40,901 bases of DNA, taken from NCBI GenBank assembly GCA_009840445.1, contig VXNS01000071.1:1-40901 (forward strand), written 5' to 3'. Below the pieces are notes generated by a model, which saw nothing but the letters and a program-made list of their open reading frames with translations, ran no database searches and was not told where the DNA came from. Shown piece after piece: positions 1 to 40,901 of the stretch (the stretch's first letter is position 1; each line of letters opens with the position of its first letter). The position numbers and the translations under genes are program-made. This stretch comes from Synechococcus sp. SB0662_bin_14. Lineage in GTDB: Bacteria; Cyanobacteriota; Cyanobacteriia; PCC-6307; Cyanobiaceae.

Positions 1-1326
1 CAGCGTCACGGCATCGCCCTCTTCCACCTCGTGGGCGCTCTCCTTGAAACTGACCGTGACCCCGGCGGCCACCTGCGCCGTCGCCGCCGATGTCAGGCTC
101 TCCGATGTGCCGCCGCCGTCGGTCCAGGACACCGTCACCGTGATCGTCTCGCCCACATCGTCCCCCACCAGCGTGTAGGTGGAGGAGGTCGCTCCGCTGA
201 TGCTCGTGGTCCCTCGTTTCCACTGGTAGCTGAAGCTCCCCAGCCCGTCGGGATCGGCGATCTCGCTCGTGTCCGCCGTCAGCGTCTGGCCCTGCGCCGC
301 CGTGCCGGAGATGGACGGGGCGCCCGTCGGGTCGTCGTTCACGTTGGCCACAGTCTGGGTCGCTATGGATGTCCGGCTTTCGGTACTGCCCCCGCCGTCG
401 GTGAACGAAACCGTGACGCTGATGATGTTCTGGCCCACGTCCGCCTGGACCAGCGTGTAGGTCCGCGACGTGGCGCCGGTGATGTTCGTGTTATTCCGCT
501 TCCACTGGAACGTATAGCCCGCGGGGAACGTGGTCGATGGCAGGCCGTCCGCGTCGGCCAGGGTGCCCTGGTTCACAGTCAGCGTCTGGCCCTGCGTCGC
601 TATGCCCGTGATCGTCGCCGCGCCCGTCGCGGCCGTGTTCGTCGCCGTCTTCGTCGTGCCGATGATCTCGATCTGGAGAACGTCAGTCCCCTCAATTGTG
701 AAACCGCCGGTGGAGGTCGCTGCGCGGCCGCTTTTGCTGTTGCCGATGCTCCAGCCGGGTGCGGCGCCCGCGTCCTCGCTGTCCGAGGCTGTTATAGCCC
801 AGCCCCAAAAAACATCACTTGGAGAGGTCGAAGTGTTGTCTATCACAATCCAGTATTGCGTGTTCGCCGCAAGGTCGATGCCCTGGCCGGACGCCGGGAA
901 GGTGTATTCTACGTCACTCCCTGAGGATAGGGCGGGATTCGTCAGCGTGCCGAGCGAGTTGCCTGGACTTCCGCTGGAATCGGTATAGATGGCAACGGTA
1001 AATGAAGGGCTGTTGTCGGATAGCCCGCGGAACTTGAATACGACGCTGGTCAGCCTGTAGCCCGCGGCGTTGCTGCCCGTCGTGAACGGCTGGACAATAT
1101 CCGCGGTGAAGCCCTGCAAGTTGTTGAGTACGGTTGTCTGCCCGGTGTTTTTGACGAATGTCGTCTGCGCCTGGGCCTCGGAAACCAGCCCTGCCACCAG
1201 GGGCAGGCTCAGCAGCAGCGGCAGCAGGGGAGACCCGAGCCGGAAGCGGACGGTTGAAGAAGAGCAGGAAGCCTCAGGCCGGGAGGAAAGAAGGCGTCCC
1301 CAGCGCCACCATGGGCCAACCCTCAT
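1..1326 (-). CDS. Large secreted repeat protein with Ig-like repeats and Calx-beta start (5' part; runs off the window)
   Basis: The reverse strand reads as 442 uninterrupted codons from an ATG at 1326 to base 1, so the 3' part lies outside the window. Residues 1-53 look like a long signal peptide: an Arg/Ser-rich start, a Leu-rich core near 33-48 and an AQA cleavage site. Residues 54-210 form a beta-rich domain resembling the 'choice-of-anchor R' type (TGQTTVLNNLQGFTADIVQP, NTQYWIVIDN, WGWAITAS). Two similar Ig-like repeats follow, about 237-325 and 337-415, sharing QGQTLT, FQWKR/YQWKR, ITGATS/ISGATS and the GGGS/GGGT turn. Residues 423-442 (VTVSFKES, VEEGDAVTL) look like the start of a Calx-beta domain. 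Proteins of this build are secreted adhesins or matrix proteins; adhesion here is inference. The same frame stays open upstream through the 8-bp repeat, with another ATG at 1362, so the start is not certain. Plus-strand frames over this region are shadows. Confidence 0.85.
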   Translation of the reverse strand, partial: MRVGPWWRWGRLLSSRPEASCSSSTVRFRLGSPLLPLLLSLPLVAGLVSEAQAQTTFVKNTGQTTVLNNLQGFTADIVQPFTTGSNAAGYRLTSVVFKFRGLSDNSPSFTVAIYTDSSGSPGNSLGTLTNPALSSGSDVEYTFPASGQGIDLAANTQYWIVIDNTSTSPSDVFWGWAITASDSEDAGAAPGWSIGNSKSGRAATSTGGFTIEGTDVLQIEIIGTTKTATNTAATGAATITGIATQGQTLTVNQGTLADADGLPSTTFPAGYTFQWKRNNTNITGATSRTYTLVQADVGQNIISVTVSFTDGGGSTESRTSIATQTVANVNDDPTGAPSISGTAAQGQTLTADTSEIADPDGLGSFSYQWKRGTTSISGATSSTYTLVGDDVGETITVTVSWTDGGGTSESLTSAATAQVAAGVTVSFKESAHEVEEGDAVTL

Positions 1327-1655
1327 GGCCGGACCCCACAGACGCAAGGGGCCACCCGGCATCCGGCATCCGGCCACCCGGCGTCCCGGCCACCCGGCCA
1401 CCCGGCCACCCGGCCACCCGGCCACCCGGCCATCCGGCGGAATTATAGCAGATAGATTCAGGGAACGTGGCCATTTCTAAGGGGTTGTCGTGTTTGTTTG
1501 CATCTCTGCTTACTTCTTGGTCCTTTACCCCAGGTTCAGGCTTGCCCACGGTCAAGCCTCTTCGCTCCTGCCGGAAGGCAGGTAGATCACCCTCTCCCTG
1601 AGAACCAGAACAACACATGGTGAATAGTGAAAGCGGACTCTTGACCAGCTTGACT
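1327..1655. other. Intergenic stretch of 329 bp with tandem repeat and one hairpin, no convincing gene
   Basis: This lies between the end of ilvE and the start of the secreted repeat protein, both on the minus strand. Besides the octanucleotide block it holds a perfect 6-bp stem at 1567-1572 and 1577-1582 (cctgcc/ggcagg) closed by GGAA. That could be a weak processing or termination hairpin after ilvE, but there is no T-run. A 114-codon minus-strand frame (1618-1274) crosses the repeat; its composition is not protein-like and I do not call it a gene. Confidence 0.6.
1350..1437. repeat. Octanucleotide tandem repeat (cggccacc)n upstream of the secreted repeat protein
   Basis: Five perfect head-to-tail copies of an 8-bp unit, cggccacc, span 1387-1426. 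A one-mismatch copy follows at 1427-1434 and degenerate copies extend back to about 1350. The block begins about 24 bp upstream of the minus-strand ATG at 1326. Eight is not a multiple of three, so a change of copy number would shift any reading frame crossing it; otherwise it would change leader length. No stop codon occurs in the protein's frame within the block. Confidence 0.9.
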
Positions 1656-2597
1656 TTACACGGTGTTGCGCGATCTTAGCACGCCACCCGTGGCAATCCC
1701 CGTGACCCAATGGCGGAATTCCTCGTCCCGCCCTTCCGTGACGGCCTGGAGACGGCGGCGGAGCCGCTCCATGACGGGGCGCTCGCCGGCCAGTTCCGTG
1801 GTTTCAATGCGGCGCACGGGGGTGATGCGGGCGGCGGTGCCGGTGAGAAACACCTCGTCCGCCAGCAGCAGTTCCGTCTTGTCAACGGCCCGCTCCACCA
1901 CCTCGTACCCCATGGACCGGGCCATGGTGATGACGCTCATGCGGGTGATGCCCTCCAGGATGTCCTGGTTCACACCCGGCGTGTGGAGTGCGCCGTCCCG
2001 CACAATGAAAATGTTCATCCCCGAGGCTTCGCAGACTTTCCCCTGGCTGTTCATCAGGATGGCCTCGTCAAAGCCGCTTTGGACGGCCTCGGTCTTGGCC
2101 AGGGACGAGGTGATGTAGGCGCCGCTGATCTTGCCCCGCAGGGGCAGGGAGCGGTCCTCCTGGCGTGTCCAGGAACTGAAGCGGCAACTCACCCCCTCCG
2201 GGGAGAGGTAGTCCCCCAACTCCAGCCCGTAGATCAGGAAGTCCGTCTCGATGCTGTGGAGGCGCGGGGCAATGCCCAGATCACTGGTGTACACCAGCGG
2301 ACGAAGGTAAATGGGCACCCGGGGACGATTGGCCTTGATCACCGCATCCACGGCGGCAACGATCTCCTCGCTGGAAAGGGAGGTGTTGAGAAAGCCGGCG
2401 CTCTGGCTCAGCCGACGGGCGTGGCGGTCCAGACGGAAGAAGAGCATCCGGTCAGGGCCGCCGGGGTCCGGAACGGCCCGCAGACCGCCAAACGCTGCCG
2501 TGCCGTAGTGGAGCGCATGGGTGGCGATGGACAGCTTCGCCTCGGCAAAGGGTCGGCATTTGCCCTCGAACCAGACGTAGGGAAGAAACCCATGCAT
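1656..2597 (-). CDS. ilvE: Branched-chain amino acid aminotransferase
   Basis: PLP-dependent fold-type IV aminotransferase that catalyses the last transamination of Leu, Ile and Val synthesis in the cytoplasm. The 313-residue protein starts MHGFLPYVWFEGK and has the family features HALHYGTAAFGGLRA, a PLP lysine in LPLRGKISGAYITS, EASGMNIFIV, and DEVFLTGTAARITPV near the C-terminus. The frame is open further upstream to 2789, but that extension runs antisense through the 5' end of cobN and does not resemble the family, so I choose the ATG at 2597. Length fits the family (about 300-310). The gene is divergent from cobN with only 34 bp between start codons, so each promoter must overlap the other gene's coding region or leader. 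Confidence 0.95.
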   Translation of the reverse strand: MHGFLPYVWFEGKCRPFAEAKLSIATHALHYGTAAFGGLRAVPDPGGPDRMLFFRLDRHARRLSQSAGFLNTSLSSEEIVAAVDAVIKANRPRVPIYLRPLVYTSDLGIAPRLHSIETDFLIYGLELGDYLSPEGVSCRFSSWTRQEDRSLPLRGKISGAYITSSLAKTEAVQSGFDEAILMNSQGKVCEASGMNIFIVRDGALHTPGVNQDILEGITRMSVITMARSMGYEVVERAVDKTELLLADEVFLTGTAARITPVRRIETTELAGERPVMERLRRRLQAVTEGRDEEFRHWVTGIATGGVLRSRNTV

Positions 2598-2631
2598 TGT
2601 GGTGACGTTGGTGGTGTGCTCTGATCTTCCC

Positions 2632-5600
2632 ATGCATCGTCTTGCAGCCCTTCCCGGTGTTGACGACGGCCCTGGCGGCGCCCTGCTGGTGGAGCAGAAT
2701 CCCGCCCCCGTCCTGATGCTGACCACCTCGGACACGGACCTGGCCACCATGGCCACCGTGCTGGAGCGCACACCCCAGCCCTGTCCCATGCGGGGCCTGA
2801 ACGTTGCCGCCCTGTCCCATCCCGCCGTGGTGGACCACTACCTTCGCACCACCGTGGCTGCTGCCCGGGTGGTGCTGTTGCGTCTTCTGGGGGGGCGCAG
2901 TGTGTGGAGTTACGGCCTGGAGCGGTTACAGGAGTGGCAAGGGGCGGGGGGATGCCTGGTGGTGCTGGACGGGGTGGGGCCGGATCCGGCGCTGGAGAAC
3001 CTCAGCAGCACCGCGCCAGAGTTGACCCGCGCCCTGGGGGATGCCCTCCGTTGGGGTGGGCCCGACAACCTGGCGGGCGTGGCGGCGGCGCTGCAGGATC
3101 TGGCGGCCGGCGTTGAGCCCCGACTCCCCCGACCGACGCCCCTGGCGGACCCCCTCCCCCATGACTGGCGCCAGGACGACGAGGGGCCGGCCGTGGGGGT
3201 CCTGTTCTATCGGGCGCTGGCCCAGGCGGGTGACCTTGCCCTGGTGGACGCCACGCTGGCCAGCCTGCGGGCGGCGGGCCTGGCCCCCAAGGCGCTGCTG
3301 ATCAGCGGCTTGCGCACACCGGGGATTCAATCCGGCATTGTGGCCCTCTGGCGCCGGCAGCGGGTGAAGCTGGTGCTCACCACCACGGGCTTTGCGGCGG
3401 CAGGGGCGGCGACAGGGACAGGGGAGGATGCCGCCACCCTCTGGGACGAACTGGATTGCCCCGTGCTGCAGATGGTCTGCAGCAGCGGCTCCCGGAACAC
3501 GTGGCGGGAGAGCAGTGTGGGCCTGGGACCCCGGGATCTGGGGATGCAGGTGGTGCTGCCGGAGTTGGACGGCCGGCTCCTGGGGCGGGTGGTGAGCTTC
3601 AAGGAGGCGCAGCAGCGGCACCCGCAACTGGACTGTCCGTTGTTTCGTTACACGCCGGTGGCGGAGCGGCTGACCTGGTGTGCCCGGTGGGCGCGGGCCT
3701 GGCTGCAGCTTGCCGCCACCCCGGCCGCCCGGCGGCGGCTGGCCATTGTTCTGGCCAACTATCCGACCCGCAACAGCCACCTGGCCAACGGCGTGGGCCT
3801 GGACACCCCGGCCAGTGTGGCGGCCTGTCTGGGTTGGCTGGCGGCGGCGGGTTACGGCGTGGCTGGGGAACTGCCCAGGGACGGGGATCAACTGATTCAC
3901 AAGCTCACCACGGGGCGCAGCAACGATCCCCGCAGCCTGCCCCTGGCGCCCATGGCCCACCTGCCCTTGCCTGCCTATGAAGCCTGGTTTTCCCGATTAC
4001 CCGCCCCGGCCCGCCAGGCGGTGCTGGAGCGCTGGGGACCACCGGACCAGGACGACCACCTGGAGGCGGAGGGCTTTGCCGTCCATGGCTGCCGTTTTGG
4101 TGCGGTTGTGGTGTTGATTCAGCCCAGCCGCGGCTATGAGCGGGATCCGCAACTCAGCTACCACAGCCCGGATCTGCCGCCCACCCACCACTACCTGGCC
4201 ACCTACCACTGGCTGCAAACGGTTCACCGGGCTGACGGGGTGATCCACTTCGGGAAGCACGGCAACCTGGAATGGCTGCCGGGCAAAGGCGTGGGCCTCT
4301 CCAGCAACTGCTTCCCCGACCTGGCCCTGGGTCCCCTGCCCCATCTCTATCCCTTCATCGTGAATGATCCGGGGGAAGGGGCCCAGGCCAAGCGCCGCAG
4401 CCAGGCCCTGATCCTGGACCATCTCACCCCACCCCTGGCCCGGGCCGGCCTCCATGGCCAGGAGGCCGTCCTGGAGCAACGGTTGGATGAGTACTGGCAG
4501 GCGCTGCAGCTTGGCAGCGACCGTGCGCCCCGTCTGCGCCGGGAACTGGACGCACTGCTGGCGACGCTCCACCTGGACGCCGAAGGTGATCTGGATCAAC
4601 GGCTGGAGCAGGCTGACGGCTATCTCTGTGAATTGAAGGAAGCCCAGATTCGCACGGGGTTGCACTGCTACGGGATGGCGCCGGAGCCCCGGCAGCGGCT
4701 GGAGCTTCTCCTGGCGCTGGCCCGCTGCCCACGGGGCGATCAGCCTGGTCTCACCCAGGCCATGGCCCTGGATCTTGGCCTGGCGCTGGATCCCTGGAGC
4801 AGTGAAGAGAGCGCGCCGCTGAGCCGGCAGGACCGGCAACGGCTGAATCTTCCCGCCACGGCCCGTTGTGCCGGTGACGCCATGGCCGTGCTGGAGGACT
4901 GGGGCCTGGCCCTGCTGGAGGGGGAGGCCACGGCGCCTGGCCCGCGCAGCCGCCACTGTCTGGAGCAGGTGGCCGCTGACGTGGCGCCCCGCCTGGATGC
5001 CTGCCCAGCCCAGGAACAGCAATCCCTGCTCCGTGGCCTGGCGGGGGGGCGGATCCCCCCGGGTCCCGCCGGCGCCCCCACCCGGGGCCGCCTGGAGGTG
5101 CTGCCCACAGGGCGGAACTTCTACAGCGTCGATTTGCGGGGGCTCCCCACGGAAGCCGCCTGGGATCTGGGGCGCCGGGCGGCGGAGTTGCTGCTGGAGC
5201 AGCATGAGCAGCAACAGGGGGAGCCCCTGCGTCACCTGGCCATGAGTGTTTGGGGAACGGCCACCATGCGCAACGGCGGCGATGAAATTGCCCAGGCCCT
5301 GGCGCTCATGGGGGTGCGGCCCGTGTGGGATGGCCAGCAACGGCGGGTGGTGGATCTTGAGGTGATTCCCCTGGCCCAACTGGACCGCCCGCGGGTGGAC
5401 GTGACGCTGCGGATCTCCGGGTTCTTCCGGGATGCGTTCCCCAATCTGGTGGACCTGATTCACCGGGCCGGCCTGCTGTTACAGCAGACCACCGGCGAGA
5501 CCCTGGGGCGGATCTACGGCTCGGCGCCGGGGGCCTACGGCGCCGGTTTGCAGGGCCTGATGGACAGCGGCGCCTGGGAGAATACAACGGATCTGGCCAC

Positions 5601-6240
5601 CGCCTTCCTCAACTGGAGCCAGTGGCGCTACAGCAGCAACGCCACGGGCACACTGCGCGTGCAGCAGGACCGGGACGGGCTCTGCGCCCGGCTGCGGCAG
5701 GTGGACGGGGTGCTCCACAACCAGGACAACCGCGAACACGACCTGCTGGATTCCGATGACTACTACCAGTTCCAGGGCGGCCTGGCCGCGACGGTCACCC
5801 ACCTGCGCGGCCAGGCCCCTGCCCTCTGGTTTGGCGACCATGCCCGCCCCCAGCGCCCCCGGATACACCGTCTGGCCCGGGAGCTGGATAAGGTGATCCG
5901 CTCACGACTGCTGAATCCCCGCTGGCTGGAGGGGATGCGCCGCCATGGGTATCGGGGCGGCTTCGAGATGAGCGCCAGCTTGAACTACCTGTTTGCCTAC
6001 GACGCCAGCACCGGGGCGGTGCCGGATTGGGCCTATGGCGCCATTGCGCAGCAATGGATCCTGGAGCCCGGCAGCCAGGCCGCCCTGAACCGCAGCAACC
6101 CGTGGGCACTGCAGGAGATGGGAGAACGGCTGTTGGAGGCGCACCGCCGCGGCCTCTGGCAGGACGCCAACGGGGAAAAGATCCAGGCCCTTGAAGCGCT
6201 GGTGCGCCAAGTGGATGCTCACCTGGAGGGTGGGACTTGA
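2632..6240 (+). CDS. cobN: Cobaltochelatase CobN / Mg-chelatase H-like subunit
   Basis: Large ATP-dependent chelatase subunit expected to insert cobalt in the oxygen-dependent branch of cobalamin-type cofactor synthesis. About 1202 residues, slightly shorter than typical ChlH. Diagnostic CobN/ChlH stretches are visible: GVIHFGKHGNLEWLPGKGVG (about 550-570), FIVNDPGEGAQAKRRSQA, SVWGTATMRNGGDEIAQAL, RISGFFRDAFPNLVDLIHRA and GFEMSASLNYLFAYDA near the end. The frame opens with a GTG at 2599, but the ATG at 2632 (MHRLAALPG) fits picocyanobacterial CobN and leaves room between it and ilvE. CobN acts with CobS/CobT-like or ChlI/ChlD ATPases, none of which is in this window. A long antisense frame inside it (3997-5463) is a codon-bias shadow. 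Confidence 0.93.
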   Translation: MHRLAALPGVDDGPGGALLVEQNPAPVLMLTTSDTDLATMATVLERTPQPCPMRGLNVAALSHPAVVDHYLRTTVAAARVVLLRLLGGRSVWSYGLERLQEWQGAGGCLVVLDGVGPDPALENLSSTAPELTRALGDALRWGGPDNLAGVAAALQDLAAGVEPRLPRPTPLADPLPHDWRQDDEGPAVGVLFYRALAQAGDLALVDATLASLRAAGLAPKALLISGLRTPGIQSGIVALWRRQRVKLVLTTTGFAAAGAATGTGEDAATLWDELDCPVLQMVCSSGSRNTWRESSVGLGPRDLGMQVVLPELDGRLLGRVVSFKEAQQRHPQLDCPLFRYTPVAERLTWCARWARAWLQLAATPAARRRLAIVLANYPTRNSHLANGVGLDTPASVAACLGWLAAAGYGVAGELPRDGDQLIHKLTTGRSNDPRSLPLAPMAHLPLPAYEAWFSRLPAPARQAVLERWGPPDQDDHLEAEGFAVHGCRFGAVVVLIQPSRGYERDPQLSYHSPDLPPTHHYLATYHWLQTVHRADGVIHFGKHGNLEWLPGKGVGLSSNCFPDLALGPLPHLYPFIVNDPGEGAQAKRRSQALILDHLTPPLARAGLHGQEAVLEQRLDEYWQALQLGSDRAPRLRRELDALLATLHLDAEGDLDQRLEQADGYLCELKEAQIRTGLHCYGMAPEPRQRLELLLALARCPRGDQPGLTQAMALDLGLALDPWSSEESAPLSRQDRQRLNLPATARCAGDAMAVLEDWGLALLEGEATAPGPRSRHCLEQVAADVAPRLDACPAQEQQSLLRGLAGGRIPPGPAGAPTRGRLEVLPTGRNFYSVDLRGLPTEAAWDLGRRAAELLLEQHEQQQGEPLRHLAMSVWGTATMRNGGDEIAQALALMGVRPVWDGQQRRVVDLEVIPLAQLDRPRVDVTLRISGFFRDAFPNLVDLIHRAGLLLQQTTGETLGRIYGSAPGAYGAGLQGLMDSGAWENTTDLATAFLNWSQWRYSSNATGTLRVQQDRDGLCARLRQVDGVLHNQDNREHDLLDSDDYYQFQGGLAATVTHLRGQAPALWFGDHARPQRPRIHRLARELDKVIRSRLLNPRWLEGMRRHGYRGGFEMSASLNYLFAYDASTGAVPDWAYGAIAQQWILEPGSQAALNRSNPWALQEMGERLLEAHRRGLWQDANGEKIQALEALVRQVDAHLEGGT

Positions 6241-6265
6241 ATCCTGTAAGCCAATCCACGTTCCT

Positions 6266-6718
6266 TCAAGATTGTGCCACCGGGGGACGACGGGGTGTCT
6301 GTGCCAGAAGCAGCGCTTTGACGTCATCTTTGATCTCCCTGAGTTCCACTTTCACTTCATCGATTTTCTGATCTGATCTGGCTTCACCGGCCCGGAGTTC
6401 CGCTTTCAACTCGGACCTCACACTGTCAGTTGTCTGATTCGACCTGGCTTCACTGGCCTGGAGTTCTGCTTTCAGGCTGTCGATCTTCTGATCCGACCTG
6501 GTTTCACTGGCCCGGAGTTCCGTTTTGAACTCGGCTCGCATGCTCCTCAGTTCCGCCTTGAACTCGGTTTGCATACTCTTGAGTTCCGCCTTGAACTCGG
6601 CCCTCATGCTCTTCAACTCGGCCCAGAGGAAGCCCGCTACGCCCAGGAAGACGCTCAACAGGGCGCCAGGTTGGATCCACTCTGTCAGCAGGGACGGGGG
6701 AAGGGTTGGAATTGCCAT
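6266..6718 (-). CDS. Membrane-anchored coiled-coil protein with 11-residue repeats
   Basis: A 150-residue protein of no family I recognise. Residues 13-33 (IQPGALLSVFLGVAGFLWA) form one transmembrane segment. Directly after come three 11-residue repeats (AELKSMRAEFK, AELKSMQTEFK, AELRSMRAEFK, residues 33-65), then longer coil repeats sharing RSDQKID (about 66-125). The tail is Pro/Arg-rich (TPRRPPVAQS). Hendecads wind a nearly straight or right-handed coiled coil, so the protein is probably an elongated rod held in a membrane. I start at the ATG at 6718 because the 26 upstream codons to 6796 run through a decayed copy of the gene's own tail. Its build matches the 73-residue protein at 10080-10301. 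Function unknown. Confidence 0.72.
   Translation of the reverse strand: MAIPTLPPSLLTEWIQPGALLSVFLGVAGFLWAELKSMRAEFKAELKSMQTEFKAELRSMRAEFKTELRASETRSDQKIDSLKAELQASEARSNQTTDSVRSELKAELRAGEARSDQKIDEVKVELREIKDDVKALLLAQTPRRPPVAQS
6524..6622 (-). repeat. Three 33-bp coding repeats (11-residue hendecads)
   Basis: Three tandem, slightly diverged 33-bp units encode the AELKSMRAEFK-type hendecads of the membrane-anchored coiled-coil protein. On the plus strand the common core is gttccgccttgaactcgg. The near-identity in DNA indicates recent tandem duplication. Confidence 0.85.
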
Positions 6719-6776
6719 GGTGAAGAACCGTACGCCCACGATAGTTCCCACAAGTCGTGGTTGAACCGACCTGTTG

Positions 6777-6880
6777 CGCCCCTCAAGGTGGCGCACCGGG
6801 GGCGACGGGAGTGTCGCGCCGGAAGTAGCGCTTTGATGTCGGCCCTGATCTCCTTGAGTTGAGCTCCGCTTTCAGCGTTA
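6777..6880 (-). pseudogene. Decayed second copy of the coiled-coil gene's 3' end
   Basis: About 100 bp aligns in the same orientation with the last part of the coiled-coil gene at 6266-6365. Read on the minus strand it gives LKEIRADIKALLPARHSRRP, against the intact gene's VELREIKDDVKALLLAQTPRRP. Near the end the remnant has one base fewer, which breaks the reading frame before the stop. Only the tail survives. It lies between the intact gene and the stop codon of the conserved small protein at 6878-7369. The likeliest origin is tandem duplication of the whole gene followed by deletion, or recombination between related coiled-coil genes. Confidence 0.7.
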
Positions 6881-7369
6881 GCTGGTCACGTCCCGCACCA
6901 TGGTCCGGAAGGGATCGATGGAGCCGGGCTTGTTGCTGACCGCACTCCTGGGCACGGCACGCCCGTCCCGGTTCGCAGCAGTGGATTTCTTTCTTTTGAC
7001 GGAACCACCCCGTAGTCGCTGGGCCAACTCCTGGGGGCTCATGGTCTGGGCAAAGGTCTTGCGCACCTTGCCGCCCGTGGTGGTGGCCGTGACCGCTGCC
7101 GGGCCACTGCTTCCGGCGATGGCCCTGGCCTCCGGCACACCGCCAGTGGCCTTGGTCACGCGGGACGCCATGGCGCCCACTTCCTGCACCACCTCACCCC
7201 CTTCCGGTGAGGAGGCCGACTTGGGGAAGGTGTGGCGGATGGTGTTGGAGGAGCGCAGGTAGGACATATCCCCCACGGTCTGGGCCGCGTCGTTATCCAG
7301 GAAGAACGGCTTATCACTGGTGTTTTCAGCCTGGCCGGGCTTGGCGCGAAACCGGTCGAACAATCCCAT
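6878..7369 (-). CDS. Conserved small protein of unknown function
   Basis: A 163-residue soluble protein starting MGLFDRFRAKPG. Its N-terminal half (PFFLDNDAAQTVGDMSYLRS followed by SNTIRHTFPK) looks like a conserved cyanobacterial block I have seen only in unnamed proteins. The middle is low-complexity Ala/Gly/Thr-rich and the end basic (GGSVKRKKSTAANRDGR), which would suit binding to nucleic acid or ribosomes, though that is speculation. I choose the ATG at 7369; the frame extends to 7432, but those extra residues are not conserved-looking. It is followed at once by the decayed coiled-coil tail. No function is assigned. Confidence 0.72.
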   Translation of the reverse strand: MGLFDRFRAKPGQAENTSDKPFFLDNDAAQTVGDMSYLRSSNTIRHTFPKSASSPEGGEVVQEVGAMASRVTKATGGVPEARAIAGSSGPAAVTATTTGGKVRKTFAQTMSPQELAQRLRGGSVKRKKSTAANRDGRAVPRSAVSNKPGSIDPFRTMVRDVTS

Positions 7370-7466
7370 GGGCTGGGGAGACGAACATGAAACAATTCTA
7401 GAGAAAATCCAGGGCGCCGTTGCCAGGTCCACTGTTTTGCAACGATGCGCAAAGGCAGCACCCCTG

Positions 7467-8156
7467 TCAACGACCCCTCAGGTTGGTGCTGTGGGTGTCT
7501 GTCCCACAACTGGCCAGCAGGCCAAGATCTTGGCGCAGTTGATCCACGTCGTCGCAGATCAAAGGTGACGGGCGCCACCGGGGCAGCATGTCGTAGTCGT
7601 ACCAGGTCTCCACAGCATCAAACTTCAGGCGCTGAGCCGCCTGGATCAGAACACGGAAATCCAGCCGGTAGCGGGCTGGATGGGCCAGGGAGGCCAGGCC
7701 GCCCGCTGCATGAATGGCGCGCACCACCACCGAGGCCTGCAATGCCTCCCCACAGGCGGCTTCTCCCTGGAGATAGGGCATCAGGGTTGCTTCCTCGCCG
7801 TAGCCCAGGGCAAGAATATGCACAAGACAGTTGTTGAGCACGGCACTGATCTCAACGCCACGCCAAAGCTTGGGGACGGCGCGCCCCTGCTGTTGCAGCG
7901 TCGCCAGAGTTTGTTGGGCCAGGGGATAGGCCTGGTGGCTGTGGTGGTCCGTAATGGCCAGATGCTCCAGCCCCAGGTCGGTGGCCTGAACGGCCAACTG
8001 CTCCGGCGCCAGGCTGCCGTCACTGCAGGTGGTGTGGCAGTGAAAATTGCACCGCCCGGGGCAGCTACGGCGGTCCACCGTCGCCAGAACCGTTGCCAGG
8101 GGATGGGAGAAGGAGCGACTATCAGGCGTCCTGGGAGAGGGCCTGCTGCTCCGCAT
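7467..8156 (-). CDS. PHP-domain metal-dependent phosphoesterase (TrpH/RNase AM-like)
   Basis: A 229-residue cytoplasmic protein with all PHP landmarks: FHCHTTCSDGSL near residue 35, ITDHHSHQAYPL, WRGVEIS, a HPARYRLD histidine and the closing SCGTDTHS. These residues form the trinuclear metal site that cleaves phosphoesters. Relatives include 5'-3' exoribonucleases and 3',5'-nucleotide bisphosphatases, so the exact substrate is open. I start at the ATG at 8156 (MRSSRPSPRTPD); an ATG at 8207 would overlap hemJ further. With this start the gene overlaps the hemJ 3' end by 35 bp in the same direction, indicating co-transcription with hemJ. Confidence 0.85.
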   Translation of the reverse strand: MRSSRPSPRTPDSRSFSHPLATVLATVDRRSCPGRCNFHCHTTCSDGSLAPEQLAVQATDLGLEHLAITDHHSHQAYPLAQQTLATLQQQGRAVPKLWRGVEISAVLNNCLVHILALGYGEEATLMPYLQGEAACGEALQASVVVRAIHAAGGLASLAHPARYRLDFRVLIQAAQRLKFDAVETWYDYDMLPRWRPSPLICDDVDQLRQDLGLLASCGTDTHSTNLRGR

Positions 8157-8709
8157 TCCGTCGACGCTTGCGGGCATAGAGTTGGATGGCCACTGCCATA
8201 AAAACAACGAGGGCCACCACCAGCCACGTGGCGGAGCCCCTAGGGAATTGGCCCTTGAAAACGGCCAGCATCACGATCACCACCAGCAGCAGGGTGGGGG
8301 CTTCGTTGAGGGCCCGCAATTTGCCGCTGCTCCAGGTGCAGATCCCTTGCTGCAACTGCCCCATCAGCCGGTAGCAGAACACGTGATAGGCCAGCAGCAG
8401 GGCGACAAAGGCCAGTTTGACGTGCAACCAGCCCTGGTGAAGCCAACCGGGGTTGGCTGCCAACAGACCCACGGCCATGGCCACCGTCACCACCATGCCG
8501 GGGGTGGTGATGATGTTGGCCAGCCGCTTCTCCATCAAGGTGTATTGGGGCTTGAGCACCGCCTGGGCATCCGGGCCGAGGGCGTCCGCTTCCACGTGAT
8601 AGATGAAGAGGCGCACCAGATAGAACAGCCCGGCAAACCACACCACCACCCCGATCACGTGGAAGGTCTTGAACCAGAGATAGGCCTCTGGCGGCAGGTG
8701 TAGTGCCAT
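8122..8709 (-). CDS. hemJ: Protoporphyrinogen IX oxidase HemJ
   Basis: A 195-residue inner-membrane protein that oxidises protoporphyrinogen IX to protoporphyrin IX, on the path to heme and chlorophyll. The N-terminal helix carries the family hallmark WFKTFHVIGVVVWFAGLFYL with the conserved histidine. Further helices are LANIITTPGMVVTVAMAVGL, LHVKLAFVALLLAYHVF and the C-terminal VVALVVFMAVAIQLYA. Length matches cyanobacterial HemJ (about 190-200). The ATG at 8709 (MALHLPPEAYLWF) is the natural start; the frame runs on upstream only because the helicase pseudogene happens to be in the same phase. It overlaps the PHP gene. A degraded second copy of its 5' end lies at 10413-10483. Confidence 0.92.
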   Translation of the reverse strand: MALHLPPEAYLWFKTFHVIGVVVWFAGLFYLVRLFIYHVEADALGPDAQAVLKPQYTLMEKRLANIITTPGMVVTVAMAVGLLAANPGWLHQGWLHVKLAFVALLLAYHVFCYRLMGQLQQGICTWSSGKLRALNEAPTLLLVVIVMLAVFKGQFPRGSATWLVVALVVFMAVAIQLYARKRRRNAEQQALSQDA

Positions 8710-8871
8710 CGGGGAAGGGGAGCTTCGGGGTGAGGCCCTCATTACAGCATAGCTTGCTTGGGTGTGCTTCCCCGTCGTTCCCAGGCAAGCGAGGACAAGC
8801 TTCCCACACGGGATATCCTCACACCATGAGAAAGTCGGTTGTGAAGAGGGTTTGCGTGAGCCAGCAGACTT

Positions 8872-9946
8872 TACCAGATTGTAGTTTTTCCAGTTAAAGG
8901 TGGCCAGGTCAATACCGCCTGATGTACCTGAGTCGCGGGATAGATCCGTATGGTCTAGCAATGTGTAGGCAAAAAAGCGGTCTTCAAGAAATGGATTCTG
9001 TTTGTGGTTCTTGGCGGCAGGGTAAAGAGACCAAATTATCCAGCAGTTTTTTGGACAGAGCACCAGCACACGGGCATTCTCCCGCTAGCTCAAAATGTTT
9101 GATGCCCGCCAGGGCAGTATAGGTTTTCCCCAGTCCCACGCTGTCAGCCAGAATGCAGCCGTTGTGCTCTTGCAGCTTGGCAATGACGCTCTTAGCGCCG
9201 TCCTTCTGGAAGCTGTAAAGGGTGTTCCAGATTTTGCTATCCTGGAAACCGGCGGTGGTGCTGAGATCCTCACCGGCCAGCCTTGCCTTAATGCTCTTGT
9301 AGAACAGTTCATACAAGGTCTTGTAATAGACTTTCTCTGGGCTTTGGTCACCGCCGATGCGATTCAGAGCATTCAGCACTATCTCCTTCACATCTTCGCT
9401 CAAGTGGTCATCATGCCAAAGCTGATTGAACCAATCCAGCAGTTCTGTCACGGCTGCGGCCTCATGGGTGGCCAGGTTGATTTCCAGATTGGGCTTATCG
9501 CTGCCCCCTAGTCCCTTTTGCATAAAATTGGAGCTGCCGACGATGCCCAATTTATCATCGGTAGATTCGGTAAGGTACATCTTGCCGTGGAGAAAGTTGG
9601 ACCATCTGGCTGAGCGTATGGACACGTTGCTTTTGCTCACCCACTCAGCACACTGCCTGGCAAGGCCCTTCTGCTCCAGCGTGAACCGTGGCTCTAACCC
9701 GTGCTCGGTGAATTGAAAAGATTTAGGCTCATCCTTCCCTGGATCCAAATCCTTCATCGATGAAGGATCGCCAAAGAGGAAACGCACCTTGGCCACACTG
9801 TTTAACTCAGCTTCCAGCAGCGCATAGCCATAGATGGTGAAGTAGGCAGAGACCACACTGAATGCATCAGCGTCCCTCAGGACTGGCTTCAGGCAGTCTG
9901 CCACCTTGCGAGTGTGGTTGTCGATAATATGGCGGTTTGTCGTCAA
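8872..9946 (-). pseudogene. Decayed PLD-nuclease/SNF2-type helicase
   Basis: The N-terminal part reads as a phospholipase D-like domain (SAYFTIYGYALLEAELN, then HGKMYLTES and GIVGSSNFMQKGL, residues about 30-160). A linker follows, then a SNF2 helicase start with Walker A ADSVGLGKTYTAL (about 270-285). Soon after, the frame breaks: one extra base near 9086, one base missing in an A-run near 9055 and one extra near 9040 are needed to read RVLVLCPKK..., then HTDLSRDSGTSG and LATFNWKNYNLV. Homology ends at about 8872, just before the expected Walker B DEAH box. Intact relatives exceed 1000 residues and are often found with mobile elements and phage defence. Here only about a third survives and it cannot be active. 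It starts with a TTG at 9946. Confidence 0.88.
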
Positions 9947-10079
9947 TGGCGTTGGTCACGGACCCTCTGTCAAAGCCTATCACTACGGCAACTAAGGCGG
10001 GTCCATACTGAAAAGTACGCCACCGCCCAGCACATGCACCGCACCCAGCACCTTCGAGCAGTGACGGCCCTGTTGGGGA

Positions 10080-10301
10080 TCAGTGGGGTGCTTTGCGCAG
10101 CATCTCCATGATCTTCAAGGGCAGGCCCTTCACTTCGTCACTCAGGTCGTCCACTTTTTTCCGAAGCTCCTTCACGTCTTCCCGTAAATCGTCAATCCTC
10201 TTGTTCCGCTGGTTAATCAGCAGCCCCATCCCTACCAGGATCACGGCTGGCTGGGTCAGCAGCGCCAGCCGTTCGGTCAGCCCAGGGGGTACGGTAGGCA
10301 T
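10080..10301 (-). CDS. Tiny membrane coiled-coil protein
   Basis: A 73-residue protein with one hydrophobic segment (LLTQPAVILVGMGLLIN, about residues 14-30) and then a charged coil (RIDDLREDVKELRKKVDDL, about 35-55). This is the same plan as the 150-residue protein at 6266-6718: a short N-terminus, one membrane helix, then a cytoplasmic or periplasmic rod. The ATG at 10301 (MPTVPPGLTERL) is chosen because the longer frame runs through the decayed hemJ copy and into gor. It stands between the helicase pseudogene and that hemJ remnant. Function unknown. Confidence 0.6.
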   Translation of the reverse strand: MPTVPPGLTERLALLTQPAVILVGMGLLINQRNKRIDDLREDVKELRKKVDDLSDEVKGLPLKIMEMLRKAPH

Positions 10302-10412
10302 TGGGCTGGCTGATAGATGGGAACAGCCTACCAACGAACGGGAACAACGGCCACCGCTCCCCTTCCCGTGCGTGCCCAGGGCTCCCCGGCAGCCAAGGGG
10401 CGCAACCCCATG

Positions 10413-10483
10413 GGACAGCCCGGCCAACCACGCACCCCAATGACGTGGGAGGTCTTGAAACCAGAGATCAGCCCCTGGTGCAG
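10413..10483 (-). pseudogene. Decayed duplicate of the hemJ 5' end
   Basis: About 70 bp aligns with hemJ 8623-8697 in the same orientation. Shared blocks on the plus strand are acagcccggc, gacgtgg/cacgtgg, aggtcttgaa and ccagagat. On the minus strand it translates to GFKTSHVIGV, against intact WFKTFHVIGVVVW. One extra A after the ttgaa block and a deletion of four to five bases break the frame, so it is dead. It forms a direct repeat with the true hemJ start, bracketing about 1.7 kb that contains the helicase pseudogene and the 73-residue membrane protein. Confidence 0.8.
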
Positions 10484-10533
10484 CGCACCGGTAAGGAGGG
10501 AGAATATGGAGAGCAAGAGACAGTGGCACGACG

Positions 10534-11877
10534 ATGGCGCATCCAGACGAGCAACACTTCGACCTGGTGGTGGTGGGGGCCGGCTCCGGCGGCCTGGCTG
10601 CCGCAAAACGGGCCGCCGCCCATGGGGCCTCGGTGGCGATTGTGGAAGGCAGTCGGGTGGGGGGCACCTGTGTGATCCGGGGCTGTGTGCCCAAGAAGCT
10701 GCTGGTCTACGGCTCGGCCGTGGGGGAGCAACTGGCGGATGCCCCCAGCTACGGCTGGCCGGTTTCCCCTGTGGCGCCCCAAACCCACGTGCTGCTGGAC
10801 CACGTGCGCCGCGAGGTGGACCGTCTCAACGGCATTCATGAAGCATCCCTCAGCCGGGCCGGGGTGGCGCTGGTGCGGGGTTGGGCTCAGTTCCTGGATG
10901 CCCGGCGCTTGCAGGTGGGAGAGCAGGTGCTCCGGGGCGAGACCATCCTCGTTGCCGTGGGGGGGCGGCCGGTGCGCCCCAACCTGCCCGGGGCTGACCT
11001 GGCCCTGGTGAGTGACGACCTGTTTCTCCTGGAGCGCTTTCCCAGCTCCATGGTCATCGTTGGCGGCGGCTACATTGCCTGTGAATTCGCCTGCATCCTG
11101 CAGGGTCTGGGGGTGGCCGTGACCCAGGTGGTGCGCCGTGAATTGCTGCGGAGCTTTGATCGGGGCTGCGTGGCCAGCGTGGAGGCGGGCATGGTGGAGA
11201 AGGGCATAGCGTTCCGCAAGGGGGTGTCTCCCCAGGCCATCAGCAGCAGCGGCACGGGCCGCCGGGTGGAGTTCTCCGACGGCAGCAGCGTGGAGGCGGA
11301 AGCCGTGCTTCTGGCCACCGGCCGCAAGCCGCGGCTGGAGGGGTTAAACCTGGAGGCCGCCGGCGTGGCGGTGGAGCGGGGGCGCATCCCCGTGGATGGT
11401 GACCAGCGCACCAACCTGGCCCACGTGTTTGCCGTGGGGGACGTGACGGATCGCATCAACCTGACACCCGTGGCGGTGGACGAGGGGCGCGCCTTTGCCG
11501 ATTCCCAATTTGGCCAAAAACCCCGCCGTACGGACCACGGCCTGGTGGCCAGTGCGGTGTTCACCCAGCCGGAGCTGGCCACGGTGGGTCTCTCGGAGGA
11601 AGCAGCCAGGCAACGGCACGGGGAGGACGTGCGGGTGTGCGAGGCCCGTTTCCGCAGCCTGTCCCGGGCCCTGCCCAAAACCGGCAGCCCCTGCCATTTG
11701 AAGCTGGTGCTGGGTCCCCAGGAGCGGGTTCTGGGTTGTCACATGGTGGGGGAGCACAGCGCCGAGATCATTCAGATGGCCGCCATTGCCCTGGGCATGG
11801 GGGCCACCAAGGGGGATTTTGACCGCACCATGGCCCTCCATCCCAGCATCAGCGAGGAGTTTGTGACCATGGCATGA
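10534..11877 (+). CDS. gor: Glutathione-disulfide reductase
   Basis: A flavoprotein that uses NADPH to regenerate reduced glutathione in the cytoplasm. The 447 residues show an FAD Rossmann motif VVGAGSGGLAA (14-24), the redox-active disulfide GGTCVIRGCVPKK with Cys46 and Cys51, an NADPH-binding VIVGGGYIACEFA (about 172-184), the second FAD contact FAVGDVTDRINLTPVA, and the C-terminal dimer motif ALHPSISEEF carrying the catalytic histidine. Length and order match bacterial and cyanobacterial enzymes. The ATG at 10534 is the only plausible start. It is on the opposite strand to the debris upstream. Confidence 0.96.
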   Translation: MAHPDEQHFDLVVVGAGSGGLAAAKRAAAHGASVAIVEGSRVGGTCVIRGCVPKKLLVYGSAVGEQLADAPSYGWPVSPVAPQTHVLLDHVRREVDRLNGIHEASLSRAGVALVRGWAQFLDARRLQVGEQVLRGETILVAVGGRPVRPNLPGADLALVSDDLFLLERFPSSMVIVGGGYIACEFACILQGLGVAVTQVVRRELLRSFDRGCVASVEAGMVEKGIAFRKGVSPQAISSSGTGRRVEFSDGSSVEAEAVLLATGRKPRLEGLNLEAAGVAVERGRIPVDGDQRTNLAHVFAVGDVTDRINLTPVAVDEGRAFADSQFGQKPRRTDHGLVASAVFTQPELATVGLSEEAARQRHGEDVRVCEARFRSLSRALPKTGSPCHLKLVLGPQERVLGCHMVGEHSAEIIQMAAIALGMGATKGDFDRTMALHPSISEEFVTMA

Positions 11878-11968
11878 GATTGGGACGTGAGATCGGATCT
11901 GGCCCCAGTGCTGCACGGGTGGTCAGAGTGGGTAAGCTGAGACCAGTCCGCATCCCCATGGGGCGTCC

Positions 11969-12367
11969 ATGCCGATCCCGAATCACGAATTGCTGGCCAG
12001 AGTCGAATTCCTGGAAGCGCGGCTTGAACGCCTTGAACGCTTGGAGATTTCCCCCTCCGATCTGGAGGAACACCTTGCCCGGCTGAAGCGCCTGGAAGGG
12101 TTCATGGAGTGCATCGAGGGCTACCTGGATCGCCTGGAGCGCTTGAGCGGACCCTTGTCTCGTCTGGAGGAACGCCTTGACCTGATGGAAGGCCGACCCG
12201 CCAGCCGCAAGACAGCCCAGCGCCCTCGGCATGGCCGCTTGGTGCAATCCAGGGTCGGGATCAAGGCGTTCCTGTCTCAGGCCGGGCAGTCACCATCCGC
12301 GCCACAGCGTGGCTTCCCCTTCAAGGCCTTCAGGACGTGGTTTCTGCGGCAACTGGGGGGGCGCTAA
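11969..12367 (+). CDS. Soluble coiled-coil protein, function unknown
   Basis: A 132-codon frame with strong heptad character over residues 7-75: FLEARLERLERLE, DLEEHLARLKRLEG, YLDRLERLSGPLSRLEERLD. A basic tail follows without hydrophobic segments. It starts 91 bp after gor, and its last 38 bp overlap the 3' end of sufR on the opposite strand, so the two genes converge and overlap. I recognise no family. It could be a real small coiled-coil protein, like others in this window, or a frame kept open by GC bias. The regular heptads favour a real protein. Confidence 0.5.
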   Translation: MPIPNHELLARVEFLEARLERLERLEISPSDLEEHLARLKRLEGFMECIEGYLDRLERLSGPLSRLEERLDLMEGRPASRKTAQRPRHGRLVQSRVGIKAFLSQAGQSPSAPQRGFPFKAFRTWFLRQLGGR

Positions 12368-13001
12368 CGGGAGGCTGAACGCGGAAGCCACAGTGGTGGT
12401 CCCCCTCCTGGATCCAATGGACCCGCTCCACGTGGCAATCAGGGAAGATGCTGCGGTAGAGTTGCAATTCCTGGCTACAGATCACGGGAAACTGCTCGGC
12501 AATGCGGGCCACAGAGCAGTGAAAGGCTGTCAGCAGCCAGCCATGTTGATCTTCACACGGTTCATAGTCCGCCACGTACCCTTCCTGACGGCGCAGCTCC
12601 ACCAGGCGCTGCAGGCGCTTCTCCGGGGGGCAGTCCCCCAGGAGGTTGCGGTAATGTCGGGCCTGGGCTGCGGCGTGCTGGCCAAGAAGGGTTTGCAGTT
12701 GATCGGGGCCAAGGTGGCTGGCCATGGTGTGGAGAAGCCCTCGGGCAAACTCCTCGCTGCCGTCGGGGAAGTGATCCCGGCCCTGGTCCGTCAGCCGCCA
12801 GAGATGGCTGGGTCTCCCCGGGCCGGTGGTGTTACAGGGGCTTTCCACCAACCCTTCCTGTTCCAGGCTGCGCAGATGGCGGCGCATCACCTGTACGGAG
12901 ACCCCCAACTGGCTGGCCATGGTGGTGGCTGTGGCCTGGCCCAGCCGCAGCAGAAGGGTCAGCGCGGCCTCACGGGTGGATGTGACCGGTTCTGACGACA
13001 T
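12330..13001 (-). CDS. sufR: SufR, Fe-S-sensing repressor of the suf operon
   Basis: A 223-residue DeoR/ArsR-like winged-helix regulator. The helix-turn-helix is near 13-56 (LLLRLGQATATTMASQLGVS, then MRRHLRSLEQEGLV). The C-terminal half has the cluster-binding pattern of cyanobacterial SufR, Cys162-X12-Cys175-X13-Cys189, plus Cys149 and Cys204. With its [4Fe-4S] cluster bound SufR represses suf; cluster loss under oxidative stress or iron limitation relieves repression. That is known for Synechocystis and inferred here from the motif and the divergent position. I start at the ATG at 13001 (MSSEPVTSTREAALTLL), because the ten residues upstream run into the shared promoter. The 3' end overlaps the coiled-coil gene. 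Confidence 0.93.
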   Translation of the reverse strand: MSSEPVTSTREAALTLLLRLGQATATTMASQLGVSVQVMRRHLRSLEQEGLVESPCNTTGPGRPSHLWRLTDQGRDHFPDGSEEFARGLLHTMASHLGPDQLQTLLGQHAAAQARHYRNLLGDCPPEKRLQRLVELRRQEGYVADYEPCEDQHGWLLTAFHCSVARIAEQFPVICSQELQLYRSIFPDCHVERVHWIQEGDHHCGFRVQPPVSAPPVAAETTS

Positions 13002-13044
13002 CACGGGGGAAGCGGCCACAGGGCCGTGCATATGGCTGTAGTCT

Positions 13045-13060
13045 AGTTAGGAAACTAACT
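13045..13060. promoter_or_regulatory. Candidate SufR operator between sufR and ftrC-suf
   Basis: A perfect inverted repeat, AGTTAG-GAAA-CTAACT, sits midway in the 80-bp gap between the divergent starts of sufR (13001) and ftrC (13082). A -10-like TAGTCT (13039-13044) abuts it on the plus strand. Synechocystis SufR binds CAAC-N6-GTTG; this palindrome differs in spacing and sequence, so recognition by SufR is inferred from position and symmetry. Confidence 0.6.
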
Positions 13061-13081
13061 GGTTTCGTTACTCTGCTGCCC

Positions 13082-13435
13082 ATGAATCCGGACCAAGCCG
13101 TTCAGCCCACCCCCGAAAGCCTGGAGGCCCTGCGCAAGTTTGCCCAGACCTATGCCCAGCGCACCGGCACCTACTTCTGCAGTGATCCCGGAGTCACTGC
13201 CGTCGTTCTCAAGGGGTTGGCCGCCCACAAGGATCAGCTCGGGGCGCCCCTCTGCCCGTGCCGTCACTACGACAGCAAACCCGCGGAGGCGGCCCAGGCT
13301 TTCTGGAACTGCCCCTGTGTGCCCATGCGGGAACGCATGGAATGCCACTGCATGTTGTTTCTCACCGAAGACAACCCCTTCCGCGGTGACAGCCAGACCA
13401 TCACCACGGACACCATTCAGGCCCTCGCCAACTAA
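13082..13435 (+). CDS. ftrC: Ferredoxin-thioredoxin reductase, catalytic chain
   Basis: The 117-residue catalytic subunit passes electrons from ferredoxin to thioredoxin, linking photosynthetic electron flow to enzyme regulation. It carries the full cysteine set of the family: Cys33, CPC at 58-60, CPC at 77-79 and CHC at 88-90, which hold the [4Fe-4S] cluster and the active disulfide. The ATG at 13082 (MNPDQAVQPTPESLEAL) follows the sufR promoter region. It is the first gene of the suf cluster and 18 bp before sufB, so it is likely co-transcribed; the enzyme itself needs a cluster. Confidence 0.96.
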   Translation: MNPDQAVQPTPESLEALRKFAQTYAQRTGTYFCSDPGVTAVVLKGLAAHKDQLGAPLCPCRHYDSKPAEAAQAFWNCPCVPMRERMECHCMLFLTEDNPFRGDSQTITTDTIQALAN

Positions 13436-13453
13436 ACCCTCTCCCATCCCACG

Positions 13454-14896
13454 ATGAGCAGCGCCGCCGCCGTAGAGGCCATTAACACAACGCCTTACCG
13501 CTATGGCTTTGTGACCGACATTGAGACCGAGAAGATTGCCAAGGGCCTGGATGAGTCGGTGGTGCGGCTGATTTCGTCCAAAAAGAAGGAGCCGGATTTC
13601 CTGCTGCAGTTTCGTCTGAAGGCCTATGCCCAGTGGCAGGCCATGGACGAGCCCAACTGGGCCGCCCTAAGATATCCAGTCATCGATTATCAAGATATCG
13701 TCTATTACTCGGCCCCCCGCCAAAAGGAGCAGAAAGCCAGTCTGGAAGACGTGGATCCCGCCCTTCTGGACACCTTTGACAAGCTGGGTATTCCCCTGAG
13801 TGAACAGAAGCGTCTCAGCAACGTGGCTGTGGACGCGGTGTTTGACAGTGTGTCCATTGCCACCACCTATAAGCAGAAGCTGGCAGAGCACGGCGTGGTG
13901 TTCTGCTCCATGGGGGAAGCCGTCAAGGATTACCCGGAACTGGTGGAACGCTACCTGGGTTCCGTGGTTCCCATGGGAGACAACTTCTTCGCGGCGCTCA
14001 ACTCTGCAGTATTCAGTGACGGCTCCTTTGTATACATTCCCAGAGGGGTGCAGTGCCCCATGGAGCTGTCCACCTACTTCCGCATCAACAGCGATGACGC
14101 GGGACAATTTGAGCGGACCCTGATTATTGCCGAGGAAGGGGCCAGCGTCAGTTACCTGGAAGGATGCACAGCGCCCATGTTTGACACCAACCAGCTTCAT
14201 GCCGCCGTGGTGGAGCTGGTGGCCCTGGATGATGCCTCCATCAAATACTCCACCGTTCAGAACTGGTATGCCGGGGACGAGAACGGTAAAGGGGGAATCT
14301 ATAACTTTGTCACCAAGCGGGGGCTGTGCAAGGGCAAGCGCAGCCGCATCAGTTGGACCCAGGTGGAAACGGGTTCAGCCATCACCTGGAAGTATCCAAG
14401 CTGTGTGCTGCGCGGCCAGGATTCTGTTGGCGAATTTTACTCCGTGGCCCTCACCAATCATCATCAGCAGGCGGATACGGGCACCAAGATGGTTCATGTT
14501 GGTCCTGGAAGTCGCTCCACCATCATCAGCAAAGGCATCAGCAGCGGCCACTCTGCCAACAGCTATCGAGGGCTGGTCAATATCGGCCCGCAAGCCCGTG
14601 GAGCCCGCAACTTCAGCCAGTGTGATTCCATGCTCATCGGAGACCAGGCGGCAGCCAATACCCACCCCTACATCCAATCTCGCCAACCTGAAGCCACCGT
14701 TGAGCACGAGGCCAGCACCTGCCATATTTCCGAAGATCAGCTTTTCTATCTGCAGTCTCGCGGTATTGAGCCCGAGGCAGCAGTCTCCATGTTGGTGAGT
14801 GGATTTTGTCGCGACGTATTTAACCAATTACCCATGGAATTTGCCGCTGAGGCCGATAAACTTTTGGCCCTCAAGCTGGAAGGTTCTGTTGGCTAG
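13454..14896 (+). CDS. sufB: Fe-S cluster assembly scaffold SufB
   Basis: Core scaffold of the SufBC2D complex on which Fe-S clusters are built in the cytoplasm. The 480 residues include [20 protein letters not shown], the central beta-helix ([10 protein letters not shown]-type repeats), [14 protein letters not shown] with the cluster-related cysteine, and the C-terminal [20 protein letters not shown]. Length and ends match cyanobacterial SufB. It lies between ftrC and sufC in one transcription unit. Confidence 0.97.
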
Positions 14897-14949
14897 GCCC
14901 CACCAGACTTTGTATTGCTCTGATCCATTCCCTGCTCTCCATCAGTTCC

Positions 14950-15774
14950 TTGACCTCCACTGAGATCACTCCCTTGTGTGAAGCCCCCATCCAACCGGGG
15001 GACGTGTTGCTGTCCATTGAGAACCTCCATGCCTGCGTGGAGGAGAACGAGATTTTGCGGGGTGTCTCCCTACAGATTCGCGCCGGCGAAATCCATGCCC
15101 TCATGGGGCGCAACGGCAGCGGCAAAAGCACCCTCTCCAAAGTGATTGCCGGCCACCCTGCCTACACCGTCACCGCTGGCAGCATCCACTACAGAGGCCA
15201 GGATCTGCTGGCCCTCTCCCCGGAGGACAGGGCCCGCTCGGGCGTGTTCCTGGGCTTTCAATATCCCGTGGAAATCCCTGGCGTCAGCAATCTGGAATTC
15301 CTGCGGGTGAGCTGCAACGCACGGCGGCAGCACCGGGGTCAGGAGGAGTTGGACACCTTCGCCTTTGAAGACCACGTGCGGGACACCATGGCCATTGTGC
15401 AGATGGATCCGGCATTTCTGGAGCGCAGCGTCAACGAAGGCTTTTCCGGTGGGGAGAAAAAACGCAACGAAGTTCTGCAGATGGCGCTGCTGAAGCCGCT
15501 GGTGGCCATCCTGGACGAGACGGATTCCGGTCTAGACATTGACGCCTTGCGCATTGTGGCCAACGGGGTGAAGAAGCTGGCGTTGCCAACAACCGCCACG
15601 CTGCTGATCACCCACTACCAGAGATTGCTGGACGCCATCACCCCTGATTTCGTTCACGTCATGGCGGAGGGTCGCATCCTGCGCACCGGCGACAAGGATT
15701 TGGCCATGGCGCTGGAGCAACGGGGATACGACTGGATTGACGGTGTGGACGGCGCGGACACTCCTCAGCCATGA
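14950..15774 (+). CDS. sufC: Fe-S assembly ATPase SufC
   Basis: ABC-type ATPase of the SufBC2D complex. Walker A GRNGSGKST at about 53-61, signature FSGGEKKRNEVLQMA near 162, and Walker B LVAILDETDSGLDIDAL with the SufC-specific form. No in-frame ATG is available: the start is either TTG at 14950 or a GTG at 15004 (VLLSIENLHACVEEN). The TTG gives 274 residues with a longer N-terminus than usual, the GTG about 256, which is nearer the family norm. The stop overlaps the sufD start by 4 bp, indicating translational coupling. Confidence 0.94.
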   Translation: MTSTEITPLCEAPIQPGDVLLSIENLHACVEENEILRGVSLQIRAGEIHALMGRNGSGKSTLSKVIAGHPAYTVTAGSIHYRGQDLLALSPEDRARSGVFLGFQYPVEIPGVSNLEFLRVSCNARRQHRGQEELDTFAFEDHVRDTMAIVQMDPAFLERSVNEGFSGGEKKRNEVLQMALLKPLVAILDETDSGLDIDALRIVANGVKKLALPTTATLLITHYQRLLDAITPDFVHVMAEGRILRTGDKDLAMALEQRGYDWIDGVDGADTPQP

Positions 15775-17048
15775 GCAATGCCACCCAATCCCGATCCTGG
15801 CTGGAGACCCTGTTGCAGGTGCTGGCCCAGCGGCCTGGCCAGCCAGTCGGTCAATGGGCTGCCCAGTGGGCCGGCGCCCGTGATGGGTGCTGGCCCACGC
15901 GCCGCAGTGAGGCATGGCGGTTCACGGATCTGCGTTGCTTGACCCAACTGGATCCTGCTCGTCTCCATACCCAAACGGCAACACCCCCCTGGCCCGATGC
16001 TCTGCGCCAAGGGCCTTCAAGACAGGTGGCCCTGCAGCTTGACGGCCGCGGCCACTGGCTCAGCCCCCAGGGGGAACCACCCTCCTGGCCCCACGGCCTC
16101 ATGCCCCTGCCCACCGAGGACGTTACGCCAGGACAGGTGGCCCACACCGTCATGCCGTCAGGGACGCTGCCCTTGGGAGCCCAGCTTAACGGGGTGACCC
16201 CTGGCCCGTCCCTCTGTCTGCAGGTGAGCGGGGCCGATCCCGTCCACCTGGCATTGGCGATCCAGGTTGAGCAAGACCAAGCCTGGCTGGCGCCCCGTGT
16301 GCTGCTGGTGTTGCAACCCGGCGCCCGGCTGTGCCTGACTTGGCACGTGGCCGCAACGGCCCAGGCTGCGGTGCTGCCCCTGGTGGAGGTCCGGTTGGGG
16401 ACTGGCGCTCAGCTTGAGGAGGCTGTCGTGGCCTGGGGCTGCCCAGGGGCCACCCTCCTGGGCAGCAGCTTCGTCCATCAATCCCCTCGGAGCGTCTACC
16501 GACGCACCAACGTGACCTGGGGATGGGGGCTGAGCCGTGACGAGCCCTTCGTCCACCAGTCCCAGGGTCAGGCGGAGACCCACCTGTACGGTCTTGCCGT
16601 GGCCCGGGACCGGTCCCTGTTGGATACCCACAGCACGGTTTACTTTGACGGCCCGGCGGGCCAGCTTCGGCAACGCCACCAGGCCCTTGCCGATGGCCGG
16701 GGCCACAGCGTCTTCAACGGCCGCGTTGTGGTGCCACGGGTGGCCCAGCAGACGGATGCCAGCCAACTGAGTCGCAATCTTCTGCTCAGCACAAGGGCCC
16801 GTATCGACACCAAACCCCAACTGGAAATTGTGGCCGACGACGTGCAATGCACCCACGGCGCCACGGTCAGTTGCCTCCAGGATGACGAACTCTTCTACCT
16901 GCAATCCAGAGGCATTGGTCGAGAGCAGGCCTCCCGTCTGCTCCAACGCGGTTTCTGCGAAGATGTCCTTCAACGGCTGCCCGGAACTGCCCTGCCCTGG
17001 CCCTCGCTTCAGCGCCTTCTTGAGATCCCCGTCCCGGATCAACCATGA
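15771..17048 (+). CDS. sufD: Fe-S assembly scaffold SufD
   Basis: A partner and paralogue of SufB in the SufBC2D complex, needed for iron acquisition during assembly. 425 residues. The N-terminal half is divergent, as usual. The C-terminal beta-helix and tail carry VVPRVAQQTDASQLSRNLLL, THGATVSCLQDDELFYLQSR and GIGREQASRLLQRGFCEDVL, which are diagnostic of SufD. The start overlaps the end of sufC and the end overlaps sufS, each by an ATGA. Confidence 0.95.
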   Translation: MSNATQSRSWLETLLQVLAQRPGQPVGQWAAQWAGARDGCWPTRRSEAWRFTDLRCLTQLDPARLHTQTATPPWPDALRQGPSRQVALQLDGRGHWLSPQGEPPSWPHGLMPLPTEDVTPGQVAHTVMPSGTLPLGAQLNGVTPGPSLCLQVSGADPVHLALAIQVEQDQAWLAPRVLLVLQPGARLCLTWHVAATAQAAVLPLVEVRLGTGAQLEEAVVAWGCPGATLLGSSFVHQSPRSVYRRTNVTWGWGLSRDEPFVHQSQGQAETHLYGLAVARDRSLLDTHSTVYFDGPAGQLRQRHQALADGRGHSVFNGRVVVPRVAQQTDASQLSRNLLLSTRARIDTKPQLEIVADDVQCTHGATVSCLQDDELFYLQSRGIGREQASRLLQRGFCEDVLQRLPGTALPWPSLQRLLEIPVPDQP

Positions 17049-18337
17049 CCACCACCACCATGAGCGCCGCCACGGAGCGCCAGCTTGATCTGGCCCGTTT
17101 GACCCGCCCCGACTTTCCACTGCTGGACCAGTCCTTGCAGGGTCAGCCCCTGGTGTACATGGACCATGCCGCCACCAGCCAGAAGCCCCGCCACGTGATT
17201 GACGCCCTGGTGGAGTACTACCGCTGCCACAATGCCAACGTGCATCGTGGCGCCCATACCCTCAGCGCCCGGGCCACGGAGGCCTTTGAATCAGCCCGCG
17301 CCACAGTGGCCCGCTTTGTTGGCGCTGCTGACGCCAGGGAAATTGTATTCAGCCGCAATGCCACGGAGGCCATCAACCTGGTGGCCTACAGTTGGGCGCT
17401 GGATCACCTCAAGCCCGGCGATGAAGTGGTGCTGAGCGTGATGGAACACCACAGCAACCTAGTGCCCTGGCAGTTGATGGCCCAGCGCACCGGTGCCGTG
17501 CTGCGCCATGTGGGCATCACCTCCCAGGGGGAGATGGACATGGACCACCTCAAGCAATTGCTCAACGACCGCACCCGGCTGGTCTCCTTTGTCCACCTGA
17601 GTAACACCCTGGGCTGCCTCAATCCCGCAGCGGAGATCACCGCTATGGCCCATGGCGTGGGGGCAAGGGTGCTGGTGGACGGCTGCCAGGCCCTGCCCCA
17701 CCGCCCTGTGGACGTGCAGGCCCTGGGTTGCGACTGGTACGTGGGCTCCGGCCATAAGCTCTGCGGTCCCACAGGGATCGGCTTCCTCTGGGGACGGGAG
17801 GACCTTCTGGAGACCATGGCCCCCTTCCTGGGGGGAGGAGAAATGATTGCTGCGGTGCAGTTGGAGACGAGCACGTGGGCGGAGTTGCCCCACAAATTTG
17901 AAGCGGGGACCCCTGCCATTGCCGAAGCCATCGGCCTGGCAGCAGCGCTTGACTACCTCGCTGCCTTGGGCCTGGAGAAGATCCATGTCTGGGAGCAACA
18001 ACTCACCCAACACCTGTTTGATCGCCTCCAGGCCGTTGATGGCCTCACCATCCATGGCCCCGACCCCCGGCAGCAGCCGGATCGCGGCGCCCTGGCCAGC
18101 TTCACCGTGGCCGGAGCCCATGCCCACGACGTGGCCGCCCTGTTGGACAGCGCCGGCATTTGCATTCGCAGTGGCGACCACTGCACCCAACCCCTGCACA
18201 GGGCGCTCCAGGTGACGGCCACGGCCCGGGCCAGCCTCAGCTTCACCAACACCATGGAAGAGATTGATCGCCTCGCCCATCAACTCCAGGAGGCGGTCAA
18301 TCTGCTGCGGCAAGACGGTGAGCCTCCGCTGGGATAG
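17045..18337 (+). CDS. sufS: Cysteine desulfurase SufS
   Basis: PLP enzyme that mobilises sulfur from cysteine for Fe-S assembly. 430 residues: YMDHAATSQKP near the N-terminus, MEHHSNLVPW, SFVHLSNTLG, the PLP lysine in YVGSGHKLCGPTGIG, and the group II active-site cysteine in IRSGDHCTQPLHR. The last is within the short loop that requires a SufE partner, which is not in this window. The start overlaps sufD by 4 bp. It closes the ftrC-sufBCDS unit and converges with the S9 peptidase gene 14 bp downstream. Confidence 0.97.
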   Translation: MTTTTMSAATERQLDLARLTRPDFPLLDQSLQGQPLVYMDHAATSQKPRHVIDALVEYYRCHNANVHRGAHTLSARATEAFESARATVARFVGAADAREIVFSRNATEAINLVAYSWALDHLKPGDEVVLSVMEHHSNLVPWQLMAQRTGAVLRHVGITSQGEMDMDHLKQLLNDRTRLVSFVHLSNTLGCLNPAAEITAMAHGVGARVLVDGCQALPHRPVDVQALGCDWYVGSGHKLCGPTGIGFLWGREDLLETMAPFLGGGEMIAAVQLETSTWAELPHKFEAGTPAIAEAIGLAAALDYLAALGLEKIHVWEQQLTQHLFDRLQAVDGLTIHGPDPRQQPDRGALASFTVAGAHAHDVAALLDSAGICIRSGDHCTQPLHRALQVTATARASLSFTNTMEEIDRLAHQLQEAVNLLRQDGEPPLG

Positions 18338-18348
18338 CACCCGGTGCT
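18336..18348. terminator. Short hairpin between convergent sufS and S9 peptidase genes
   Basis: AGCAC-CCG-GTGCT fills the 14-bp gap between the two stop codons and begins inside the sufS stop. The stem is only 5 bp and neither strand has a T-run, so it is at best a weak bidirectional terminator. Confidence 0.3.
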
Positions 18349-18351
18349 CCG

Positions 18352-20244
18352 TTAGAGGTGCTTCCGGAAAAAGGCTTCCGTGCGCAGGAGAACCTCCTGT
18401 TGCACCCCGCCGTCACGAAATCCATGGCCCTCCTCCGGGTAGTGGTGTACCTCCACGGTGACCCCCTGCTGGCGCAGTGCTGCCGCCATGTGCTCCGTCT
18501 GCTCCGGCAAGACCACCCGATCCTTCAGACCCTGGAACATCACCACCGGGCCCTGACCATGCCGGACCCGATGCAGTGGTGAACGGTCCCGATAGCGTTG
18601 GGCCCCAGCGGGCCATGGTCCCACCAGGCTCTCCAGGTAGCCGCTCTCAAAGCGGTGGGTGTCCCGGGCGAGGGCGGCCAGATCCGTGACCCCATAGCGA
18701 CACGCCCCCACCCGGAACAGGTCACTGCGCCAGAGGCAGCCCAGGGCCGTGAACCCACCGGCACTGCCGCCGCTGACGGCCACCCGTTGCGGATCCACCC
18801 AACGGGCTGCCACCAGGGCCCCGGCCCCCGCTGTGCAGTCCTCCACGTCCACCACGCCCCAGGCCCCGTCCAGCCGCTGGCGGTAGGCGCGACCAAATCC
18901 ACTGGAGCCGCCGTAGTTCACGTCCAGCACAGCCCAGCCCCGGCTGATCCAGAATTGGGTCTCCAGGCTGAAGCAGGGGCGCGCCATGGCGGTTGGACCA
19001 CCGTGACAGCGCACCAACAGGGGCGGCAGACCTGCACATGCAACAGGGCGGTACAACCAACCGTGGGTGCGTTGCCCCCCGTGGCCCGGGAACCAGAAGG
19101 CCTCGGGCGTGCTGACGGCGGCAGCGCCCAGGGGATTGGCGCCGCTGGGGGTGTGCCGCCAATGGCCACCCACCAGATCCACCTCCAGCAAGCCAGCGGG
19201 TTGATCCGGCCCGGCGGCAAGGGCAACGGCCCGCTGACCGTCAGCCCGCAGGCTGGAGATCTCTGTAAAAGGCAACGTCAACACCTGCCAACGGGGGGTG
19301 TTGCTGGAGCCGGACGACCACTGTAGGCAGCCCAACCGCCAGCAACCATGGCGACAGTAGGCAGCCACCAGCCCCTTCTCCCACACAGCCGTGGTGCTCA
19401 TCCCCGCCACCCACTGGGGCAGACCGAAGTCCGCGTCCATGGGTAGCAGGCTTCTCCACGGGAGTTGAGGGCTGTTCAGGTGGTCCGGGGCCAAGTGCTG
19501 GAGATTCCAGTACCCACTGTGGTCACTGGCCATGACCACCCCCCCGTCGGGCAGCCATTGGGGCTGAAAGACAGCGTCTGTGGCAACGCCGTCCCCCGCC
19601 AGGCACCGGGGTTCCCGCAATCCTCCGTCGTCGCCCAGTTGGGCCAGCCAGAGGCGGCTGCGCTGCCACGGCATGGCCGGGAGATCCCATTCCAGCCACA
19701 GCAGATGACGTCCATCGGGGGAGAGGCTGGGGCTGCTGCAGAAGTCCGCCTCGCACCGGAGGGGTCGGCTGGCCCCAGTGTGGAGACAAACGCGGGTGAG
19801 TACGTCCTGGTTCTCCTGCTCCCAAACGCCGATCCAACACTGGCCTGCTTCATGGAGGTAGCCATCCCCCATGGCCACAACGTCGGGTTGACAAAGCTGG
19901 CGCGGCGGTGTGACGCCGTTCAGGTTCAGGAGCCAGAGGACAGGCCCTGTCCGGGTCTGGCTCACGAGAACGGCGTGGCGGCGCCCAAAAGCCACGGGAG
20001 CCCCGCCAAAGCCGTGGAGGGACGTGCGCAGGTTCCAGTCCCCTGGAGTCAGTTCCCCACGTTGACCATCGGCTTGGGTCATCAGGGTGGTGCGGCCCTG
20101 TTCCCAGGGGCGCTGCTCCAGCCAGAACACCCGCCGACCCACCAGCCATGGCTCTTTCCAACTGGGCAAGCTGCCAACAACCGCACTGGCCGGTAGCGAT
20201 TGGGTGGGATCCAACACCATCACGGAACGCCATGTCTCCTTCAT
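18352..20244 (-). CDS. S9 family prolyl oligopeptidase / acylaminoacyl peptidase
   Basis: A serine peptidase with an N-terminal beta-propeller (about residues 30-370, with SPDGRHLLWLEWD-type blades) and a C-terminal alpha/beta-hydrolase. The catalytic triad is visible: nucleophile in SGGSAGGFTALG, Asp in QGLKDRVVLPEQ, His in YPEEGHGF. Oxyanion features VRCHGGPTAM and VLDVNYGGSSGFGR precede the nucleophile. It probably trims short or N-acylated peptides in the cytoplasm; no signal peptide is seen. The start is uncertain among ATG 20244, ATG 20220 and GTG 20265. It is divergent from def with about 50 bp between them. Confidence 0.9.
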   Translation of the reverse strand: MKETWRSVMVLDPTQSLPASAVVGSLPSWKEPWLVGRRVFWLEQRPWEQGRTTLMTQADGQRGELTPGDWNLRTSLHGFGGAPVAFGRRHAVLVSQTRTGPVLWLLNLNGVTPPRQLCQPDVVAMGDGYLHEAGQCWIGVWEQENQDVLTRVCLHTGASRPLRCEADFCSSPSLSPDGRHLLWLEWDLPAMPWQRSRLWLAQLGDDGGLREPRCLAGDGVATDAVFQPQWLPDGGVVMASDHSGYWNLQHLAPDHLNSPQLPWRSLLPMDADFGLPQWVAGMSTTAVWEKGLVAAYCRHGCWRLGCLQWSSGSSNTPRWQVLTLPFTEISSLRADGQRAVALAAGPDQPAGLLEVDLVGGHWRHTPSGANPLGAAAVSTPEAFWFPGHGGQRTHGWLYRPVACAGLPPLLVRCHGGPTAMARPCFSLETQFWISRGWAVLDVNYGGSSGFGRAYRQRLDGAWGVVDVEDCTAGAGALVAARWVDPQRVAVSGGSAGGFTALGCLWRSDLFRVGACRYGVTDLAALARDTHRFESGYLESLVGPWPAGAQRYRDRSPLHRVRHGQGPVVMFQGLKDRVVLPEQTEHMAAALRQQGVTVEVHHYPEEGHGFRDGGVQQEVLLRTEAFFRKHL

Positions 20245-20291
20245 TCTCCTTAAGATGGTGGGCACACGCCCTATTGCATAAGGAGTCCCCC

Positions 20292-20903
20292 ATGGCTGGA
20301 GCCAGCTTCGCCAGCCTTGCCCACCGTGCTGCTCGCCGTGAAGCCTCGGTGGCCGTTGAGAAGCAGGTGGGTGGCCCGGCTCCCCTCACCATCCACCACT
20401 TGGGAGATCAGGCGCTGCGTCAACCCGCACGACGGGTGTCCAAGGTGGACCCAGGTATCCGCCAACTCTGCCGCGCCATGTTGCGCAGCATGTACAGCGC
20501 CCAGGGCATTGGTCTGGCGGCCACCCAGGTGGGTGTTCACAAGCAGGTGCTGGTCATTGACCTGGACCCCGAAACCCCCAGCACCCCGCCCCTGGTGCTC
20601 ATCAACCCGGAGATTACGGCCTGTGGCGCCTCCGTGGACTCCCGGGAAGAGGGCTGCCTCAGCATTCCCGGGGTCTACCTGAACGTGGTGCGGCCCACGG
20701 TGGTGGAGGTGAAGTTCATGGATGAACTGGGGCGCAACCAGCGCCGCAAGGCGGACGGTCTCCTGGGGCGCTGTATCCAGCACGAGATGGACCACCTCAA
20801 CGGGATTTTGTTCGTGGATCGTGTGCAGGATGCAGAGGCCCTGGAACGGGAACTCGACCACCATGGCTTTGCCCCCAGTGCGGTCCATACCGTTGTTGTC
20901 TAG
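20292..20903 (+). CDS. def: Peptide deformylase
   Basis: Metalloenzyme that removes the formyl group from new proteins. 203 residues with the three class motifs: GIGLAATQVG, EGCLSIPG with the metal cysteine, and QHEMDHLNG with two metal histidines and the catalytic glutamate. The ATG at 20292 has a strong ribosome-binding site, taaggag, ten bases upstream. The frame extends further upstream to 20148, but that part overlaps the divergent peptidase gene. Confidence 0.96.
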   Translation: MAGASFASLAHRAARREASVAVEKQVGGPAPLTIHHLGDQALRQPARRVSKVDPGIRQLCRAMLRSMYSAQGIGLAATQVGVHKQVLVIDLDPETPSTPPLVLINPEITACGASVDSREEGCLSIPGVYLNVVRPTVVEVKFMDELGRNQRRKADGLLGRCIQHEMDHLNGILFVDRVQDAEALERELDHHGFAPSAVHTVVV

Positions 20904-20917
20904 CTTGCACTTGTGCC

Positions 20918-21118
20918 ATGCCCATGAAACCGCTGGCGGGGCTGTTGCTGGCCCTCTCTTGTCTGCTGGGCATTGCGGCCACGGGGTCGGTGTTCGAGTT
21001 GGCCTATGGGGACCCCCAGTTGGGGGTGGTGCCCACCAGCGTCATCCTGGCAGTCAGCGCACCGGGGACCGTGCTCGCCCTGCTCATGGCCATGGCCTGG
21101 AACAATCGGTCCTCCTGA
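20918..21118 (+). CDS. Small two-helix membrane protein, conserved in picocyanobacteria
   Basis: 66 residues with two hydrophobic segments (LAGLLLALSCLLGIAATGSV and VILAVSAPGTVLALLMAMAW) joined by a short loop, FELAYGDPQLGVVPTS. The FELxYGDP...GVVPTS pattern is one I associate with unnamed proteins of marine Synechococcus. It starts 14 bp after def in the same direction, so it is likely in one transcript. ATGs at 20918 and 20924 are both possible. Function unknown. Confidence 0.7.
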   Translation: MPMKPLAGLLLALSCLLGIAATGSVFELAYGDPQLGVVPTSVILAVSAPGTVLALLMAMAWNNRSS

Positions 21119-21161
21119 GGACTACACTATCTAGCCTGTTTTGTCTGGACCCCTTGTCTGC

Positions 21162-21332
21162 ATGGCCCAAGTCACTGTTGGAGAAAACGAAAGCATTGAG
21201 TCCGCCCTGCGCCGGTTCAAACGCCAAGTGTCGAAGGCGGGTATTTTTGCGGAGTTGAAGCGCCTTCGTCACCATGAAAACCATTTTGAGAAGGCCAAGC
21301 GCAAAGCCATGCAGCGCCGCCGTCGCCGTTGA
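21162..21332 (+). CDS. rpsU: 30S ribosomal protein S21
   Basis: 56 residues, [20 protein letters not shown]..., ending in a basic tail KAMQRRRRR. The sequence and length are typical of bacterial bS21, which sits at the decoding side of the small subunit and helps mRNA binding. The ATG at 21162 is chosen over an upstream start at 21141, which would add seven non-conserved residues. Confidence 0.95.
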
Positions 21333-21431
21333 GGCCTGGGCCTAGCCTAAGTCTTCCTTAAGTTCCCATGGGCCATGGCGCCGCCCGGCCTGACTCTGCA
21401 ACAGCCTGGGTACAGGTCGTCTTCCCCCGTC

Positions 21432-21590
21432 ATGAAGAACCTCTCATCACTGATCGGCAAGCTGCGCCACTGGTTCGCAGAAGGCCTTGCCCACTCCTTT
21501 GGCGAACCCGAGCAGGAGCACCGCCTTGAGCCGCCCCATATTGGGGTGCAACCGTTCCATGGCGATCCTCCCCGCCGGGCTCGCGCTTGA
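21432..21590 (+). CDS. Small hypothetical protein
   Basis: A 52-residue frame beginning MKNLSSLIGKLRHWFAEGLA, then HSFGEPEQEHRLEPPHIGVQ and a basic Pro/Arg end. It sits between rpsU and rpsN on the same strand. The amphipathic start (KLRHWFAEGLAHSF) and hydrophilic tail look like a genuine short protein of the type left unnamed in picocyanobacteria, but I cannot assign a family. The frame continues upstream to 21375 without obvious coding quality. No clear ribosome-binding site is visible. Confidence 0.5.
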   Translation: MKNLSSLIGKLRHWFAEGLAHSFGEPEQEHRLEPPHIGVQPFHGDPPRRARA

Positions 21591-21642
21591 CTGGTTGCTT
21601 GACTGGCCAGCCCCAACCCAGTCGTTTGGGTCCATGATGGGG

Positions 21643-21648
21643 TAGGAT
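21643..21648 (+). promoter_or_regulatory. Candidate -10 element before rpsN
   Basis: TAGGAT in ggtaggatg, 24 bp before the rpsN ATG. The same string occurs upstream of pnp, secA and gyrB. No convincing -35 box is seen at the usual spacing. Confidence 0.35.
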
Positions 21649-21672
21649 GCCGTCTTACCAACAGCGGTTTTG

Positions 21673-21975
21673 ATGGCGAAGAAGTCGATGATTGCCCGGG
21701 ACGTGAAGCGCCGCAAGTTGGCGCAGCGATTCCGTGCCAAGCGCGAGGCGCTGAAGGCCGCCTTTGTCGCTGCAGAAGATCCCATGGAAAAGCTGGACAT
21801 CCACTTCAAGCTGCAGCAGCTTCCCCGCAACAGTGCTCCCAATCGCCAGCGCAACCGTTGCTGGGCCACCGGCAAACCCCGTGGCGTGATGAGTGATTTT
21901 GGGCTGTGCCGGAATCAACTGCGTCAGAAGGCCCACGCCGGTCTGCTGCCAGGCGTCGTCAAATCATCCTGGTGA
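21673..21975 (+). CDS. rpsN: 30S ribosomal protein S14
   Basis: 100 residues, starting [20 protein letters not shown], with the conserved C-terminal [20 protein letters not shown], then [21 protein letters not shown]. This is the longer zinc-free type of uS14 used by cyanobacteria and chloroplasts. The ATG at 21673 is right after an alternative TTG. It lies alone, outside the main ribosomal operon, and is followed by pnp 57 bp downstream. Confidence 0.96.
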
Positions 21976-21979
21976 AAGC

Positions 21980-21985
21980 TAGGAT
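21980..21985 (+). promoter_or_regulatory. Candidate -10 element before pnp
   Basis: TAGGAT, five bases after the rpsN stop and 47 bp before the pnp start. It would give pnp its own short leader; the leader is rich in A and CAA/AAC triplets. Confidence 0.3.
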
Positions 21986-22032
21986 GGCAAGGTTGGCAAA
22001 ACAACAAACCACAAACTGAGGAAACAACAAGC

Positions 22033-24150
22033 GTGCAAGGAGAAAGTCGGTCATTTTCCTTCGATGGACGTGAGGTTCAACTGACCATCAACCGCTTTGC
22101 CCCCCAGGCAGGTGGATCAGTGATGCTGGAGTGCGGCGGCACGGCGGTTCTTGTGACAGTGACCCGCTCGGCTGCACGGGAGGGGGTGGACTTTTTGCCC
22201 CTCCTCTGTGACTACGAAGAGCGCATGTATGCCGCGGGACGCATTCCCGGCAGCTATCAGCGGCGAGAAGGCCGCCCTCCGGAACGGGCGATTCTCACCT
22301 GTCGCTTGATGGATCGTCCCCTGAGGCCCTTGTTCCCCCACTGGCTGCGGGACGATATTCAAGTGGTCGCCACATGCCAGGCCGTGGATGAACGGATGCC
22401 CCCCGACGTCTTGGCGGTCACCGGCGCATCCATGGCAACCCTTCTGGCGCGCCTGCCTTTCGCGGGGCCCATGGCGGCTGTGCGGGTTGGTCTTCTGGGG
22501 GACGATTTCATTATCAATCCCAGTTTCCGGGAAATTGAGCGCAGCGATCTGGATCTGGTGGTGGCTGGTACCCCCCACGGGGTGGTGATGGTGGAGGCCG
22601 GGGCCAAGCAGCTTCCCGAGCATGACGTCATCGAGGCCATTGATTTTGGCTACGAAGCGGTGCAGGATCTCATCAAGCACCAGCAGGCCATCCTGACGGA
22701 GCTGGGCATTGCGCCTGTGCCCGTGGAGCCCGAAGCCACAAACGAGGCGGTGCTGACCTATCTGGAGGCCCAGTGCTCCGACAGCATTCGCGCCGTGCTG
22801 GCGGAATTCGACCTCAGCAAGGCGGATCGGGACAGCAAGCTCAGCGTCATCAAGTCCCATGTGGCCAGTGGCATTCTCAATCTGGAGGAGGACCACCCCG
22901 TGCGCATGGCTGTGGCCAGCAACATCAAGCTTTTCGGCACCAGTTACAAGGCACTCACCAAAAAGTTGATGCGGGGCCAGATCCTCACCGAAGGCAAGCG
23001 GGTGGATGGCCGCACCCTGGACCAAGTGCGTCCCATTTCCTCGGCTGCGGGCATTCTACCCCGCAAGGTGCATGGCTCGGCGGTGTTTCAGCGGGGGCTC
23101 ACCCAGGTGCTCTCCACCACCACCCTGGGTACCCCCAGCGATGCCCAGGAGTTGGATGACCTCAATCCGTCCAACGAGAAAACCTATCTGCACCACTACA
23201 ACTTTCCCCCCTTCTCCGTGGGGGAAACCCGCCCCCTCCGTTCCCCGGGTCGCCGGGAAATCGGCCACGGCGCTCTGGCAGAGCGGGCGCTGATGCCCGT
23301 GTTGCCCGAGAAAGAGGACTTCCCTTACGTCATCAGGGTGGTGTCGGAGGTGCTCAGCTCCAACGGTTCCACCTCCATGGCCTCTGTCTGTGGCAGCACC
23401 ATGGCCCTGATGGATGCCGGGGTGCCCATCAAAGCCCCTGTGAGCGGGGCAGCCATGGGGCTGATCAAGGAGGGGGATGATGTGCGCATCCTCACGGATA
23501 TCCAGGGCATCGAGGATTTCCTGGGGGACATGGACTTCAAGGTGGCGGGCACGGAGAAAGGCATCACGGCCCTGCAGATGGACATGAAAATCACCGGCCT
23601 GCCCATGGCCACCATCAGTGACGCCATCCACCAAGCCAAGCCTGCCCGCCTGCATATCCTGGCGGAGATGCAGAAAACCATCGACAAACCACGGGAAGAC
23701 CTCTCTCCCCATGCCCCACGCCTGCTCACCTTCCGCATCAGCCCCGAGTTGATTGGCACGGTGATCGGCCCCGGTGGCCGCACCATCAAGGGCATCACGG
23801 AGCGCACCAACACCAAAATCGACATTGGCGACGAAGGCCTGGTGACCATCGCCAGCCATGACGGCGCCGCTGCCCGGGAGGCTCGACGCATTATTGACGG
23901 TCTGACCCGCAAAGTTCATGAAGGTGAGATGTTCCGCGGAACCGTCACCCGCGTTATTCCCATTGGCGCCTTTGTGGAAATCCTCCCCGGCAAGGAGGGC
24001 ATGATCCACATCTCCCAACTCTCGGAGACGCGAGTGGAAAAAGTGGATGACATTGTCAAGGTTGGGGATAGCGTGACCGTACGGGTTCGGGAAATCGACA
24101 ACCGTGGCCGCATCAATCTCACCATCCGCGGCGTTTCCCAGGAAGGTTAA
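22033..24150 (+). CDS. pnp: Polyribonucleotide nucleotidyltransferase (PNPase)
   Basis: 3'-5' phosphorolytic exoribonuclease of RNA turnover. 705 residues with two RNase PH domains (about 10-140 and 315-540; [20 protein letters not shown] in the first, [20 protein letters not shown] in the second), an all-alpha linker, a KH domain with [13 protein letters not shown] (about 578-590) and a C-terminal S1 domain ([20 protein letters not shown]). Starts with GTG at 22033 (residues [16 protein letters not shown] follow); no ATG is near. The short C-terminus ends right after S1. It converges with the receptor gene across about 180 bp. Confidence 0.97.
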
Positions 24151-24334
24151 CCTGACCAGAGCCAATCTCGGTTGCCCGTCCCCTCTGGTGACCGGGATCG
24201 TACCCTCTACTGCTCTCGTGGCTGCTGGAGTCTCTTCCCCGCTGGTCCCCAGCTTGCGCAGCAGCGTCTCAAAGGGGGACGGATCCTGGAATCGCCAGCG
24301 GCCATACAGTGGTGCCGTCATGCTTTTGTAGCAC

Positions 24335-26869
24335 TTACCAGGACAATTCGGCCCGCAGGAAAAACGTGCGGCCACGGATCGAGTCAAGCCTTGTGTCGGC
24401 GCTGCCGGGATCGGCTGAATCCACCGAAGGGCCGCGATCCGTAAGGTTAAGCACACCGCCCTGCAGCGCCAACCCCTCCATGTCAAAGACATCCCGCCAC
24501 TCCAGCGTCAAATCGTGGCCGACCCATGGGTCAAACCTTCCGGTTCCCAGATCGTTCTCGTAGCCTGAAACGGCTCGCGTGTGCCAGGCAGCGGTCACGT
24601 TGCCCCAGTTCATGTCCAATGTGGCATGAACACGGTGTTTGGGGAAGTCACCGGGTTGCACCATGCCGTCAACTTTGTATTCGTTCTCGGTGATGTAAGC
24701 CCAGTGGACATCCAGACCAGCGTCCACAATGCCCATGTTCCAATCGGTGCGGCCGCTGAGGCTGAAGCCGGACACCCTTGATTCGCCCGTGTTCACCAGG
24801 GGATTGCGGATTTCTGCGATCACACCGCTTTGACGGGTCACCAGGGCTGATGATCCTTGCTGGGCTTCCATGTCAACGATGGACTGGGGAGCGGCCCGGG
24901 CCGGTAGTTCAGAATTCTCAACCCGGAACCAGTCTGCGGCAAGAGAGAGGTGCCCCAACTCCGCGATTCCGCCAAGGCTCCAGGTTTTCGACTCGCTTGG
25001 CTTCAATTCGGAATTGCTGCCGTAGATGGTCTTGACCTGGCTCAGGTCACACTCCGCCAGTGGTCCAGTGTGGATTTTCGTGTCACAGATGTTGGGATAC
25101 ACAACAGCATCCATGGAATGGAGGTTGCTGAGGGACGGCGGATTTGAACCCTTTTGGAAGGAACCGTGCAGCGTAACCAGGTCGTTCACACGCCAGGCGC
25201 TGGCCATGGTCAATGCGTGGGTCGATTCCACATCGTCGTTATCATCAAACTGGGCGGCCAGCAAGACGGTCCAGTCGGGAAGTGGTGGAAATTGCACCTC
25301 GGCAAATCCTGACTTGCGCGATCTCTTGCCCTCGTAAGAGATTCCGCCAGAGCCAAGTACATCTTCTAAGGGATAGACTTTCCCAGCACTATCCTTATGT
25401 TTTAGAATATCTTTCTGCTCTTGATTCGCGATTTCAAAGCCGAAAGTCCATTGCAGATTACCGCCAGGTAACGCCAAGCCTGGTCCTTGGAGTGCGGCTT
25501 TTACTGTGGTGACATCAACAACTTCATCCCGGTTCAGGCTCAACGCCATTCTGCGAATCGCGGCCTGGTGGTCGGGGTCGGTTGATCGTGGATTGGTGAG
25601 GTCATACTCCCCTGCTTCAATAGCCGCAATGGCCAGACTCTCGCTCACGAAGGTGTTACCGGTTTCCCGTTCGTTACGGCGGTAGCGATTCACAGACAGA
25701 TCCCATCTGACGTTGTCCCGGAGTTTGCCCTGAAAACCAACCGTCACGTCGTGTTCCGTGTGATCCTCTGTCCAGTCACGGTTGCCATGGCCCACGAACC
25801 GGTGAGAGACGGTCAGTTTCCTGCTATCATCCGGATCCAATCCCGCTGCTGCCAGCAGTTCTGCGGTTGGATTGTCAATGGAAAATTGACCCACCGACGG
25901 GGCGTAGCGAAACTTGGTGTCTGCCCACGCCAGCCGCCCATCAATATAAAGCGATGCGGCATCACCCAGTGGGTAGTCAAGATTGGCGAAGACACGCTTG
26001 CTCTTGAATCGCTCCGTGTTCCACCAGATGTTGCCAAAAGCGAAGCCGCACCCTTCGCCAGAAGTGCCTGCGGGATTGGATAGAACTCCCGTATAGCCCA
26101 GGCTTGGGGAGCACGGACCCAATGCCCGTGCAACTGTGCGGCCTTCGTCACCCGTAAAGAAGACGGTATTGCCGCCGACAGACACGCCGGTTGTGTCCGC
26201 AAAGCGGCCGCCTGGGGACCACTTGGCGCGGCTGTAGTCCCTGTCGGCGCCGGGGATCTCACCCTTGTGAACGCTGTCGATGCCCACCACTAGGTGCCCC
26301 CTTCCCACGCCGCCGCCCCAGAGGATGCTGGCTTGTCCGGTGGCGCCGCTTGAGGCCTGGGGGAGCCCACCCAGTGCCGCCACCTCAAATCCCTCGTAAT
26401 CACGCCGAAGCAGGATATTGATGGCGCCCGCAACGGCAACACCGTCATCCATGGCCGCGGTGCCGTTGCTCAGCACCTCGATGCGTTCAACGGCCGACAA
26501 CGGCAGCAGTTCCAGAGAGCCGGTTGGGTAGCGGCCGTTGACCAGAACCTGGTATCCCAGGGACCATCGCGGGCGGTGTAGACCGAAGCTGTTGTAATCG
26601 GCCCGGTCAGAGAGCAACTCATCAAGGGTTGTCACGCCGGAGGCCTCAATGTCCTCCCGGGTGATTACGGCAACAGGCTGCCACAATTCACCAGGCGCCT
26701 GGTCCGATTCGTCGGTTGTATCGTTCCTGTCGGTACTTGGCTGGGCCACAACCGGCCCCGTGGCAGTGGCAACAGCCAACACCGTGGCCAGCAGGCCGGT
26801 CTTCCTCCAGGAGCAGGTTGATGCCGGATCCTGAAGCCCGTCCGGGCCGCTTCTGCTTCGATGGCCCAT
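24335..26869 (-). CDS. TonB-dependent outer-membrane receptor
   Basis: 844 residues. A signal peptide (basic start, LLATVLAVATATGPVVA, cleavage after about residue 42) is followed by a plug domain (PVAVITREDIEASGVTTLDE, VLVNGRYPTGSLELLPLSAV, VAGAINILLRRDYEGFEV, about 65-185), then a long region of alternating beta-strand character ending in RGRTFFLRAELSW. Such receptors pull scarce ligands such as iron complexes or cobalamin across the outer membrane using TonB. The plug resembles proteobacterial receptors; ligand unknown. I start at the ATG at 26869; upstream codons to 27169 are antisense to mutS. No TonB, ExbB or ExbD gene is in the window, and no clear TonB box is visible. The final residue is Trp rather than the common Phe. 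Confidence 0.88.
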   Translation of the reverse strand: MGHRSRSGPDGLQDPASTCSWRKTGLLATVLAVATATGPVVAQPSTDRNDTTDESDQAPGELWQPVAVITREDIEASGVTTLDELLSDRADYNSFGLHRPRWSLGYQVLVNGRYPTGSLELLPLSAVERIEVLSNGTAAMDDGVAVAGAINILLRRDYEGFEVAALGGLPQASSGATGQASILWGGGVGRGHLVVGIDSVHKGEIPGADRDYSRAKWSPGGRFADTTGVSVGGNTVFFTGDEGRTVARALGPCSPSLGYTGVLSNPAGTSGEGCGFAFGNIWWNTERFKSKRVFANLDYPLGDAASLYIDGRLAWADTKFRYAPSVGQFSIDNPTAELLAAAGLDPDDSRKLTVSHRFVGHGNRDWTEDHTEHDVTVGFQGKLRDNVRWDLSVNRYRRNERETGNTFVSESLAIAAIEAGEYDLTNPRSTDPDHQAAIRRMALSLNRDEVVDVTTVKAALQGPGLALPGGNLQWTFGFEIANQEQKDILKHKDSAGKVYPLEDVLGSGGISYEGKRSRKSGFAEVQFPPLPDWTVLLAAQFDDNDDVESTHALTMASAWRVNDLVTLHGSFQKGSNPPSLSNLHSMDAVVYPNICDTKIHTGPLAECDLSQVKTIYGSNSELKPSESKTWSLGGIAELGHLSLAADWFRVENSELPARAAPQSIVDMEAQQGSSALVTRQSGVIAEIRNPLVNTGESRVSGFSLSGRTDWNMGIVDAGLDVHWAYITENEYKVDGMVQPGDFPKHRVHATLDMNWGNVTAAWHTRAVSGYENDLGTGRFDPWVGHDLTLEWRDVFDMEGLALQGGVLNLTDRGPSVDSADPGSADTRLDSIRGRTFFLRAELSW

Positions 26870-26966
26870 GGGCTTGAACGAGTATTGAATAGACCAGATC
26901 CTAAGCCAGCATTGTTCTGCCCAGCAAGGGGGCTTCACAGGCGTTGCTGCGCCCATGGCCAGCAGG

Positions 26967-29696
26967 TCACTTCGCCTCCAGTGGCAACTCCCCGGGCTCC
27001 ACCCCCAAGCGGCTGTTGGCCTCAATGGCGCTGAGCACTTGACGGGCCCGCAGCACCACGGATTTGGGTATTCCCGCCAGGCGGGCGACTTCAATGCCGT
27101 AGCTGCGATCGGCGCCACCCGGGCGCACCTGGTGCAGAAACACCAGTCGGTCGTTTTCTTCAACCACAACCACTTGGTGGTTCACCACGTTGGGCAAAAC
27201 CTGGGCCAGGTGGTTGAGTTCGTGATAGTGGGTGGCAAAAATGGCGCGGGACCCCAGGCGGGTGGACAGGTCTTCCGCCACGGCCCAGGCAATGGCCAGT
27301 CCGTCGAAGGTGGCGGTGCCGCGGCCAATCTCGTCCAGCAACACCAGGGAGCGATCCGTGGCGTGGTGGAGGATGTTGGCGGTTTCGCTCATCTCCACCA
27401 TGAAGGTGGACTGCCCTGCCGCCAGGTCGTCCACGGCGCCCACCCGGGAAAAGATCCGGTCGCAGAGGCCAAGCCGTGCTTCGGTGGCCGGCACGTAACT
27501 GCCCATCTGCGCCAAAAGCTGGAGGAGGCCCGTCTGACGCAGGTAACAGCTTTTGCCACTGGCATTGGGACCGGTGAGGATGATCAGGTCGGCGCCATGG
27601 GATTGGCCCAGGGCAAGGTCGTTGGCCACAAACCTGCCCTGCACCAGATTTTGCTCCACCACCGGGTGCCGGCCCGCCGTGATGGCCATGGCGCGGCTGT
27701 CGTCCACGTGGGGACGGCAGTAGTTGTGGGTGGCTGCCAGCTCCGCCAGACCCACCAGGGCATCCAGCTCCGCCACGGCTGCGGCACGGTGGCGAATGGC
27801 GCCAGCCTGCTCCCCCACCTGCTGGCGCAGACCGCAAAACAGGTCGTATTCCCGTTGGGCCGTGCGGGAGCGCAAGGACAGGATGCGTCCCTCCCGCTCC
27901 TTCAGTTCCGGTGTGACGAATCGTTCCTCGTTGGACAGGGTCTGGCGGCGGATGTAGCGCTCCGGAGCCAGGTGGGACCGGCTCTTGCTGATGCTGATGA
28001 AATAGCCGAAGCTGCGGTGCAGGTTCAGGCGCAGGCTGCCGATGCCCGTGGCCTGTCGTTCCCGTTGCTCCAGTTGATTCAGCCAGGCGTGATCTTCCTC
28101 CAACCGTTGGCGCAGTTTGTCCAGACCCTCGTCCACCCCGTCCTGGATCAGGCCCCCTTCCGTCAGGGACAGGGGGGGGCTGCTCACCAGTGTCCGTCGC
28201 GTGGTCTCCATGAGTGCAACCAGGGCGGGATCCCGCTGGCGCAAGGGTTGGACGTAGGGGCCATGGGCATCATGGAGCAGGCCCGCCAACTGCCCCAACC
28301 GCTCCAGGCCGTCCGCCAGGGCCATTAGATCCCGGGCCCCCGCCGTGCCACTGGCTGAGCGCCCCGCCAGCCGCTCCAGATCCCCCATGGGGCGCAGCAC
28401 CCGGCGCAGGGCTTGCCGCAGCGGGGGCGTTGCAATCAGGGCGGCAATGGTCTCCTGTCGGGCGGCAATGGCTTGGAGGTCCACCAGGGGCCGTTGCAGC
28501 CAACGGCGCAGGCAGCGTCCCCCCATGGCTGTGAGGGTGCGGTCAATGGCCCAGAGCAGGGATCCCTGCCACTGGCCGTCCCGCTGGGTTTCCGTCAGCT
28601 CCAGATGGCGGTGGGTTTGCTGGTCGATCTGCAGGTGCCGGTCCAGGGAATAGGTGCTGGGCATGGCCAGGGGAACGGTCATGCCCCGCTGGGTGTCTTG
28701 CAGGTAGTGCAGCAAGCCGCCGCAGGCGCCCAGGGCCAAGGGGAGAGCATTCAGCCCCAGCCCGGAGACCCCCGCCAACTGGAAGCGCTCCTGTAACGCG
28801 GTCTCCGCCGCCGTGGTCTGGAATGCACGGCGGGGCACTGTGCCCACCGCCAGACCAGTGGGACACCAGGGAGGTGGCGCCGTGTCTGCCGCGCCCTCCT
28901 CGGGGTCACCCCCCTGGGGAAGCAGCAGTTCAGCCACCCGCAGGCGGAGCAACTCCTGGTTCAACTGGCTGCTGCTGCGCACCTGAGTGGCTTGGAACTC
29001 CCCCGTGGACACGTCCGCCACGGCAAGACCCCAGGCGGGGCCATGGCCGTTGTCACTGGCCAGCACTGCGGCCAGCCAATTGTTTTGGTGAGCGCTCAGC
29101 ATCCCTTCCTCCAGCACCGTCCCGGGGGTGAGCACCCGGGTGATGTCCCGCCGCAGGAGGCCTTTATGGTTGCTGGCGGCGGCTTCCAACTGGTCACAGA
29201 CAGCCACACTGCAACCGTGACGCAGAAGCTGGGTGGCATAACGCTCAAGGGCATGGTGGGGAATGCCGGCCATGGGCACCCGGCCAATGGCGCGTCCCCC
29301 TTCCTTGCCCGTCAGGGTCAACTCCAGCAGGGTGGAGGCGGTGACGGCATCCTCGAAGAAGCACTCGTAGAAGTCCCCCAGGCGGTACAGGAGCAGACGC
29401 TGGGGATGTTGACGCTTGAGCTCCACGTAGTGGCGGAGCATGGGCGTCAAGACCGGGACGGGCACCTGGCTGTGGTGACTCCAGCGGGGACCGTGATCCA
29501 GGGTCTTCTCGCCGGGATCCTGCCGGCCTCGCTGGGCGGTGGCGAGAGCTTGGCGCTGCTGGGGTACTGCTGGTTCGGGGCTGGCCCCGGCAGCAGTGGG
29601 GCCGTGATCCGCGGCGACGGCTTCAAAACCGGCGAGGGCCAACTGTTGATTGTGCCGGGGTTCTGCCGCATCACCCACCGTCTCCAACTCCCACAA
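26967..29696 (-). CDS. mutS: DNA mismatch repair protein MutS
   Basis: Recognises base mismatches and starts repair with MutL. 909 residues: mismatch-binding domain with [16 protein letters not shown] (Phe-Tyr-Glu motif, about 100-115), connector with [20 protein letters not shown], core and clamp domains, and the C-terminal ATPase with Walker [17 protein letters not shown], Walker [21 protein letters not shown] and [11 protein letters not shown]. The first 80 or so residues are low-complexity and not conserved, so the start at 29696 is uncertain; [13 protein letters not shown] further in is the start of clear homology. It is divergent from psbZ. Confidence 0.95.
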
Positions 29697-29784
29697 GCTG
29701 TTGCGGATCGTAGGCAGAAAAGCTCCAGTGGGTGGTTTTCATGGAAGACTGTTGCGTGGAGTCTCCTATCCCTGCTGCGTACCC

Positions 29785-29973
29785 ATGCAGATTCTCAACG
29801 TGTTCACTGTTTTCCTCCTGGTGGTGATGAGCTTCGCCATGGTGGTGGCTGTGCCGGTGCTGTACGCCAGCGGTGAAGACAGCGGTCGCTCCAATCGATT
29901 GATTCTTCTGGGCAGTGCCGCCTGGATTGGCCTGGTGTTGCTGAATTGGGGTATGAGTATCTTTGTGGCCTGA
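29785..29973 (+). CDS. psbZ: Photosystem II protein PsbZ
   Basis: 62-residue thylakoid protein with two transmembrane helices (VFTVFLLVVMSFAMVVAVPV and ILLGSAAWIGLVLLNWGMSI) joined by a polar loop, LYASGEDSGRSNR. It is a peripheral core subunit of photosystem II that helps contact with antenna proteins. The sequence is typical of picocyanobacterial PsbZ. The frame is open to 29650, but only the ATG at 29785 gives the conserved start. Adjacent ribH is the usual picocyanobacterial neighbour. Confidence 0.96.
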   Translation: MQILNVFTVFLLVVMSFAMVVAVPVLYASGEDSGRSNRLILLGSAAWIGLVLLNWGMSIFVA

Positions 29974-30009
29974 CAAACCAGGCTGCATTGCCCAGGAGCA
30001 TCCCCGCCA

Positions 30010-30507
30010 GTGACCACGTTTGAAGGGAGCTTTTCCGCTCCGCAGTTGGGCCGCGTCCGCTTTGGCCTGGTGGTGGCCCGTTTCAACGACCTCATCACCA
30101 CCCGGCTGCTCTCCGGCTGCCTCGACTGCCTGTCCCGCCACGGCATTGACACCAGCGAGACCAGTGTCCAACTGGATACGGTATGGGTGCCGGGAAGCTT
30201 TGAAATCCCTGTGGTGGCTCAACACCTGGCCCGCAGCGGTCGCTATCAGGTGATCATTGCCCTGGGGGCCGTGATTCGTGGCGACACGCCCCACTTTGAC
30301 GTGGTGGTTGCCGAGGTCTCCAAGGGGGTGGCCAGCGTGGCCAGGGACAGTGGCATCCCGGTGATCTTTGGCGTTCTCACCACCGATACCCTGCAGCAGG
30401 CCCTGGAGCGGGCTGGCATCAAGAGCAATCTGGGCTGGACCTACGGCCTTGAGGCCCTGGAGATGGCCAGCCTCATGGGTGTGCTGCCTGCCGTCATCAC
30501 CCATTGA
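30010..30507 (+). CDS. ribH: 6,7-dimethyl-8-ribityllumazine synthase
   Basis: Penultimate enzyme of riboflavin synthesis, forming an icosahedral or pentameric capsid in the cytoplasm. 165 residues with [51 protein letters not shown] with the catalytic histidine region, and [16 protein letters not shown]. The C-terminal [20 protein letters not shown] is the cyanobacterial variant of the usual GNKG helix. The start is GTG at 30010. Confidence 0.96.
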
Positions 30508-30567
30508 CAGATGTCCCCTCCATGGTTCATGCTTGGAACCCAGTCCATGGGGCCTCCCCGGCCTGCT

Positions 30568-30639
30568 GCGGATGTAGCTCAGTGGTAGAGCATCTCCTTG
30601 CCAAGGAGAGGGCCGAGAGTTCGAGTCTCTTCATCCGCT
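30568..30639 (+). tRNA. tRNA-Gly (anticodon GCC)
   Basis: 72 nt that fold as a cloverleaf: acceptor GCGGATG/CATCCGC, D arm GCTC...GAGC, anticodon stem TCTCC/GGAGA around loop TTGCCAA, T arm GAGAG-TTCGAGT-CTCTT with one weak closing pair, and T as discriminator. CCA is not encoded. The anticodon GCC reads glycine GGC and GGU codons. The last nine bases overlap the end of the GNAT gene on the other strand. Confidence 0.95.
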
Positions 30640-31155
30640 TCCTTCCCGGGATCTTGCAGTTCCCTTGTAGGTGGCTTGTGGTTTTACGAGCATGAGGTGC
30701 TGCTTCGCCTCTTCGTGGAAGCCGAGCCGCTGATAGAAGCCCATCCCATGGGTCGTCATGGCATAGACGCGCTCGGCACAACGCACCGCCGGCGCCGCCA
30801 GCAGACGGTTCACCACAGCCCGCCCTGCCCCACGGCCTTGCCAATCTTGACGAACCACCACGTCCCAGAGCACAGCCCGATAGATCCCGTCACTGGTGGC
30901 GCGCCCCACAGCCACCAGGTCCTCTCCGTCCCAGGTGCTCACGATCACGTCCGAGCCCCGCAGACACCGCAGCAGACCGGCAAGGCGCCGCTCCCGGGCC
31001 CAGAAGCTGTTGTCCATGAACAGTGTCTGCAGTTGACCCACCGGTAGGGCGTGCCCCTCCAAAGCTCTTTGCAGGGGGACCCGCAACAGGGCGGGGAGCC
31101 GGAAGAGCCAACGGCCATGGGAGAAGCTGCGCAGTGTGCTGGGGTCCTTGTGCAT
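30631..31155 (-). CDS. GNAT family N-acetyltransferase
   Basis: 174 residues. The GNAT core is visible: DGEDLVAVGRATSDGIYRAV (strand 2-3), LWDVVVRQDWQGRGAGRAVV with the acetyl-CoA-binding R-x-x-W-Q-G-R-G-A-G loop, and a final THGMGFYQRLGFHEE. Substrate unknown. An N-terminal extension of about 45 residues precedes the fold (SFSHGRWLFRLPALLRVPL). The TGA stop is formed inside the acceptor arm of the opposite-strand tRNA-Gly, so the two genes overlap by nine bases. The start, ATG 31155, faces secA. Confidence 0.87.
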   Translation of the reverse strand: MHKDPSTLRSFSHGRWLFRLPALLRVPLQRALEGHALPVGQLQTLFMDNSFWARERRLAGLLRCLRGSDVIVSTWDGEDLVAVGRATSDGIYRAVLWDVVVRQDWQGRGAGRAVVNRLLAAPAVRCAERVYAMTTHGMGFYQRLGFHEEAKQHLMLVKPQATYKGTARSREGSG

Positions 31156-31185
31156 TAGCGATCACCGGCAACGGGATGGCGATGG

Positions 31186-31191
31186 TAGGAT
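31186..31191 (+). promoter_or_regulatory. Candidate -10 element before secA
   Basis: TAGGAT in ggtaggatg, about 75 bp before the secA ATG, in the 106-bp gap between the divergent GNAT and secA genes. Same string as before rpsN and gyrB. Confidence 0.35.
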
Positions 31192-31264
31192 GATCGTTTC
31201 AATGAAGGCGACCTGTTGACAGTTCAGTCCATTGTCAAGGAGCCTTTGCCGCTGGAGACGCATG

Positions 31265-34114
31265 ATGCTCAAGCTGCTTCTGGGTGATCCCAACGCCCGC
31301 AAGCTGAAACGGTACCAACCCCTCGTGGCTGAGATCAACGGCCTTGAGGAGAAGGTGGCAGCCCTCAGTGATCAGGAGTTGCAGGGGCGGACCCAGGCAT
31401 TCCGAGAGCGCTTCGCAGGTGTTCACCAGCCGGAGCAACACCTTGAGTTGATGGACGAACTGCTGCCGGAGGCCTTCGCCGTGGTGCGGGAGGCGGGCAA
31501 GCGTGTGCTGGACATGCGTCACTTTGACGTGCAGCTCATTGGCGGCATGGTGCTCCATGACGGCCAGATTGCCGAGATGAAAACAGGGGAAGGCAAAACC
31601 CTGGTGGCCACACTGCCCGCTTACCTCAATGCTTTGACGGGGCGGGGAGTACATATCGTCACCGTTAACGACTACCTGGCCCGCCGCGATACGGAGTGGG
31701 TGGGGCAGATCCATCGCTTTTTGGGGCTGAGCGTCGGCTTGATCCAGCAGGAGATGAGTCCCGGGGAGCGTCAGCGCAATTACGCCTGTGATATTACCTA
31801 TGTCACCAACAGCGAGCTGGGCTTTGACTATCTACGGGACAATATGGCCACGGATCTTAAGGATCTGGTACAGCGGGACTTTGACTATTGCATTATTGAC
31901 GAGGTGGATTCCATTCTGGTGGACGAAGCCCGTACCCCTCTGATTATCTCCGGTCAGGTGGAGCGTCCCCAGGAGAAATACAAAGAAGCTGCTTCTATTG
32001 CCACCAGATTGCGGCGGGCCGAAGGGGTAACCAAAGACGGGGTAGACCCTGAGGGTGACTATGAGGTGGACGAGAAACAGCGCAACGTGATGCTGACGGA
32101 TCAAGGCTTTGAGAAGGTGGAGAAGCTGCTGCAGGTCAAGGATCTCTTTAACCCGAAGGATCCTTGGGCTCACTATATTAATAATGCTCTTAAAGCCAAG
32201 GAATTGTTTATTAAAGATGTTAATTATATTGTCCGTGAAGGTCAAGCGGTGATTGTGGATGAATTTACCGGGCGCGTGATGCCGACACGACGGTGGAGCG
32301 ACGGTCAGCACCAGGCCATTGAAGCCAAGGAAAGCTTGGCAATCCAGGCGGAAACTCAAACCATGGCCACCATCACCTACCAGAACCTGTTCCTGCTCTA
32401 TCCCCGCCTTGCCGGCATGACCGGCACCGCTAAAACAGAGGAGACCGAACTGGAGAAAACCTATAACCTGGAGGTGACGGTTGTTCCCACCAACTGTCCC
32501 CTGATTCGCAAAGACCTGCCGGATCAGGTGTTTAAGACGGAAGTTGCCAAGTGGCGCGCCGTAGCCGACGAGATTGCCGAGGAACACGAGACGGGTCGCT
32601 CTGTCTTGGTGGGCACCACCAGTGTGGAGAAATCCGAGTTGATCAGTGGTTTGCTGAGGGAACGCAGCATTCCCCACAACCTGTTGAACGCCAAGCCGGA
32701 AAACGTGGAGCGGGAAGCGGAAATCATCGCCCAGGCGGGTCGCGCTGGCGCTGTGACCATCTCCACCAACATGGCGGGTCGGGGCACGGACATTATCCTT
32801 GGGGGCAACACGGACTATATGGCCCGCCTGCGGATCCGCGAAGCGTTGCTGCCCCGGCTGGTGAACCCGAAGGATCCCCAGCTTATGGGCAGTGAGTTGG
32901 GCAAGCAGCGGTTGAATCCAGTGCAGGCGGAAGCCCTGCAACGTCAACAGCAGCAATCCCGCCGTCTGGCCAAGCTGTTCCCTTGCCCCCTCAGTACGGA
33001 AGTAGAGCAGGAACTCAAGCACCTGAGTGATGAGCTGGCGGACCCTCAGGCCTGGGGAGAGCATCGCTTGAGTCTCATCACGCTGGATGAGCGCCTCAAC
33101 GTGGCGGCAGAGAAAGCTCCCGTTCAGGACCCCTTTATCCAAAGGCTACGGCAGTTGATGCAGCGCATTCGTGGGGAGTACGACAAGGTGACCCATCGTG
33201 AGCAGGAGGACGTGACCAATCGTGGCGGTCTCCATGTGATCGGTACGGAACGTCATGAGTCACGGCGCGTGGACAACCAGTTGCGGGGCCGTGCCGGTCG
33301 CCAGGGGGATCCAGGGAGCAGCCGCTTCTTCCTGTCGTTGGAAGACAGCCTGCTGCGCATCTTTGGGGGTGACCGGGTGGCCAAGGTGATGGATGCTTTC
33401 CGCGTTGATGAGGACATGCCCATTGAATCCGGCTTGCTAACCCGCTCTCTGGAATCTGCCCAGAAGAAAGTGGAAACCTACTACTTTGACATTCGCAAAC
33501 AAGTGTTTGACTATGACCAGGTAATGAACAACCAGCGTCGTGCCATTTATGCGGAGCGGCACCGTGTTTTGAAGGGAGACCAACTGAAACAACAAGTTTT
33601 GAGTTATGGAGAGCGCACCATGGAAGACATTGTTGATGCTTATGTAGACCCTGAGATTCCCCCGGAGGAATGGTCACTGGATCGGTTGGCGGGTAAAGTG
33701 AAAGAATTTGTTCACTTGCTCAGTGAACTGCAACCTCGGGATCTCTTGGGTCTCAAGATTGAAGAGCTTAAAGTTTTCCTTTGCGAGCAGCTACGCAGTG
33801 CCTACGATATTAAAGAGGCCCAGGTGAATGAAATCCAGCCTAACTTGATGCGTCAGGCTGAGCGCTTCTTCATCCTGCAACAGATTGACACACTTTGGCG
33901 TGAACATTTGCAGAGTATGGATGCCCTGCGAGAGTCGGTGAATCTACGGGGATATGGCCAGAAAGATCCCCTGATGGAATATAAAAACGAGGGGTACACC
34001 ATGTTTTTGGAGATGATGACCCAAATGCGCCGTAACGTCATCTACTCCATGTTCATGTTTGAACCACGGCCACCGGCAGTATCCACGCCCCCCCATCGTG
34101 AGGTGATCGTCTGA
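31265..34114 (+). CDS. secA: Preprotein translocase ATPase SecA
   Basis: Motor that drives unfolded proteins through SecYEG in the plasma and thylakoid membranes. 949 residues: DEAD motor 1 with Walker A MKTGEGKT (about 105-112) and Walker [21 protein letters not shown]; the preprotein cross-linking domain within it; motor 2 with [20 protein letters not shown] and [20 protein letters not shown]; then helical scaffold and wing domains ending in [20 protein letters not shown]. The usual C-terminal zinc finger is absent, as in other cyanobacteria. ATGs at 31262 and 31265 adjoin; the second gives the canonical MLKLLLGDP. Several stretches (32160-32270, 33480-33860) use much more A/T at third positions than the surroundings. 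Confidence 0.97.
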
Positions 34115-34156
34115 GGCGATTACCTGAGGTGCAACCGTCCCCCCAGCGGACCAGGA

Positions 34157-34930
34157 TCAGGCGTCGTTCTTGCCGTCCTCCTGGTCATTGAAAAACTCGA
34201 TAATCTCCCGATCTTGCAGGCTCTGGGCCTGCCCGCCACAGCGGGGACGCAGTGGTCGTCCAGCCGCCACATCCCGCAAGCACTCCTGCAGGGCAACCAC
34301 CTCCCCCTCCAGGGTGTCAATACGATCCATGAGGTTGCGGATGACGCGGGCTTCCGCATCCGGCAGTTGGGAGTGGGCCAAGGGATCCACCCGCACCCCG
34401 GAGCGGTGAATGACCCGACCCGGAACACCCACCACCGTGCAGTGGCCGGGCACGTCTTTGACCACAACCGACCCGGCGCCCACACGGGTATCGGCGCCAA
34501 TGGTGATGGCCCCCAGCACCTTCGCGCCAGCGCCCACAACCACGTTGCGATCCAGAGTGGGATGGCGCTTGCCGGTTTCCTTGCCGGTCCCCCCCAGGGT
34601 CACCCCCTGGTAGAGGGTGCAGCCCTCGCCAATCTCCGTGGTCTCGCCAATCACCACACCCATCCCGTGGTCGATGAACACCCCGCCGGCAATACGGGCG
34701 CCGGGATGAATCTCCACGCCCGTCAGGAAACGCCCGAGATGGGAGACGAGGCGAGGCACCAGTGGCAGCCCCAAGCGCCAGAGCTTATGGCTGAAGCGAT
34801 GAAGCACCAAAGCGTGGAAGCCTGGGTAACAGGTCAGGGACTCCAGCCAGTTCCGGGCTGCCGGGTCCCGTTCCCGAATCATCCGGAAGTCAGCCAAAAG
34901 CGTGCGCATGGCCATGGGGTGGATCAGCAT
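34157..34930 (-). CDS. cysE: Serine O-acetyltransferase
   Basis: Acetylates serine to feed cysteine synthesis, and so supplies the sulfur donor that SufS uses. 257 residues with an N-terminal helical domain and the left-handed beta-helix hexapeptide core: [20 protein letters not shown] with the catalytic histidine, [56 protein letters not shown] charged C-terminal tail, [20 protein letters not shown], extends past the core. ATGs at 34930, 34915 and 34909 are all possible starts. It converges with secA and lies 46 bp after gntR in the same direction. Confidence 0.94.
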
Positions 34931-34976
34931 CCATCCTGACAGGTCTCTGTACCTGGCCTGTGCAGAGGGGCTGAAC

Positions 34977-36011
34977 TCAGGCAGCGGGACTGCTCAGGCC
35001 CATCTCTCTGTGCAGCATGTCCACGGTCCCCGGGCACAGGTAGTGGTCAACACAGCGGAGATTGGGGACCCGTAACATCTGGGAACGATGCTGACGAATG
35101 GTGGCCTCCACCAGGGTATGGCTTGGCTGGTCACACAGGACCGTGCCTGAGGCTCTGCAAAGACTCAGCAGTTGCTTCTTCCCGGCATGGGGGTTGTCCA
35201 GGTCCACCACGGCGGTCATCACCAGCAACTCTTGCCCGCGCTGGGCTTGGAGAATCAATTCTGCCGCACGGAGGATCCCGGAGCTGATGCTCACCAGACC
35301 CACACAACTGTCCGTGCGAAGCTGGGCAATGATGTTGAGTTCGCTGTCAAAGGAGTTGAGGTCCAGGGCCAGGCAACGCACTTGATGGACTCTGGCCACC
35401 TCCTCTGCCGGCTTGAGAAAGTAGCGGCTGGTCACCACTGTGGCCTTCTTGCCCTTTTGGGCAAGGGCCGCCAAGCGCTGGCCCAGGCATTCCAGGGAAG
35501 CCGCAGCCACAGGAATCGGCAACGTGGTCAACTCCCTGGCCATGAGTTGGGCAGCCCCCAGATCCTCTTGTGGTGTACTTGCCAGCACCTGGACGCCACA
35601 ACTGATGCGCCAGTTGATTTCCGTGGTGAGCCGTTGCAGGGCCTCTTGCAGAGTGAGGCCGCCACAGAGCAGGGTGCTAATGCAGCGTTCCACCTCCTGG
35701 CCAATGCATTGACCGGGATGTGGGCTGGCAACATCGCCGCGCTGGCCGGCTTTCTTTTTGGGATTGCTGGGGGTTTGGCCGCGCACGTACACTCCTGAGC
35801 CGGCCACGGCCTCGACAATGCCGCAGGCCTCCAGTTGCCGATAGACCTTGCTGACCGTGTTGCGATGCAGGTTGGTCTGCATGGCCAACTGCCGTGTGCT
35901 GGGCAGGCGATGTCCAGGGAGGTAGAACCGGGATGCAATGGCGAAGGACAGTTGGCTGTAGAGTTGCAAAGAGGCGGATACAGGGATGTCGGATTGCACC
36001 TGGAAGCGCAC
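34977..36011 (-). CDS. GntR family transcriptional regulator
   Basis: 344 residues. The N-terminal winged helix (residues about 10-75: [60 protein letters not shown]) is a clear GntR DNA-binding domain. The C-terminal half is the ligand or effector domain typical of a conserved picocyanobacterial GntR protein ([37 protein letters not shown]). Effector and targets unknown. I start at the GTG at 36011 (then [17 protein letters not shown]); a TTG at 36026 is the alternative. It lies 26 bp after infC and before cysE, all in one direction, so probably one transcript. Confidence 0.88.
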
Positions 36012-36037
36012 GTGGACAGTTTGCAACTGTCACAAGC

Positions 36038-36742
36038 CTACGGCATGGTCCCGTCCCGCGCCACAACGGCTGGATTGGATTTCACCGGACGACGAGGACG
36101 GGACCGGGGGTGCTCCCCGCTGGAAGGGGCCGAGCCACTCTTGACGACTGGATTGCTGCTGCCTGGTCGGGCGGGTTTGTCGGGTTTTACAAGCGGCGTA
36201 CGGCGCGGGGTCAGGAACATGATCATGTTGCGTCCCTCCCGCTTGGGCGTCTGCTGGACTTCGGCCTGCTCCTCCAAATCACCGGCCAAGCGTAAAAGCA
36301 GCTTTTCCGCCAAGCTCACGTGCTGGATCTCCCGGCCACGGAAGATGACCGTGCATTTCACCTTGTCACCGGCCTTGAGGAACCGGCTGGCCTGCTTAAT
36401 GCGCACATCGTAGTCGTGCTGGTCAATCTTGTAGCGCATTTTTACCTCTTTCACCTCGGTCTGATGGGACTTTTTCTTGGCCTCCTTGGCCTTTTTCTCC
36501 TGCTCGAACTTGAATTTTCCATAGTCCATCACCCGGCAGACGGGGGGACTGGCCTTTTCGCTCACCAACACCAAGTCCAACTCCCGCTCCTGGGCAACCT
36601 GTAACGCCTCGTCCCGGCTGATGACGCCAAGCTGGGTTCCGTCGGCATCAACAACCCGCAGGGTGGGGTAGGTGATCCGCTCGTTGATGTTGGGAAGCTC
36701 GCGGACCGGGAGACGGCGATCAAAGCGGGGACGAGGGGCCAA
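36038..36742 (-). CDS. infC: Translation initiation factor IF-3
   Basis: Keeps ribosomal subunits apart and checks start-codon pairing. 234 residues: N-domain with [20 protein letters not shown] and [20 protein letters not shown], a Lys-rich linker [17 protein letters not shown], the C-domain [20 protein letters not shown] with [16 protein letters not shown], then a Pro/Arg/Ser-rich tail of about 55 residues. No ATG or GTG is available in frame before conserved sequence: the only standard start is TTG at 36742. A non-AUG infC start is a known device for autoregulation, since IF-3 rejects weak start codons. It follows miaA by 56 bp. Confidence 0.95.
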
Positions 36743-36798
36743 ATTTGCGGTGGTGGGTGAGGTGAGGGCCGACGAGAAGCCCTGAATGGAAATTCATC

Positions 36799-37746
36799 CT
36801 AAGCCGAGGCGGGTGGGCCGTCGGTCGGTTTTCTCACCAAATCGACAATGTTTTGTCGCAGATCCTGGGTAATGGTGTGCCAAAGCCGTGGCTGGGGGGC
36901 GGTGAGCCAGTGGGGCTGATGCTGTCCACGAAACCACGTGAACTGCCGCTTGGCATACTGGCGGGTGCGACGGTTGATGGCAGCCACGGCCTGCTGACGG
37001 TCCATGCGCCCCGTCAGCAGTTGACAGGCCTCCCGGTAGCCTATGGTCTTCAGGAGCGGCAGCTCCGGCCCGAAGCGCTCCATGAGCTGCTGCGTTTCTT
37101 CCAGCAGGCCACCAGCCACCATGGCTGCGGTGCGTTGGTGAATGCGCTGGTGGAGATCCTCCGGGGCCAGACCAATTTCCAGGACGGTATAGGTGGGAGG
37201 ACGGCGGCGTTGCTGAGGGGAAGGGGCACAGCCGGTGCCGTAGACGACTTCCAGCGCCCGTTGGGTTCGTACCCTGTCGTTGGGGTGAATGCGGTGGGCG
37301 GCCGCGGGATCGGCACAGCGCAGCAAACCATGGCAGTGGGGCTGCCCCAAGGCGGTCAGTTGGCGCCGCAGGGCCGGCTGGGGAGGCAGCGCCGGGGGGT
37401 GCAGTCCCTGGGTGACGGCCGCCACGTAGAGCCCGCTGCCTCCCACCAGCAGCGGGGTGATCCCGCGCCGGTGAAACCGGAGGATGCACTGCCGGGCCAG
37501 GGCCTGGAACTCCTGAACCGTCATGGGCTGGTCGGGATCCCGCAGATCCAGCAGGCAATGGGTGGCCAGGCGCTGCTGCGCCGGGGTGGCCTTGGCAGTC
37601 CCCACGTCCATCCCCCGGTACACTTGGCGGGAATCCGCGTTGAGGACGGGGAGGTTGAGGCGACAGGCCATATCCAGCGCCAGGGCAGACTTGCCACTGG
37701 CCGTGGGGCCCAGGATCACGATGAGGCCTGGTTGCTGGTGACCCAT
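36799..37746 (-). CDS. miaA: tRNA dimethylallyltransferase
   Basis: Adds a dimethylallyl group to A37 of tRNAs that read UNN codons. 315 residues: P-loop VILGPTASGKSALALDMA (about 10-27), LPVLNADSRQVYRGMDVGTA, the DPDQPMTVQEFQ segment, LLVGGSGLYVAAVTQGL, NDRVRTQRALEV, GYREACQLLTG and RQYAKRQFTWFRGQ. Length and order match the family. The ATG at 37746 opens the miaA-infC-gntR-cysE group, divergent from gyrB with 150 bp between starts. Confidence 0.96.
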   Translation of the reverse strand: MGHQQPGLIVILGPTASGKSALALDMACRLNLPVLNADSRQVYRGMDVGTAKATPAQQRLATHCLLDLRDPDQPMTVQEFQALARQCILRFHRRGITPLLVGGSGLYVAAVTQGLHPPALPPQPALRRQLTALGQPHCHGLLRCADPAAAHRIHPNDRVRTQRALEVVYGTGCAPSPQQRRRPPTYTVLEIGLAPEDLHQRIHQRTAAMVAGGLLEETQQLMERFGPELPLLKTIGYREACQLLTGRMDRQQAVAAINRRTRQYAKRQFTWFRGQHQPHWLTAPQPRLWHTITQDLRQNIVDLVRKPTDGPPASA

Positions 37747-37797
37747 GGGGAAACTCCGATCCTGAAATACCGCCGTCGGGTCTGGGAAACCCGATGG

Positions 37798-39887
<2,090 letters not shown>

Positions 39888-39888
<1 letters not shown>

Positions 39889-40238
39889 TGCCCACACACT
39901 TTTTTCCCACCATAGCGGGATGGTCCCCCCTCAGTCCCCAGCACACCACGGCAGGACGGTGGGCCTGGATGCTGAGCATGGCGTTGCTGCTCCCCATCGG
40001 CTTGCCTGCCGGTGGGGCGCGCCTTGAATCCAGCAGATCCCGCCAGCGGCAACCCGGCGATCCCCTGCTGGCTGCCCAGGCCACCAGTTTACGCCGCGAA
40101 CCCCTGGTCGGCGCCCCGCAGGGTTTACCCTTGCCCGTCGGTACACCCTTGCAGGGCCTGATGTGCTGGCACGATGGTCGAGATCTGTGGCTGCGGGTCA
40201 CAAGTTGTCAAGGTCGGGGCTGGGTGCGTCTCGGCTGA
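39888..40238 (+). CDS. Small secreted protein, SH3-like, following gyrB
   Basis: 116 residues. A hydrophobic stretch, WAWMLSMALLLPIGLPAGGA (about 26-45), looks like a signal peptide or membrane anchor with a long N-region. The remainder ends in GLPLPVGTPLQGLMCWHDGR and DLWLRVTSCQGRGWVRLG, a pattern of short strands with W-L-R-V and G-W-V-R that resembles bacterial SH3-like domains. The ATG at 39888 overlaps the gyrB stop by one base (tgatg), so translation is probably coupled. Small proteins of this kind follow gyrB in picocyanobacteria. Function unknown; periplasmic location is inferred. Confidence 0.62.
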
Positions 40239-40305
40239 CACAGATCAAGAGACCTTTCCATCAAACTCCTCGGGTTCCCCGTCTCGCCCCTGTCCACCTC
40301 ACTCA

Positions 40306-40315
40306 CCCCCCCCCC
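40306..40315 (+). repeat. Homopolymeric C10 tract abutting a start codon
   Basis: Ten consecutive C residues end directly at the ATG at 40316 of the secreted 18-residue-repeat protein, where a ribosome-binding site would normally lie. Tracts of this length slip during replication. No Shine-Dalgarno sequence is visible between 40290 and 40315. Confidence 0.9.
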
Positions 40316-40901
40316 ATGACTCGCTCCTCTCGCCTTCCTCTTCCCCAAGTGTTGGCTGCTCCCGTTGTGGCTGGTTCGCTCTTCCTCCTCCCTGCGAGTC
40401 TCGCTCAGACGAATCAGAACAATGGGGAGGGGAGGCCTCAAGAAGCGATAGAAGTCGTTGATCCCCAAGAACTATTACAGGAAGAATTAAATCAAGTAAA
40501 AGCAGAACTTACAACACAAACACAAGAATATAAAGACGATCTGTCTGAACGTAAAAATAAGACAATGGAAGAAATGGCAGAGATCAGTGAAGACTTTAGA
40601 GACGATGTCAATACAATGCAGACTGAGATAGGCAAGCTCTTGGATCAGACCAAAGATCAAGCCACTATAATACAGACCGAGATGGGTAGCCTCCTGAATC
40701 AAACTAGAAGTCAAGCCACCACGATACAGACTGAGATGGAGAAATTCCTGGATCAGGCCGAAAATCAAGCCAATACCATGCAGACCGAGATGGGCAGCCT
40801 CCTGAATCAGACTAGAAATCAAGCCACCACGATACAGACTGAGATGGAGAAATTCCTGGATCAGGCCGAAAATCAAGCCAATACCATGCAGACCGAGATG
40901 G
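40316..40901 (+). CDS. Secreted protein with 18-residue helical repeats (5' part; runs off the window)
   Basis: 195 complete codons are visible. Residues 1-31 form a signal peptide (MTRSSRLPLPQ, then VLAAPVVAGSLFLLPASLAQ). An acidic helical region follows (QELLQEELNQVKAELTTQTQ). From about residue 100 the protein is built of 18-residue units alternating two types: TMQTEMGSLLNQTRNQAT and TIQTEMEKFLDQAENQAN. Eighteen residues make five turns of an alpha-helix, so the repeats keep the same face and would form a long straight rod. Codon use (ATA, ACA, AGA, GAA, AAA) is far more A/T-rich than in neighbouring genes. No family recognised; surface or periplasmic rod is inferred. Confidence 0.85.
   Translation, partial: MTRSSRLPLPQVLAAPVVAGSLFLLPASLAQTNQNNGEGRPQEAIEVVDPQELLQEELNQVKAELTTQTQEYKDDLSERKNKTMEEMAEISEDFRDDVNTMQTEIGKLLDQTKDQATIIQTEMGSLLNQTRSQATTIQTEMEKFLDQAENQANTMQTEMGSLLNQTRNQATTIQTEMEKFLDQAENQANTMQTEM
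40613..40901 (+). repeat. 54-bp coding repeats in a 108-bp higher-order array
   Basis: Units start at 40613, 40667, 40721, 40775 and 40829, with a sixth begun at 40883. Units 40721-40774 and 40829-40882 are identical over all 54 bases, and identity continues to the end of the window, so the pair of units (108 bp) was duplicated very recently. The array continues beyond the window. Confidence 0.93.

Follow-up and report, generated by a model that had tools for sequence, protein, structure and literature searches.

A probable deletion derivative of a defence-type element at a repeatedly used insertion point in hemJ of Candidatus Synechococcus spongiarum

The window, the whole stretch of 40,901 nucleotides analysed here, carries an intact hemJ gene for protoporphyrinogen oxidase (8122–8709, minus strand, 195 amino acids), identified by the NCBIfam model TIGR00701 (E = 3e-51) and also matched by Pfam UPF0093. 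Beyond an insert lies a gor-like glutathione reductase gene (10534–11877, plus strand; NCBIfam NF004776, above cut-off), which by adjacency is the neighbour of hemJ at empty sites in related strains. The original prediction held that a decayed, frameshifted direct copy of the hemJ 5' end lies in the interval between these genes. Local alignment bore this out: positions 8606–8691 and 10395–10478 form a direct repeat in the same orientation, matching over 88 columns at 78% identity, with a deletion of 4 bases and two insertions of a single base each that shift the frame of the 10395–10478 copy. The match is significant, having a local score of 78, compared to a best value of 28 among 954 random window segments. 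The coordinates first proposed for the two copies, 8623–8697 and 10413–10483, were slightly short in extent. The degenerate copy is traceable to ~10492, and local and multiple alignment delimit the displaced, decayed 5' end to 10399–10492 (minus strand). On the hemJ side, alignment to the remnant and to strains with an empty site defines a repeat copy comprising codons 1 to ~34 and ~40 bp of upstream sequence (8606–8748, minus strand), which is now the working 5' end. A genome-wide search with the 241-bp hemJ 5' end at an E-value of 0.001 returned the intact gene only and not the remnant, and the window's genome holds no second complete hemJ. As judged by sequence comparison, the remnant is thus weak genome-wide, clear by local alignment and backed by relatives.

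Seen from the gor side, the insert opens with the element left end (10387–10398, minus strand), which is common to all six left junctions found in the genus and here reads CCTTGGCTGCCG, one base off CCCTGGCTGCCG. Near this end lies a 73-residue coiled-coil reading frame (10080–10301, minus strand), which has weak DivIC/DUF5798 matches only; its region occupies the same place in G007 and G005, two members of our comparison set of ten Candidatus Synechococcus spongiarum genomes, in which the window stands as G000. The largest feature is a PLD-SNF2 helicase pseudogene (8872–9946, minus strand), recognized by Pfam and PADLOC and 87% identical to a 794-residue open frame in G007. It comprises the N-terminal part only, is frameshifted after the 8984–9946 frame and ends at ~8872, so that the helicase pseudogene originally predicted was confirmed and a full-length PLD + SNF2 protein is absent from the window. 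The 8984–9946 frame matches Pfam PLDc_2 above cut-off and SNF2-rel_dom with an E-value of 2e-4, just below the cut-off of that model. The fragment resembles HKD+Snf2 defence models in PADLOC (E = 3e-17), and the NCBIfam antiphage PLD model scored 37.5 bits, far below its cut-off of 1100. The element right end (8749–8872, minus strand) is 86% identical to its G007 counterpart, is missing from empty-site strains and now forms the hemJ upstream region. Elsewhere in the window, a 176-residue coiled-coil frame with internal 54/66-bp repeats (6266–6796) broadly resembles in type the 73-residue gene of the insert, and a repeated stretch similar to it occurs on contig C62 of G000 (L072, 5414–5578); a 54-bp unit forms a tandem array at the window end (40613–40882).

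A fuller version of the element is present in G007, distributed over two contigs without overlap. Contig C53 has the same left end and coiled-coil region, with the helicase open for 794 residues up to the contig end. On contig C149 there are a helicase tail and an ATPase-like fragment, and the right end there is that of the window. Over 1703 bp the window aligns to C53 at 88.6% identity; at 8872–8877 the alignment passes abruptly to C149. The window helicase is accordingly a pseudogene by deletion as well as by frameshift. The missing DNA amounts to at least 2.8 kb, a lower bound given the gap between the two G007 contigs; the suspected loss of part of the element thereby proved real. Relatives of the PLD-SNF2 protein with ~58–63% identity are encoded at other loci in G001, G002, G004 and G005. 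The same element was sought at other sites in the genus and this candidate was dropped, as the 15-bp core TTYTATCTGGTGCGC occurs in exact form only at hemJ and its remnants and the PLD-SNF2 relatives elsewhere lack a flanking target repeat. Kilobases from one such relative, on contig C170 of G002 (L069, 539–918), we observed six repeats of ~66-bp spacing with variable sequence between them, a CRISPR-like arrangement.

Across the genus, one complete hemJ was found in nine of the ten genomes, and two in none. Strains of the kind named in the original prediction as support for insertion, with one hemJ 5' end and no helicase insert, do exist: G001, G003 and G004 have the two genes in divergent orientation with nothing between them but 90, 101 and 95 bp, respectively, gor on one side and hemJ on the other. 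Four genomes (G000, G002, G005 and G007) have a hemJ 5' remnant on the gor side of an insert, directly beside gor in G000, G002 and G007 and behind a PIN/HTH gene pair in G005. Two of these, G002 and G005, have another and less decayed remnant closer to hemJ; it lies behind a cassette composed of a HEAT-repeat gene and a type II-like DNA methyltransferase gene, and this cassette is stacked nearest hemJ. The methyltransferase is assigned to type II by PADLOC (E = 5e-149), its HEAT-repeat partner not being a confirmed nuclease. The end of the same cassette adjoins hemJ in G009 and an element-type right end lies beside hemJ in G006, the contig stopping there in both cases. Contig breaks divide the locus in G002, G006, G007 and G009, and in G005 it lies whole on one contig. 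Among 80 named loci examined, the gor-hemJ pair is particular to the genus; elsewhere the two genes are not neighbours, and they come near each other, at 1.6 kb, only in RCC307 and one MAG. Outside the genus, only G308 has a second hemJ match among the family genomes with matches listed.

Several further features were noted around the hotspot. In G005 (L016), large ankyrin-repeat genes lie within the stacked insert (9365–12736), with a relative beside gor in G006, and PIN-domain and HTH_17 genes, likely a toxin-antitoxin pair, separate gor from the oldest hemJ remnant (13481–14537). The DNA before this pair, GGTGCGCCAGGGAAG, resembles the hemJ core, is common to G002 and is perhaps a further decayed junction. 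In G006, gor and hemJ are on separate contigs (C16 and C66; L042 and L017), and gor adjoins ankyrin-repeat genes like those of G005 and then core genes, with an apparent haem oxygenase and a UvrD-type helicase further on; the hotspot is probably rearranged in this genome.

These comparisons bear on two simple accounts of the repeat. A plain tandem duplication of hemJ, followed by insertion and decay, would explain a partial second copy in the same orientation and had been put forward as the main alternative. We reject it as highly improbable: two complete copies, looked for as the form such a history would predict, occur in none of the ten genomes, the empty sites consist of a single hemJ directly beside gor, and the six remnants share one point of truncation, at a single codon, past which each continues into the same sequence foreign to hemJ. 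A chimeric contig joining two places that carry a hemJ 5' end is suggested by the fact that the contigs of several relatives break at this repetitive locus. Yet the same gor-side remnant, with decay in common, recurs in independently assembled genomes from different sources, and one G005 contig spans the whole locus, leaving an assembly artefact a negligible probability.

All six remnants end at one point of hemJ, after TGCGCC (~codon 33), and at all six left junctions they run on into CCCTGGCTGCCG, with one base changed in two. Allowing up to three mismatches, the joined motif TATCTGGTGCGCMCCCTGGCTGCCG occurred three times in the ten genomes, each time exactly and at a hemJ remnant, and its reversed control did not occur in them. 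Different inserts are alike for only ~12–25 bp past the junction and then diverge. At the other side, multiple alignment of intact hemJ from filled and empty-site strains revealed that homology ends ~45 bp ahead of the start codon. Farther upstream, beyond about -45, hemJ of filled strains carries element DNA, and the native upstream sequence remains beside gor, which upholds the predicted scar of an element that supplied a new hemJ 5' end. The methyltransferase cassettes are flanked by repeats of ~160–180 bp, of which one end-point is constant. Together, the fixed hemJ end-point and the common element end point to site-specific recombination. The junction pattern is that expected if an element carrying a hemJ 5' end recombined within the common block, most likely in TTCTATCTGGTGCGCC. 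A reading of the heptamer GGTGCGC at the junction as similar to E. coli dif was dropped, since homology ends right after the heptamer and a common central region is lacking.

The state of the remnants gives an order of events. The middle remnants of G002 and G005 are ~89% like the main copy and the gor-side remnants are far more decayed, which places the newer inserts nearer intact hemJ. Multiple alignment further revealed decay changes in common among the gor-side remnants of G000, G007 and G005, a sequence pattern suggestive of a single, old insertion. Between G002 and G005, the methyltransferase cassette has ~95% identity, as compared to 91% for the hemJ body plus PHP. The DNA to the left of the cassette differs between the two genomes behind the same junction, indicating that the cassette entered two backgrounds or was exchanged through hemJ repeats. 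Inner support in a tree of the hemJ body, gor, PHP and cobN was 21–51 at the relevant nodes; with such weak support and ten genomes, insertions are not countable, and the empty sites of G003 and G004 may be original or may result from later loss of an insert. Inserts differing in cargo have repeatedly made use of the hemJ site.

According to these data, the window probably contains what deletion has left of a defence-type element whose insertion, by 5'-end replacement, took place at one specific point of hemJ, a reading in which we place moderate confidence. Such an element would insert inside hemJ at ~codon 33, probably within TTCTATCTGGTGCGCC, and would bring along a hemJ 5' end and upstream region of its own. 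A whole hemJ would be rebuilt from the element-borne start and the host's gene body, and the original start would be stranded beside gor and then decay. The hemJ reading frame is open in all filled strains, and the rebuilt gene is presumably expressed. The locus shares with integrative elements that target the 5' end of a gene and restore it an empty site with a whole gene, target repeats with a fixed end-point, and a restored frame with an element-borne upstream region. The feature lacking is a site-specific recombinase of its own. None was seen in the inserts, among which that of the window has an internal deletion and several lie in pieces on separate contigs; of the full element with integrase and the same repeats that, according to the original prediction, would identify the element in related strains, G007 provides the fuller element and the repeats, and the integrase was found in no insert. 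Each genus genome has one tyrosine recombinase (Pfam PF00589), whose presence in 59 of 61 family genomes marks it as a core gene, and serine recombinases are absent from the genus genomes. The analysis found neither a circular form nor a phage or plasmid that carries the element, and viral contigs scanned for the junction, for the hemJ N-terminus and for the methyltransferase gave no match. We therefore assume that the inserting enzyme was a site-specific recombinase that has since been lost or that works in trans. The contig breaks of G002, G006, G007 and G009 could conceal an integrase, or later cassettes may have used homologous recombination via the hemJ repeats.

The latter route is central to an alternative without any site-specific recombinase, in which a first insert arrived with a long target duplication and later cassettes were exchanged or stacked by homologous recombination via the hemJ repeats. 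The ~160–180 bp repeats around the methyltransferase cassettes and the inserts without recombinase are consistent with it, as is the single cassette with different left DNA in G002 and G005, where the change is located at the hemJ repeat. Moreover, small restriction-modification (R-M) units with no link to any known mobile element, and with direct repeats of roughly 100 bp of host sequence at their flanks, have been described (Nobusato et al., 2000, as cited in PMC3031569 and PMC3874152); among published alternatives, they come closest. The duplications of these units are called variable there, whereas the hemJ inserts keep a single end-point across unrelated cargo and a common 12-bp element end where the DNA beyond is unrelated; in addition, the window's element has no methyltransferase. 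We regard this alternative as tenable and rather unlikely. Somewhat more doubtful still is the idea that in this symbiont lineage the hemJ 5' end is a docking site for small, integrase-free, antiviral-type cassettes with one short attachment end in common. Their movement in trans would depend on the single housekeeping tyrosine recombinase or on homologous recombination between hemJ repeats, and new cassettes would enter beside the gene and push older ones outward.

Insertion by 5'-end replacement at hemJ can be compared with several known systems. In marine picocyanobacteria, the tycheposons of Prochlorococcus are cargo-carrying integrative elements that target tRNA genes and use tyrosine recombinases. 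SXT, a conjugative element of ~100 kb (PMC2654960), inserts at the prfC 5' end in the same kind of event, the locus described here differing in the hemJ target, the small cargo-only inserts and an integrase not found. Elements specific for dusA, such as IMEVchUSA3, likewise insert in the gene's 5' end, restore the frame and give a new promoter; IMEVchUSA3 excises by means of its integrase and the directionality factor RdfN and is mobilised by IncC plasmids (PMC8409611), none of which was seen in the hemJ inserts. With regard to cargo, the domains of the window fragment and of its relative in G007 are arranged in the order seen in HKD(PLD)+Snf2 defence proteins (PADLOC C3a139; NCBIfam NF042964), the window copy being a truncated pseudogene. 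The kind of event is thus already known from SXT at prfC and islands at dusA. A search of the open-access literature retrieved no relevant report of hemJ as an integration site, and judged against this literature the new aspects are the lineage, hemJ as the site, and cargo that is layered, free of recombinases and of defence type.

Our findings single out hemJ, which functions in the synthesis of haem and chlorophyll, as a hotspot of insertion in a sponge symbiont that is uncultured; the order of insertions can be read from the locus, and the cargo is of antiviral type. The ~2.9-kb cassette with its common junction and without a recombinase makes the locus a good case for studying how cargo-only defence cassettes travel between genomes. 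If the hemJ 5' end indeed serves as a docking site, the stacked cassettes would constitute a layered record of insertions.
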